The translations under genes and the position numbers were made by a program. Below, piece by piece: positions 1-45,334 of a stretch of DNA of 45,334 nt (positions are counted from its first letter, which is position 1; every line of letters begins with the position of its first letter). The notes beneath the pieces are model-generated. The model made no database searches. It saw only the letters and a list, made by a program, of their open reading frames with translations, and had not been told where the DNA came from. The DNA is taken from assembly GCA_947474995.1 (NCBI GenBank), contig CANJNJ010000025.1, positions 1 to 45,334 on the forward strand. Reading direction: 5' to 3'. The DNA is from Opitutaceae bacterium (GTDB taxonomy: Bacteria > Verrucomicrobiota > Verrucomicrobiia > Opitutales > Opitutaceae).

Positions 1-364
1 CAACGTGCCGTTCTTCATGTAGTTGTTGGCACCGTCAAAGGCGGCGCGGATCAACACGGTGATTTTGTCACCGCCACCGGGGAGAGTTTTGAGCTTGGGG
101 AGGAGAGAGTTGTTGGCGAATTCGAGGAGGGCGTCGCCCGGTGATGCCCTCGGCGTCGGTGGCCCAGGTGCGCCAGCGGAGATGCTTGGCGAGGGGCGAG
201 CGGTAGGCGTCGTCGAAGAGTTCGAGCTGGGTCTCGCGGTCGTCGAAGATTTTCAGGAAAAACATCCAGCCGAGCTGGGCGAGACGCTGGGCGTCGCCAT
301 CGACACCGGCGTCTTTGCGCATGATGTCCTGGATGGTTTTGATGAGGTTGGAGACGTTGGGCAT
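1..364 (-). pseudogene. hsdM: Type I restriction-modification methyltransferase subunit, 5' part, frameshifted
   Basis: This is the N-terminal part of a type I DNA methyltransferase (HsdM), which modifies adenine in the recognition site. It starts at ATG 364 with MPNVSNLIKTIQDIMRKD and continues through GWMFFLKIFDD and RTWATDAEGITG, typical of the HsdM N-terminal helical domain. The frame then breaks. Reading on in another frame gives GDALLEFANNSLLPKLKTL and TVLIRAAFDGANNYMKNGTL, which is the expected continuation. The break fits one extra C in the CCC run at 137-139 (plus strand). The gene runs off the window at base 1, so the methylase motifs (NPPF) are not visible. The shift could be a real inactivating mutation or a sequencing error in a homopolymer. 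The family call is firm; the pseudogene status is less so. Confidence 0.78.
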
Positions 365-483
365 GGGGGGAAGAACGCGAAACGCGGGAGAGCGAAAGAC
401 GTGGAAGACGGGAGGAGGTGGACGGAGGCGAGAGGCGCTCGGGGCAAAATTGAAAATTCAGTCGCTGGTGAGAGGTAATGGAA

Positions 484-1155
484 TCAAGAGGGGCGTTCCA
501 CGGTAGAGCCATCAGGCAGGGTGACGAGCGAGGGCAGCAGGTGCCGCGACATGCTGTCAATCGGCAGCACCCGGCAGGTCACCTTCATGCGCTGGTAGTT
601 GTCATTGCGTCGTTGCGCGAGATCGTCGGGCAGGGCTGGGACATAGACGGTGACCTTGATGTGGGGGTAATTTGTCCGCACCCAGGCGATGGCTGGTTCG
701 AGGTCGGAATCAGCGGATACGACGACCATGGAATCGGTGCGCTGGCGAATTGCATCATCCATCAGCCGGACGGCGATGTTGACGTCAGTTTTCTTTTCCT
801 CACCGACTTGGTAAGTCAGCCGTCGAGAGCAATCCAGCGCGCGGCATGTCACGGTACGCTCCTGGTATTTGCCGAGCACGATCTCGATCTTGGGCTGCGC
901 TTTCAGGGCTTGAAGATAACGTTTTTGGCGATCCCGTTTGGTGCTTTGGTGGCGCTGGGGCTCTACGATTGCTGAGAAAAACCCAATCCATGTGACCTCT
1001 TCGTCGAGGCGCAGGTATTCGAAAAAGGACTGGATATTTAACCACTTCCACTCGGGGTGGTGAACGAAAATGCCATAATACCAATTGAATGCATCAATGT
1101 AGACGGTGCAGCGTTTCTTGGGAGCGGGCTGAAGAGGAGGTGGCTCGTCAGACAT
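484..1155 (-). CDS. NYN-domain (LabA/DUF88-like) protein
   Basis: A 223-residue soluble protein without signal peptide or membrane segment. It contains the NYN (PIN-like nuclease) fold: an early strand with a conserved aspartate (CTVYIDAFNWYYG, about residues 17-29), a central acidic motif (KKTDVNIAVRLMDDA, about 121-135) and a later SADSDLEPAI motif (about 147-156). These three acidic clusters are the usual metal-binding set of NYN/PIN ribonucleases, so RNA cleavage is plausible but not shown. It lies between the hsdR remnant and hsdM on the same strand, 129 bp after hsdR and 119 bp before hsdM, so it was probably co-transcribed with the restriction-modification genes. NYN genes are seen as accessory members of such loci. 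The substrate is unknown. The ATG at 1155 gives a natural N terminus. Confidence 0.8.
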   Translation of the reverse strand: MSDEPPPLQPAPKKRCTVYIDAFNWYYGIFVHHPEWKWLNIQSFFEYLRLDEEVTWIGFFSAIVEPQRHQSTKRDRQKRYLQALKAQPKIEIVLGKYQERTVTCRALDCSRRLTYQVGEEKKTDVNIAVRLMDDAIRQRTDSMVVVSADSDLEPAIAWVRTNYPHIKVTVYVPALPDDLAQRRNDNYQRMKVTCRVLPIDSMSRHLLPSLVTLPDGSTVERPS

Positions 1156-1284
1156 AAGAAAGGGCTTGATATTGGAGTTTTACTGACGATGTTAACTGAA
1201 CTTCCCGCAATTGCGGTTGGGTGATCCGAAAGGGTTGCCCTTTTTTTTGCCCCGGATTCTGGGTTGGGGACTGCGAGCAGGACA

Positions 1285-2751
1285 TCAGGCGGCCGTGGAG
1301 TAGAGTTCCGATGCGAGCGAGCGAATGGCGGCGAGGTAGGCAGGTTTGCCGCCGAAGGCCGCGATGATCTCAATCGGCGTGCCGAAGGCGGAAAGCGGAT
1401 CAACCTTCAGAATTTCGAGAGACTCCACGCTCTTCAATCCGCTGTCGGCGTATTTCTGGAGAAGCGCATCGAGGACGGCACGGGATTTGGCGCCGTATTT
1501 AGCGAAGACGTTTCGCTTCTTCACTTTTTCGGCGCGCTCTTTTCGGGTGAGCGGCGGCGCGTCGAAGGCAAGGTGGCAGATGAGGTCGAAGGCGTCGTAG
1601 TCACGCCCCACCTGTTCGGCGAGTTCGTCTAGGAAAACGCCCTGGGTGGCGAGTTCTTCCAAGACGGCCTGTTTCTTCTCGGCGTCATTCCAGACGACAA
1701 GGAAGGCATCGAGGGACGCGTAGCACTTGCGGACGGTTTTGCGGGAATAGTCCTTGAGCGACTCGGTGATGAGCTTGCCGTGCTCGTCGAGATACTGGAC
1801 GCGCTCGGTGGCAACGCGGACCTCGACGTTGTTGACGTAGTATTTCGTGCGGCCGGGACCAGGAGGCGCTTCTTCAACCCACGGCGGGTCGACCAGGACA
1901 TTGTCGGGAGGATAATCTTGGCCGGAATCGATGATGTCGTCGGGCGGCACTGGCGGCTCGTCTGGGCCTGGCTCGTAGATCTGGACAGGGTCGCCATCGA
2001 AATCCGGGTCCGCAAAGAGTGCGGTCGCCTGCCGGAAATCCATGATCGTGAAGAAAAACTTTCCGTAGTCCTCGTTGATACGGGTGCCGCGACCGATGAT
2101 CTGCTTAAACTCGGTCATGGATTTGATGCTCCGGTCGAGGACGATGAGGTGGCAGGTCTGGGCGTCGACGCCGGTGCCCATGAGACGGGAGGTCGTGCAG
2201 ATGACGGGATAGGTGGATTCCGGGTCGATGAAGTTGTCGAGCTGAGCCTTGCCCTCGTCGTTGTCACCGGTGATGCGCATGACGTATTTGGCGTTGGCGG
2301 CGGCGAGGTCGGGGTTGGCGTTGGCCATGGCCTGGCGCATGCGCTCGGCGTGGTCGATGTTCTCGCAGAAGATGATGGTCTTGGCGAAGCGGTCGGTGGC
2401 CCGGAGAAACTCGGTGACCTTGGCGGCGACGGTCGCGGTGCGCTTTTCCAGGATGAGGTTTTGGTCGTAGTCAGTGACGTTGTATTCGCGGTCCTCGATG
2501 AGCTGGCCGTATTTGTCGGTCTGGCCGGCTTCGGGCCGCCAGCCGTCGAGGTCTTTGTCGAGGCCGATGCGGACGACCTTGTAGGGGGCGAGGAAGCCGT
2601 CGGAGATGCCCTGGCGAAGGGAATACGTGTAGATGGGGTCACCGAAGTATTCGATGTTGGAAGCTTGCTTGGTCTCCTTCGGCGTGGCGGTGAGGCCGAT
2701 CTGCGTCGCGGCGGAGAAGTATTCGAGAATTTTGCGCCACGCGAATGAAGC
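1285..2751 (-). pseudogene. hsdR: Type I restriction endonuclease subunit R, 3' half only
   Basis: The C-terminal half of HsdR, the DNA-translocating restriction subunit. The readable frame opens right after a stop at 2752-2754 and runs about 488 codons: AWRKILEYFSAATQ, the helicase motif III region IGLTATPKE, then TIIFCENIDHAERM, the motif V-VI region (RLMGTGVDAQTC, QIIGRGTRINEDYGK) and a C-terminal EcoEI_R_C-like domain ending LASELYSTAA. The N-terminal nuclease domain, Walker A and DEAD-box motifs are missing, so no active enzyme can be made. An internal ATG at 2340 could start a 351-residue fragment, but it would still lack the motor's first half. Upstream, homology stops abruptly near 2745 and the sequence becomes a different gene in another frame, which marks a recombination or deletion junction. 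Confidence 0.88.
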
Positions 2752-3328
2752 TCACGACCCACGCGGCGTTGCGTACCCGGTAGCTGTTCCAGCGACGCGC
2801 GAATTTCGTCGGATGCAGGTTGGCCTTGTCAGTGACCGTAAAAAACAGGCAATGATTTCGTCCCCAGTGCTCCACGAACGCGGCGACGTTCAGCCGCAAA
2901 TGAAATGCCGACTTCGCTTCGGCTGCCGTCGGCTTTCCCCAACGCTCAATGGTGTCGCCATCGACCTGCTTCCAAATTCCCCGGTTATCGCCTTTGGCTC
3001 TGAACAGACCGTCCGCGCCAGGAACGCGTTGGAGCCGGTATCTCTTGGGGACTTGGTTGGAATTGTTACTATTCTGACAAGGAAGGACGGCCTCGCCGCG
3101 CTGCGCGCGGCTCCGGCCGTCAGAATCAACCCCAACCTTGCTTTCCGATCCGATGCCGGCATTCGCACACCAGCGCCCAATTTGGAATTTCTCCCCGGAA
3201 GCTGGGAACGCGGCATGTGCGGTGTTCGCCGGTGTCCGTCCTACGGACTCGCGGTCTTTCTTCGCATCGGCTTCCGATGCTGACCGCTCGCCGTGCGCAA
3301 AAACTTCGAAACCAGCCGCTGCATTCAC
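2740..3328 (-). pseudogene. Replication-protein-like gene of a mobile element, 5' part
   Basis: A reading frame opening with GTG near 3328 gives about 196 residues before it runs out of frame into the hsdR remnant. Its second half has a recognisable block: FVEHWGRNHCLFFTVTDKAN, LHPTKFARRWNSYRV and AAWVVSFIRV. I associate this pattern (aromatic strand, then ARRWNS, then FIRV) with rolling-circle-type replication proteins of integrative elements in Verrucomicrobia and Planctomycetes. In those, a His-x-His motif follows soon after; here the gene is cut off before it. The start overlaps the stop of the putative recombinase tail upstream (GTGA), as in an element's int-rep operon. A GC-rich palindrome sits inside the N-terminal part (3086-3121), where the protein sequence looks poorly conserved. 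The family assignment is from memory and moderate. Confidence 0.45.
3086..3121. repeat. GC-rich double-stem palindrome
   Basis: Two nested perfect 7-bp stems: GACGGCC (3086-3092) pairs with GGCCGTC (3115-3121), and inside it GCCGCGC (3095-3101) pairs with GCGCGGC (3105-3111), loop TGC. It has the shape of a REP-type element and lies within the rep-like reading frame. Confidence 0.6.
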
Positions 3329-3477
3329 GCCGCCCGTCCGCCTTCAGCGCTCGCGACAATAGCGAGAACTGCCGCGCGCGATGCGGGATCGAGCGCGCCC
3401 CAAGCTGAGACAACCGTGGCCAGCTCTGCCCACAGCTGCCCAACATTTGGGGAAGCCAGTGGGGAAGATTGAGCTTC
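3325..3477 (-). pseudogene. Possible C-terminal tail of a tyrosine recombinase
   Basis: On the minus strand a frame ending at 3325 reads SSPLASPNVGQLW, AELATVVSAWGALDPASRAA and VLAIVASAEGGRAA. Short tails of this kind (ASPN...LWAEL...AW..L....R..ILA.V) close many integrase-family proteins in Verrucomicrobia and Planctomycetes, as far as I recall. The catalytic Arg-His-Arg-Tyr core is not present upstream: the frame runs directly into the tRNA-like hairpin at 3511-3554. It is therefore either a decayed remnant or a chance reading. The next gene starts in an overlapping GTGA, which supports real translation coupling at some time. Low confidence. Confidence 0.33.
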
Positions 3478-3709
3478 TCGACTTTCGTAAACAGTCTTAC
3501 CATAAATGCTTGGCGGAGCGGGAGGGGAGCGTTCGAATCCCTCCCGCTCCGCCAGTTTGCCGTTTGGACGGGTTTGGTCAGGGACAGTCAGGACCACCGT
3601 TTTACCTGCTAAAAATGGGTTTTTTGTGGCCAAGAGCGACAAGGCGCTTTGGACAGGTTTTCCCGCCTCTGGACACGATTTGTCAGATTTTGGGGAAGCT
3701 ATGGGGGAA
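3445..3709 (+). repeat. Imperfect direct repeat, two copies flanking the tRNA-like hairpin
   Basis: A block of about 22 bp occurs at 3445-3466 and again at 3687-3709, reading TTTGGGGAAGC then CAGTGGGGAA or TATGGGGGAA. The two copies lie either side of the hairpin at 3511-3554, about 240 bp apart. They may be repeated recombinase-binding (arm-type) sites or the product of a small duplication. Confidence 0.5.
3511..3554 (+). other. tRNA-Ser-like acceptor/T-arm hairpin, candidate attachment site
   Basis: Bases 3511-3526 (TGGCGGAGCGGGAGGG) are the exact reverse complement of 3539-3554, giving a 16-bp perfect stem around a 12-base loop. Read as tRNA, the right half is a T-loop TTCGAAT followed by CCCTC, CCGCTCC, G and CCA: a 3' T-arm, acceptor strand, discriminator and CCA end. 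The left part contains GGAGCGG, the matching 5' acceptor strand. No D-arm or anticodon arm lies between, so this is not a complete tRNA. One T-stem pair is mismatched (C opposite C). The 3' ends of tRNA-Ser genes are classic integration targets, and recombinase and rep remnants lie next to it, so I read it as an att-site scar. Confidence 0.55.
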
Positions 3710-4121
3710 GGCATCCGCCCTGCACCTTGAGAAAGACCCGCCGGGCCGGCGACTGGGCGAACCCGCCGACGACACCCAGCACCAAAAGGCCGAGCCATCG
3801 GATCTCGAGCAGCTTGGCGGGACGGCGGGGCTCCCTAATGGCATCGGAGTGAACGTCGGAAATCTGCCCATGCGAGCCGATTCCAGTCTCGGCCATATTT
3901 CAAATTATCTGGTTGATGCGTTCATGAACTTATAACAATTTCAGATGAAATAAGAGTCACTCCCCGCCGGCCAACTCCCCCACTACTCTGTCGAACGACC
4001 TGATGAGTCCTGCCCCACGTCACACGGCTGGATTGACCCGCCCGCGGCCCCTGTTGAACATCCCCGCCTCGCTCGGCCCAAGACCGCAGGTGGCTCCCCC
4101 GCCGAACATGCCCGCAACGCC
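3555..4121. other. Intergenic stretch before the secreted-protein cluster
   Basis: No convincing gene. It holds the second copy of the direct repeat (to 3709) and an AT-richer part around 3895-3955 with palindromes described separately. A 65-codon minus-strand frame starting near 3896 (MAETGIGSHGQISDV) has a gene-like opening and a short hydrophobic stretch, but it ends in repeat sequence and I could not assign it. Confidence 0.5.
3920..3951. promoter_or_regulatory. Candidate LacI-family operator pair
   Basis: GTTCATGAAC (3920-3929) is a perfect 10-bp palindrome. ATTTCAGATGAAAT (3938-3951) is a near-palindrome with the same TTTCA/TGAAA half-sites, spaced apart. Both share the TTCATGAA-type core with the two sites next to the lacI gene at 20340 and 20398. 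They lie 170-200 bp upstream of the gene at 4122. Binding is inferred only. Confidence 0.4.
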
Positions 4122-5027
4122 ATGCCGATGTCCGTGAAGCTCTCCGCCATATTTCATGTCGCGGTTGCCTTGGGCTGCCTCGCCGGACTCCGCGGCGCGA
4201 GTGCGGAAAAAGCCGCCGTCGCGGCACCCGCCCCGCTCGTTTCGATCAACAGCCCTGGCTGGCGGCACGAAGAACTGCGGCGCTTCCCCGCCCCGGAGGC
4301 CCGCCAGGGTGTCGCGGTCGATAACGAATTCCTCTACGCCATCAGCAACCACGACCTGGCCAAATACCGAAAGTCCAATGCCGAAAAAGTCGCGGTTTGG
4401 AACGGGCCCGATAACGGCCCCATCACCCATCTCAACGCCGGCATCGTGCGCGACGGCCGCCTGTACTGCGCCCATTCGAACTACCCGCACATCCCGATGC
4501 TGAGCTCGGTCGAGATTTGGGACACCGCCACGCTCACGCACGTCGGTACGCACAGTTTTGGCCGGATGGACGGGTCGCTGACCTGGATCGATTGGCGGGA
4601 CGGCAAATGGTTCGCTTGCTTTGCCCACTACGGCAAAGAGAAGGCCGAGGCGGGCCGCGATCCGTCGTGGACGCAGATCATCGCCTTCGACGAGCAATGG
4701 CGGCGGCTCGAGAGCTGGGCGCTGCCCCCCGCGCTGGTCGAGCGGCTCAGTCCGCGGGGCTATACCTGTTCCGGCGGTGCCTTTGGACCGGGCGGATATC
4801 TCTACGTGACGGGCCACGACAACACCGAGCTCTATGTGCTCCAATTTCCGGAAGCGGGCTCCACGATGAAATGGATCGCGACGGTCGCCATTACCGCCGA
4901 AGGACAGTCGTTCGCGTGGGATTCGCAGGAAAAAAACGTGCTCTACACGATCGTGAAGCGCTCCCGCGAAGTGATCATTTCGCGCATTCACACGCCTTCG
5001 TTTCCAGGGCCCGCGGGTGCCCGCTGA
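4122..5027 (+). CDS. Secreted protein of probable beta-propeller fold
   Basis: A 301-residue protein with a signal peptide (hydrophobic AIFHVAVALGCLAGL, cleavage likely near GASA-EK). The mature part has repeated strand patterns with phrases such as GVAVDNEFLYAISNHDLAKY, SSVEIWDTATLTHVGTHSF and GGAFGPGGYLYVTGHDN, typical of six- or seven-bladed propellers that present a ligand-binding or lyase surface. I do not recognise a specific enzyme family or catalytic residues. It ends 85 bp before a TonB-dependent receptor on the same strand, so it may be transcribed with it and act in the periplasm or at the outer membrane on the same substrate. The start could also be the second ATG at 4128; no Shine-Dalgarno decides it. 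Confidence 0.7.
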   Translation: MPMSVKLSAIFHVAVALGCLAGLRGASAEKAAVAAPAPLVSINSPGWRHEELRRFPAPEARQGVAVDNEFLYAISNHDLAKYRKSNAEKVAVWNGPDNGPITHLNAGIVRDGRLYCAHSNYPHIPMLSSVEIWDTATLTHVGTHSFGRMDGSLTWIDWRDGKWFACFAHYGKEKAEAGRDPSWTQIIAFDEQWRRLESWALPPALVERLSPRGYTCSGGAFGPGGYLYVTGHDNTELYVLQFPEAGSTMKWIATVAITAEGQSFAWDSQEKNVLYTIVKRSREVIISRIHTPSFPGPAGAR

Positions 5028-5112
5028 GGGCCCCTCCCCAGCGCGCCCTGCTGTTTGCCACCACCTAAACTGATCCTGACCGTCTCACGCCACCCTCCAA
5101 ACCTACCGTCGT

Positions 5113-7971
5113 ATGAAAACCAACCCCTCCCTGCTTAAACGCAGCCGTGCGCGCACGCTCGTCCTCCTGGGCTTGTGCGCGCTTGCCCCGCTGGCACACG
5201 CTGGCGATCTCGTCGGCCAGACCACCGATGCGGAGACCGGCGCCTACCTGCCCAACGTCTCCCTGCGGCTCGAGCCCTCGGCGGCCGCAACCACCTCTGA
5301 CCGCGGCGGCCGCTTTCGGTTCACGAACCTGGACGCCGGTTCGTATCAGGTCATCGCCAACTCCGTCGGGTACGACGCCGCCAATGGGACTGTCGTCGTA
5401 GGCGCGACCGGTGAGGCCACGCTCACCCTCCCCCTCGCCTCGAATATCCAAAAACTTTCCGCCTTCGTCGTCGAAGGCTACCGCGAAGGCCGCTCCAAGG
5501 CCATGCAGCAAAAGCGGGCGGGCGAGGGCATCATGGACATCATCTCCTCCGATTCGATCGGCAACCTGCCCGAACGCAATGTCGCCGAGGCCGTCTCGCG
5601 GCTGCCCGGCGTCAACCTCGCGCTTGATCAGGGCGAAGGCCGCTACGTGAGCATCCGCGGCAGCGAGCCCAACCTTAACCAGGTCATGATGGATGGAGCC
5701 AACATGGCGGCCCCGGGCGGAAGCCGACTCGGCCGCGCGGTGCCGCTGGACACCTTGGGCGCGGGCCAGATCTCCTCGATCGAGGTGGTCAAGAGCGTGA
5801 CCCCCGACCTGGACGCCAATGCCATCGGTGGCACGTTGAACATCAAATCTCGCAGTGCCTTTGACACCAAGGGCCGGTTTCTCGTCGGTTCCATTACGGG
5901 CAACAAGAATGGCAACACCGACGACAAGAATGTCGGCGCCCAATTGACTTATTCCGACACCTTCGGCGACAAACACCAGTGGGGCATCGCGGCGAGCGCC
6001 AGCTACGACAAACGCAATTATTCCAACCAGTGGCTGCAGTTCGGGTGGGGCAACACGACGATCAATGGCGCGGCGCTTTATCTCCCCAACGATTTCGAAA
6101 TCAAACCCGAGACCGGGAACAAGAAAAGGACGGGGATCAATCTCAACTTTGAGTTTCGCCCGGATGCCAGCACCCAGTTCTACCTGCGGCCGGGCCTGAG
6201 CAAGCAGGACACCTACGAGAACCGCTTTGAGGTCATTTATACGCTGCCGACGGTGCCGGCGAGTGTCACGATGACTTCGCCCACGACCGGCACCTACCTC
6301 ACTAACACGCGCACGTCGCGGCGCGAATTTCAGAGCCTGGACCAGCAGAACTTGCTGAATTTGGTGGGCGGCATGAAGAAAATCGTCGGGAGCTTTACCC
6401 TCGAGCCGATGCTCACCTACTCCCGGGCCAAGCAGGACAATCCCTTCACGCGTGTCCGGGAGTTCCAAAACGCGAACGGAGCAACCGGACCGATCGGTTT
6501 CGATCTCGGCCAGGGGTTCGTTCCCGCGCGCCTGAATGTGGATCCCGCCATCGATCTTCCGTCCAAGTACACACTCAACCGAACCCGCGACGATTTCGGC
6601 CTGGTCGATGAAAAGATCTTCACGGCCAAGACCGATGTCCGATGGGAGACGAAGAATATTTTCAACCGCCCCGGCTATTTGAAGACCGGATTCAAATACC
6701 TGCAGCGGGACCGCAATTCGGATCTGGAGTCGCGACGCTTGTCCCCCGTCGGAACGTGGAATCTCTCCCAGACCGGTGCGCAACGGCCTTCGGTGCCGAC
6801 CTATGGAGACCGCCTCCCCAGCCTCTTCCTGATCAATTCAGACGCTGTCGATACCTTCATCGCAGCCAACCCTACCCTCGTGACCCACATTCTGGCCCAG
6901 GAAGCCTCCAACTCGACCGAGGATGATTATCACATCAACGAGTATATCTACTCCGCCTACCTGATGGGCAGTGTTAAATTCGACAAACTGACGCTGCTCG
7001 GTGGTGTCCGTTGGGAGAAAACCGACGCCACGATTCGTTCGGTGGAAGTCCGCACCGCCAACAATGTGCTGCTCGGCCGCTTCCCGAAGTCAGGCGTCAC
7101 CAGTTACGACAAGTACTTCCCCAATCTTCAGGCCATTTACCATCTGACCGAGGAACTACAGCTCCGGGCCGCCATCACCCAGACCATCGGCCGCCCCGCC
7201 TACGAGGATGCCCGCCCGCTCGCCACCTTCAACTATACGGCGATCGTGCAGCCGGTGAATCCCACCTTCGGTTACACGGGGTCCGTCAATGTCGGCAATC
7301 CGCAGCTAAAACCCTACAACGCGCAAAACCTCGATCTCTCCCTCGAATGGTATGCGAAGAAATCCGGCGGTATCTTCACCCTCGCCGGTTTCAGAAAAGC
7401 CATCGACGACCCGATCTACACCTACAGCGAAACCCAGCTCAACGTGATCTACAGCGGCACCGGCCTCCAGCAACTTGGCTACAGCAGCAAGCGCAACGCC
7501 GACAAAGCCACGATCACAGGCCTGGAGTTGAACATCTTTCAGCCGTTCAAATTTCTGCCCTCGCCCTTGGACGGCTTCGGCATCGAGGCGAACTACACGC
7601 TCATCAATTCCAGCGTGAAGGTGCCGACGCGTCCGGGTGAGGACATCCCGTTTTTCCGCCAGCCGGACAAGATTGCGAATATCACCTTCTTTTACGAAAG
7701 GTCCGGATTCTCAGGACGGATCGCCTATACGTATGCGGGCGAGCAAATCTACACGCTGGGCGCCAATCTCCTGAACGACCGTTATGCCCGGGCCCGCGGG
7801 CAGTATGACGCCCAAGTGAGGTATCGGATCACGAAGAACTACTCAGTCACGGCCTCGGTGCGCAATCTCACGCGCGAGCCCGACGAGATGAGCTTCGGCA
7901 TCAAGAAACTGGTCCAAATGAGCCGCCTGCTCGACCGCGATTACCGCCTGAGCGTCGACTTTAACTTCTGA
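5113..7971 (+). CDS. TonB-dependent outer-membrane receptor
   Basis: A 952-residue energised outer-membrane importer, powered by TonB-ExbBD. After the signal peptide (VLLGLCALAPLAHA) comes a carboxypeptidase-regulatory-like domain (about residues 33-110: GDLVGQTTDAETGAYLPNVS to NGTVVVGATGEATLTL). Next is the plug (about 125-255) with NLPERNVAEAVSRLPGVNL, YVSIRGSEPNLNQVMMDG and SIEVVKSVTPDLDANAIGGT, followed by a long beta-barrel ending in a terminal phenylalanine (RLSVDFNF), the usual BAM signal. Length and plug motifs match the large receptor group of the TIGR01782 type common in Verrucomicrobia, Caulobacter and Xanthomonas, many of which take up oligosaccharides. The substrate cannot be read from the sequence. 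Only 5 bp separate it from the next gene, so the two are coupled. Confidence 0.93.
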   Translation: MKTNPSLLKRSRARTLVLLGLCALAPLAHAGDLVGQTTDAETGAYLPNVSLRLEPSAAATTSDRGGRFRFTNLDAGSYQVIANSVGYDAANGTVVVGATGEATLTLPLASNIQKLSAFVVEGYREGRSKAMQQKRAGEGIMDIISSDSIGNLPERNVAEAVSRLPGVNLALDQGEGRYVSIRGSEPNLNQVMMDGANMAAPGGSRLGRAVPLDTLGAGQISSIEVVKSVTPDLDANAIGGTLNIKSRSAFDTKGRFLVGSITGNKNGNTDDKNVGAQLTYSDTFGDKHQWGIAASASYDKRNYSNQWLQFGWGNTTINGAALYLPNDFEIKPETGNKKRTGINLNFEFRPDASTQFYLRPGLSKQDTYENRFEVIYTLPTVPASVTMTSPTTGTYLTNTRTSRREFQSLDQQNLLNLVGGMKKIVGSFTLEPMLTYSRAKQDNPFTRVREFQNANGATGPIGFDLGQGFVPARLNVDPAIDLPSKYTLNRTRDDFGLVDEKIFTAKTDVRWETKNIFNRPGYLKTGFKYLQRDRNSDLESRRLSPVGTWNLSQTGAQRPSVPTYGDRLPSLFLINSDAVDTFIAANPTLVTHILAQEASNSTEDDYHINEYIYSAYLMGSVKFDKLTLLGGVRWEKTDATIRSVEVRTANNVLLGRFPKSGVTSYDKYFPNLQAIYHLTEELQLRAAITQTIGRPAYEDARPLATFNYTAIVQPVNPTFGYTGSVNVGNPQLKPYNAQNLDLSLEWYAKKSGGIFTLAGFRKAIDDPIYTYSETQLNVIYSGTGLQQLGYSSKRNADKATITGLELNIFQPFKFLPSPLDGFGIEANYTLINSSVKVPTRPGEDIPFFRQPDKIANITFFYERSGFSGRIAYTYAGEQIYTLGANLLNDRYARARGQYDAQVRYRITKNYSVTASVRNLTREPDEMSFGIKKLVQMSRLLDRDYRLSVDFNF

Positions 7972-7976
7972 GCGCG

Positions 7977-9656
7977 ATGCACTTTCCATGGTATGGCTTG
8001 GGCCGATCCCTCGCGACCCAGGTCTTCGGCACCCTCCTGATCGCGATCGGCCCGGTTCTCTTGCGCGGCGCATCCGCGCCGGGTCCGCAGAATGAAATCG
8101 TGGATCTCGGCGGTTACGCCACGCAGGTCTATGTGGATCCTCAGCGGGGCAACGACATCACCGGTGATGGTTCAAGGGCCCACCCGGTGGCCTCGCTCAC
8201 CCGCGCGCTCGAGCAGTCGCCCGGCGCCGGAAAACGGATGGCGGTGTTGCTTTCGCAAGGCCGCTATCGTGAACCGACATTCTCGCTCAAGCCCGACGTC
8301 GATCTCTTCGGCGGCTTCGCCGAGCCCGGCGGCGCGCGTGACATCATCAAGTTCGCTTCGGTGATCGACGGCGAGGATGCCCGGAGGCTCGCGTTCGGTG
8401 CGGATCGCGCGCGCGTCGACGGCGTCCATTTCGTCCACGGCCGGGTGCGCGGCAAGGGTGGCGCGCTGCTGTGCGATGGCACCTCGCCCGTCCTGACCAA
8501 CTGCATCTTCGTCGAAAATCGCACGATGATTCCGCTGAACTGGGAACCGCCGCTGCTCCATCTCACCGCCCATGACGGCGGGGCCGTGATGTGTCTCAAC
8601 GGTGCGGCGCCGCGCTTCGAGCACTGCTACTTCTATCGCAACACCACCGAATGCGGCCGCGGGGCGGCGATCGCCAGCGACCGCGGCGCCAAGCCGCACA
8701 TCGCCTCCTGCGTGTTTGCCAACAACCGCGCCGGCATCGACGACCCTATGCGCAGCAGCGACGGCGGCGCCGTTTCGCTCTTCGACCACTCCGATGGCGC
8801 CTTCATCGGCAACGTCGTCGTGGCCAACACCGCGCTGGCCCGCAATGACGCGGGCGGCGTCTTCGTGGCACTGTGGTCCGCCCCGCAGATCGCGGACAAC
8901 GTCATCGTCGGCAACGAAAGCGGCGACGACGCCGGCGGTCTCTTTATCGGCGGGCAGGAACACCGCTACGGCGTCCCCCTCGACCCTTACCCGACCGCCG
9001 ACCGCTACCACATCGTCGTGGAGCGCAATGTTTTCGTCGGCAACGTCAACGGCACGCGCAACTCCGGGGCGATGCGCGTGACGATGGAGTCGCGCGTGCG
9101 TTTCACCGATAACGTCATCGCCGCCAATGCCGGCGGGTTTTATCTGCAACGCTCCGAGATCGTCGCCGAACGCAACACCGTCTGGCAGGACTGGCGCTTC
9201 CTCGAGGACAAGCCGTCGCTCGGCCCCAGCCGGATGACCGGAAATATCCTGCTCGGTCCGCTCGATCATCCGGGCCAGGCGCGGGTCGCGCTCACGCACA
9301 ACATGAGCGAGCCCTCCGCCGGCGGTACGGACATCCTGCCCGTGGCCGACGTCTTCCTCGACGACGCCGTCGCGGGAAAGATCACGGCCCTGCGTTTTGA
9401 CCTGGCTACTTTCACCACGGTGGTGACGACAGCGGATCCGCTGCCGGCGGGCGCCCGTCTGCCCGGACGCCCCATTAACGTCGGCGGAAAACGCAACGGC
9501 CACTGGCATGTCGTCAAGGCCGCCAGCGGAACCGAAATTATCGTCTGGGGCCGGACCGAAGCCGAAACCCACCCCGGACAGGAATTCGAAATTCAACGCA
9601 CCTTCACCCTCAAGCCCGACGCCCCCGCCGGCATCGGCGCGCGGGTCGCCAAGTAG
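7977..9656 (+). CDS. Secreted right-handed parallel beta-helix protein
   Basis: A 559-residue exported protein. The N terminus has a hydrophobic stretch (VFGTLLIAIGPVLL) ahead of the mature part. It then opens with YVDPQRGNDITGDGSRAHPV, the start typical of DUF1565/pectate-lyase-like helices. Residues 140-420 are a series of short coils with asparagine and glycine ladders (CDGTSPVLTNCIFVEN, GAAPRFEHCYFYRN, GGAVSLFDHSDGAFIGNVVV, NVIAANAGGFYLQRSE). Such proteins bind or cleave polysaccharides; no lyase catalytic triad is evident, so enzymatic activity is uncertain. It follows the receptor by 5 bp and is probably a surface or periplasmic partner in the same uptake system. Its stop codon TAG (9654-9656) lies inside a palindromic repeat element. 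Confidence 0.83.
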   Translation: MHFPWYGLGRSLATQVFGTLLIAIGPVLLRGASAPGPQNEIVDLGGYATQVYVDPQRGNDITGDGSRAHPVASLTRALEQSPGAGKRMAVLLSQGRYREPTFSLKPDVDLFGGFAEPGGARDIIKFASVIDGEDARRLAFGADRARVDGVHFVHGRVRGKGGALLCDGTSPVLTNCIFVENRTMIPLNWEPPLLHLTAHDGGAVMCLNGAAPRFEHCYFYRNTTECGRGAAIASDRGAKPHIASCVFANNRAGIDDPMRSSDGGAVSLFDHSDGAFIGNVVVANTALARNDAGGVFVALWSAPQIADNVIVGNESGDDAGGLFIGGQEHRYGVPLDPYPTADRYHIVVERNVFVGNVNGTRNSGAMRVTMESRVRFTDNVIAANAGGFYLQRSEIVAERNTVWQDWRFLEDKPSLGPSRMTGNILLGPLDHPGQARVALTHNMSEPSAGGTDILPVADVFLDDAVAGKITALRFDLATFTTVVTTADPLPAGARLPGRPINVGGKRNGHWHVVKAASGTEIIVWGRTEAETHPGQEFEIQRTFTLKPDAPAGIGARVAK

Positions 9657-9760
9657 CGCGGGTCTTTGACCCGCGTTTTTTCTCCCGCTTCTTGTTATGA
9701 TCCCATTCGAAATGTCGTTCCCTTCCCACCGTACCAACGCGGGTCAAAGACCCGCGCTAC
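9653..9760. repeat. REP-like paired palindromes (family with CGCGGGTC-TTT-GACCCGCG)
   Basis: Two inverted copies of one palindrome: 9653-9675 reads GTAG then CGCGGGTCTTTGACCCGCG, and 9738-9760 is its reverse complement ending CTAC. The pair forms a BIME-like unit of about 108 bp. The GTAG head of the first copy supplies the TAG stop codon of the gene before it. The second copy would be translated if the next gene were started too far upstream. Confidence 0.85.
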
Positions 9761-9780
9761 TCCGGACCACGCTTCGCACC

Positions 9781-10773
9781 ATGGCCGCAATTTTCTGCGC
9801 GCTGAGTGTGTCGGCGCTCGTCGCCGCCGATGGCGTCACGCCGGCCAAGCCGAAGCACGTCAACCTCGCCCTCGAGCTGCTCGCCCAGGATCAGCCGGTC
9901 TATTATTCCTACGGCACCGACGGCTACGAGGCCGGCAAGGCCGCGGCGAAAACGTGGGCCGACATCCTGATGTACGACATGGAGGGCAACGCCATGGACT
10001 TCACGATGCTCCGCGCGTTCATGAAAGGCCTGGTCGACGGCGGTCCGACCTACAGCGGCCACCGCACCCCGGCCGTCATTGTCACGCTCCCGCTCTATGG
10101 ATTGAACGAGGAACAGGTCCTCGCGAACCACTGGATGATTCAACAGGCCCTCGCCTGCGGCGTCCACGGCCTGCACTTCTGCCACGCGCGCGACCCGGGC
10201 GCGATCGCGGCCTTCATCCGCGCGTCGCGCTATGAAATCAACCGCCAGGCCGTTGGCGCAGGTCTGAAAGAGGGCATCCGGATGTTTGGCACGCACGCGT
10301 TTGCGGCGTGGGTGTGGGGCGTCACGCCCAAGGAGTATTACGATCGCTGTGATCCCTGGCCGCTCAATCCGAAGGGCGAGCTACTCATGGGATTGAAGAT
10401 CGAAGATCACGTCGCCCTCGGAAACACCGAGGCGAACCTGCGCGTTCCCGGCATCGCGTTCGGCGAATGGGGTCCGCGCGACACAAGTTACTCCAACGGC
10501 TTTTTCGACGTCGCGATGGACTATGGCCGCAAGCCCGGAGTCATCGAGCCGGCGCCGCTCAAGGCCGCCGCGGATCGCGTCATCAAGGCCTGCAAGGAGG
10601 CCCATGTGTTCGTTCTCGACAATGTGCGACCGGAGGATGTCACGCGCCGGATCGACGAAGGCATCCGGGTCTGCGCCGGCGGCATCGAGGAATCCGCCGA
10701 AATCGGCCGGCGGTATACGAAACGAACTCTGCCCTGGAAGCCGTTTGTGCCGCCCGGCGACAAGGGAAAATGA
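9781..10773 (+). CDS. Exported HpcH/HpaI aldolase-family protein
   Basis: A 330-residue protein of the HpcH/HpaI (2-oxo acid aldolase/citrate lyase beta) family, which cleave or form hydroxy-2-oxo acids with a divalent metal. Family features seen: the barrel entry ADILMYDMEGNAMDF, a metal-site glutamate in LMGLKIEDHVAL, and the second acidic position in GIAFGEWGPRDTSYSNG. The C terminus has the usual AAADRVIKACKEAHVFVLDN helix-strand. Unusually, the N terminus is a signal peptide (MAAIFCALSVSALVAADG), so the enzyme would act in the periplasm rather than in the cytoplasm. I chose the ATG at 9781 because upstream in-frame codons run through the REP element. It follows the beta-helix gene by 124 bp on the same strand. 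The substrate is unknown. Confidence 0.8.
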   Translation: MAAIFCALSVSALVAADGVTPAKPKHVNLALELLAQDQPVYYSYGTDGYEAGKAAAKTWADILMYDMEGNAMDFTMLRAFMKGLVDGGPTYSGHRTPAVIVTLPLYGLNEEQVLANHWMIQQALACGVHGLHFCHARDPGAIAAFIRASRYEINRQAVGAGLKEGIRMFGTHAFAAWVWGVTPKEYYDRCDPWPLNPKGELLMGLKIEDHVALGNTEANLRVPGIAFGEWGPRDTSYSNGFFDVAMDYGRKPGVIEPAPLKAAADRVIKACKEAHVFVLDNVRPEDVTRRIDEGIRVCAGGIEESAEIGRRYTKRTLPWKPFVPPGDKGK

Positions 10774-10830
10774 ACATCCCAGGAGTATTTCAACAATCCC
10801 ACCCATGCCAAACATCGGTCGCCCCATTCC

Positions 10831-10887
10831 TGTAGCTGCGAGCGCCAGCGAGTGGTCTGCCGTCCGCTCGCTGGCGCTCGCAGCTAC
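10831..10887. repeat. REP-like palindrome (TAGCTGCGAGCGCCAGCGAG family)
   Basis: TGTAGCTGCGAGCGCCAGCG starts at 10831; its near reverse complement CGCTGGCGCTCGCAGCTAC ends at 10887, with a short spacer. Like the other families it begins GTAG and ends CTAC. It lies in the gap between the aldolase gene and the LamG gene. Confidence 0.8.
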
Positions 10888-10926
10888 GCCAACCAAGCCG
10901 AAGCAGGCTTCGGGGTATCCGACCCA

Positions 10927-13356
10927 ATGAGAATGAACCGCCTCGCCTCGATCCTCGCCCTGCTGCTCTCGCTGCCAGCGGTCCGCGCCGCCGAAACCGT
11001 CGCCTTCTTTCCGTTCGATGAGCCCGTCGGGCTGTATCCGAGCAGCGTCATTTCCGATCACAGCGCCGCGCGAATCCCGCTCATCATCGGTCCGGGCGGC
11101 AGCATCGTGCCGGGGAAATTCGGCCACGCCTTTTCCACCGCGGCGCAGCCGCCCGTGGATTATCCCGCTGGCAGCGTGCTCTTCGGGCTGACGCCCGCGC
11201 CGATTCCCGCCGGTCGCACGGTCGAGCCGCTGAACTGGCACAACGCCCGCTTTGCGGCCCTGCTCACGGCGGGCGAGAAACATCTCCGCAAGGAAATCGC
11301 CGCGCCGAATCCGACCGCCACCGGGCTCAACCTCGGGGCCTTTGATTGGACGGTGGAATTTTGGTATCGCGGGGCCGCCGCACCGGCCGGCTCCACCGAT
11401 GCCGTCGTCTTCGAACTCGGCGAAGGCCCGCGCGCGGAAAACGATCATGTGACCGCGCTCCTGCTCGCCAGCGACCGGTCGGGCTTCGTGTTCGTGAACC
11501 AGCCCGGTGGCACGCGGGCCACCATCGCGTCGGATCGCGCCGCCCTCACCACGGCAACGCGCTGGGCGCATTTCGCGTTCGTGCACGATGCGGCGCGCGG
11601 TGTGATCACGCACTACGTCGACGGCCGCCCGGTCGGGGCGCCGGTGACCGTGAAGGTGCAGGCGCTGCCCGCGGGCGCCGAGGCCTACTTTTCCCTGGGC
11701 CGCGATGCGCGCTGGGAACGCGCGTTGCCGGGAGCCATGGACGAGCTGCGCGTGTCCCGCGGCGCGGTTTACGCGGCGGCCTTCACGCCGCCGGGTTCGC
11801 TCGTGGCCAATCCCACGGCGGGAGCCCCTGCCATCCCGGCCAGGATTTCAGAGCCGCTCCGCTTTGCGGAAAAGAAGAACGCTGCTCCGGTCCAACTTGG
11901 CGGCTCCAAGCACCTGCTGCTCGACGACGCGCTGTTCCCCGAGCACACAAATGTCAGCTTCGTCCCGACCCCGCCACTGCGCGTCGAAATGGTCCTCGAG
12001 CTCCAAAGCCCCATGCGCAAGCACGTGGTCGTCCTCGACGACGGGCAGGGGCTGATTCGCCTCTATGCACCGCTGGCCAACGATCTCCTCGGCGTGCTCA
12101 CGTCCAAGGACGGATTGCATTTTGACGAACCGCGGCTGACGACGGGCACCGACAAATCCCCGAATATCGTGATGCCGGAGGACGCTGGCACGCCCTCCGT
12201 TTTCATAGATCCGCTGGCCCCGCCGGCCGAGCGGTGGAAATTGGTCAGTGGCTGGGGCGACCGCGGAATTTTTGTTTTTACGTCCCCCGACGGCTACGCG
12301 TGGACACTCGTTCCGACGGCCGCGATTTCCGCCCGCTCCGCGTCGCAGTCGAATCTGTTCTACGACGATCAACGCGGGCAGTATCTCGGCTACCACCGCA
12401 CCGACATCGCGCGCACGGCCTACGGCCGGACCGAGCGCCGGTTCGTGATGACGGCCGTCGACAGCTTGCAGCCGCCGTGGCCGTTTACGCCGCTCGTGCA
12501 GGCCGATTACGATCGGGTGGCCGAGGCGATGCGCCTTCCCAAGGAACGCCCGTGGTACCTCGACAACGGTCCGCTCACGCCCGGTGGCATCGGCATCGAG
12601 TGGCCGACCGTTTTCCAGCCCGTCGACGGCTTTGATCCCACGGCGACCGATATCTACGTGCCCAAAGCGGTGAAATATCCCTGGGCGCCCGACGCCTATC
12701 TCGCGTTTCCCCCGATCTATTTCCACTACGAAGGTACCCGGCCGGAAACCCGGGCCGCTCTCGGCGAAAAAGATCACGGCCGCGGTTCCGGCCCCATCGA
12801 AACGCAGCTCATGGCGAGCCGCGATGGCGTGAACTGGACGCATTATCCGCGCCCGGTGTGGCTCGGCATCGGCGAACAGGCGGGGTTCGACGTGCACCAG
12901 ACCTACATGGCACACGGCATGATTCGCCGCGGCGAGGAAGTGTGGATGTACACCTTCAATTCCAACGTCTATCATTCCGGGGCGAAGGGGAAAAAAGAAC
13001 GGCGGGCGATCTTTCGCACCGTGCAACGGGTGGATCGCTTCGTCGCCGCCGAAGCGCCCTACGAGCGCGAGGCCACGCTGGTGAGCCGACCGCTGGTTTT
13101 CGCCGGCCAGCAGCTGATTCTGAATATCGACACCCACGCGTCGGGTTGGGCCCAGATTGGGCTGCGTCATGCCGACGGTTCCGCGATTGAAGGCTTCGGC
13201 GTCGACGAATGCGTTTACGTCAATGGCAACGAACTCCACTACCCGGTCGAGTGGCTGGGCGGCCGCAAGGACGTCTCCGCCCTCGCCGGCCAGACGGTGC
13301 AAATCGTCGTGCGGATGCGGGGCGCGAGCCTCTTCTCGATGCAGTTCACGCCGTGA
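10927..13356 (+). CDS. Secreted LamG-domain protein with C-terminal five-bladed-propeller-like region
   Basis: An 809-residue exported protein. The start at 10927 gives a clean signal peptide (LASILALLLSLPAVRAAET); longer starts run through a repeat element. Residues about 20-300 form a LamG/concanavalin-A-like domain (FDWTVEFWYRG, RWAHFAFVHDAARGVITHYV, DGRPVGAPVTVKV, GAMDELRVSRG), usually carbohydrate binding. From about 340 on there are motifs like those of GH32/GH43-type beta-propellers (VVVLDDGQGLIRLYAPL, GVLTSKDGLHFDEP, GIFVFTSPDGYAWTLVP, SRDGVNWTHYPRP). This suggests glycoside hydrolase or glycan-binding activity, but I cannot place the acidic catalytic residues with certainty. The last 90 residues are a small beta-sandwich-like tail. 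It belongs to the same secreted-protein run as the receptor. Confidence 0.78.
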   Translation: MRMNRLASILALLLSLPAVRAAETVAFFPFDEPVGLYPSSVISDHSAARIPLIIGPGGSIVPGKFGHAFSTAAQPPVDYPAGSVLFGLTPAPIPAGRTVEPLNWHNARFAALLTAGEKHLRKEIAAPNPTATGLNLGAFDWTVEFWYRGAAAPAGSTDAVVFELGEGPRAENDHVTALLLASDRSGFVFVNQPGGTRATIASDRAALTTATRWAHFAFVHDAARGVITHYVDGRPVGAPVTVKVQALPAGAEAYFSLGRDARWERALPGAMDELRVSRGAVYAAAFTPPGSLVANPTAGAPAIPARISEPLRFAEKKNAAPVQLGGSKHLLLDDALFPEHTNVSFVPTPPLRVEMVLELQSPMRKHVVVLDDGQGLIRLYAPLANDLLGVLTSKDGLHFDEPRLTTGTDKSPNIVMPEDAGTPSVFIDPLAPPAERWKLVSGWGDRGIFVFTSPDGYAWTLVPTAAISARSASQSNLFYDDQRGQYLGYHRTDIARTAYGRTERRFVMTAVDSLQPPWPFTPLVQADYDRVAEAMRLPKERPWYLDNGPLTPGGIGIEWPTVFQPVDGFDPTATDIYVPKAVKYPWAPDAYLAFPPIYFHYEGTRPETRAALGEKDHGRGSGPIETQLMASRDGVNWTHYPRPVWLGIGEQAGFDVHQTYMAHGMIRRGEEVWMYTFNSNVYHSGAKGKKERRAIFRTVQRVDRFVAAEAPYEREATLVSRPLVFAGQQLILNIDTHASGWAQIGLRHADGSAIEGFGVDECVYVNGNELHYPVEWLGGRKDVSALAGQTVQIVVRMRGASLFSMQFTP

Positions 13357-13379
13357 ACTCGGATTCCACCACCGCCCGC

Positions 13380-13405
13380 GTCGCCCGCTTCGAGAGAAGC
13401 GGGAG
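13380..13405 (+). repeat. REP-like hairpin with CGAGAG loop, copy 1
   Basis: GTCGCCCGCTT, loop CGAGAG, AAGCGGGAGG. The stem is CCCGCTT/AAGCGGG. It sits 24 bp after the LamG gene's stop and could also act as a weak 3' stabilising hairpin. Related copies are at 29103, 40768 and 40816. Confidence 0.75.
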
Positions 13406-13462
13406 GTTTGGAGGTCCGGCCTGCTTTCGGTCCCGACCCGCAGAAAAGGTGGTGGTGCAGCC

Positions 13463-13536
13463 GTTGTTGGTAGTACCGCCTTCAGGCGGCGCTTGGTCCA
13501 CTTTCGTTCCGCCTAAAGGCGGGACGACGAACAAGA
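13463..13536. repeat. REP pair of the TTCCGCC family, copy 1
   Basis: Two palindromes in inverted orientation: GTTGGTAGTACCGCC-TTCA-GGCGG on the left and CCGCC-TAAA-GGCGG followed by GACGACGAAC on the right. The pair forms a BIME-like unit in the gap between two plus-strand genes. This left copy is slightly diverged (TACC for TTCC). Confidence 0.85.
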
Positions 13537-13640
13537 ACTCGCGTTTCCTTACGATTTAAATGTTGGGCTTGCCGTTCGAAAGGTCGGACTGAGGTCTGTC
13601 TCTTTTGCCACTTGTGCCCTCTTTTGCGGCCCTCAAAATC

Positions 13641-14516
13641 ATGTACTCGCGCTTTATCATCCTCGGACTTCTGATCTCCTTGGATCAGCTCGCCGCCCGC
13701 GCCGCCGATATCACGTTCACCGTCGCCTCGCTGAAAGTGATGCCCGCCAGCCGCGACAAAGCGGCCAACTATGCGCTCTTCGAAAAGCTGGCCCGCGAGG
13801 CCGCGAAGCGCGGCGCGGATCTGATCGTGACGCCCGAAGGCTACCTCGATGACTACGCTGGGGGCGGTCCGAAGCAGGCGCCGGACATGAACCGGAAAAA
13901 ACTGGCAACGCTGGCCGAGCCCATCGATGGCCCGACCGCTCGAAAAGCGGGCGCGCTGGCCCGGGAATTAAAGGTCCATCTGATTTTCTGCTTCACCGAA
14001 GCGCGCGCCGGCAAGCTGATGAACACCGCCGCGATCTTCGCTCCCGACGGCTCGCTCATTGGCCGCTACTCCAAGTCCCACATCGCCGGCGGGGAAATCT
14101 ACGACGCCGGCAACGAGTTGCCCGTCTTCGACACCAAGCTCGGAAAAATGGGCGTATTGATCTGCTTTGACCGGCAGCCGCCGGAAAACGCCCGCACGCT
14201 CGCACTCCGCGGCGCGCAATTCATTGTCGTCCCCGCCTACGGGAAAACGAGCACGGAGCTGGACGAGGACATCATGCTGCGCACGCGGGCGTTCGAAAAC
14301 GGCATCTACGTGATCTACACGAGCCCGCGCAACGCGTTCGTCGCGGGCCCGAAGGGTGAACTCGGCGATCAGGAACGCAGCGAGGTGAACGGCCTGGTGA
14401 TGGGGAAGGTCGTGCTCGACGACCGGATCGGAGATCGGAACTCCATCCAAGTCCGCCGGCCGGAAATGTATGGGGAGCTGGTCCAGCCGGCGCAAAAAAC
14501 GAAGCCCGTCAAATGA
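13641..14516 (+). CDS. Exported carbon-nitrogen hydrolase (nitrilase superfamily), first of two
   Basis: A 291-residue nitrilase-superfamily amidohydrolase, which cleaves amide or nitrile C-N bonds through a cysteine thioester. The Glu-Lys-Cys triad is visible: E66 in IVTPEGYLDD, K145 in GRYSKSHIAG and C175 in GVLICFDRQP. The ATG at 13641 is preferred because it gives an immediate signal peptide (FIILGLLISLDQLAARAAD); the enzyme is therefore probably periplasmic, which is uncommon for the superfamily. The next gene encodes a second, distant paralogue of the same fold, also exported. The substrate is unknown; an amide or N-acetyl group released from an imported polymer would fit, as inference. 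Confidence 0.85.
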   Translation: MYSRFIILGLLISLDQLAARAADITFTVASLKVMPASRDKAANYALFEKLAREAAKRGADLIVTPEGYLDDYAGGGPKQAPDMNRKKLATLAEPIDGPTARKAGALARELKVHLIFCFTEARAGKLMNTAAIFAPDGSLIGRYSKSHIAGGEIYDAGNELPVFDTKLGKMGVLICFDRQPPENARTLALRGAQFIVVPAYGKTSTELDEDIMLRTRAFENGIYVIYTSPRNAFVAGPKGELGDQERSEVNGLVMGKVVLDDRIGDRNSIQVRRPEMYGELVQPAQKTKPVK

Positions 14517-14550
14517 CTACCCGTGCCACCACCGATCGCCGGATTCAGCC

Positions 14551-14618
14551 GTTGGTAGTTCCGCCTTTAGGCGGAATCCGCCTACCACAAACATCCGCCT
14601 GAAGGCGGAACTACCAAC
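14551..14618. repeat. REP pair of the TTCCGCC family, copy 2
   Basis: GTTGGTAGTTCCGCC-TTTA-GGCGG and CCGCC-TGAA-GGCGG followed by AACTACCAAC, facing each other. It lies between the two carbon-nitrogen hydrolase genes. Confidence 0.9.
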
Positions 14619-14675
14619 AGGCCAGCCTCCCATCTCGGCATTTTCGTTCCCTTGGACGCCAACCAAATCTCCCTC

Positions 14676-15599
14676 ATGAAAACATTTCTTCGCCATTCGT
14701 CGCTGGGACTCGGCCTCATCGGATTCGCTGTCACGGCCCACGCCCAGCCCGCGCCGACGAAATCAGGCACCCCCGCCCTCGCAACCCTGCGTGTCGCCGT
14801 CGTCCAGATGCGCTCAGAGCCCGACGTCAAAGCCAACGTCGCGAAAGTCATCCGCCATCTCTCCGCTCTTGCCGCCAAGGGCGTGCAAGTCGTCGCGTTT
14901 CCCGAGTGCGCCCTGTCGAACTACGAACCGGCGGCGGTCCACGTCTCCGCCGAGACACTCGTGGCGGCCGAAAACGAAGTCGCCGCCGCCTGTCGCCAGT
15001 CCGCCCTCTGTGCGATCGTCGGCACCACCCAGCAACGCGGTGGCCAGGCTTTCAACCAGGCCCTCATCATCGACGCGCAGGGCCGCATCATGGCGCGCTA
15101 CGACAAGGTTTACCTGACGGACCTTGAGCGTCGCTGGGGTTTCATCAGCGGCACCGGCTTGCCTCCGGTGTTTCCCATCGCCGGCGTCCAGGCTTCGATC
15201 ATGATCTGCCACGACAGCCGCTTTCCGGAGCTCGTCCGGTTGCCGGTGCTCGCGGGCGCCCGCGTCATCTTCTACGTTTCGCATGAGGCCGGAATCTTTA
15301 AGGAAAGCAAAATGGTGCCCTACCGCGCGCAAGTGCAGGCGCGGGCGGTCGAGAACGACGTCTTTGTCGTGCATGCCAATGCCCCGGCCAACGACGTGCG
15401 GACCGGCTCGCACGGGCAGAGTCGGATCGTGCAGGCCGACGGCAACATCATGCAGGAGGCCGGCCAGCTGCAGGAGGAAGTGCTCATCGCCGACCTCAAC
15501 CTGGCCGACGCGACCGCCGAGCGCGCGCGGGAGTCGATCGAGGGACCATTCGGCGACTGGTGGCGGGAAGGCCTGAAGCGGGTACCCATCGTCCAATGA
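14676..15599 (+). CDS. Exported carbon-nitrogen hydrolase (nitrilase superfamily), second of two
   Basis: A 307-residue nitrilase-superfamily enzyme with Glu-Lys-Cys triad at E77 (VVAFPECALSNYEP), K144 (MARYDKVYLTD) and C178 (SIMICHDSRFPEL). The ATG at 14676 is followed at once by a signal peptide (SSLGLGLIGFAVTAHAQ); an upstream TTG at 14652 is less likely. It resembles beta-ureidopropionase/N-carbamoyl amidase-type members more than true nitrilases, but the substrate cannot be set from sequence. It follows the first hydrolase gene, separated by a REP pair, and precedes an exported phosphoesterase, so the three may scavenge nitrogen and phosphate from imported compounds (inference). Confidence 0.85.
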   Translation: MKTFLRHSSLGLGLIGFAVTAHAQPAPTKSGTPALATLRVAVVQMRSEPDVKANVAKVIRHLSALAAKGVQVVAFPECALSNYEPAAVHVSAETLVAAENEVAAACRQSALCAIVGTTQQRGGQAFNQALIIDAQGRIMARYDKVYLTDLERRWGFISGTGLPPVFPIAGVQASIMICHDSRFPELVRLPVLAGARVIFYVSHEAGIFKESKMVPYRAQVQARAVENDVFVVHANAPANDVRTGSHGQSRIVQADGNIMQEAGQLQEEVLIADLNLADATAERARESIEGPFGDWWREGLKRVPIVQ

Positions 15600-15679
15600 T
15601 CCGGCGACGGCCCATCACATTGGGGAGCGCCGAAAGAATTTCTCGATGAATTTTTCCTACCAACCGTCCTGGCTCGGCA

Positions 15680-15763
15680 GGTGGGCCGTGCGCTCCGCCG
15701 CGCGGCCGTCGGCCGATAGATCGATCCCTGAGGATTGGCCGCGCGCGGAGCGCCCGGCCCACC
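15680..15763. repeat. REP-like paired palindromes (GGTGGGCC...GGCCCACC family)
   Basis: GGTGGGCCGTGCGCTCCGCC (from 15680) and its near reverse complement, ending GGAGCGCCCGGCCCACC at 15763, enclose about 30 bp. Each arm holds its own GC-rich stem. The unit sits just upstream of the phosphoesterase gene and is part of the leader if that gene has its own promoter. Confidence 0.75.
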
Positions 15764-15792
15764 TTTCAACAGCGGAATCCGAACCCACCCCA

Positions 15793-17256
15793 ATGAAGTC
15801 GCTTCGTTTGTGTCGATTGACCGGCCTCTGGCTCCTCGCGTTCGCCCTTGCCACGAGCGCCTGGGCCGACACGGCGCGACTCCTCATTCTCCACACCAAC
15901 GATCTCCACGACCATGTGCGCCCCGGCTATGGCGGACACGGAGGCCTGCCCTACGTGTCGGGCTACATCAAGCAAGTGCGCGCCGAGCGAAAAGACGTCC
16001 TCTTGCTCGATGCCGGTGACCATACTGAAAAAGGCGATCTCGTGGCGTTCAAGAGCGGCGAGACCCTGATGTACGAACTCATGCGCCGGATGGCCTATGA
16101 TGCGGTGACGCCGGGCAATCACGATGAAGACGCGGGGCGTGATGGACTCCACCGCTACGAAAAAATTCTCGGCCAGCCGTTCCTCAATCTGAACCTGCTC
16201 CGCGCCGATGGCACGCCGGAGTACCGGCCGTCGCGCATCGTCGACGTGGCCGGCGTGCGCGTTGGCATCATCGGGCTGATCGTGCCGCGCCAGGAACTCT
16301 GCCTGAATCTCGAGGAGTCCGGCCGCGCCCTCGCCAAGGAAGCCGAGCGGCTGAAACGCGAAGTGCATCTCGTGATCGCGCTTTGTCACCAAGGCGTCCG
16401 CAACTGCGCCGTGTGGTCGAAGCTCGCGCCGGCCGTCGACGTGTTCGTCAGCGGGCATTCCCACGAGATCCTGGTGAAGCCGGCGGTCGCACCCGCCACG
16501 GGCGTGGTCATCGTTCAGGCCGGGTCCTACGCCGAGTGGGTGGGCCGGCTCGAACTGGAGATCGATCTCACGGCGAAGAAGGTCGTCCATTCGGACGGTC
16601 GGCTCGTCCCGATGCGGCACGACGCGATTCCGGTGGACGCGGAGATGCTCAGGCTCGTCCGCGAACGGGAACGCACGCTTTGTCCAGAGGCCGCGGAAAT
16701 TGTCGGGCAGAATCCGGCGGAGATTGACGCGGGAGGAGTGGCCACACTGGCCGCGGATGCCCTGCGCCGCGCCGCCGGCAGGGAGATCGGTTTCTGCCAC
16801 CCTGGTCAGGTGATTCGCGCCCCGCTTCTCGCCGGCCCCATTGATGTGAACGGGCTCTTTCTCACCGGAGGCCAGCGCGGCGATGCCACCGTGCTCACGG
16901 AACTCTCGGGCGCGGAGATTTCCGCCTACGTGGCCGCCCTCGCAGCCACCTCCGATCACGATCAGACTGTTTGGTCGGGTTTCGCCACGGCCAAGGACCT
17001 CACGCCCGATCGGCGTTATCGCGTCGTGATTTCCGAACTGGAGTGGACGACGCGTTTCGTGCGCGAGGTGAAGCGGGCGAAGGAACACAAATCCGGCGGC
17101 CCGCTGGTCGCGCGGGAATTTTCCGTCACGCCGTCGACCGTCACGTTCATCAGCGCGATGACTGTGCGGGTGAAAGAACTGACGGCCGCGAAGGTGGCAC
17201 TCGCGGACGAAGTGGCCAGGCTCCGGGGTGGCGCCGGTCTCCTCGGCGCGCCCTAG
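15793..17256 (+). CDS. Exported 5'-nucleotidase-family metallophosphoesterase
   Basis: A 487-residue periplasmic phosphoesterase of the UshA/5'-nucleotidase group, which remove phosphate from nucleotides or related compounds. After the signal peptide (GLWLLAFALATSAWA) come the metal motifs in order: HTNDLHDH (34-41), LLDAGDH (71-77), TPGNHDED (106-113), LCHQG (about 200) and SGHSHE (about 220). The C-terminal 5'-nucleotidase substrate domain follows (about 300-470: AAEIVGQNPAEIDAGGVATL, FLTGGQRGDATVLTELSGAE). The C-terminal domain is somewhat shorter than in UshA. The start was chosen at 15793 because the upstream codons belong to a repeat element. It is the last gene of the plus-strand secreted cluster and is followed by a convergent sulfatase gene. 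Confidence 0.87.
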   Translation: MKSLRLCRLTGLWLLAFALATSAWADTARLLILHTNDLHDHVRPGYGGHGGLPYVSGYIKQVRAERKDVLLLDAGDHTEKGDLVAFKSGETLMYELMRRMAYDAVTPGNHDEDAGRDGLHRYEKILGQPFLNLNLLRADGTPEYRPSRIVDVAGVRVGIIGLIVPRQELCLNLEESGRALAKEAERLKREVHLVIALCHQGVRNCAVWSKLAPAVDVFVSGHSHEILVKPAVAPATGVVIVQAGSYAEWVGRLELEIDLTAKKVVHSDGRLVPMRHDAIPVDAEMLRLVRERERTLCPEAAEIVGQNPAEIDAGGVATLAADALRRAAGREIGFCHPGQVIRAPLLAGPIDVNGLFLTGGQRGDATVLTELSGAEISAYVAALAATSDHDQTVWSGFATAKDLTPDRRYRVVISELEWTTRFVREVKRAKEHKSGGPLVAREFSVTPSTVTFISAMTVRVKELTAAKVALADEVARLRGGAGLLGAP

Positions 17257-17367
17257 ACTCCGGCGGCGGCAGCTGACCGGCGTCGTTCGGCCATGGGCTC
17301 GCGCTTTGAGGAATGATGATTCAACTCGGGACTTAAGCGCTAAAAGTTAGGCGTTGGGCGTTTCGCT

Positions 17368-18900
17368 TCACCCCGCCAGCGGAATCGAATCCTGCTGCGC
17401 CACCTGCCACGCGCGGAGCTGATTGGTCAGCCGCCGCACGCGATCAGAATGCTTCGCCACGCGGACGAGGTTGTGCAACTCGCCGGGATCCGTGTTGAGA
17501 TCGTAGAGCTCGGGCGTGTTGCCGCGGTAGAGGTTGAGCTTCCAGCCGTCGGTCGTCACCAGGCTCCGGCCGTCCTCTTCCTTGAAATCCTCGCCGTGCC
17601 ACTCGACGACGATGTCGTCTTGTTTCCACGTCTTCGAATCCCGCAAGACGCCGGCACGGGAGCGACCTTGCAGGTGCGCGGGAACGTTGGCGCCCATCAG
17701 ATCGAGAATCGTCGGCACGAGATCGATTTGGCTGATCGGTCCATCGAGCCGGACCTGCGAGCGCGAAATCCACGGCACGTGGATCATCAGCGGGATGTTG
17801 GTCGCCTGATCGTAGAACACGCTCTTCTGCATCAGGCAGTGGTCGCCCGCCATTTCGCCGTGGTCCGATGTATAAACGATGATCGTGTTGTCGGCCTCGC
17901 CCGACGCCTCGAGCGCGCGGAGGATCCGGGCGAACGCATTGTCGACCATCGTGATCAACCCGTAGTAGTTGGCGCGGATCCGTTTCCAGTCGTCGCGGGT
18001 CTGCGTCGGATGGTTCTTGTAGCCTTCCTCGTGGATTCGCTGGTAGGTGCGGCGCACGAGTCCGGCGGCATCGTCTGCCGGCGGCTGCGCGAAGGCCGGC
18101 CCGGTCGGCATCGTGGCCGGATCATAGAAACCATTGAGCGGGCCGTAGGTCGGCGGATGCGGCTCGAGGGTGTTGACGCTGAGGAAAAACGGCGCGCCGT
18201 CGCGGCGCTCGCGGAGGAAGCGCTCAGCCTCGTTGGCAAGAAAGTGCGCCTTGGTGAACGGCTCCGCCATCGCGGCGGCCATCGTCCGCGAATAGAGCGC
18301 GGCCTTCGTGTCCTTCTCAACTTCATCGGGAGGGAAGCCGTTTTTCAGCAGGTACGAGTGGTAACTGCTGCGGCGTTTCCTATCCTCCGGATTGGCGTAG
18401 TAATCGCGGTAAATGCCATCCTCGATGCTGACCCACTCATTGAAACCGTGCTGGGCGGTGATTTCGCTGCCGAGGTGCCACTTGCCCATGTAGGCGGTCG
18501 CGTAGCCGGCGGGCAGCATCTCGGCGAGGCACTTCGCGTCGGACCGCAACGGGATGTTGTTCTGCACGCTGCCGTGCGCATGCGGCCAGAGCCCGGTCAT
18601 GATCGAGCCCCGCGAGGGCGTGCAGACCGGCTGCGTGCACCGCGCCCCGGGAAACACGAAACTCTGGGCCGCCAGCTTCGAAAAGGTCGGCGTCTTGATC
18701 ACCGGGTTGTTCGCGTAGGGCATCGTGTCGGCGCGATGCTGGTCGGTCCAAAGCAGGAGCACATTGGGCTGGCGCGGCGGCTTCGCGAGGGCGGTGCGGA
18801 CAGCGGGTGCGGTCTGCGCTTGCAAGGTACTGGCCAGGGCGAGCGTGGCCGAGCCGAGGGCGGTGTTCTTCAGGAACGTGCGACGAGTGGTTCGGGGCAT
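17368..18900 (-). CDS. Exported sulfatase
   Basis: A 510-residue type I sulfatase, which hydrolyses sulfate esters using a formylglycine made from cysteine. The sulfatase signature Cys-x-Pro-Ser-Arg is at C93 (PVCTPSRGSIMTG), with metal-site residues at D53/Q54 (LLLWTDQHRAD) and in the later YTSDHGEMAGDH motif. The N terminus has a twin-arginine pattern (TTRRTFLKNTALGSATLALA), so it is probably exported folded by the Tat system. The C terminus ends with the usual LYDLNTDPGELHNLV segment. It requires the maturase encoded at 26830-27771. It lies convergent to the phosphoesterase gene and just downstream of the lacI gene on the same strand, with a repeat-rich gap of about 320 bp between. Confidence 0.92.
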   Translation of the reverse strand: MPRTTRRTFLKNTALGSATLALASTLQAQTAPAVRTALAKPPRQPNVLLLWTDQHRADTMPYANNPVIKTPTFSKLAAQSFVFPGARCTQPVCTPSRGSIMTGLWPHAHGSVQNNIPLRSDAKCLAEMLPAGYATAYMGKWHLGSEITAQHGFNEWVSIEDGIYRDYYANPEDRKRRSSYHSYLLKNGFPPDEVEKDTKAALYSRTMAAAMAEPFTKAHFLANEAERFLRERRDGAPFFLSVNTLEPHPPTYGPLNGFYDPATMPTGPAFAQPPADDAAGLVRRTYQRIHEEGYKNHPTQTRDDWKRIRANYYGLITMVDNAFARILRALEASGEADNTIIVYTSDHGEMAGDHCLMQKSVFYDQATNIPLMIHVPWISRSQVRLDGPISQIDLVPTILDLMGANVPAHLQGRSRAGVLRDSKTWKQDDIVVEWHGEDFKEEDGRSLVTTDGWKLNLYRGNTPELYDLNTDPGELHNLVRVAKHSDRVRRLTNQLRAWQVAQQDSIPLAG

Positions 18901-18918
18901 GGGGATGGCGGGGATTTA

Positions 18919-19143
18919 TTTGGCCACAAATTACGCAGGGGCGCATCTCACTTTCTTGCAGGCCGCGGTTGTTGGTAATTCCGCCTTCAGGCGGCTGGCT
19001 GGAGGGTTGCGATTCCGGCTGAAGCCGGGACTACGAACAAAGCTCCCGGCGGGAGAGGCAAGTAAGTGAGCTGCGCCCATTGCCCAGATGGGCACAAATA
19101 GACGCGGCCTTTATTCGTGCCCATTGGTGTAATTTGTGGCCAA
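18919..19143. repeat. Nested imperfect inverted repeats enclosing a REP pair
   Basis: Outer arms: TTTGGCCACAAATTAC (18919-18934) against GTAATTTGTGGCCAA (19129-19143). Inner arms: 18939-18959 (GGGCGCATCTCACTTTCTTG) against 19058-19078, matching at about 19 of 21 positions. The right half is longer, with an extra block containing GTGCCCATTGGTGTAATTTG. The unit fills the gap between lacI and the sulfatase gene. The CACAAATTAC motif resembles a dispersed repeat often seen between genes in Verrucomicrobia, as I recall. Confidence 0.7.
18968..19040. repeat. REP pair of the TTCCGCC family, copy 3 (diverged)
   Basis: GTTGGTAATTCCGCC-TTCA-GGCGG on the left; on the right TTCCGGC-TGAA-GCCGGGA with ACTACGAAC. 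The right palindrome has changed both stem sides (GCC to GGC with matching GCC), so pairing is kept. It lies inside the larger inverted repeat. Confidence 0.85.
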
Positions 19144-19223
19144 CCAGATTGGAGGTTTGCTCAAGTACGGTCGAAGATGAATTCGAGGGTGGCGCGGCTG
19201 GCGAGCGGCCGCATCGGGACCAG

Positions 19224-20306
19224 TTATTTGACCCGCGCCACCGAGTCGCGCACGACGAGCTTCGGTTCCACCAGTTCCAGCAGGGTGCTGGGCTCGTCCG
19301 GATGCGCCATGCGCCAGAACAACTGCTCCACCGCGCGGCGCCCGACGAACTCAGCCTGCACATCAACGGTCGTCAGCTGCGGATTCAACCCGCTCACGAG
19401 CGACGTCTCGTTGTTGCAGGAAATCACGCTCACATCCTGCGGCACGCGCAGGCCGCGGGCGGCGAGCGCGCCATAAAGCTGCACCGCGGTGCGATCCGAC
19501 GGAGTGAAAAGCGCCGTCGGCCGCCACGCCGCCGGCAGACGATGCCAGCGCTCCGCCAGCCCGCGCACGATTTCCTCGCTGGTGATGGCGGGCAGTGGCC
19601 ACTTCATCTGCTCCGGCTGCTCGGATTCGATGACCTGCGCTTCGACGTCGAGGCGCTTCGCCGCAAAGACCAACCCCCGCTCCAGCTTCTCAAACTGCGT
19701 ATGGCCCGGCTTGGGATTGAGAAAACCGATGCGGCGGTGCCCTTGTTCGTGGAGATAATTAACCACGAGATGGCCGGCGGCATCCGCGTCGACATTGCAA
19801 TGGTCGCCCGTCGCATTGCGCGGGCGGCCCATCAGCCAGACATACGGGAATCCCTCGATGGCCCGGATTAACTGGCTCTCCATCGCGGTCGGCAGCAGGC
19901 CCTGGTTCGGCCCTTTGAGAATCAAGCCGAGCACGCCGCGATCGCGCAGAAAGGACGGCACGTGATCGCCGCGCGGGATATTCGCGAGCATCAGATTCTC
20001 GCCGCGCACCGAAAGGGCGTTCTCCACGCCATGCAGCGCCGCGCTCACCACCGGCAGGTGCACCAACGCATCCTCCATGCCGAAGAATACCACCCCGATA
20101 TTCCCCTTGGCCTGGGCCCCGTTGAGCGTCCCGCCAGTCTTGCGATGATGGCGGATGCGTTTGTAGCCGAGGTGCTGCGCCGCCTTGAGCACACTGGCGC
20201 GCGCGACCTCGTTGACGTTCGGATGGTGATTGAGCACGCGCGACACCGTGCCGACGGCGACACCCGCGGAGCGGGCCACGTCCACGACCGTGATTGGTTT
20301 CGGCAT
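19224..20306 (-). CDS. LacI-family transcriptional regulator
   Basis: A 360-residue repressor-type regulator. The N-terminal helix-turn-helix (TVVDVARSAGVAVGTVSRVLN, about 6-26) and hinge helix region (ASVLKAAQHLGYKR) are typical. The periplasmic-binding-protein-like sensor domain spans about 67-355, with GNIGVVFFGMEDAL, NYLHEQGHRRIGFLN, PTALFTPSDRTAVQLYGALA, GLRVPQDVSVISCNNE and LTTVDVQAEFVGRRAVEQL. It is transcribed away from the FGE/propeller-sulfatase genes, with a 367-bp gap between them. That gap contains two copies of the perfect palindrome TTTCATGAAA, so it probably controls itself and those genes. The inducer is unknown, perhaps a sugar or uronate released from a sulfated glycan. Confidence 0.93.
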   Translation of the reverse strand: MPKPITVVDVARSAGVAVGTVSRVLNHHPNVNEVARASVLKAAQHLGYKRIRHHRKTGGTLNGAQAKGNIGVVFFGMEDALVHLPVVSAALHGVENALSVRGENLMLANIPRGDHVPSFLRDRGVLGLILKGPNQGLLPTAMESQLIRAIEGFPYVWLMGRPRNATGDHCNVDADAAGHLVVNYLHEQGHRRIGFLNPKPGHTQFEKLERGLVFAAKRLDVEAQVIESEQPEQMKWPLPAITSEEIVRGLAERWHRLPAAWRPTALFTPSDRTAVQLYGALAARGLRVPQDVSVISCNNETSLVSGLNPQLTTVDVQAEFVGRRAVEQLFWRMAHPDEPSTLLELVEPKLVVRDSVARVK

Positions 20307-20339
20307 GGCTCAGCAAGGCGTCACTCGCGCCAGGGTTAA

Positions 20340-20349
20340 TTTCATGAAA
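20340..20349. promoter_or_regulatory. Candidate LacI-family operator 1
   Basis: TTTCATGAAA, a perfect 10-bp palindrome, 34 bp upstream of the lacI start codon. The same site with AA before it is repeated 58 bp away. Such paired sites could be bridged by a tetramer or bound independently by dimers. Assignment to this LacI protein is inference. Confidence 0.5.
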
Positions 20350-20397
20350 AGGAAGCCGCACCCGTTCGCCTGCTTGGACGAAGGCTTGACGTGACAA

Positions 20398-20407
20398 TTT
20401 CATGAAA
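20398..20407. promoter_or_regulatory. Candidate LacI-family operator 2
   Basis: Second TTTCATGAAA (within CAATTTCATGAAAC), 92 bp upstream of lacI and about 270 bp upstream of the FGE/propeller gene. A further TGAAAT lies just beyond (20413-20418). Confidence 0.5.
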
Positions 20408-20559
20408 CACTAATGAAATACGTCAACACTTGATTCGTGTGACGCCCCTCTCCGCGCTGTCTTCCCCCTTCCGGCTCCCTCCCCTTTCGACTCACGCTCG
20501 TATCGCGAACACGAGATATGGCCTCTCCGTACCATCCAATTCCCATGAAGCAACTCCGA

Positions 20560-20628
20560 GTTGGTAGTCCCGCCTTTAGGCGGAATCCGAACGGCCCAAA
20601 CCTTCCGCCTAAAGGCGGAACTACGAAC
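20560..20628. repeat. REP pair of the TTCCGCC family, copy 4
   Basis: GTTGGTAGTCCCGCC-TTTA-GGCGG and TTCCGCC-TAAA-GGCGGAA followed by CTACGAAC. It lies in the leader of the FGE/propeller gene, 45 bp before the chosen start codon. Its frame is open, so a longest-frame start would wrongly translate it. Confidence 0.9.
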
Positions 20629-20673
20629 GGGCAGATTTCGCTGGTGCGACTGCCCCTCAACGCCGGACTGCGC

Positions 20674-23190
20674 ATGAAGCACCTACTGCAGATTTCTTTC
20701 CTCATCGGGATCGGATTGACGCTGGGGGCGACCGAGTCGCCCGTGCCCTTCACGAATCGTCTCGGTCTGAAGATGCTGCCGATTGCGCCCGGAACGTTTC
20801 GGATGGGGGAGTCGCAGGCGACCCCGCCGGCCGCCTTTGGCCAGGCATCGTACCTCCCACGCGGCGATTGGGACGAGCATCCAGTGCATCAGGTCACGCT
20901 CACCCAGCCGTTTTTCATCGCGGAGGAGGAAGTAACGGCCGTGCAGTTTCGTGCGTTTCGGGCGAACTTCCGCGGCGCGGAGGAGTTCGCGCCGTACGCG
21001 TCCGGGGTCAGTTGGGATGAGGCCGTCGCCTTTTGCGCGTGGCTGAGTGCGCAAGAAGGGAAGACCTACCGGCTGCCAACGGAAGCCGAGTGGGAGTACG
21101 TCTGTCGCGCCGGCAGCGAAGCGTGGTTTTCGCCCGGGGGTGAAAAGCCGCCACCACCCGGCACGGCGAATGCTTGGGGCGTGAAGAACCTCCACACGGG
21201 CGTGGCCGAGTGGTGCCACGACTGGCACGGCGAGTACCCCGCGGAAAAACTGACGGATCCGGTCGGGCCCGCGAGCGGCATCGCGCGCGTGGTCCGCGGC
21301 GGCGGACTCGACAAGGTCACGCCTTACTACGCGCGCGCCGCCAACCGCGCCGGCGCCCCGCCGAATTTTCCACCCCGGACCGTGGAGGCCATGACGGCGA
21401 TGATCCAGCCCGTCGCCCCGGCCGGGGCGAGCCCGGCGAACGCCGCCCCGGCGAAACTGAAGAGTGAAATGCTTTACCAGAACTTCGTCCGCAACACGCC
21501 GAACCATCAGGGCCAGCATGCGATCGGCTTTCGCGTCGTGTGCGCCCCCCTGCCCGCCACGGCGCCCACGCCTGCCCACACCGCGTTCGCGAATCTCGGC
21601 ATCACGCAGTCCGGTCCGCCAGCGACGATCGGCCCGAATCCGGCGCGGCCCTGGTTCCGGAAACGCTTTCTGCTGCCCACCCCGCCCGAGAATACCCCAC
21701 CGGCCCAACTCGCCGCTTATCGCACGCTCGGGCTGCACCGGGCCGTCCTGCGCCACCACCACAGCCCCGGCCTCGAAGTCGCGCCGAACGGCGACGTCAT
21801 TTTTGTTTCGTTCACGGCGGTTTCCGAAACGGATCCCGACGTGGCGTTGATCACCACGCGGCTCCGCTTCGGCGCGGACGCCTGGGATCCACCCGACCTC
21901 TTCCTCGATCTGCCCGACATCGACGACCACGCCCCGCTCCTCTGGAACGACGCCGGCAAACTCTGGTTTGTCTGGGGCGCCAATAAGCTCGATGCCGGCT
22001 TTCCCTTCCAGTGGCTGACCTCGCGGGACAGCGGGGCGTCGTGGAGCGCGGTTAATTTCCCGCTCTTTACGACCTCCGTCGGCGGCTATTCAGCCCAGCC
22101 CATCACCAATGCGTTTCGCGATCGGAGCGGAAAGATTCGCATCGCGAGCGACGCCGTTGGCCCCGAATCCGTGCTTTGGGAAAGTGACGACGACGGCGCC
22201 ACCTGGCGCGACCCGGTCGGCCGCAGCGGTGGCCGGCACACGGCGTTCGTCGAGTTGCGCGACGGCCGCATCCTCGGCCTCGGCGGCAAGAGTTCACAGA
22301 TCGACAATTTCATGCCGCGCTCGATTTCGAGCGACGGTGGCCGCACCTGGACAATTTCAGGCACGCCCTTCTGCTGGCTCGGCAGCAATCAGCGGCCCGC
22401 CTTCATCCGGCTGGCGAGCGGTCGCCTCTTCTTCGCCGGCGATCGGCAAAACAAGAACGGCTCGCAACCGGCCGGCGCGACCGAGCACGGGGCGGTCGTC
22501 GCCCTGTCGGACGACGACGGCGAAACCTGGCAGATGCGCGCGCTCCCCGGCACGCAGCCGCACGAGGAACCGGCGCGTGCGAAGGAACTCGGCGGCGACA
22601 CCCTCGGGTACGCCGTCGCCCGGCAGGCACCGAATGGCACAATTCATCTCGTGGCCACCATGACCGAGCCGTGCCTGCACTTCGAGTTAAACGAAGCGTG
22701 GATTCTGCGCGGCGACGAAAAATCCGCACCCGCGGCCGACCCGTCACTCCGCCGCAACACCGCCACCCAGATCCGGGACGTGCGCGAATTTGTGGAGCGC
22801 GACGACGCCGGCCAGGTCCGACTCCGCTATGCGGGCGGCATCGCGAACGACGGGCGCTTCGTCCTCCACGGGTCGTGCTCGTGGCTGCTGCCCAACGGAC
22901 GCGTGCAGCGCGAGGCCAGCTACGCGCTCGGCGCCCTGACCGGACGCGAGACGTTTCGCGACACCCGCGGCGAGCTCGTCTGGACACGGGAGCACGGCGC
23001 GGAACCGGCCGCGCTGACGACCTTCACCACCTATTGGCCGGGCGGTGCCATCCGCACGCGTTCGACGTGGCGCGACCTGCACGCCGAAGGCTCGGCCGTA
23101 CTGCTCACCCCCGAGGGTCGCGAGCAGATGCGCGCTGAATTCGAACACGGCCGCGTGAAAACGATCACCGGCGAGCCGGGAGAATTTTAA
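20674..23190 (+). CDS. FGE-like domain fused to BNR/sialidase-type propeller, exported
   Basis: An 838-residue exported fusion protein. After the signal peptide (LLQISFLIGIGLTLGA), residues about 25-300 are a formylglycine-generating-enzyme/SUMF1-type domain (LKMLPIAPGTFRMGESQA, YRLPTEAEWEYVCRAGSE, GVAEWCHDWHG, GQHAIGFRVVCAP). The active-site segment reads RVVRGGGLDKVTPYYARAANRAG and lacks both cysteines that bind copper in true FGE, so it should not mature sulfatases. Residues about 340-690 are a BNR propeller with four Asp-box-like motifs (SRDSGASW, SDDDGATW, SSDGGRTW, SDDDGETW). The last 100 residues have MORN-like repeats (SCSWLLPNGRVQREASYALG, FTTYWPGGAIRTRSTW). It is 3 bp upstream of a sulfatase gene, so it may bind or cleave the same glycan. 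Start 20674 avoids the REP pair. Confidence 0.83.
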   Translation: MKHLLQISFLIGIGLTLGATESPVPFTNRLGLKMLPIAPGTFRMGESQATPPAAFGQASYLPRGDWDEHPVHQVTLTQPFFIAEEEVTAVQFRAFRANFRGAEEFAPYASGVSWDEAVAFCAWLSAQEGKTYRLPTEAEWEYVCRAGSEAWFSPGGEKPPPPGTANAWGVKNLHTGVAEWCHDWHGEYPAEKLTDPVGPASGIARVVRGGGLDKVTPYYARAANRAGAPPNFPPRTVEAMTAMIQPVAPAGASPANAAPAKLKSEMLYQNFVRNTPNHQGQHAIGFRVVCAPLPATAPTPAHTAFANLGITQSGPPATIGPNPARPWFRKRFLLPTPPENTPPAQLAAYRTLGLHRAVLRHHHSPGLEVAPNGDVIFVSFTAVSETDPDVALITTRLRFGADAWDPPDLFLDLPDIDDHAPLLWNDAGKLWFVWGANKLDAGFPFQWLTSRDSGASWSAVNFPLFTTSVGGYSAQPITNAFRDRSGKIRIASDAVGPESVLWESDDDGATWRDPVGRSGGRHTAFVELRDGRILGLGGKSSQIDNFMPRSISSDGGRTWTISGTPFCWLGSNQRPAFIRLASGRLFFAGDRQNKNGSQPAGATEHGAVVALSDDDGETWQMRALPGTQPHEEPARAKELGGDTLGYAVARQAPNGTIHLVATMTEPCLHFELNEAWILRGDEKSAPAADPSLRRNTATQIRDVREFVERDDAGQVRLRYAGGIANDGRFVLHGSCSWLLPNGRVQREASYALGALTGRETFRDTRGELVWTREHGAEPAALTTFTTYWPGGAIRTRSTWRDLHAEGSAVLLTPEGREQMRAEFEHGRVKTITGEPGEF

Positions 23191-23193
23191 TCC

Positions 23194-24576
23194 ATGGACA
23201 CCCGCACCACGCCCCTTTGGGCCTTCGCCGCATTCCTCGGTGGCCTAGTTTCGAGCGGCACCGCCGCACCGGCGCGACCCCCGAACATTCTCTTTATCCT
23301 CGCCGACGACATGGGCTGGAACTCAGCCGGCTACCATGGCTCGACCTACTATGAGACGCCGAACATCGATCGCCTGGCGCATCGCGGCGTTCGCTTTACC
23401 GACGCGTATTCCGCCGCGCCGATTTGCTCGCCCACGCGGGGGGCGCTGATGACGGGAAAGTCCCCCGCCCGGCTGCATCTGACCGATTACATTCCGGGCG
23501 GATTATGGGAGGAGAAGCCGCTCGTCACCCCGAAGATGCAGCAAGGGCTGCCGCTCGCCGAGCATACGCTGGCGGAGCGCCTAAAAGAGCGCGGCTATGC
23601 CACCGGCCTGTTTGGGAAATGGCATCTCGCGCCGGATTATGAGTACCGGCCGAACCGGCCGATGGATCCCGAGTCCCAGGGATTCGACACCGTGTTTCAC
23701 ACCCGCAAACCCGAGGACGAGGACGTCAAGTCGCTGAAACCCGACGCGCACAACGCCATCGAAATCACCGACCACGCCCTCGAATTCATCCACGCCAACC
23801 GCGCGCGACCGTTTTTTTGCTATGTCGCGCACAATGTCGTGCACCGGCCGCTGGGAGAAGATCCCGCACTGGTGGAAAAATACCGCCGCAAGCCCGGGGC
23901 CGGCCGGCCCGAGAACAATGCGCTCATGGGCGCGATGCTCGAGCGGATGGATCGCGGCATCGGTCGCCTGCTCGATGCGCTCGACGCCGAGGGTCTGGCG
24001 GCCGACACCCTCGTGGTTTTCGCCTCGGACAACGGCACCGTGCTCGCCGACCAATCACAGGCTCCGTTCCGGGGTGGCAAGGCCACGCTCTGGGAGGGCG
24101 GCATCCGGGTGCCGTTGGCGATTCACTGGCCCGGGGTGACGCGCGTCGACGCCGTCAGCCACGAACCCGTGCTCACGAATGATCTTTTTTTCACGCTCTG
24201 CGACGCCGCGGGTGCGCCCACCGGCGATTTGCCGCGCGATGGCTTGAGCCTGGTGACGCATCTGCGCACCGCCGCCCCGCTCGGCCGGGACGCGATCTAT
24301 TTTCACTACCCCCACTATCACCACCTCGGCGACATGCGGCCCGCGAGTGCCATTCGCGCCGAACGCTACAAATTGATCGAGTGGCACGAGGGCGCGCTTC
24401 TCGGCCGCGGCCCCGCGGTCAGCCTGTTCGATCTCACCGCCGACCCCGGCGAGCAAAACGACCTCGCCGCCACGCAGCCGGAACGGGCCGCCCAACTTCG
24501 CGCCAAACTCGACCGCTGGCTCGCGTCCGTTGACGCGCAAACCATGACCGTCCGCGCCGCCCAGCCGCGCCCGTAG
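23194..24576 (+). CDS. Exported sulfatase
   Basis: A 460-residue type I sulfatase. The signature is C78-Ser-Pro-Thr-Arg (APICSPTRGALMTGK), with the metal aspartates D38/D39 (NILFILADDMGWNSAG) and the later VVFASDNGTV motif. The signal peptide is Sec-like (WAFAAFLGGLVSSGTAAPA). The C terminus carries the usual SLFDLTADPGEQNDLA block. It is unlike the sulfatase at 17368 in size and sequence, and probably acts on a different linkage of the same polymer. It lies 3 bp after the FGE-like/propeller gene and is translated from the same message; GGGAG at 23179 is one of the few purine-rich sites near a start here. Activation depends on the FGE at 26830. Confidence 0.93.
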   Translation: MDTRTTPLWAFAAFLGGLVSSGTAAPARPPNILFILADDMGWNSAGYHGSTYYETPNIDRLAHRGVRFTDAYSAAPICSPTRGALMTGKSPARLHLTDYIPGGLWEEKPLVTPKMQQGLPLAEHTLAERLKERGYATGLFGKWHLAPDYEYRPNRPMDPESQGFDTVFHTRKPEDEDVKSLKPDAHNAIEITDHALEFIHANRARPFFCYVAHNVVHRPLGEDPALVEKYRRKPGAGRPENNALMGAMLERMDRGIGRLLDALDAEGLAADTLVVFASDNGTVLADQSQAPFRGGKATLWEGGIRVPLAIHWPGVTRVDAVSHEPVLTNDLFFTLCDAAGAPTGDLPRDGLSLVTHLRTAAPLGRDAIYFHYPHYHHLGDMRPASAIRAERYKLIEWHEGALLGRGPAVSLFDLTADPGEQNDLAATQPERAAQLRAKLDRWLASVDAQTMTVRAAQPRP

Positions 24577-24623
24577 CCCAAATCCCCCCCCGCCGGTCCA
24601 GCACCCTGCCTGGCCCGCGGTCC

Positions 24624-24649
24624 TTAACCGTCTTCCTTAACCGTCTTCC
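24624..24649 (+). repeat. Tandem 13-bp repeat abutting a start codon
   Basis: TTAACCGTCTTCC occurs twice in direct succession (24624-24636 and 24637-24649), and the second copy touches the ATG of the symporter gene. It occupies the place where a ribosome binding site would be and is pyrimidine-rich. Confidence 0.85.
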
Positions 24650-26200
24650 ATGAATTCCCTCCGCTGGCTCGATATCGCCGTCATCGTCATCTACATGGTG
24701 GCGATGCTCATGGTCGGCCGCTCGTTCGCCCGCCGCCAGACGTCGACCGAGGCTTATTTCGTGGCGAGCCGGTCCATCCCGTCCTGGGCCATGGGCGTGT
24801 CGATCTACGCTACGCTCATCACGAGCATCACCTTCATCGCCTATCCGGGTTCGGCGTATGCGGGCAACTGGTCCGAACTGGTTCCCGGTTTCATGGTCAT
24901 CGGCGTGCTGATTCTCACCGGCACCGTCATCATCCCGTTTTTCCGGCACGCGATTGGGATGAGCCTCTACGAATATTTTCAAAAACGCTTCGGTTATCCC
25001 GCCCGGGCCTACAGCGCTTTCGCGTTCGCCATGGGTCATTTTTCGAAAATGGGCTTCGTGTTCTACACGCTCGCGATCACGGTCAGCAGCATGACGGGCT
25101 GGAACATCTACTTCGTCATGGTTGGGACAGGTGCCGTCACGATTTATTACACCGTCATCGGCGGCATGGAGGCGGTCATCTGGACGGACGTCATCCAGGG
25201 ATTCATCAAGGTGCTCGGCATCGTCGTCTGTCTGGGCTGGCTCTTCGTCAACATGCCCGGCGGCATCGGCGCGGCCTTCGAACTGGCCGCGGCGAAGCAC
25301 AAATTCAGCCTGGGCTCCACGTCCTTCGATTTGACGAACAAGGCCAGCATCTGGGTGATGTCGCTCTACGGGTTTTTCTTTTACCTGCAGAAATACGCGG
25401 CCGACCAGACGCTGGGGCAGCGCTATCTCATCGCGAAGACCGATCGGGACGCGATCAAAGGCGTGGCCCTCGGTGCGCTGCTCTGCGTGCCGGCGTGGGT
25501 GCTCTTCATGCTCATCGGCACGCTGGTCTGGGCCTATTATCAGCTCTCGCACGAGGTGCTGCCGGCGTTCGTCGACAAGCCCGACAAAATCTTTCCCTAT
25601 TTTCTCACCACCAAGATTCCCCCGGGGCTGGCCGGACTCTTCATGGCGGCGCTGTTCTCCGCGGCGATGTCGATGCTGTCGTCGGATTTGAACTGCCTCT
25701 CGGTCGTCGGTGTCGAGGACTACTATCGCAAGTTGCGGCCCAACACGACGGACACGCACCGGCTCTTCGTCGGCAAGCTCATCGTCGGCATTTGCGGCGT
25801 GCTCGCCGTGCTCGTGGCCGTCATCATCGCGTGGAAATCCGAGCGCGTGCTTTCGTTCTGGTTCACGACGTCGTCCATTGTCGGCGGCGGCCTCGCCGGC
25901 CTTTTCCTGCTGGCCTTCCTCTTCCCCCGCGCGAACAAGCAGGGCGCCATCATCGGCATTGCGGCCTGCCTCATCTTCACGACCGTCGCGACACTGACCA
26001 CGGGCAAGGACCGCGTGCTCGACCTCGGCCGGTTCAACTTCCCCTGGGCCAGCGTGATGATCGGCGTCGTGGCGCATCTCGTCCTCGTCGTCTTCGGCTA
26101 CCTCGGGAGCCTCGCGTTCCTCCGCAATGCCGTGCCGGCGCGGAATATGACGCTCTGGGGCTGGCTCGACCATCGCCGGCAGCCACCTCCGGCGTCATGA
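24650..26200 (+). CDS. Sodium/solute symporter family protein
   Basis: A 516-residue inner-membrane transporter of the sodium:solute symporter family (SSS/SLC5), importing a sugar, sugar acid or similar solute with Na+. About 13-14 hydrophobic helices are visible, starting at LDIAVIVIYMVAMLMVGRSF. Family features: TSTEAYFVASRSIPSWAMG after helix 1, GWNIYFVMVGTGAVTIYYTV, GMEAVIWTDVIQGFIKVLG, and AGLFMAALFSAAMSMLSSDL with the conserved serines near the sodium site. It follows the sulfatase gene by 73 bp on the same strand and is probably the inner-membrane importer for the sugar released by the sulfatases. No Shine-Dalgarno precedes the start; a tandem repeat sits there instead. Confidence 0.93.
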   Translation: MNSLRWLDIAVIVIYMVAMLMVGRSFARRQTSTEAYFVASRSIPSWAMGVSIYATLITSITFIAYPGSAYAGNWSELVPGFMVIGVLILTGTVIIPFFRHAIGMSLYEYFQKRFGYPARAYSAFAFAMGHFSKMGFVFYTLAITVSSMTGWNIYFVMVGTGAVTIYYTVIGGMEAVIWTDVIQGFIKVLGIVVCLGWLFVNMPGGIGAAFELAAAKHKFSLGSTSFDLTNKASIWVMSLYGFFFYLQKYAADQTLGQRYLIAKTDRDAIKGVALGALLCVPAWVLFMLIGTLVWAYYQLSHEVLPAFVDKPDKIFPYFLTTKIPPGLAGLFMAALFSAAMSMLSSDLNCLSVVGVEDYYRKLRPNTTDTHRLFVGKLIVGICGVLAVLVAVIIAWKSERVLSFWFTTSSIVGGGLAGLFLLAFLFPRANKQGAIIGIAACLIFTTVATLTTGKDRVLDLGRFNFPWASVMIGVVAHLVLVVFGYLGSLAFLRNAVPARNMTLWGWLDHRRQPPPAS

Positions 26201-26480
26201 ACTCGGCCGCGCGCAGTGCTGCTGCTTGGGGTGGCGCTCGCGGCGTCGGGCCGGGCCGACACCCACCATCCCTTCGCATCCGTATCGCCGCGCCGCCGCT
26301 TGATGCGGTTGAAGAGCGACTCATCGCCGAGTTGGTGCGCCACACGGTCGCCCTGGCCAAGGCACCTCCATGAGCCGGCATTGCCTTCGCCATTGCGCGC
26401 GGTCGGGCGTTGCCCGGATCTTTGCGTTTCAGTTTCAGCAGGTCCCGCGGCATCCCCACGTTCCCAAGCCGGAACGAGGC
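26201..26480. other. Non-coding or decayed stretch after the symporter gene
   Basis: No intact gene. A plus-strand frame from about 26214 reads VLLLGVALAASGRADTHHP, which looks like a signal peptide; a neighbouring frame then reads LDAVEERLIAELVRHTVALA. This could be a frameshifted remnant of a small exported protein, but I cannot identify it. Confidence 0.3.
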
Positions 26481-26483
26481 AAT

Positions 26484-26568
26484 GGAAGGTGGAGCCCGTT
26501 GTCCCCAACGGGCTGACGTGAGAGCGCACAATCCCAAAACCCGATGAGGACATCGGGTTCCACCTTTC
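26484..26568. repeat. REP-like paired palindromes (GGTGGA-CCCG family)
   Basis: The left arm is GGAAGGTGGAGCCCGTTG, then TCCC, then CAACGGGCT (26484-26514). The right arm is AACCCGATGAGGACATCGGG then TTCCACCTTTC (26538-26568). The outer GGTGGA/TCCACC pair and each inner stem are self-complementary. Inner stem sequences differ between arms (CCCGTTG against CCCGATG), but each pairs with itself, so the stem is under structural constraint. Confidence 0.75.
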
Positions 26569-26589
26569 TGTAGATTCGTTCGCGGAGAG

Positions 26590-26829
26590 AGAACCCACTC
26601 CGACGGCCTGGATACGGCTCAGGGCGAGGATCGCGTTGAGCGTGGGTCCGGCCTTGTCGTCCGCCGCGATGCGGCGGAGGTAAACCTGGACCACGCGCTC
26701 GGACGTGAGCCCGGCGTCATCGGCTTTTTGGAGTTCGAGGACCGCGGCGGTGGCGGGAAAGGACCCGAGGGACGAAAGGAACCCAAGGGTGGCAAAAACA
26801 ACGGAGACGCCCAGACGGTTTTCAGGGGT
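26590..26829 (-). pseudogene. Amidase-signature enzyme, N-terminal remnant
   Basis: Directly after the FGE stop, a minus-strand frame reads VVFATLGFLSSLGSFPATAA, then VLELQKADDAGLTSERVVQV and YLRRIAADDKAGPTLNAILA. This is the N-terminal pattern of secreted amidase-signature proteins (LVQAYLARI..YD..GP.LNAI), preceded by a hydrophobic export segment. The frame loses homology near 26600, and a REP-like element takes its place; the Ser-Ser-Lys catalytic core is absent. No clear start codon remains. The gene was therefore truncated, perhaps by the event that placed the repeat there. It would have been co-transcribed with the FGE gene. Confidence 0.55.
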
Positions 26830-27771
26830 TCACCCCTCACGCGCGCACCGGAAACCGAGATTGCTCGTCGAGCTGCCAGGCGTGTTGCTCGAGCGGGCGT
26901 CGGTCCGGTACCGGTTGCAGTAGCTCGCATGGCACAGGTACGAACCGCCGCGCATGACCCGCCGGTCGCCGGTGGCCGGGCCGGTGGGATCTTTCTTCGG
27001 GCTGTGGCGATAAGTGGCGGCGTCGAACCAGTCCCAGCACCATTCCCACACGTTGCCCGTCATCTGATAGAGGCCGTAGCCGTTCGCCCGGAAATTTTTC
27101 GCTGGGGCGGTTCCAAAGTAACCATCGGCGCACGAATTGTGGTCCGGAAACTGGCCCTGCCAGACATTCATGGCGTGGCGGCCGCCAGGCTCGAGCTCGT
27201 CGCCCCAGGGAAATTTTTCCTGCACCCGTCCGCCGCGGGCGGCGCATTCCCACTCCGCTTCCGTCGGCAGCCGCTTGCCCGCCCACGTCGCGTAGGCCAT
27301 GGCGTCGAACCAGGAAACCTGCACCACCGGATGCGACCAAATTTTTTTGATGTTGGAGGCCGGTCCTTCCGGATGCCGCCAGGTCGCGCCGTCGACGCGG
27401 CACCACCATTCGCTGCCGAGCACGCGCAAGCGGACGGCGGTCGCCTGCTGGGCCGCGGTCAGGTGGCCGAAAAACACGAAACTCCAGCCGAAGCGCTCCG
27501 CCTCGGTCTTGTAACCGGTGGCGTTGACGAACGCATTGAACTGCTCGTTGGTCACGCAGGTCGCATCCAGATAGAAGGGCGTGAGTTCGACCGCGTGCGC
27601 CGGGCCCTCCCCATCGGCGGCGAAGCCATAGGTGCCGTCGGTGCCCATCAGGAATTCCCCGCCGGGAATAAGCTGCATCCCCTCGACCGATCCGGCCCGC
27701 GCCCGCTGAAACCCACCGGTGGCCGGCGGAGTTTCCGCCGCGGGGTGGCCGGGAGCACAACAGGCTTTCAT
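26830..27771 (-). CDS. Formylglycine-generating enzyme (sulfatase maturase)
   Basis: A 313-residue oxygen- and copper-dependent formylglycine-generating enzyme, which converts the cysteine of the Cys-x-Pro-x-Arg motif in sulfatases into formylglycine. Landmarks: MQLIPGGEFLMGTDG (32-46), TNEQFNAFVNATGYKTEAE (74-92), WSHPVVQVSWFDAMAYATWA (145-164), KRLPTEAEWECAARGG (166-181), GNVWEWCWDWF (239-249) and the active-site pair C280 and C285 in GGSYLCHASYCNRYR, ending in the standard NLGFRCAREG. There is no export signal, so it acts in the cytoplasm on nascent sulfatases. Both sulfatases in this window have a cysteine-type site and are likely clients. The upstream flank carries a fragment of a second FGE gene. 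This is the only FGE here with an intact active site. Confidence 0.95.
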   Translation of the reverse strand: MKACCAPGHPAAETPPATGGFQRARAGSVEGMQLIPGGEFLMGTDGTYGFAADGEGPAHAVELTPFYLDATCVTNEQFNAFVNATGYKTEAERFGWSFVFFGHLTAAQQATAVRLRVLGSEWWCRVDGATWRHPEGPASNIKKIWSHPVVQVSWFDAMAYATWAGKRLPTEAEWECAARGGRVQEKFPWGDELEPGGRHAMNVWQGQFPDHNSCADGYFGTAPAKNFRANGYGLYQMTGNVWEWCWDWFDAATYRHSPKKDPTGPATGDRRVMRGGSYLCHASYCNRYRTDARSSNTPGSSTSNLGFRCAREG

Positions 27772-27777
27772 CCGCCG

Positions 27778-27915
27778 TCAGGCTTCACGGGCCGAACCAA
27801 ACCGCAAATCGGAAACACCCGGTTGGGCTGCGGCGAGGTGACCGAAAAACACGCAGCTCCAGCTGCCGCGCTCCGCCCATGAAGCTCCCGTCGAAGAATG
27901 TTTTGGTGACGCCGC
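27778..27915 (-). pseudogene. Fragment of a second FGE-type gene
   Basis: On the minus strand, a frame ending at a TGA at 27778-27780 reads TGASWAERGSWSCVFFGHLA then AAQPGVSDLRF. It aligns with TGYKTEAERFGWSFVFFGHL and TAAQQATAV of the intact FGE next door (residues 85-113). Just upstream, in a neighbouring frame, VTKTFFDGSF matches VTNEQFNAFV. The rest of the domain, including the cysteines, is missing. It is a frameshifted relic, probably of a tandem duplicate, lying between the FGE and kdgT genes. Confidence 0.6.
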
Positions 27916-27921
27916 TCAGCG

Positions 27922-28887
27922 TTACCCGGTCGCGGAAGCCTGCGGCGCGAAGCGTCGGGCGTAGAGGGCCGTCAGGATGGGAACCGCCAAGGACGTCACG
28001 ATCATTGACGAAGCGACCAAGGCGGTGGCCGCCGCGGCCACGCTGGCAAACTGCGGATACATTTGGGCGAGGATCATCGGATTCGCGACGGCCGCTCCTG
28101 CGGTCGAGGAAGCCGCCAGCCCGGCGGTGCCATTGCCGCCCCCGAGCCATCGGTCGGCGAAGATCAAGGGCAGCCCGGTAACCACGATGACAATGGCCCC
28201 CAAGATGACGCCCAGCAGGCCGGTCTGGACGATCACCGCGAGATTGATCGTGCTGCCCAACGCGAAACCAAAGAAGGGAATCATGACCTGGACGCAGCGG
28301 CCGAAAAATTCGCGGAGATCCGCGTCCAAGTTGCCGAGGGAAAAACCGACCAAGAAAGGCAGGGCCGCGCCCACGAAAAGTTGCGGCTCAAAACTCGCGA
28401 CCCCGGTGGACCCGAGGATGGTCATCGTCACGAGCGGGCCGGATTCGACGGACATGAGGATGAACGCCCCCGCCTCCTCCTTCTTGCCGTATTGGTTCAT
28501 CAGGCTCGCGTAGAGGCCGGCGTTGGTCATGTCCATCGCCGAGACGAGGGCGAGCGTGGAGAGCCCGGCCAGCAGACCGGTGGTGATACCGTGCTCCGGT
28601 ATCAGGTGTCCGGCCACGACCGCGACCAACCACGCGACGGCGATCTTGGTGAGGACGAGCGTGCCGGATTTGCGCAGCACGACGGCCGAGGCGCGGAGGT
28701 TGATCGTGGCCCCGATGCAAAAAAACCAGATGGCGAGGATCGGGACGGCCCCGGAGACCAGGCCGTTCGTAAACGAGCCGAAATATTTTCCGGTATTGGG
28801 CGCCACCGTATGCAGCACGGCACCGGCGAACAGGGGAACGAGCATCAGGCCGCCGGGAATACGGTCGATGGTGGATTTGATTTTCAT
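27922..28887 (-). CDS. kdgT: 2-keto-3-deoxygluconate permease-type transporter
   Basis: A 321-residue inner-membrane protein of the KdgT family, which imports 2-keto-3-deoxy-D-gluconate, an intermediate of pectin and alginate breakdown, with protons. It opens with [20 protein letters not shown], the characteristic family start, and has about ten hydrophobic helices including [51 protein letters not shown] and [15 protein letters not shown]. Length fits the family. The start at 28887 matches the family N terminus better than the upstream one. It points to uronic-acid-containing polymers as a food source, in line with the sulfatases. It reads towards the FGE gene and may share its message. Confidence 0.93.
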
Positions 28888-29102
28888 GGGAAATTGGGGC
28901 ACGGCTTTCCGCGTCGCAAAAGGGAAGCGGGCGGCGAGGTCATAGCAAGAATCGAGAAGAAATCCGGGACCATCGAATTTGCGCCAACCAAGTTGTGGGA
29001 GTCGGCGCCGGCTCCGATCGGCCCGATGCGCCTTTTGCCGCTGAAAATGTAAGGCTGCCTCGATTCTCGCTCTGACCCCTTTTTCGGCCTCGGTGGGCTA
29101 TC

Positions 29103-29131
29103 GTGGCCCGCTTCGAGAGAAGCGGGATAGG
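29103..29131 (+). repeat. REP-like hairpin with CGAGAG loop, copy 2
   Basis: GTGGCCCGCTT, loop CGAGAG, AAGCGGGATAGG. The stem is identical to the copy at 13380. It lies between the divergent kdgT and esterase genes, in the esterase leader. Confidence 0.75.
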
Positions 29132-29288
29132 AATCGAAAATACCGATCCCCGACCGCTATGCCCACCCGGCAACCCTTCCCTTGACCGGCTCGAAATTCT
29201 TGCAAGCTTTCCGTCATCCCCGCGCGGTCCGGCCAGCATTCGTCCCCTTCGGTTCGAAGGCGCCACCGATTCCCCGCCCAAAAAAACC

Positions 29289-30218
29289 ATGACGACCCCG
29301 TTCCTTCGCCCGTCCGCCCTCGCCGCGTTCAGCCTTCTGGCCCTTGGCGTCGCCCTCGCTCCCCAGCTGGGCGCTGCCGAACCGGCGCCGGCCGCCAAAA
29401 CTCCCGCGGCCACCCCAGCCCCGCGCGGCCCGGTTCTCCTGCTCTGGCCCAACGGCGCCCCGGGTTCGGAAGGAAAAACCGCGGCCGAAAAGACCGATGA
29501 GCGCGGCTTCGTTTCCTCGATTCATCAGCCCTCCCTCACGGTGTATCTCCCCGCCCCGGGCCAGGCCACGGGCGCAGCGGTGCTCGTGATCCCGGGCGGC
29601 GGCCACCGCTTTCTCGCCATCGATCACGAAGGCTACAATGTCGGCGCCTGGCTCGCGGCCCACGGCATCGCGGGCTTCGTCCTCAAGCACCGGCTCGCCC
29701 GCGAGGAAGGCTCCACCTACAAGATCGAGGTCGAGTCCCTGCAGGACACCGAGCGCGCGATGCGGCTCATCCGCAGCCGGGCCGCGGAGTGGAAGGTCGA
29801 CCCCGCGCGCCTTGGAGCGATGGGATTTTCCGCCGGCGGCGAGTTGGTCGCGTTGATTGGCATGCGCCCGGGAAACGGCGCGCCCGACGCCGCCGACCCG
29901 ATCGATCGGCTGAGCGCCAGGCCCGCGTTCCAGGCGATGATCTATCCGGGCAACTCGAAGGCGATTCTCCCGACGAAAGATTCGCCGCCGGTTTTTCTCG
30001 CCTGCGGCTACAAGGATCGCACCGACATCGCCGAGGGTCTGGCGGACGTCTATCTGCGTTTCAAGCGCGCGGGCGTGCCGGCGGAGCTGCACATCTTCGG
30101 GGAAATCGGCCACGGCTTCGGGCTGCGCGCCACCACCCCGCCGCCCGCCGGCGACTGGCCGCTGCGTTTTCAGGATTGGATGCGCGCGAGCGGATTTTTG
30201 CAGCCGGCCAAACCCTGA
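29289..30218 (+). CDS. Exported alpha/beta-hydrolase (esterase/acetyl xylan esterase-like)
   Basis: A 309-residue exported alpha/beta-hydrolase. A signal peptide (AAFSLLALGVALAPQLGAA) and a proline/alanine-rich linker (33-46) precede the catalytic domain. Visible catalytic residues: S181 in the nucleophile elbow GFSAGG, D243 in CGYKDR and H275 in EIGHGFG, with the oxyanion strand VLVIPGGGHR (99-107). The closest families I know are BD-FAE/acetyl-xylan-esterase-like and dienelactone-hydrolase-like enzymes, which remove acetyl or feruloyl groups from plant or algal polysaccharides. It is divergent from kdgT, consistent with a role in polysaccharide deacylation. The ATG at 29289 is chosen because it directly starts the signal peptide. 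Confidence 0.88.
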   Translation: MTTPFLRPSALAAFSLLALGVALAPQLGAAEPAPAAKTPAATPAPRGPVLLLWPNGAPGSEGKTAAEKTDERGFVSSIHQPSLTVYLPAPGQATGAAVLVIPGGGHRFLAIDHEGYNVGAWLAAHGIAGFVLKHRLAREEGSTYKIEVESLQDTERAMRLIRSRAAEWKVDPARLGAMGFSAGGELVALIGMRPGNGAPDAADPIDRLSARPAFQAMIYPGNSKAILPTKDSPPVFLACGYKDRTDIAEGLADVYLRFKRAGVPAELHIFGEIGHGFGLRATTPPPAGDWPLRFQDWMRASGFLQPAKP

Positions 30219-30618
30219 CGAATTCCGCGCGCGGGGAGTGTCGAGGCACCCGGACCAGTAGACGTCAAAGCCCGCGGATGGGCGCGGGCGGACAAGCTCG
30301 ACGAAGGAAACCATGAGCCCTGGCCGCGGCCTTCCGGGCCCGACGCCAGCCGCCACTTCACCCAGCCAGCTTGTATGATATTTGTCATACAAATGCGCCC
30401 CCTTCGGCTGCCCAGCTGGCGGTGAGGCCCAGTCGGACGCGGCCGGAATTGGCCTGCCAAGCGCGGGCCCCATCGGCCTCGCTCGGGGCCTGGGCCGACC
30501 AGACGGGAAGCGGGACGGATGGGCAAAATACCGACTGTGCCGCCCTACCAGGCCGCCCGCTGACGCGCTCGCGAGTTGCCATTCGGCGATCGGTATTCGA
30601 CCTTGGGCGTTCACCGCC
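30219..30618. other. Intergenic stretch between esterase and sufU
   Basis: Four hundred bases without a supported gene. The only outstanding feature is the AT-rich palindrome at 30371-30394. I saw no clear terminator after the esterase gene. Confidence 0.5.
30371..30394. promoter_or_regulatory. AT-rich nested palindrome, candidate operator
   Basis: TTGTATGA (30371-30378) and TCATACAA (30385-30392) form an 8-bp perfect inverted repeat with a 6-bp spacer. Overlapping it, ATTTGT (30380-30385) and ACAAAT (30389-30394) form a second repeat with a 3-bp spacer. It is an AT-rich island in very GC-rich DNA, and includes TATGAT, a good -10 match. The TTGT...ACAA arms resemble GntR/FadR-type operators; the regulator is not in this window. 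Confidence 0.5.
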
Positions 30619-31074
30619 ATGTCCAGCGATCTCTCCGACCTCTACCAACAGGTCATTCTCGACCACAACAAACGTCCGCGCAACCGCGGCAAGCTGCCGA
30701 CCGCCAATCGCGTGGCCCATGGCGACAACCCGTCGTGTGGTGACCAGTGCAACGTCTACCTGCGGCTCGAGGGGGACAAGATCGCCGATATTTCATTCGA
30801 CGGCTCGGGCTGCGCCATCTCCCAGGCCAGTGCCTCGCTCATGACGACCCAAGTCAAAGGCAAGACGGCGGCCGAGGCCGAGGCCCTCTTCAAGCAATTC
30901 CACGAAATCGTGACGACCGGCAAAGAGCCGGAGGAAATCAGCGACCTCGGGGCTTTCGCCGGCGTGCACCTGTTTCCCGCGCGGATCAAATGCGCCACGC
31001 TCGGCTGGCATGCCGCCCTCAACGCCCTGCACGGCGACGCCGCGCCGCTCACGACCGAGAGCCACCTGGATTAA
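30619..31074 (+). CDS. sufU: SufU-type iron-sulfur cluster assembly protein
   Basis: A 151-residue protein of the IscU/SufU family. In SufU systems it binds zinc and accepts persulfide sulfur from the partner cysteine desulfurase for iron-sulfur cluster building in the cytoplasm. The ligands are present: C40 and D42 in NPSCGDQC, C65 in FDGSGCAISQ and C125 in RIKCATLGWHA. The insert between the second and third cysteines (about 80-120) is the SufU hallmark and is absent from IscU. It is followed 23 bp later by sufS, an operon arrangement expected for SufU. The start at 30619 matches the family N terminus (DLSDLYQQVILDHNKRPRN). Confidence 0.93.
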   Translation: MSSDLSDLYQQVILDHNKRPRNRGKLPTANRVAHGDNPSCGDQCNVYLRLEGDKIADISFDGSGCAISQASASLMTTQVKGKTAAEAEALFKQFHEIVTTGKEPEEISDLGAFAGVHLFPARIKCATLGWHAALNALHGDAAPLTTESHLD

Positions 31075-31097
31075 CGCGGGTGAACTCCCTTTCCGCT

Positions 31098-32351
31098 ATG
31101 GCAAACCCGGTATCCACTACGAACGCCGCGTGGCGCGGCGTTCGCGCTGACTTCCCCGCCCTGCACCAGCAGGTGAACGGCAAGCCGCTCGTCTATCTCG
31201 ACAACGCGGCCACCGCGCAGAAGCCGCAAGTCGTCATCGACACGCTCTCGCGTTTCTACGAGCGCGACAACGCGAACGTCCACCGCGGCCTGCACGCGTT
31301 GTCCAACCGCGCGACCGAGGCCTACGAGGGCGCCCGCAACCGCGTCGCAAAATTCCTCAACGCCGCCGATTCCGCCGAGATCATCTTTACCCGCGGCACC
31401 ACCGAATCGATCAACCTCGTCGCCGCGAGCTGGGGCGGCGCCAACCTGAAGCCGGGCGACGCGATCCTCCTGACCGAGATGGAGCACCACTCCAATCTCG
31501 TCCCGTGGCAGCTCATCGCCCGCCGGACCGGCGCGGCGCTGCGCTTTGTGCCGGTCTTGGGCGCCAACGCGGAGGGCGGGCTCGATCTGGCCGCCCTCGA
31601 TTCGCTGCTCACGCCCGACGTGAAGCTCTTCGCCTTCACCCACGTCTCGAATTCCCTCGGCGTGATCAATCCGGCGGCCGAGCTTTGCGCGAAAGCGCGG
31701 GCCAAAGGAATCATCACGGTCATCGACGGCGCCCAGTCGATCGGCCACATGCCGGTCGACGTCCGCGCGCTGGGTTGCGATTTCTACGCGTTCTCCGGCC
31801 ACAAGATGGCCGGGGTCACGGGCATCGGCGCGCTCTACGGCCGCCGCGCCCTGCTCGACGCGATGCCGCCCTGGCAGGGTGGCGGCGGCATGATTTCCGT
31901 CGTAGAGTTCCAGGAGAGCAAGTGGAAGCCGGCGCCGGAGCGCTTCGAGGCCGGCACGCCCAACTTTGCCGATGCGGTCGCGCTCGGCGCCGCGTGCGAC
32001 TATCTCGACGCCCTCGGTCGGCCCGAGATCGCACGGCACGACAACGCGCTGGCGCGTCTGGCCTACGACAAACTTTCCACGCTGCCCGAAATCCGGCTCC
32101 TCGGGCCGGTCGGCGAGCGCAGCGGACTCGTGAGCTTCGCCTTTCCCGGCGTGCACGCGCACGACATCGTGACGTTTGCCGACGAGGACGGCCTCGCCCT
32201 CCGCGGCGGTCACCACTGCAACCAGCCCCTGATGCACAAGCTCGGCCTCACCAGCACCACGCGGGCGAGTTTCTACGTGTACAACACCGCGGAGGAAATC
32301 GACATCCTGGTGGCGAGCCTGCGGCGGATTCTAAAATTTTTCGGAGCGTAG
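31098..32351 (+). CDS. sufS: Cysteine desulfurase, SufS type
   Basis: A 417-residue group II cysteine desulfurase, a PLP enzyme that takes sulfur from cysteine as a persulfide for iron-sulfur clusters. The PLP lysine is K236 (FSGHKMAGVTGIG); H130/H131 lie in the EMEHHSNLVPW motif; the persulfide cysteine is C374 (RGGHHCNQPLM) in the short loop typical of SufS. Other landmarks are YLDNAATAQKP and ANVHRGLHALSNRATEAYEG. It is downstream of sufU, its usual sulfur acceptor. The scaffold and ATPase genes sufBCD are not next to them; they could be upstream elsewhere. A REP pair begins 17 bp after the stop. Confidence 0.95.
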   Translation: MANPVSTTNAAWRGVRADFPALHQQVNGKPLVYLDNAATAQKPQVVIDTLSRFYERDNANVHRGLHALSNRATEAYEGARNRVAKFLNAADSAEIIFTRGTTESINLVAASWGGANLKPGDAILLTEMEHHSNLVPWQLIARRTGAALRFVPVLGANAEGGLDLAALDSLLTPDVKLFAFTHVSNSLGVINPAAELCAKARAKGIITVIDGAQSIGHMPVDVRALGCDFYAFSGHKMAGVTGIGALYGRRALLDAMPPWQGGGGMISVVEFQESKWKPAPERFEAGTPNFADAVALGAACDYLDALGRPEIARHDNALARLAYDKLSTLPEIRLLGPVGERSGLVSFAFPGVHAHDIVTFADEDGLALRGGHHCNQPLMHKLGLTSTTRASFYVYNTAEEIDILVASLRRILKFFGA

Positions 32352-32367
32352 ACTTGAGTTGGCTTGG

Positions 32368-32501
32368 GTTGGTAGTTCCGCCTTCAGGCGGAAGGTTGGA
32401 GGCATTTACTTCCTTTCGGTGCCCGGGACGGAAGGTTTGGTTGCCACCCCAATATTGGGGTCAAACCGGCCTTCATTCCGCCTGAAGGCGGAACTACGAA
32501 C
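32368..32501. repeat. REP pair of the TTCCGCC family, copy 5 (left flank of the RAYT gene)
   Basis: GTTGGTAG-TTCCGCCTTCAGGCGGAA at the left and TTCCGCCTGAAGGCGGAA-CTACGAAC at the right, facing inward, about 90 bp apart. The right palindrome ends 8 bp before the transposase start codon. Confidence 0.93.
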
Positions 32502-32508
32502 TCGGGCC

Positions 32509-33117
32509 ATGTATCAATGGCGCAGTCTAACCGACTTTGAGCGGAGAGAAATTCTGGACGCTCGCAAACGATCCAGCCGTCCATGGCACAGCCCCCCGCA
32601 TGGGAGATACGACGGCCCTGCTTGGTTTCATTTAACCGCGGCGTGCTTTGATCACTCTCCCGTCATAGGCCACTCCGCCGCCCGCATGAATTTGTTCGCC
32701 GGCGAATTGCTCGCTGTTCTTGACGTCACATCGACCCAAGTTGCTGCCTGGTGCCTGCTCCCCAATCACTATCATCTTTTAGCCGAGACGGTGGATCTGA
32801 AAGCGGTCACGCGCGCTTTGGGTCAACTGCATGGCCGTTCGTCCCGTATCTGGAATATTGAAGACCAGAAGCCTGGCCGGAAAATCTTCCATCGTTCAGC
32901 GGATCGTCGCCTCCGCTCCGAAGCCCACATCTGGGCGACCCTGAACTATATTCATCACAATCCGGTTCGACACGGCTACGTGCCACGCTGGACCGATTGG
33001 CCCTGGAGCAGCGCGCACGACTACCTGCATTCAATCGGCGCCACGGAAGCGGCTCGAATGTGGCACGCCTATCCTGTCCTCGATTACGGCGAAGGCTGGG
33101 ACGACCCCAATGTTTGA
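32509..33117 (+). CDS. REP-associated tyrosine transposase (RAYT)
   Basis: A 202-residue Y1 single-strand transposase of the TnpA-REP (RAYT) type, related to IS200/IS605 transposases and thought to process and spread REP palindromes. The metal-binding His-x-His is H87-Y88-H89 in WCLLPNHYHLLAE; the helix with the probable catalytic tyrosine is LNYIHHNPVRHGYV (Y147), followed by WPWSSAHDYL, a family hallmark. An N-terminal strand carries WFHLTAACFDHS. The gene is bracketed by two copies of one REP family, 8 bp upstream and 8 bp downstream, and the other seven copies in the window are of the same type, so this protein is the obvious partner of that repeat. Length is normal and the frame is intact. 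Confidence 0.9.
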   Translation: MYQWRSLTDFERREILDARKRSSRPWHSPPHGRYDGPAWFHLTAACFDHSPVIGHSAARMNLFAGELLAVLDVTSTQVAAWCLLPNHYHLLAETVDLKAVTRALGQLHGRSSRIWNIEDQKPGRKIFHRSADRRLRSEAHIWATLNYIHHNPVRHGYVPRWTDWPWSSAHDYLHSIGATEAARMWHAYPVLDYGEGWDDPNV

Positions 33118-33124
33118 TGGCCTT

Positions 33125-33263
33125 GGTTCGTAGTTCCGCCTTCAGGCGGAATGAAGGGGGAGGAAAACAAGTTCGGAGCCGAATCCAATCCTTCCGCCTG
33201 AAGGCGGAACTACGAACCAGGACCCGCCAATCTTCCTTCCGCGTGAAGGCGGAACTACCAACC
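33125..33263. repeat. REP cluster of the TTCCGCC family, copy 6 (right flank of the RAYT gene; three palindromes)
   Basis: Three palindromes: TTCCGCCTTCAGGCGGAA near 33134, TTCCGCCTGAAGGCGGAA near 33192 and a variant TTCCGCGTGAAGGCGGAA near 33237. Heads are GGTTCGTAG, CTACGAACC and CTACCAACC. The last two are in the same orientation, unlike the simple facing pairs elsewhere, so one unit has been added. Confidence 0.93.
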
Positions 33264-33272
33264 CACGCGCCC

Positions 33273-36152
33273 TCACCGCCCCGTCTCGACCCCGCCCACA
33301 AACGCCTTCGGCACGATCGCGGCGGCGCGGCAGTTTTTCGCCCCGAGAATCTGCGCCGCCCACTTATTCACCTCGTCGCGCGTGATCGTGTCCATCAGCC
33401 CGCCGTGCAGCGCGATGATCTCCTCGACTTCCTCGGGCCGCTCCTGCGCCCGCATCAGCACGTCCACGAGGAAACTGTTCTCGAAAAAGGCCCGCTTGAG
33501 CTGGCTGCGCAAGATGCCGCGGGCGCCGATGAACTCGCCCTCGCTGACCCCCTCCGCCGCCAGTCGGGCGCCGAGGTTTTCAAGCAACGGACCGATCTTG
33601 GTGCTGTCATTCGGCGCGCAGTCAATCTGCGCCCGCATCACCGCAAAATTCGCGAATCCGTCGTACGCGTGGAACTCCGCCGACGGCGAATACGCCAGCC
33701 CGAGTTTCTCGCGCACCTCCGCGCGCACGCGAATCTCGAGAATCTTCGCCAGCACCTCCAGCGCCGTCTGATCGCGCACATGCATCGGCTGCGTCACGGG
33801 CCACGTGCCGACCACGAGCCCCATGTTCTGCTCCCCCACGAACTCGATGCGGTTGAACCCGGCCGCAGCCGTCACCACCACCGTCTTCGGCGGCACCGCG
33901 GTGGTCTTCGTCGCCGCCCGCGGCCCCAGCGCCCCCAGCGTCCGGCCCACGAGATCCACCACCACGCCCTCCGCCACGTCGCCGACAATCGTCGCCTCGA
34001 CGTAACCGCGGGCCAGCGGCACCTCCATCCAGCGGCGCACATCGATCACGCTCATGGACAGGTAGTCGAGGGGCGAACCCGAGGTGAAGCGCGCATCGCC
34101 TTTGAACAAATAGTCCGTCATCGCCCGCAAGCCGTCGCGAATCCCGGAATTGTCCGACATCCGTCCCATCGCCGCGCGCATCCGCTCGTCCTGGTGGACG
34201 TAGCTGTTGAACTGCGGCGCGTGCAGAATATCGGCGACAATCCCCAGGAAGCTCTCGAGCTGCTCGACCGCCAGCGCGCCGCGAAACGTGAACGCATCAC
34301 GGTCGGTGATATCAAAACTGAATTCGAAGAAGCGCTCTTCAATCAGGTTGCTCAGCGGTTCCGGCCGGAAGTGGACGCTGCCGCTGGCCATGAGCGTGTT
34401 GAGGCCGAACTCCTTCAACGCCGGCTTGCTGCCCGGCATCTCGAGCAGTCCCGAGCCGACGCGCACGATGGCCCGCAACAGGCCGGGCTCCTGTTTGCTC
34501 GACACAAAATTCAGCCGCACGTTGTTGCCGAACCGGAGGAGCCGCGCCCCGAGCTGCGGCACCTCGCGCCGTTCCGCCACCGCGGCGGCCGGGCCGAAGC
34601 GCGGCAGGGTAAACGGCGTGTCGCGGTGCTGCCGCGGCATCACGTTGGTCAGCCCGTTGCGGCGGCTCTTCTGCACATTCTGGAGTATCTTGTCGGCGGT
34701 GAGTTCGATATCGACACCCCCGCCGACGTGAAAGGCCATCGAGGTCGGCGCCCACAAGCCGCGAAAGATCTGCTGCGCTTCCGCCGGCGTGAAGCGCTCG
34801 AGCCACTCCCGCGCCGTCGTTAATTTTTGCTGGAACCCATCGTAGACCCGGTGCGCCGTGATCGACTCCGTCAGGGCCTCGCACATCGTCCCGGGGTCCA
34901 GCGTCGGGAGCTGATCCAGCATGTGGTTCGCCGTGCGGAGCCCCTTGCGCCGCGCGGTGTCGAGGTCACTCGCATCGAGTCCGCGCTCCAACGTGACCCG
35001 GACCATTTGATCGAGCGACTGCAGTCCGTCGGCCCACTGCGGGGCCGGCACGGTGGTCGACGCCATGGCGGCGCCGTTACCCAGCATTTCCTCGTAGCCC
35101 GCCTCGCTGCCGCCGCCGGGCAGCTGGGTTTTCAATCGGGCGGTAAATATCTCCATGACGAGGTCGCGCTTCTGCCGTTCGACCTGCGCCTCGTGCGAAT
35201 CGGGCTTGGCCGAGAGCGGCGCCACCGCGGCCACCGTCGCCACCGCCGCGCCCACGCCATCGATCCGAAAGACGCCGGCGCGCAAGGCCCGGGCATCCAG
35301 CTTGCCCTCGTCCCGGACCGGGATCGGTTCCGTCGGCCGCGCCATATCGCCAAAGATTTCACGGACCAGCGTCGCCATCGCGGCCGGCTCGAAGTCGCCG
35401 GCCCCGACGAGGATCATCAGATCGGGGCGGTAGCAGCGGTGATAAAAATTCAGGAATTGCTCGCGCGTAAACTTTCCAATCAACGCCTCGCTGCCCCCGG
35501 GTGAACGCAGGGGAAAGCGCAGGCCGCGAAAGACGACCGGCAGCGAGGCCTTTTGCTGCTGCTCGGCGAGGGTGTTGCGGTTGCGCAGCTCGGCCAGCAC
35601 CACGCGGCGTTCGCGCTCGATAATCGGCGAATCAAAGGCGACCCCATCGCCGAAATCGCGAAACAATCGCAGGCCCTCCCGCAGCAGCGCCGGGTCGTTC
35701 TCGCGAAAATCGAGCCGGAAGGCGGTGCTGTCGAAGGTCGTGGCCGCGTTGACGTCGCTGCCGTATTCGACCCCGAGCCGCTGAAAGAGCGACACCATGT
35801 CCTCGGCCTTGAAATGCTTCGAGCCGCCAAACGCCAGATGCTCGATGTAGTGGGCGATGCCGAGTTCGTCATCGTGTTCGTCGAGCGAGCCCGAGAGCAC
35901 CACCAACTGGAGCGCGACGCGGCCCGGCACCCCGTGGTGCGGCAGCAGCGCGTAGCGCACCCCGTTGTCGAGGCGGCCCCACGTCACCTGCGGATCGGGG
36001 GCCAGCTTGCTGCCCTCGTGCGCCCACTTGCCGCTCCGCGGCCCGGCCACCGGAGGGGCGGACGCGGCCTGGCTCACCGGCCCGGCCACCAGCAGCCATG
36101 CTGCCAACAAACCCAGCCGTGGGCCAAAGGGGAAAGGAAAGGCTCGCAACAT
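33273..36152 (-). CDS. M16-family metallopeptidase, two-domain, exported
   Basis: A 959-residue zinc peptidase of family M16 (pitrilysin/insulinase type), which degrades peptides inside a clamshell of two homologous halves. The inverted zinc motif His-x-x-Glu-His is H101-Y-I-E104-H105 (GIAHYIEHLAFGGSKHF), with the third ligand glutamate about 76 residues on (IIERERRVVLAELRNRN). The C-terminal half (about 510-940) repeats the fold without the zinc motif. A signal peptide (LGLLAAWLLVAGPVSQAASA) places it in the periplasm. The ATG at 36152 is preferred over an upstream TTG at 36185. It is divergent from a peptide ABC transporter operon, which suggests a shared role in handling imported peptides (inference). 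Confidence 0.93.
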   Translation of the reverse strand: MLRAFPFPFGPRLGLLAAWLLVAGPVSQAASAPPVAGPRSGKWAHEGSKLAPDPQVTWGRLDNGVRYALLPHHGVPGRVALQLVVLSGSLDEHDDELGIAHYIEHLAFGGSKHFKAEDMVSLFQRLGVEYGSDVNAATTFDSTAFRLDFRENDPALLREGLRLFRDFGDGVAFDSPIIERERRVVLAELRNRNTLAEQQQKASLPVVFRGLRFPLRSPGGSEALIGKFTREQFLNFYHRCYRPDLMILVGAGDFEPAAMATLVREIFGDMARPTEPIPVRDEGKLDARALRAGVFRIDGVGAAVATVAAVAPLSAKPDSHEAQVERQKRDLVMEIFTARLKTQLPGGGSEAGYEEMLGNGAAMASTTVPAPQWADGLQSLDQMVRVTLERGLDASDLDTARRKGLRTANHMLDQLPTLDPGTMCEALTESITAHRVYDGFQQKLTTAREWLERFTPAEAQQIFRGLWAPTSMAFHVGGGVDIELTADKILQNVQKSRRNGLTNVMPRQHRDTPFTLPRFGPAAAVAERREVPQLGARLLRFGNNVRLNFVSSKQEPGLLRAIVRVGSGLLEMPGSKPALKEFGLNTLMASGSVHFRPEPLSNLIEERFFEFSFDITDRDAFTFRGALAVEQLESFLGIVADILHAPQFNSYVHQDERMRAAMGRMSDNSGIRDGLRAMTDYLFKGDARFTSGSPLDYLSMSVIDVRRWMEVPLARGYVEATIVGDVAEGVVVDLVGRTLGALGPRAATKTTAVPPKTVVVTAAAGFNRIEFVGEQNMGLVVGTWPVTQPMHVRDQTALEVLAKILEIRVRAEVREKLGLAYSPSAEFHAYDGFANFAVMRAQIDCAPNDSTKIGPLLENLGARLAAEGVSEGEFIGARGILRSQLKRAFFENSFLVDVLMRAQERPEEVEEIIALHGGLMDTITRDEVNKWAAQILGAKNCRAAAIVPKAFVGGVETGR

Positions 36153-36213
36153 CAGCAAGCGGGCAAGGTGATCGAAGTGCCGCAAAGTTCAACTCCGCGG
36201 ATTGGGCGGGCCC

Positions 36214-36309
36214 GGGTTCGTCGTTCCGCCTTCAGGCGGAAGGCTCGGGCCGGGTCTGAAATGAAAATCAAACAAGTCATCATTCCGCCTGAAGGCGGGA
36301 CTACCAACC
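36214..36309. repeat. REP pair of the TTCCGCC family, copy 7
   Basis: GGTTCGTCG-TTCCGCCTTCAGGCGGAA and TTCCGCCTGAAGGCGGGA-CTACCAACC, facing inward. It lies between the divergent M16 peptidase and transporter genes, so it is upstream of both. Confidence 0.92.
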
Positions 36310-36331
36310 CGCCCAAGGCATCAGCGACACC

Positions 36332-36356
36332 GGTCTCCGCCTCGCGGAGGCTACAG
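36332..36356 (-). repeat. Single REP-like palindrome (GTAGCCTCCG-CGAG-GCGGAG)
   Basis: On the minus strand: GTAGCCTCCGCGAGGCGGAG, stem CTCCGC/GCGGAG. The GTAGCC head and CGAG loop resemble the CGAGAG-loop family. Only one copy is seen. The rest of the gap to 36509 holds nothing I can name. Confidence 0.55.
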
Positions 36357-36509
36357 CCCCCAGCGATAATCCCGCAAAAACCTTGTTTTCCGCCGCCGCG
36401 ACGTGCCAATTAGAGTTCGTTCGATGCTGGCAGGTTATTTCTCCGTCATGTTCCAACTCTTCCGCCACGTTTTTTCGCGGCCTGACCCGTTTCGCTAGTC
36501 CCACTCACT

Positions 36510-37526
36510 ATGCGGGATTATTTTCTCCGGCGCTTCCTGCTCATTCCCCCGACCCTGCTCGGCATCACCCTGATTGTCTTCCTGATCACGCGCGTGGTTC
36601 CGGGTGGTCCGATCGAGCGGGCGCTGATGGAAGCGCGGATGGGTGACGCCGGTGGCGCGATGGCCCGCAATGTCGGCAACGGCGCGATTTCGGAGGAGCA
36701 AATGGCCCAGCTCAAAGCCTATTACGGTTTCGATAAGCCCCCGGTCGAGGCTTACCTTGTTTGGTTGGGCAAGCTGGTTCGAGGCGACCTTGGTTCCTCG
36801 TACCGTTACAACGAACCCGTTCTTGATATCATCGCGGAACGGCTCCCGGTTTCGCTCTTCTACGGACTCGCAACGACGTTGTTGGTGTACGGAATCTGTC
36901 TGCCGCTGGGCATCATGAAGGCGGTACGGCACCGGACTTGGTTTGACAACATCACCTCGACCATCGTCTTCACGGGTTACGCGATTCCCGGCTATGCACT
37001 CGGGGCCCTGCTCGTGGTTTATCTGGCCGCCCGCCACGGCTGGTTTCCCATGGGCGGATTCAACAGCCGGAATTACGCCGATCTGTCGGCCGGCGGCAAG
37101 GTTCGCGACCTGGCCTACCACGCCGTCCTGCCCCTCCTGTGCTACACCATTGGCAGCTTCGCCTTCGTGACCCTGTTGATGAAAAACCATCTGATGGACA
37201 ACCTCGCCGCCGACTTTGTCCGCACGGCGATGGCCAAAGGCGTGACCTTTCGCGAAGCCGTGCTGAAACACGCTTTCCGCAATTCGCTCATCCCCATCGC
37301 CACGCATTTTGGCCAGCACCTCAGCGTGCTCGTGACCGGGTCCTTCCTGATCGAATTCATTTTCGACATCAACGGCATGGGTCTCCTCGGCTACACGTCC
37401 GTGGTCGACCGCGACTACCCGACGGTGATGGGGGTACTCCTGATTTCCTCCCTGCTGATCCTGCTCGGCAACATCCTGGCCGACGTGCTGGTGGCGCTGA
37501 TCGATCCGCGGATCCGCTTCAAATGA
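36510..37526 (+). CDS. yejB: Peptide ABC transporter permease, YejB-like
   Basis: A 338-residue inner-membrane permease of the DppB/YejB family. It opens with YFLRRFLLIPPTLLGITLIV and VVPGGPIERAL, the family's first helix and periplasmic loop, and has about six helices. The ATPase-contact (EAA) loop is DFVRTAMAKGVTFREAVLKH, followed by FRNSLIPIATHFGQHL. The sequence resembles YejB, which together with YejA, YejE and YejF imports microcin C-type peptides and peptidoglycan or antimicrobial peptides. It is the first gene of a five-gene plus-strand operon that continues to 43117. A REP pair separates it from the second permease. Confidence 0.9.
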   Translation: MRDYFLRRFLLIPPTLLGITLIVFLITRVVPGGPIERALMEARMGDAGGAMARNVGNGAISEEQMAQLKAYYGFDKPPVEAYLVWLGKLVRGDLGSSYRYNEPVLDIIAERLPVSLFYGLATTLLVYGICLPLGIMKAVRHRTWFDNITSTIVFTGYAIPGYALGALLVVYLAARHGWFPMGGFNSRNYADLSAGGKVRDLAYHAVLPLLCYTIGSFAFVTLLMKNHLMDNLAADFVRTAMAKGVTFREAVLKHAFRNSLIPIATHFGQHLSVLVTGSFLIEFIFDINGMGLLGYTSVVDRDYPTVMGVLLISSLLILLGNILADVLVALIDPRIRFK

Positions 37527-37542
37527 ACGCGCGTTCACCGGA

Positions 37543-37622
37543 GTTGGTAGTTCCGCCTTCAGGCGGAAGGATTGGCCGGCTTGGCGATTTGGCCGATTCC
37601 GCCTAAAGGCGGAACTACAAAC
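37543..37622. repeat. REP pair of the TTCCGCC family, copy 8, inside the transporter operon
   Basis: GTTGGTAG-TTCCGCCTTCAGGCGGAA and TTCCGCCTAAAGGCGGAA-CTACAAAC, facing inward. It begins 16 bp after the first permease and ends 12 bp before the second, a typical BIME position where it could tune mRNA decay. Confidence 0.93.
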
Positions 37623-37634
37623 GCAGCCGACCCG

Positions 37635-38699
37635 ATGAAATTCACTCTCAACCCGCTCACGGCGAAAAAATTCCGCCGCTTCCGATCCATCCGGCGCGGG
37701 TACCTTTCGTTCGTGCTGCTGCTGACGGCGATCGTTCTCTCGTTCTTCGCCGAGTTGCTGGTCAACAGCCGGGCCCTCGCCGTTCGCTTCGAGGGCCACT
37801 GGTATTTTCCTTCGTACGGCCGGATTCATACCGGGAAGGAGTTCGCCCTCCCTTACGACTACGAGGTCAACTACCGCGACCTGCGCGAGCGTTTTGCGGC
37901 GCAGCCCGGCTCCGGCAATTGGGTGCTGCTGCCACTGGTGCCCTACGATCCCCTCGAAAACTGCTACCGCGGCGAAACCTTTCGGCCGCGACCGCCGGAC
38001 TGGCGCACCCGCCATTACCTCGGCACCGATCAAATCAACCGCGATATCCTGGCCCGGCTGTTCTACGGCTTCCGCAAGGCGCTCGTCTTCGCCGGTGCGT
38101 TCATCCTGCTCACCTACGCCGTCGGCGTCACGCTCGGCTGCCTGATGGGCTATTTCGGCGGCTGGTTCGACATTCTCGTGCAGCGACTGATCGAGATCTG
38201 GTCCAACATCCCGTTTCTCTTCGTGGTCATCATTGTCTCGTCGATCGTGCCCGCCAGCATCGGCATGAGCCTCGGCGTGCTGCTCTTTATCGTGGTGCTC
38301 TTCTCGTGGACGGGGATGACGTACTACATGCGCTCCGCGACCTACCGCGAAAAGGCGCGCGACTACGTCCACGCGGCCCAGGTGCTCGGCGCCGGCACGC
38401 CCCGGATCATTTTCCGGCACATCCTGCCCAACGTCCTCTCGACCATCGTGACGTTTATTCCGTTCACGATCGCGAGTTCGATCAGCGCGCTGACCGCCCT
38501 CGATTTCCTCGGCTTCGGCCTGCCACCGCCCACGCCGAGCTGGGGGGAACTGTTGCGGCAGGGCACCTCCAACCTGCAGTCGCCGTGGATCGTCACCTCC
38601 GCTTTTTCCGCCCTCGTGATTGTCCTCGTGCTCGTCACCTTCATCGGTGAAGCGGTCCGCGAGGCTTTTGATCCAAAAAAATTCACCACTTACCAATGA
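37635..38699 (+). CDS. yejE: Peptide ABC transporter permease, YejE-like
   Basis: A 354-residue second permease of the transporter. Residues 1-45 have the RFRSIRRGYLSFVLLLTAIV opening typical of YejE, then a long periplasmic insert (WYFPSYGRIHTG, YEVNYRDLRERF) ending in HYLGTDQINRDILARLFYGF, the family mark. Five to six helices follow; the ATPase-contact loop is DYVHAAQVLGAGTPRIIFRH. The terminal LDFLGFGLPPPTPSWGELLR motif is standard for DppC/YejE. The stop overlaps the next start (ATGA), so translation of the binding protein is coupled. Confidence 0.92.
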   Translation: MKFTLNPLTAKKFRRFRSIRRGYLSFVLLLTAIVLSFFAELLVNSRALAVRFEGHWYFPSYGRIHTGKEFALPYDYEVNYRDLRERFAAQPGSGNWVLLPLVPYDPLENCYRGETFRPRPPDWRTRHYLGTDQINRDILARLFYGFRKALVFAGAFILLTYAVGVTLGCLMGYFGGWFDILVQRLIEIWSNIPFLFVVIIVSSIVPASIGMSLGVLLFIVVLFSWTGMTYYMRSATYREKARDYVHAAQVLGAGTPRIIFRHILPNVLSTIVTFIPFTIASSISALTALDFLGFGLPPPTPSWGELLRQGTSNLQSPWIVTSAFSALVIVLVLVTFIGEAVREAFDPKKFTTYQ

Positions 38700-40723
38700 T
38701 GCCCATGCACGCATTCCTTCGGTCCACCCTGCTGTCCGCGCTGGCCCTCGCTCTGGCCGGCTGCGGGAAGAAAGCGGCCACGACGGCGGCGCCCGCCTCG
38801 GCCGCACCCGCCAGCGCCACCGTCGTCAGCTCGTCAATGATGGAGACGGATCTCGCCAAAACCCTCAAGGAGCAGGCGGATTTTTACTCGTTCAGAACCG
38901 CGGCCGACGTGCCCGCGAATCTCAAGTGGGAGGACGGTTCGGAACTGCCGGAGTTTGCCGACCTGAACGCCAAGAAAGGCGGTGCGTTCAACTTCTTCAT
39001 CTCAGATTTTCCGCGGACCTTGCGCACGATTGGCCCGGATGCCACCGGCGGCATCCGCCCGTACCTGCTCGACTACACCGAGGTTTGTTTTCTTCACCCC
39101 CATCCCAATGTTCCCGGCGCCGCCTATCCCGGCCTCGTCACGCAATGGGCCACGGACTCCGCGACCAAGACCGTCTACTATCGCATCGATCCCAAGGCCC
39201 GCTGGTCTGACGGGAAGCCGCTCACCACGGACGACGTCGTGTTCACCTTCTACTTCATGCGCAGCCCGCATTTGAACGAGCCGTGGTACAACGATTTCTA
39301 CACCCGGAATTTTCGGCAGCTGGTCGTCTTCGACAAGTACACCTTCGCCACGGTTCATCCCGAAAACAAACCCGACCTCGCGGTGCGCTTCGGGAATTTC
39401 AACCCCTATCCCCGCCATGCGTTTCAGGACTTTGGGGCGGGCTGGACCGAGCGGTTTCAATGGCGCGAGATCCCCAAGACCGGCGCCTACCAGCTCTTCG
39501 AAAAGGATATCGAGAAAGGACGGGGAGTTACCTTGACGCGGATCAAGGATTGGTGGGCCCTCGACCGGCGGTTCTTCCGCGGCCGCTTTAATCCCGACCG
39601 CTACCGCCTCGAGGTCATTCGCGATCCGGACAAGGCCGTCGAAGCCTTTGCCCGCGGGGACCTCGACATGTTCCCCCTCGGCCTGCCCAAGTACTGGTAC
39701 GAAACGCTGCCGGAAACTCATCCGGAAGTCGCGGCGGGGCGGATCGTGCGTTTCAAGTATTACAACCAGACGCCGCGACCCGATTGGGGTCTGTGGATCA
39801 ACCGCTCCAAGCCTCCGCTCGACAACAACGACATCCGGCTCGGCCTCCAACACGCCAGCAACATCGGACTCGTGTGCACGCAATTTTTCCGCGGCGACGC
39901 CGTACAGATGCAGACGCGCTCCGATGGCTACGGCTGGCGGATGCACCCGACCATCACCGCCCGGCCCTTCGACCCGGTGAAAGCCCGGGAATATTTCGCC
40001 AAGGCGGGTTTTACCACCCAGGGACCCGATGGAATTTTAACCAACGCGGCGGGCAAACGCCTCTCGTTTACCATCACCGCCGCCAGCCAGGCGCAACGGG
40101 ACCTTCTCCCCATTTTAAAGCAGGAGGCCCTCAAGGCCGGGCTGGAGTACAATCTCGAAATTCTCGACAGCACGACCGGCTGGAAAAAAATGCAGGAGAA
40201 GAACCACGAGATTGCCCTCGCGGCGCTGTCCCGCTCGGTGGAGCTCTACCCCCGCTATTGGGAAATGTATCACGGCACGAACGCCTACGCCGATGCCTAC
40301 ACCAAGGAGGGCAAGCCTTCCGCCCTCGCCACCGGGGCGACCCCCAATCCGCACCCACAGAAAATTTTCGTCCAAACCAACAATATGACGGAAACCTTCA
40401 TCCCCGAACTCGATCGGCTCATCGAGGCCTACGACAAGGCGGAGACCCTCGAGGAGATGAAGCGGCTCGGCGCCCAGATCGAGGAAATCATCTACAACGA
40501 TGCGGCGTGGGTAAATGGCTGGATGAATCCGGCCTACCGCGGCGGTTACTGGCGGTACGTGAAATGGCCGAAGGACTTCAACGTCATGCAGAGCCGCACC
40601 CAGGAGGAGTTCTTCCTGCACTGGATCGATCAGGACGCGAAAAAGGAAACCGAGGAGGCCCGGCGCACCGGCCGGACCTTCCCGGCCAAGCTCGAGGTGT
40701 TCGACCAGTTCAAAACCAACTGA
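38696..40723 (+). CDS. yejA: Peptide-binding lipoprotein, YejA-like
   Basis: A 675-residue extracytoplasmic solute-binding protein of family 5 that delivers peptides to the YejB/YejE permeases. It starts with a lipoprotein signal (LLSALALALAGCGKKAATT, lipobox LAGC), so it is anchored in a membrane by a lipidated cysteine. Family landmarks are FADLNAKKGGAFNFFISDFP, WSDGKPLTTDDVVFTFYFM, HAFQDFGAGWTERF and KTGAYQL. An alanine/threonine-rich linker (about 27-46) follows the lipobox, which is longer than in E. coli YejA. It overlaps yejE by 4 bp. After it, a 177-bp gap with two REP-like hairpins precedes the ATPase genes. Confidence 0.92.
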   Translation: MMPMHAFLRSTLLSALALALAGCGKKAATTAAPASAAPASATVVSSSMMETDLAKTLKEQADFYSFRTAADVPANLKWEDGSELPEFADLNAKKGGAFNFFISDFPRTLRTIGPDATGGIRPYLLDYTEVCFLHPHPNVPGAAYPGLVTQWATDSATKTVYYRIDPKARWSDGKPLTTDDVVFTFYFMRSPHLNEPWYNDFYTRNFRQLVVFDKYTFATVHPENKPDLAVRFGNFNPYPRHAFQDFGAGWTERFQWREIPKTGAYQLFEKDIEKGRGVTLTRIKDWWALDRRFFRGRFNPDRYRLEVIRDPDKAVEAFARGDLDMFPLGLPKYWYETLPETHPEVAAGRIVRFKYYNQTPRPDWGLWINRSKPPLDNNDIRLGLQHASNIGLVCTQFFRGDAVQMQTRSDGYGWRMHPTITARPFDPVKAREYFAKAGFTTQGPDGILTNAAGKRLSFTITAASQAQRDLLPILKQEALKAGLEYNLEILDSTTGWKKMQEKNHEIALAALSRSVELYPRYWEMYHGTNAYADAYTKEGKPSALATGATPNPHPQKIFVQTNNMTETFIPELDRLIEAYDKAETLEEMKRLGAQIEEIIYNDAAWVNGWMNPAYRGGYWRYVKWPKDFNVMQSRTQEEFFLHWIDQDAKKETEEARRTGRTFPAKLEVFDQFKTN

Positions 40724-40767
40724 GGACAGTCATGACCTTTGCCATCTCGTTGCCGAGTCGACCGAAC

Positions 40768-40794
40768 GTAGCCTGCTGCGAGAGCAGCGGGACA
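40768..40794 (+). repeat. REP-like hairpin with CGAGAG loop, copy 3
   Basis: GTAGCCTGCTG, loop CGAGAG, CAGCGGGACA. The stem differs from copies 1 and 2 (CCTGCTG/CAGCGGG with one G-T pair), but the loop and the GT-GCC...GGGA frame are the same. With copy 4 it forms an inverted pair; AAGTCG after this copy faces CGACTT after the other. Confidence 0.75.
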
Positions 40795-40815
40795 AGTCGG
40801 ATCGACCGAACCCTC

Positions 40816-40842
40816 GGTCCCTGCCCTCTCGGGCAGGGCGAC
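40816..40842 (-). repeat. REP-like hairpin with CGAGAG loop, copy 4
   Basis: On the minus strand: GTCGCCCTGCC, loop CGAGAG, GGCAGGGACC. The stem is CCCTGCC/GGCAGGG, again different and again fully paired. The remainder of the gap (40724-40900) has no gene. Confidence 0.75.
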
Positions 40843-40900
40843 GACTTGGAAAGCAAAATTTGAAGACCCACGCTCGTTCTCGCCGGCGCCCGCCCCAGCT

Positions 40901-41896
40901 ATGACCTCCCCGGCCGCCGATACCGTCCTCGAAGTCCAGGATCTGGTCACGACCTTTGACACCGACGCCGGCCGTTTGACGGCGGTGGACGGCGTCAGCT
41001 TCACGGTCCGGCGCGGTCGCACCCTGGGGATCGTCGGCGAGTCCGGCTGTGGCAAGAGTGTCACGGCGCTTTCGATCATGCGGCTCCTACCCCAGCCCAT
41101 GGGTCGAATCGAGCGCGGCCGGATTCTCTTCGACGGTCTTGATCTCACCACGTTGCCGCCGGACAAGATGCACCGCATCCGCGGCGGCCGGATCGGAATG
41201 ATCTTTCAGGAGCCGATGACCGCGCTCAACCCCGTCCACTCGATTGGCCGACAGTTGAGCGAGGTGTTCCTGCTCCACCGCACGAAGGACAAGACCGAGG
41301 CGTGGAACCGCGGCACGGCGATGCTGCGCAAGGTCGGCATTCCCGCCCCCGAGGTCCGGATGCGCGAGTACCCCCACCAGCTTTCGGGCGGCATGCGACA
41401 GCGCGTGGTCATCGCCATGGCGCTCGCCTGCGAGCCTTCGGTCGTGATCGCGGACGAGCCCACCACCGCCCTCGACGTCACGATCCAGGCGCAGATCCTC
41501 GAGCTGATGCAGTCCCTGCAGCGCGACATGGGGCTGGCCATCGTCCTCATCACGCATGACCTCGGCGTGATTGCCGAGACGTGCAATGACGTGGTCGTGA
41601 TGTACGCCGGGCGCGTGGCGGAGTCCGGACCAGTAAAGGACATTTTTGATCGCCCCTCGCATCCCTATACCCGCGGGCTCCTCGACTCGATCCCGGTGCT
41701 GGAGAATCCCCGCAAGACCCGGCTGCGCGTCATCGAGGGCATGGTGCCGGGTTTGTCGGACCTGCCGCCCGGTTGTCGTTTCCAAAATCGTTGCTCCTTC
41801 CGGGTGGACCGTTGTGCCACCCAACCGCCGCTGGAAATCGCCGAGCCCGGCCACGAAACCGCCTGCTGGCGCTGGCGCGAACTGCCGTCGCGATGA
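40901..41896 (+). CDS. Peptide ABC transporter ATP-binding protein (DppD-like)
   Basis: A 331-residue cytoplasmic ATPase that powers the Yej-type permeases. Walker A GESGCGKS (46-53), Q-loop FQEPMTALNP (about 102-111), signature LSGGMRQRV (161-169), Walker B VVIADEPTTALD (181-192) and the switch histidine in LITHDLGV are intact. The C-terminal oligopeptide/dipeptide transporter domain has the cysteine-rich tail CRFQNRCSFRVDRC, as in DppD. It corresponds to the N-terminal half of E. coli YejF, which is a single fused protein. A REP pair lies between it and the second ATPase gene. Confidence 0.93.
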   Translation: MTSPAADTVLEVQDLVTTFDTDAGRLTAVDGVSFTVRRGRTLGIVGESGCGKSVTALSIMRLLPQPMGRIERGRILFDGLDLTTLPPDKMHRIRGGRIGMIFQEPMTALNPVHSIGRQLSEVFLLHRTKDKTEAWNRGTAMLRKVGIPAPEVRMREYPHQLSGGMRQRVVIAMALACEPSVVIADEPTTALDVTIQAQILELMQSLQRDMGLAIVLITHDLGVIAETCNDVVVMYAGRVAESGPVKDIFDRPSHPYTRGLLDSIPVLENPRKTRLRVIEGMVPGLSDLPPGCRFQNRCSFRVDRCATQPPLEIAEPGHETACWRWRELPSR

Positions 41897-41990
41897 AATG
41901 CGCTGAGGAACCAACCATGCACACTCATTCCGAGCCGATCCGAATCTCACCGCGAAATACGGGTCCGTCTGGATGGGAAGAGTCAGCGCT

Positions 41991-42059
41991 GTTTGTAGTT
42001 CCGCCTTTAGGCGGAAGGATTGGACCGCCCGGATTCCGCCTAAAGGCGGGACTACAAAC
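41991..42059. repeat. REP pair of the TTCCGCC family, copy 9, between the two ATPase genes
   Basis: GTTTGTAG-TTCCGCCTTTAGGCGGAA and TTCCGCCTAAAGGCGGGA-CTACAAAC, facing inward. The surrounding gap (41897-42124) has no gene. Confidence 0.92.
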
Positions 42060-42124
42060 ACACCGCCGCTTCGCGCCCCTTCTCGATCTTCGCGGCTCAA
42101 CTTAATCGTCCGAAAATTTCTCCC

Positions 42125-43117
42125 GTGGCCAACGCCGCTTCACCCACTCCTCTCCTCGAGCTTCAGGATGTCCGCATGCACTTCCCGGTGCGGGAAGGCG
42201 TGTTCATGCGCGCGGCGCGGATGTGCCAGGCGGTCGACGGCGTTTCCCTCACGCTACAGGCCGGCGAGACGCTCGGACTCGTGGGTGAATCGGGCTGTGG
42301 CAAATCCACCCTCGGAAAGTGCATCGTCCGGCTGCATCAGCCGACCGCCGGCAAGATCCTCTTTGCAGGCACGGACCTCGCGCCGCTGGGCCAGAGCGAG
42401 CTCAAGCCGCACCGTCGTCACCTGCAGATGGTATTTCAGGATCCGGTCGAGTCGCTCAACTCCCGCCACACCGTTGGGGAAATCCTCGCCGAACCCTTCG
42501 CCATCCACGGCGTGGGCGACAAGCCGGGGCGGCGCACCCGCGTCCTCGCGTTGCTCGACAAAGTCGGCCTGCCCGCCGCCGCGGCGGATCGCTACCCCTT
42601 CGAGTTTTCGGGCGGCCAGCGGCAGCGGATCGGCATCGCGCGCGCCCTCGCCTTGAATCCCCGGATGCTCGTCTGCGACGAACCGGTGTCGGCGCTCGAC
42701 GTTTCGATTCAAAGCCAGGTTTTGAACCTGCTCCTGGACCTGCAGCGCGAACTCAACCTCAGCTACCTCTTCATCGCCCACAATCTCGCGGTCGTGAAGC
42801 ACGTCTCCGATCGCATCGCGATCATGTACCTCGGGAAAATCGTCGAACTCGCGCCGGCCGACGAAATCTATCGCTCGCCGCGCCACCCCTACACCCGCGC
42901 GCTCCTGTCGGCGATCCCGCGGCCCAACCCCCACGGGCGACGCGAGCGGATCGTCCTGCAAGGCGACGTCCCCTCGCCCATCGATCCCCCGAGCGGGTGC
43001 GCCTTCCACCCCCGCTGTCCTCACGCGACCGACCGTTGTCGCGTTGAGGCCCCGCGGCTGCGTCCCGCCCCGGACCTGCCGAACCATGCGGTGGCGTGCC
43101 ATTACGATCTACCGTAA
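42125..43117 (+). CDS. Peptide ABC transporter ATP-binding protein (DppF/OppF-like)
   Basis: A 330-residue second ATPase of the transporter. Walker [10 protein letters not shown] (54-62), Q-loop [11 protein letters not shown] (about 104-114), signature [15 protein letters not shown] (161-175), Walker [13 protein letters not shown] (181-192) and the switch histidine in [13 protein letters not shown] are present. The C-terminal domain has the [14 protein letters not shown] cysteine motif and ends in [10 protein letters not shown]. It corresponds to the C-terminal half of YejF. The start is a GTG at 42125; no in-frame ATG is near, and the alignment begins at [13 protein letters not shown], so GTG is the best choice. 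It is the last gene of the operon. Confidence 0.93.
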
Positions 43118-43430
43118 GAATATCGACCGTCTTCGACCCGCGCCAGGGCACTACCTCCGGCTCCAACGGCGACGGCAATCTGGCAGGGTACCTGCTCGCA
43201 TTTAACGGTGGTGACACTCCCGCCTTCTCCTTCTCCATCCGCGCAACCACGGCCGACCCTCGGTTACTCGCGCGGAGACCGTGGGCCGGCCCCCGGATCG
43301 CAAGAAACGCGGCGCCTTTGACAACGCCGCTGGTTCTTTTCCTTTGAATCCACGCAAAAAATGCGGCATCAGTTTTTGTTCGCCTGCGTCTTTATAAACG
43401 CCTGCCAAATTGCCGAGAGTTCCCCCTTTT
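43118..43430. other. Intergenic stretch before the oxidoreductase gene
   Basis: No gene supported. A hairpin GCGGCG (43309-43314)/CGCCGC (43325-43330) followed by a T-rich run TGGTTCTTTTCC may be a weak terminator for the transporter operon. TATAAA at 43393 could be a -10 box for the next gene, but no matching -35 is seen. Confidence 0.4.
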
Positions 43431-45334
43431 ATGAGCAATCCCGCCCAAGGAAAAACGGATCCAGCTTCGAAACCGTCCGCCCCTGCCGCCTCCGCCGCGG
43501 GGCACGCCAAGCCGAAATACCCCGGCATACGAGTGACCTGCAACGGCAACTTCCTGGTAACCCAGTACGTTGAAACGCGGATCACCGATGGCGGCGTGTT
43601 TTATCCGATCACCCCTTCGACCGAGGGCGGCGAAATCTACCAGCAGTCGTTCGCGTCCGGTGAGCTCAACGTCTGGGGCGCCCAGAAGGTCGCCGTCGAG
43701 ACCGAGGGCGAACATGCCGCCCAGGGCGGAGCCACCGCCTACGCCGTTCAAGGACGCCGCACCGTCAACTTCACTTCCGGTCAGGGTCTCGTATACGCGA
43801 TGGAGCAGTATTACCACGCGCCGGGCAAACTCTCCACGATGGTCCTCCAAGTCGGCGCCCGCGCCCTGACCAAGCACGCGCTCAACGTCCACTGCGGCCA
43901 CGACGATTTCTACGCCGCTCTCGACACCGGCTGGACGATGATGATGGCCAAGGACGCCCAGCAGGCCGCCGACCAGGGCATCATCATGCGCAAGGTCAAC
44001 GAGCTCTCGTTGAACCCCGGCATGAACATCCAGGACGGCATGCTCACCACGCACTCCGAGCGCATGTATCTCGCGCCCGAGGCCGAGTTCCTCCGCGAAT
44101 ATCTCGGCGCGCCCGACGAACAGATTGACTGCCCCACTCCCGCCCAGCGCGAACTCTTCGGTCCCAAGCGCCGCCGCGTGCCGCAGATGATGGATCTCAA
44201 GAACCCGATTCTCCTCGGGCCCGTCCAGAATCAGGAGCACCATATGAACGGCGTCGTCGCGCGCCGGAACAATTTCAACGAGCCGATCCTCGGTATGATC
44301 AAGGAGGCCATGGCTGAGTTCGGCCGGCTGACCGGCCGCCACTACGGATTTATTCAGGAATACAAGACCGAGGACGCCGACACGGTCTTCGTTTCGCTGG
44401 GCTGCGCCGCCGACAACGTCGAGGCCGCGTGCGACTATCTCCGCGAGCAGCGCAACGCGAAGGTCGGCTCTATCCACGTCAATGTGCTCCGTCCCTTCCC
44501 CGAGGCCGCCGTCATCGAGGCGCTTCGCGGCAAGAAAAACGTCATCATCCTCGAGCGCACCGACGAGGGGCTCGCCGGCGACAACCCGCTCGCCCGCGAC
44601 ATCCGTGTCGCCCTCGGCAAGGCCAACGAAGTCACGAACTTTGGCTCCGCGGTCGGGCTGCCCGGGCTCACCCCGGCCGAGACGCCCCGACTTTTCCGCG
44701 GTGCCTACGGCATCGGCTCCCGCGATTTCCGCCCCGAGCACACGCTCGGCGCCTACGAATACGCCACCGGCGCCTCCCACCGCAAAGACGGGCGGAGCGA
44801 AGCTGATGGGGAGACCTTCTTCGTCCTCGGGGTGGATCATCCCTACGCCGTCATCAGCAAGGACACGCCTTCCCTCCTCCCCACGGATGCCATCGCCGTC
44901 CGCTTCCACTCCATCGGCGGCTGGGGCATGATCACGACCGGCAAGAACCTCGGCTCCATCATCGGCGATTTCGGCCAGTTCATCTCCGAGCAGAATCCCA
45001 GCTACGACGCCGACGGTTTCCTCGTCGACAAGCTCTTCGTCATGGCGAACCCGAAATATGGTTCAGAGAAAAAGGGCGCGCCCACCAACTACTACCTCAC
45101 CGTCGCCCCGTCGCAGATCAAGGTGAACTGCGAACTCAACCACGTTGACGTCGTCCTCTGCTGCGACCCGAAGGCCTTCACCCACACGAATCCGCTCGAG
45201 GGCATCAAGAAGGGCGGAGCCCTCGTCTGGGAATCGAGCGAGTCTCCCGAGGCGGCCTGGCAACGCGTCCCGGCGAAATACCGCCAGTGGATCCAGGAAA
45301 ACAACATCCGCATCTACATTCTGCCCGGCTTCGA
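43431..45334 (+). CDS. Pyruvate:ferredoxin (2-oxoacid:acceptor) oxidoreductase, N-terminal part
   Basis: The first 634 residues of a large 2-oxoacid:acceptor oxidoreductase; the gene runs off the window. Such enzymes decarboxylate pyruvate with thiamine diphosphate and pass electrons to ferredoxin or flavodoxin. After a low-complexity leader of about 30 residues comes the alpha domain (VTCNGNFLVTQYVETRITDG, VFYPITPSTEGGEIYQQ, TVNFTSGQGLVYAMEQYY). A domain II region follows (KVGSIHVNVLRPFPEAAVIE, NVIILERTDEGLAGDNPLAR), then the gamma domain (AVRFHSIGGWGMITTGKNLG). This is the domain order of single-chain NifJ-type enzymes, so ferredoxin and beta domains should follow. It implies anaerobic or fermentative metabolism. 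No Shine-Dalgarno precedes the start at 43431. Confidence 0.88.
   Translation, partial: MSNPAQGKTDPASKPSAPAASAAGHAKPKYPGIRVTCNGNFLVTQYVETRITDGGVFYPITPSTEGGEIYQQSFASGELNVWGAQKVAVETEGEHAAQGGATAYAVQGRRTVNFTSGQGLVYAMEQYYHAPGKLSTMVLQVGARALTKHALNVHCGHDDFYAALDTGWTMMMAKDAQQAADQGIIMRKVNELSLNPGMNIQDGMLTTHSERMYLAPEAEFLREYLGAPDEQIDCPTPAQRELFGPKRRRVPQMMDLKNPILLGPVQNQEHHMNGVVARRNNFNEPILGMIKEAMAEFGRLTGRHYGFIQEYKTEDADTVFVSLGCAADNVEAACDYLREQRNAKVGSIHVNVLRPFPEAAVIEALRGKKNVIILERTDEGLAGDNPLARDIRVALGKANEVTNFGSAVGLPGLTPAETPRLFRGAYGIGSRDFRPEHTLGAYEYATGASHRKDGRSEADGETFFVLGVDHPYAVISKDTPSLLPTDAIAVRFHSIGGWGMITTGKNLGSIIGDFGQFISEQNPSYDADGFLVDKLFVMANPKYGSEKKGAPTNYYLTVAPSQIKVNCELNHVDVVLCCDPKAFTHTNPLEGIKKGGALVWESSESPEAAWQRVPAKYRQWIQENNIRIYILPGF

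Follow-up and report, generated by a model that had tools for sequence, protein, structure and literature searches.

Published descriptions define REPs by a GT[AG]G head (PMC3733652, PMC3686654, PMC6006769), and the available portions of these papers note degenerate second and third head positions within some families. The assays described in PMC8266576 were run on RAYTs from E. coli, S. maltophilia and Marinomonas, each of which naturally has GTAG repeats. In the REPtron Mb of Marinomonas sp. MWYL1, assigned to RAYT group 3 and TnpAREP subclass 2.5, repeats cluster near the gene, and REP-Mb consists of GTAG, a 2-nt spacer and a 10-nt perfect palindrome with a TTTA loop having three crucial positions (same sections of PMC8266576); the locus described here is alike in arrangement and design. 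It differs in its motifs, which are NHYH, FH and YIHHNP as against DH[LF]H, WQ and YI[VI]ANP tabulated for subclass 2.5 (PMC6006769, Table 1), and the heads of its clade, unlike those of subclass 2.5 as far as these sources describe them, are not confined to GT[AG]G. By published description the clade (NHYH, WH, YIHHNP, ~200 aa) is close to TnpAREP subclass 2.8, which comprises eight cyanobacterial proteins with NHYH, W[YH], YIHYNP and a length of 199 aa (PMC6006769, Table 1), but subclass 2.8 is described in the available text as having long REPs with GT[AG]G heads and as confined to Cyanobacteria, whereas the protein here has FH and YIHHNP and a short REP. Judged by published motif descriptions, the lineage matches no subclass exactly. 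The E. coli REPtron (group 2; TnpAREP structure 4ER8) shares the HUH-Y fold, and its GTAG contact residues align to residues 128, 132 and 136 of the present protein; it differs in its EHMH motif, its long bulged stem, its use of Glu100 with GTAG, and contacts made by a C-terminal tail. GTAG repeats have also been reported in a verrucomicrobium, Opitutus terrae, whose high-number families (17, 19 and 20 are named) resemble those of the present host in head and number and show head degeneracy at positions 2 and 3 (GYAG, GYRG, GTRG, GTMG, GTGG); a fixed non-GT[AG]G head tied to its own RAYT, as seen in the present clade, is not described for O. terrae in the available text of that paper (PMC3733652). 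A search of PMC papers for a RAYT with a GGAG head gave only unrelated papers among the 20 of 64 matches listed.

The DNA analysed here (the window) is a 45,334-nt stretch from an Opitutaceae bacterium, forming the whole of one contig (C25) of a 5.24-Mb genome assembled into 261 contigs. Positions 32509–33117 of the forward strand encode a 202-aa RAYT (ATG at 32509, TGA at 33115–33117), a TnpAREP-like HUH/Y1 transposase as assigned by motifs, profile searches and fold. The open reading frame list places its start at a TTG (32359), within the upstream REP pair; Met-Tyr stands at the position of the 32509 ATG in 26 of 29 clade rows as printed, alternative start codons being printed as M in these rows. 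The HUH motif, N86-H87-Y88-H89, is intact, the catalytic Y147 sits in Y147-IHH-NP152, and the protein also has FH; N86, H87, H89 and Y147 are invariant in all 29 rows of the clade alignment. The NCBIfam model REP_Tyr_transpos (NF047646) gave 73.3 bits, below its curated cut-off of 80, which by this model makes the protein a divergent member, and the match to Pfam Y1_Tnp was weak (17.7 bits, cut-off 23). The nearest solved structure, by sequence and by fold, is 4ER8: a profile of 29 clade members matched it at E 5.8e-11 (hmmsearch), and the predicted structure (pLDDT 86) had it as best Foldseek match (E 3.6e-8, TM 0.53 by query and 0.63 by target). The host genome contains a single copy of this RAYT together with four distant RAYT-like proteins (28–33% identical), unlike an IS200/IS605 element, which would be expected as several near-identical copies moving as a unit.

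The RAYT gene is bracketed by REP elements, as the earlier note had described. The upstream pair (32368–32501) is an HH pair, with GTAG outside and a hairpin-to-hairpin linker of 86 nt; it ends 7 bp before the ATG, so that the pair stands and the distance of 8 bp given for it does not. Downstream, a second HH pair (33126–33217) begins 8 bp after the stop codon and is followed by a third, single palindrome on the reverse strand (33239–33262; one stem mismatch, CGCGG), which bears out the three-palindrome cluster of the note. All seven further pairs that it listed were found as REPINs, lying between a laminin-G-like gene and a carbon-nitrogen hydrolase gene (13466–13532; partner head GTCG), between two carbon-nitrogen hydrolase genes (14551–14618), between a sulfatase gene and a LacI-type regulator gene (18971–19038; degenerate, with a GTAA head and a partner stem CCGGC), at the 5' end of an FGE-sulfatase/BNR gene (20560–20628), between an M16 peptidase gene and a transporter permease gene (36216–36308; one head GTCG), between two transporter permease genes (37543–37622) and between two oligopeptide-transporter ATPase genes (41991–42059). 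A GTAG head shared by all of them was claimed as well, but in the pairs at 13466, 18971 and 36216 a half has GTCG or GTAA. Since the longest reading of the FGE-sulfatase/BNR frame (from 20518) crosses the REPIN at 20560–20628, the true start of that gene may lie downstream. The adjoining genes are ordinary (carbon-nitrogen hydrolases, sulfatases, the FGE-sulfatase/BNR protein, the LacI regulator and the M16 peptidase), and a transporter cluster of two permeases, a solute-binding protein and two ATPases has REPINs between its genes. With up to two mismatches allowed, GTAGNNCCGCCNNNNGGCGG matched the window 21 times (one palindrome being matched on both strands at 13470/13476 and at 13503/13509) against 1.65 expected, a count reached in 0 of 100 shuffles. 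Taken as single-stranded DNA, five stretches (the two RAYT flanks and three of the other REPINs) folded much more strongly than their shuffled versions (z −5.0 to −8.8).

The REPIN at 37543–37622 is absent from the permease junction in all 12 same-genus loci examined, and is therefore lineage-specific at that junction. An exact empty site was sought in the same 12 loci, but their flanks give no base-level alignment, and the insertion ends of this REPIN could not be fixed from them. Two of the 12, L286 (genome G589) and L296 (G139), carry different inserts of roughly at least 100 nt at the same junction.

Across the host genome, 218 exact half-units (GTAGTNCCGCCTNNAGGCGG) were counted, and the reversed control gave 0. 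The window contig (45 kb) holds 14 of them where the rest of the genome predicts 1.8, in agreement with the high density claimed earlier; without the four flanking the RAYT, 10 remain, and since halves come in pairs, a Poisson P for this density overstates its significance. Among the matches listed (100 of 218), this contig has the most of 30 contigs. The unit was analysed in 44 distinct halves, taken from the window and from 30 loci of the same genome, and reads N-GTAG-TN-CCGCC-TTYA-GGCGG after its 5' end, usually followed by AA. The 5' end is GTT in 39, GCT in 4 and GGT in 1 of the 44, and upstream of it no base is shared by more than 55% of the halves; the G-TT-x-GTAG arrangement of the earlier note constitutes the end of the repeat. 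An inverted (HH) partner lies within ~100 nt of 43 of the 44 halves (partner search allowing up to 4 of 17 mismatches), with a modal hairpin-to-hairpin linker of 21 nt. With a 5' GT[AG]G head and palindrome, high copy number and mostly inverted pairs, the host repeats are REPINs (HH dimers); a search of Rfam gave no match at gathering threshold. The earlier note regarded the GTAG/CTAC head as distinct, a view at odds with the canonical status of GTAG, published for O. terrae among others (PMC3733652, PMC3686654, PMC6006769, available portions).

Whether repeats follow the RAYT was assessed on three scales. At 82 loci with a clade RAYT, TTYA hairpins occur at 5.99 per kb within 350 bp of the gene and at 0.33 per kb at 650–1500 bp, and 6 of the 82 have no such hairpin nearby; in 61 other RAYT-like loci, taken whole, the density is 0.02 per kb (4 matches in 188 kb), and three of these four matches lie at L108, a decayed clade gene. 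A non-clade RAYT-like gene has a Pseudomonas-style REP pair (GTAGGAGCCTG...) ~1.4 kb away (L056, positions 58 and 115). Taken with the NCBIfam score and the proximity to 4ER8, the hairpin densities uphold the earlier assignment of a RAYT with cognate REPs. In a family sample of 150 genomes, the host has 221 half-units and each of the 149 others 0–8, and a close RAYT was found in two of the 149 (G105, 51% identity, E 3e-67; G057, 48%, E 5e-50; next match 2e-21). Since L200, on the same contig as the RAYT of G105, and L037 carry GGAG repeats, the low GTAG counts of G105 and G057 fit. In a phylum sample of 387 genomes, 35 including the host carry a clade RAYT, at E below 1e-38 and close to full length in all but G388 (next genome 1e-23), and 20 of these 35 are REP-rich as against 19 of the 352 without one, leaving 15 clade-RAYT genomes that are not, where REP-rich means at least 10 GTAG-type or at least 15 NGAG-type matches, thresholds picked after the counts were seen. 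On the contrast in REP numbers that the earlier note expected between relatives with and without the RAYT, the outcome is mixed. The low counts of the family sample do not extend to a same-genus genome outside it (G599), which also carries the REPINs, and three genomes of family f38 (G322, G409 and G476; loci such as L135, L140 and L134), in which a RAYT search at E 0.001 found no match, have 188, 238 and 67 GTAG-TN-stem-TTYA matches. For these three, both loss from the assembly at repeat-broken contig ends and true loss of the gene are possible. Many of the listed repeats of G322 stand in direct tandem, at 26- or 47-bp steps, and not in inverted pairs. At L329 (G404:C143:8800-10000), a broken clade RAYT lies beside two GGAG hairpins, and by its sequence the locus looks like a decaying REPtron; G404 has 40 NGAG and 43 GTAG matches. 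Like the anatomy and the copy number, the coupling of repeat type to RAYT clade is an observation. In sum, the earlier observation is confirmed and its interpretation partly supported.

Close relatives of the window RAYT come from MAG records whose titles name Acidobacteria, KSB1, Planctomycetaceae, Calditrichaeota and Hydrogenedentota; by sequence the clade spans several phyla, for which the earlier description of the set as verrucomicrobial-type is too narrow. From at least 489 candidate clade RAYTs, 80 named loci were kept, to which further loci from family and phylum searches were added, and removal of two identical and three near-duplicate loci reduced the tree set from 126 to 121 proteins. 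Loci were scanned for any four bases followed by two further bases and a 5-bp perfect stem around a TTYA loop, and a head was taken as confident with at least two hairpins and 60% agreement; 36 of the 121 rows had none and were dropped before residue tables were made. The 85 assigned rows have GGAG (32), GTAG (30), AGAG (10), GGTG (6), TGAG (4) and GTTG (3) heads, so that GT[AG]G is not clade-wide, and a search keyed to it overlooks the repeats in 55 of the 85, the majority of the members to which a head could be assigned. The proposal that clade RAYTs lacking GTAG hairpins have no REPs was rejected when shared flank sequences revealed the same hairpins with other heads. When the stem was left unconstrained, 148 of 184 distinct sites with head and TTYA were perfect stems and 175 were within one mismatch, in 30 stem sequences; when the loop was left free, TTTA (189) and TTCA (171) accounted for most of 377 sites, and the spacer began with T in 374. 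Pairing, loop and geometry are therefore kept, the stem letters are free, and the guide (the 5' head) varies. Three clade RAYTs with Asp132 (L100, L231, L234) are flanked by GTAG repeats with another loop (TGTT, or TT with a one-base spacer), so the TTYA rule is not universal. Mapped on the tree, in which 48 of 118 inner branches have support below 80, guide classes change 17 times against a shuffled mean of 43, and 0 of 200 shuffles were as low. Each guide class was searched for a CT or CA cleavage dinucleotide conserved at one position, and none was seen; within each class, mainly GTT directly 5' of the head is conserved, shifted by one in the TGAG class (4 loci). What looks new here, from sequence comparison, is that relatives of the window RAYT switch guide with hairpin geometry kept.

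In most genomes tested, the genome-wide repeat population carries the head of the resident RAYT. GTAG-type and NGAG-type matches number 235 and 4 in the host (G000), 105 and 3 in G240, 170 and 11 in G417 and 45 and 0 in G325, all with GTAG RAYTs, and 0 and 269 in G263 and 0 and 176 in G358, both with GGAG RAYTs, while G442, which has GTAG, TGAG and GGAG RAYTs, has 313 and 89. The ratio of the two types differs between 15 genomes with GTAG RAYTs and 7 with NGAG RAYTs (P=0.0004), a test that includes G433 and G310, whose head calls are weak, and omits G442 for its mixed heads, clade genomes without an assigned head and GGTG/GTTG genomes. A GKTG pattern had 7–111 matches in nine GGTG/GTTG genomes and 0–6 in 12 others (reversed controls 0–5). 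Exceptions are G416, which has a GTAG RAYT yet 91 NGAG and 76 GTAG matches, G347, which has two GGAG RAYTs and 36 GTAG matches, no RAYT found in either accounting for the NGAG or the GTAG repeats, respectively, and G253, which has a GTAG RAYT with 3 GTAG and 10 NGAG matches (wrong direction, low counts). Four genomes (G433, G233, G345, G170) have the RAYT and few repeats of these patterns.

Alignment columns of the 85 rows were screened for association with each guide base. Base 2 showed its strongest association with residue 132: where base 2 is T, Asp132 occurs in 32 of 33 rows, with Asn in the other and Glu never, and where it is G, Glu132 occurs in 40 of 52 rows, Asp in 8 and another residue in 4, from which it follows that Asp does not force T. 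For base 3 the strongest column is residue 128, which is Cys in 8 and Ser in one of the 9 rows with T3, and Cys in 5 of the 76 with A3; for base 1 it is residue 101, with Arg in 9 of 10 A1 rows. Profile alignment sets residues 128, 132 and 136 (H128, D132 and R136 in the window RAYT, its equivalents of the guide contacts) on Q95, E100 and R104 of 4ER8, positions named in the available sections of PMC8266576 among the GTAG contacts that group 3 retains; the same sections place GTAG contacts in regions including those surrounding beta4, and the predicted RAYT structure has a strand at 131–134. Since E. coli TnpAREP has Glu100 yet uses GTAG, any code would be clade-specific. Among further loci, some of them near kin of rows already counted, Asp or Glu at 132 fits base 2 in 4 of 4 (L266, L273 and L279, Asp with GTAG; L269, Glu with GGAG, a head resting on one GGAG hairpin plus one GGAA), L270 has Pro132 with TGAG (one hairpin) L274 has Phe132 with GGAG (two hairpins), and L275 showed no hairpin; of two weak-head rows with Asp, L198 (one GGAG hairpin) misfits and L188 is mixed. 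Along the tree, guide base 2 changed ~5 times and Asp132 ~9 times. Tree-aware simulation at matched rates reached the association of residue 132 with base 2 in ~0.07% of runs (0–0.2% across rates, the upper value at slower ones) and that of residue 128 with base 3 in 0 of 3000 runs (0–0.07% across rates), figures that carry no correction for the number of columns screened. Starred independent pairs number one for base 2, on well-supported branches, three for base 3 and two for base 1, on average with none against the rule, in a test that is underpowered, as none of the three could reach significance with so few pairs. As a sequence correlation across few independent switches, residue 132 thus tends to vary with base 2 of the guide, and residue 128 with base 3.

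We consider it likely that the window contains a REPtron, in which the RAYT acts in trans on REPINs, within a clade whose guide switches and in which residues 132 and 128 go with bases 2 and 3. By analogy with known systems, the window RAYT probably copies the hairpin repeats around the genome. A chromosomal HUH-Y1 RAYT would act in trans on ~70-nt REPINs of the form 5'-GTTN-GTAG-TN-stem-TTYA-stem-linker-inverted copy-3', which would fold when single-stranded; the RAYT would bind the hairpin through its shape and T..A loop, residues around strand beta-4 would read the 5' guide tetranucleotide (GTAG here), and Y147 would nick, the unit being moved or copied into new locations, mainly between genes. 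Within the clade as a whole, the stem would drift while pairing, loop and geometry stay, and the guide would switch among GTAG, GGAG, AGAG, TGAG, GGTG and GTTG. What is observed here is that, in most of the genomes tested, the guide at the RAYT locus agrees with that of the genome-wide repeats, and that residue and guide correlate; binding, nicking, single-strand mobility and base reading by the correlated residues we infer from TnpAREP work. That the guide was re-programmed several times in the clade, with residue 132 setting base 2, residue 128 base 3 and possibly residue 101 base 1, and the hairpin recognised by shape and TTYA loop, is a reading that we favour by a small measure. If true, it would amount to a code for a single-strand DNA guide that can be read and put to the test, and the cleavage dinucleotide of GGTG/GTTG enzymes would shift from CT to CA. 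The clade offers a natural test set for guide reading, in that the guide changes, hairpin geometry is kept and candidate specificity residues lie at reported contacts, which could be tested by residue and base swaps.

Shared ancestry alone might account for the residue–guide correlation, with the coupling of RAYT and repeat real and sub-lineages carrying both residue and guide by chance. The few independent switches (one, three and two starred pairs for bases 2, 3 and 1) and the 48 of 118 poorly supported inner branches leave room for this, but at matched rates the simulation gives P ~0.0007 for base 2 and 0 of 3000 for base 3, and the top columns by excess information among those screened, 132 for base 2 and 128 for base 3, both fall on positions reported as guide contacts in the E. 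coli enzyme, something that common descent by itself does not predict; we regard it as possible, though doubtful. A departure of another kind would make the repeats domesticated host elements, terminators or mRNA stabilisers, with the RAYT incidental or serving the host and not mobilising them. Such a role would suit their intergenic positions (two inside the transporter gene cluster), the strong folding of the stretches tested and the three genomes with 67–238 repeats and no RAYT match; it sits poorly with the 0–8 half-units in 149 of 149 other family-sample genomes, with a repeat head that changes along with the RAYT, and with the missing REPIN at the same permease junction in 12 of 12 same-genus loci, and is in our judgement unlikely. 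Movement of the repeats by another enzyme that happens to leave them clustered near the window RAYT, for instance one of the four other RAYT-like matches in the genome, is very improbable, as the loci of those four (L032–L035) are without a TTYA hairpin and the 61 RAYT-like loci outside the intact clade hold 4 matches in 188 kb, 3 of them at the decayed clade gene L108.

Alongside the REPtron reading, three other features of the window were recorded. A second dispersed repeat of ~117 bp lies between transporter genes at 40729–40846; by sequence it is no REP, and among the matches listed it has at least nine further copies (83–90%) in the same genome. Near the contig end, positions 484–2340 hold genes that encode an NYN domain and the C-terminus of an EcoEI R-subunit; these may belong to a type I restriction locus. 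Finally, a 54-bp direct repeat (27449–27502 and 27824–27877, 83% alike) is present inside one open reading frame without a Pfam match.
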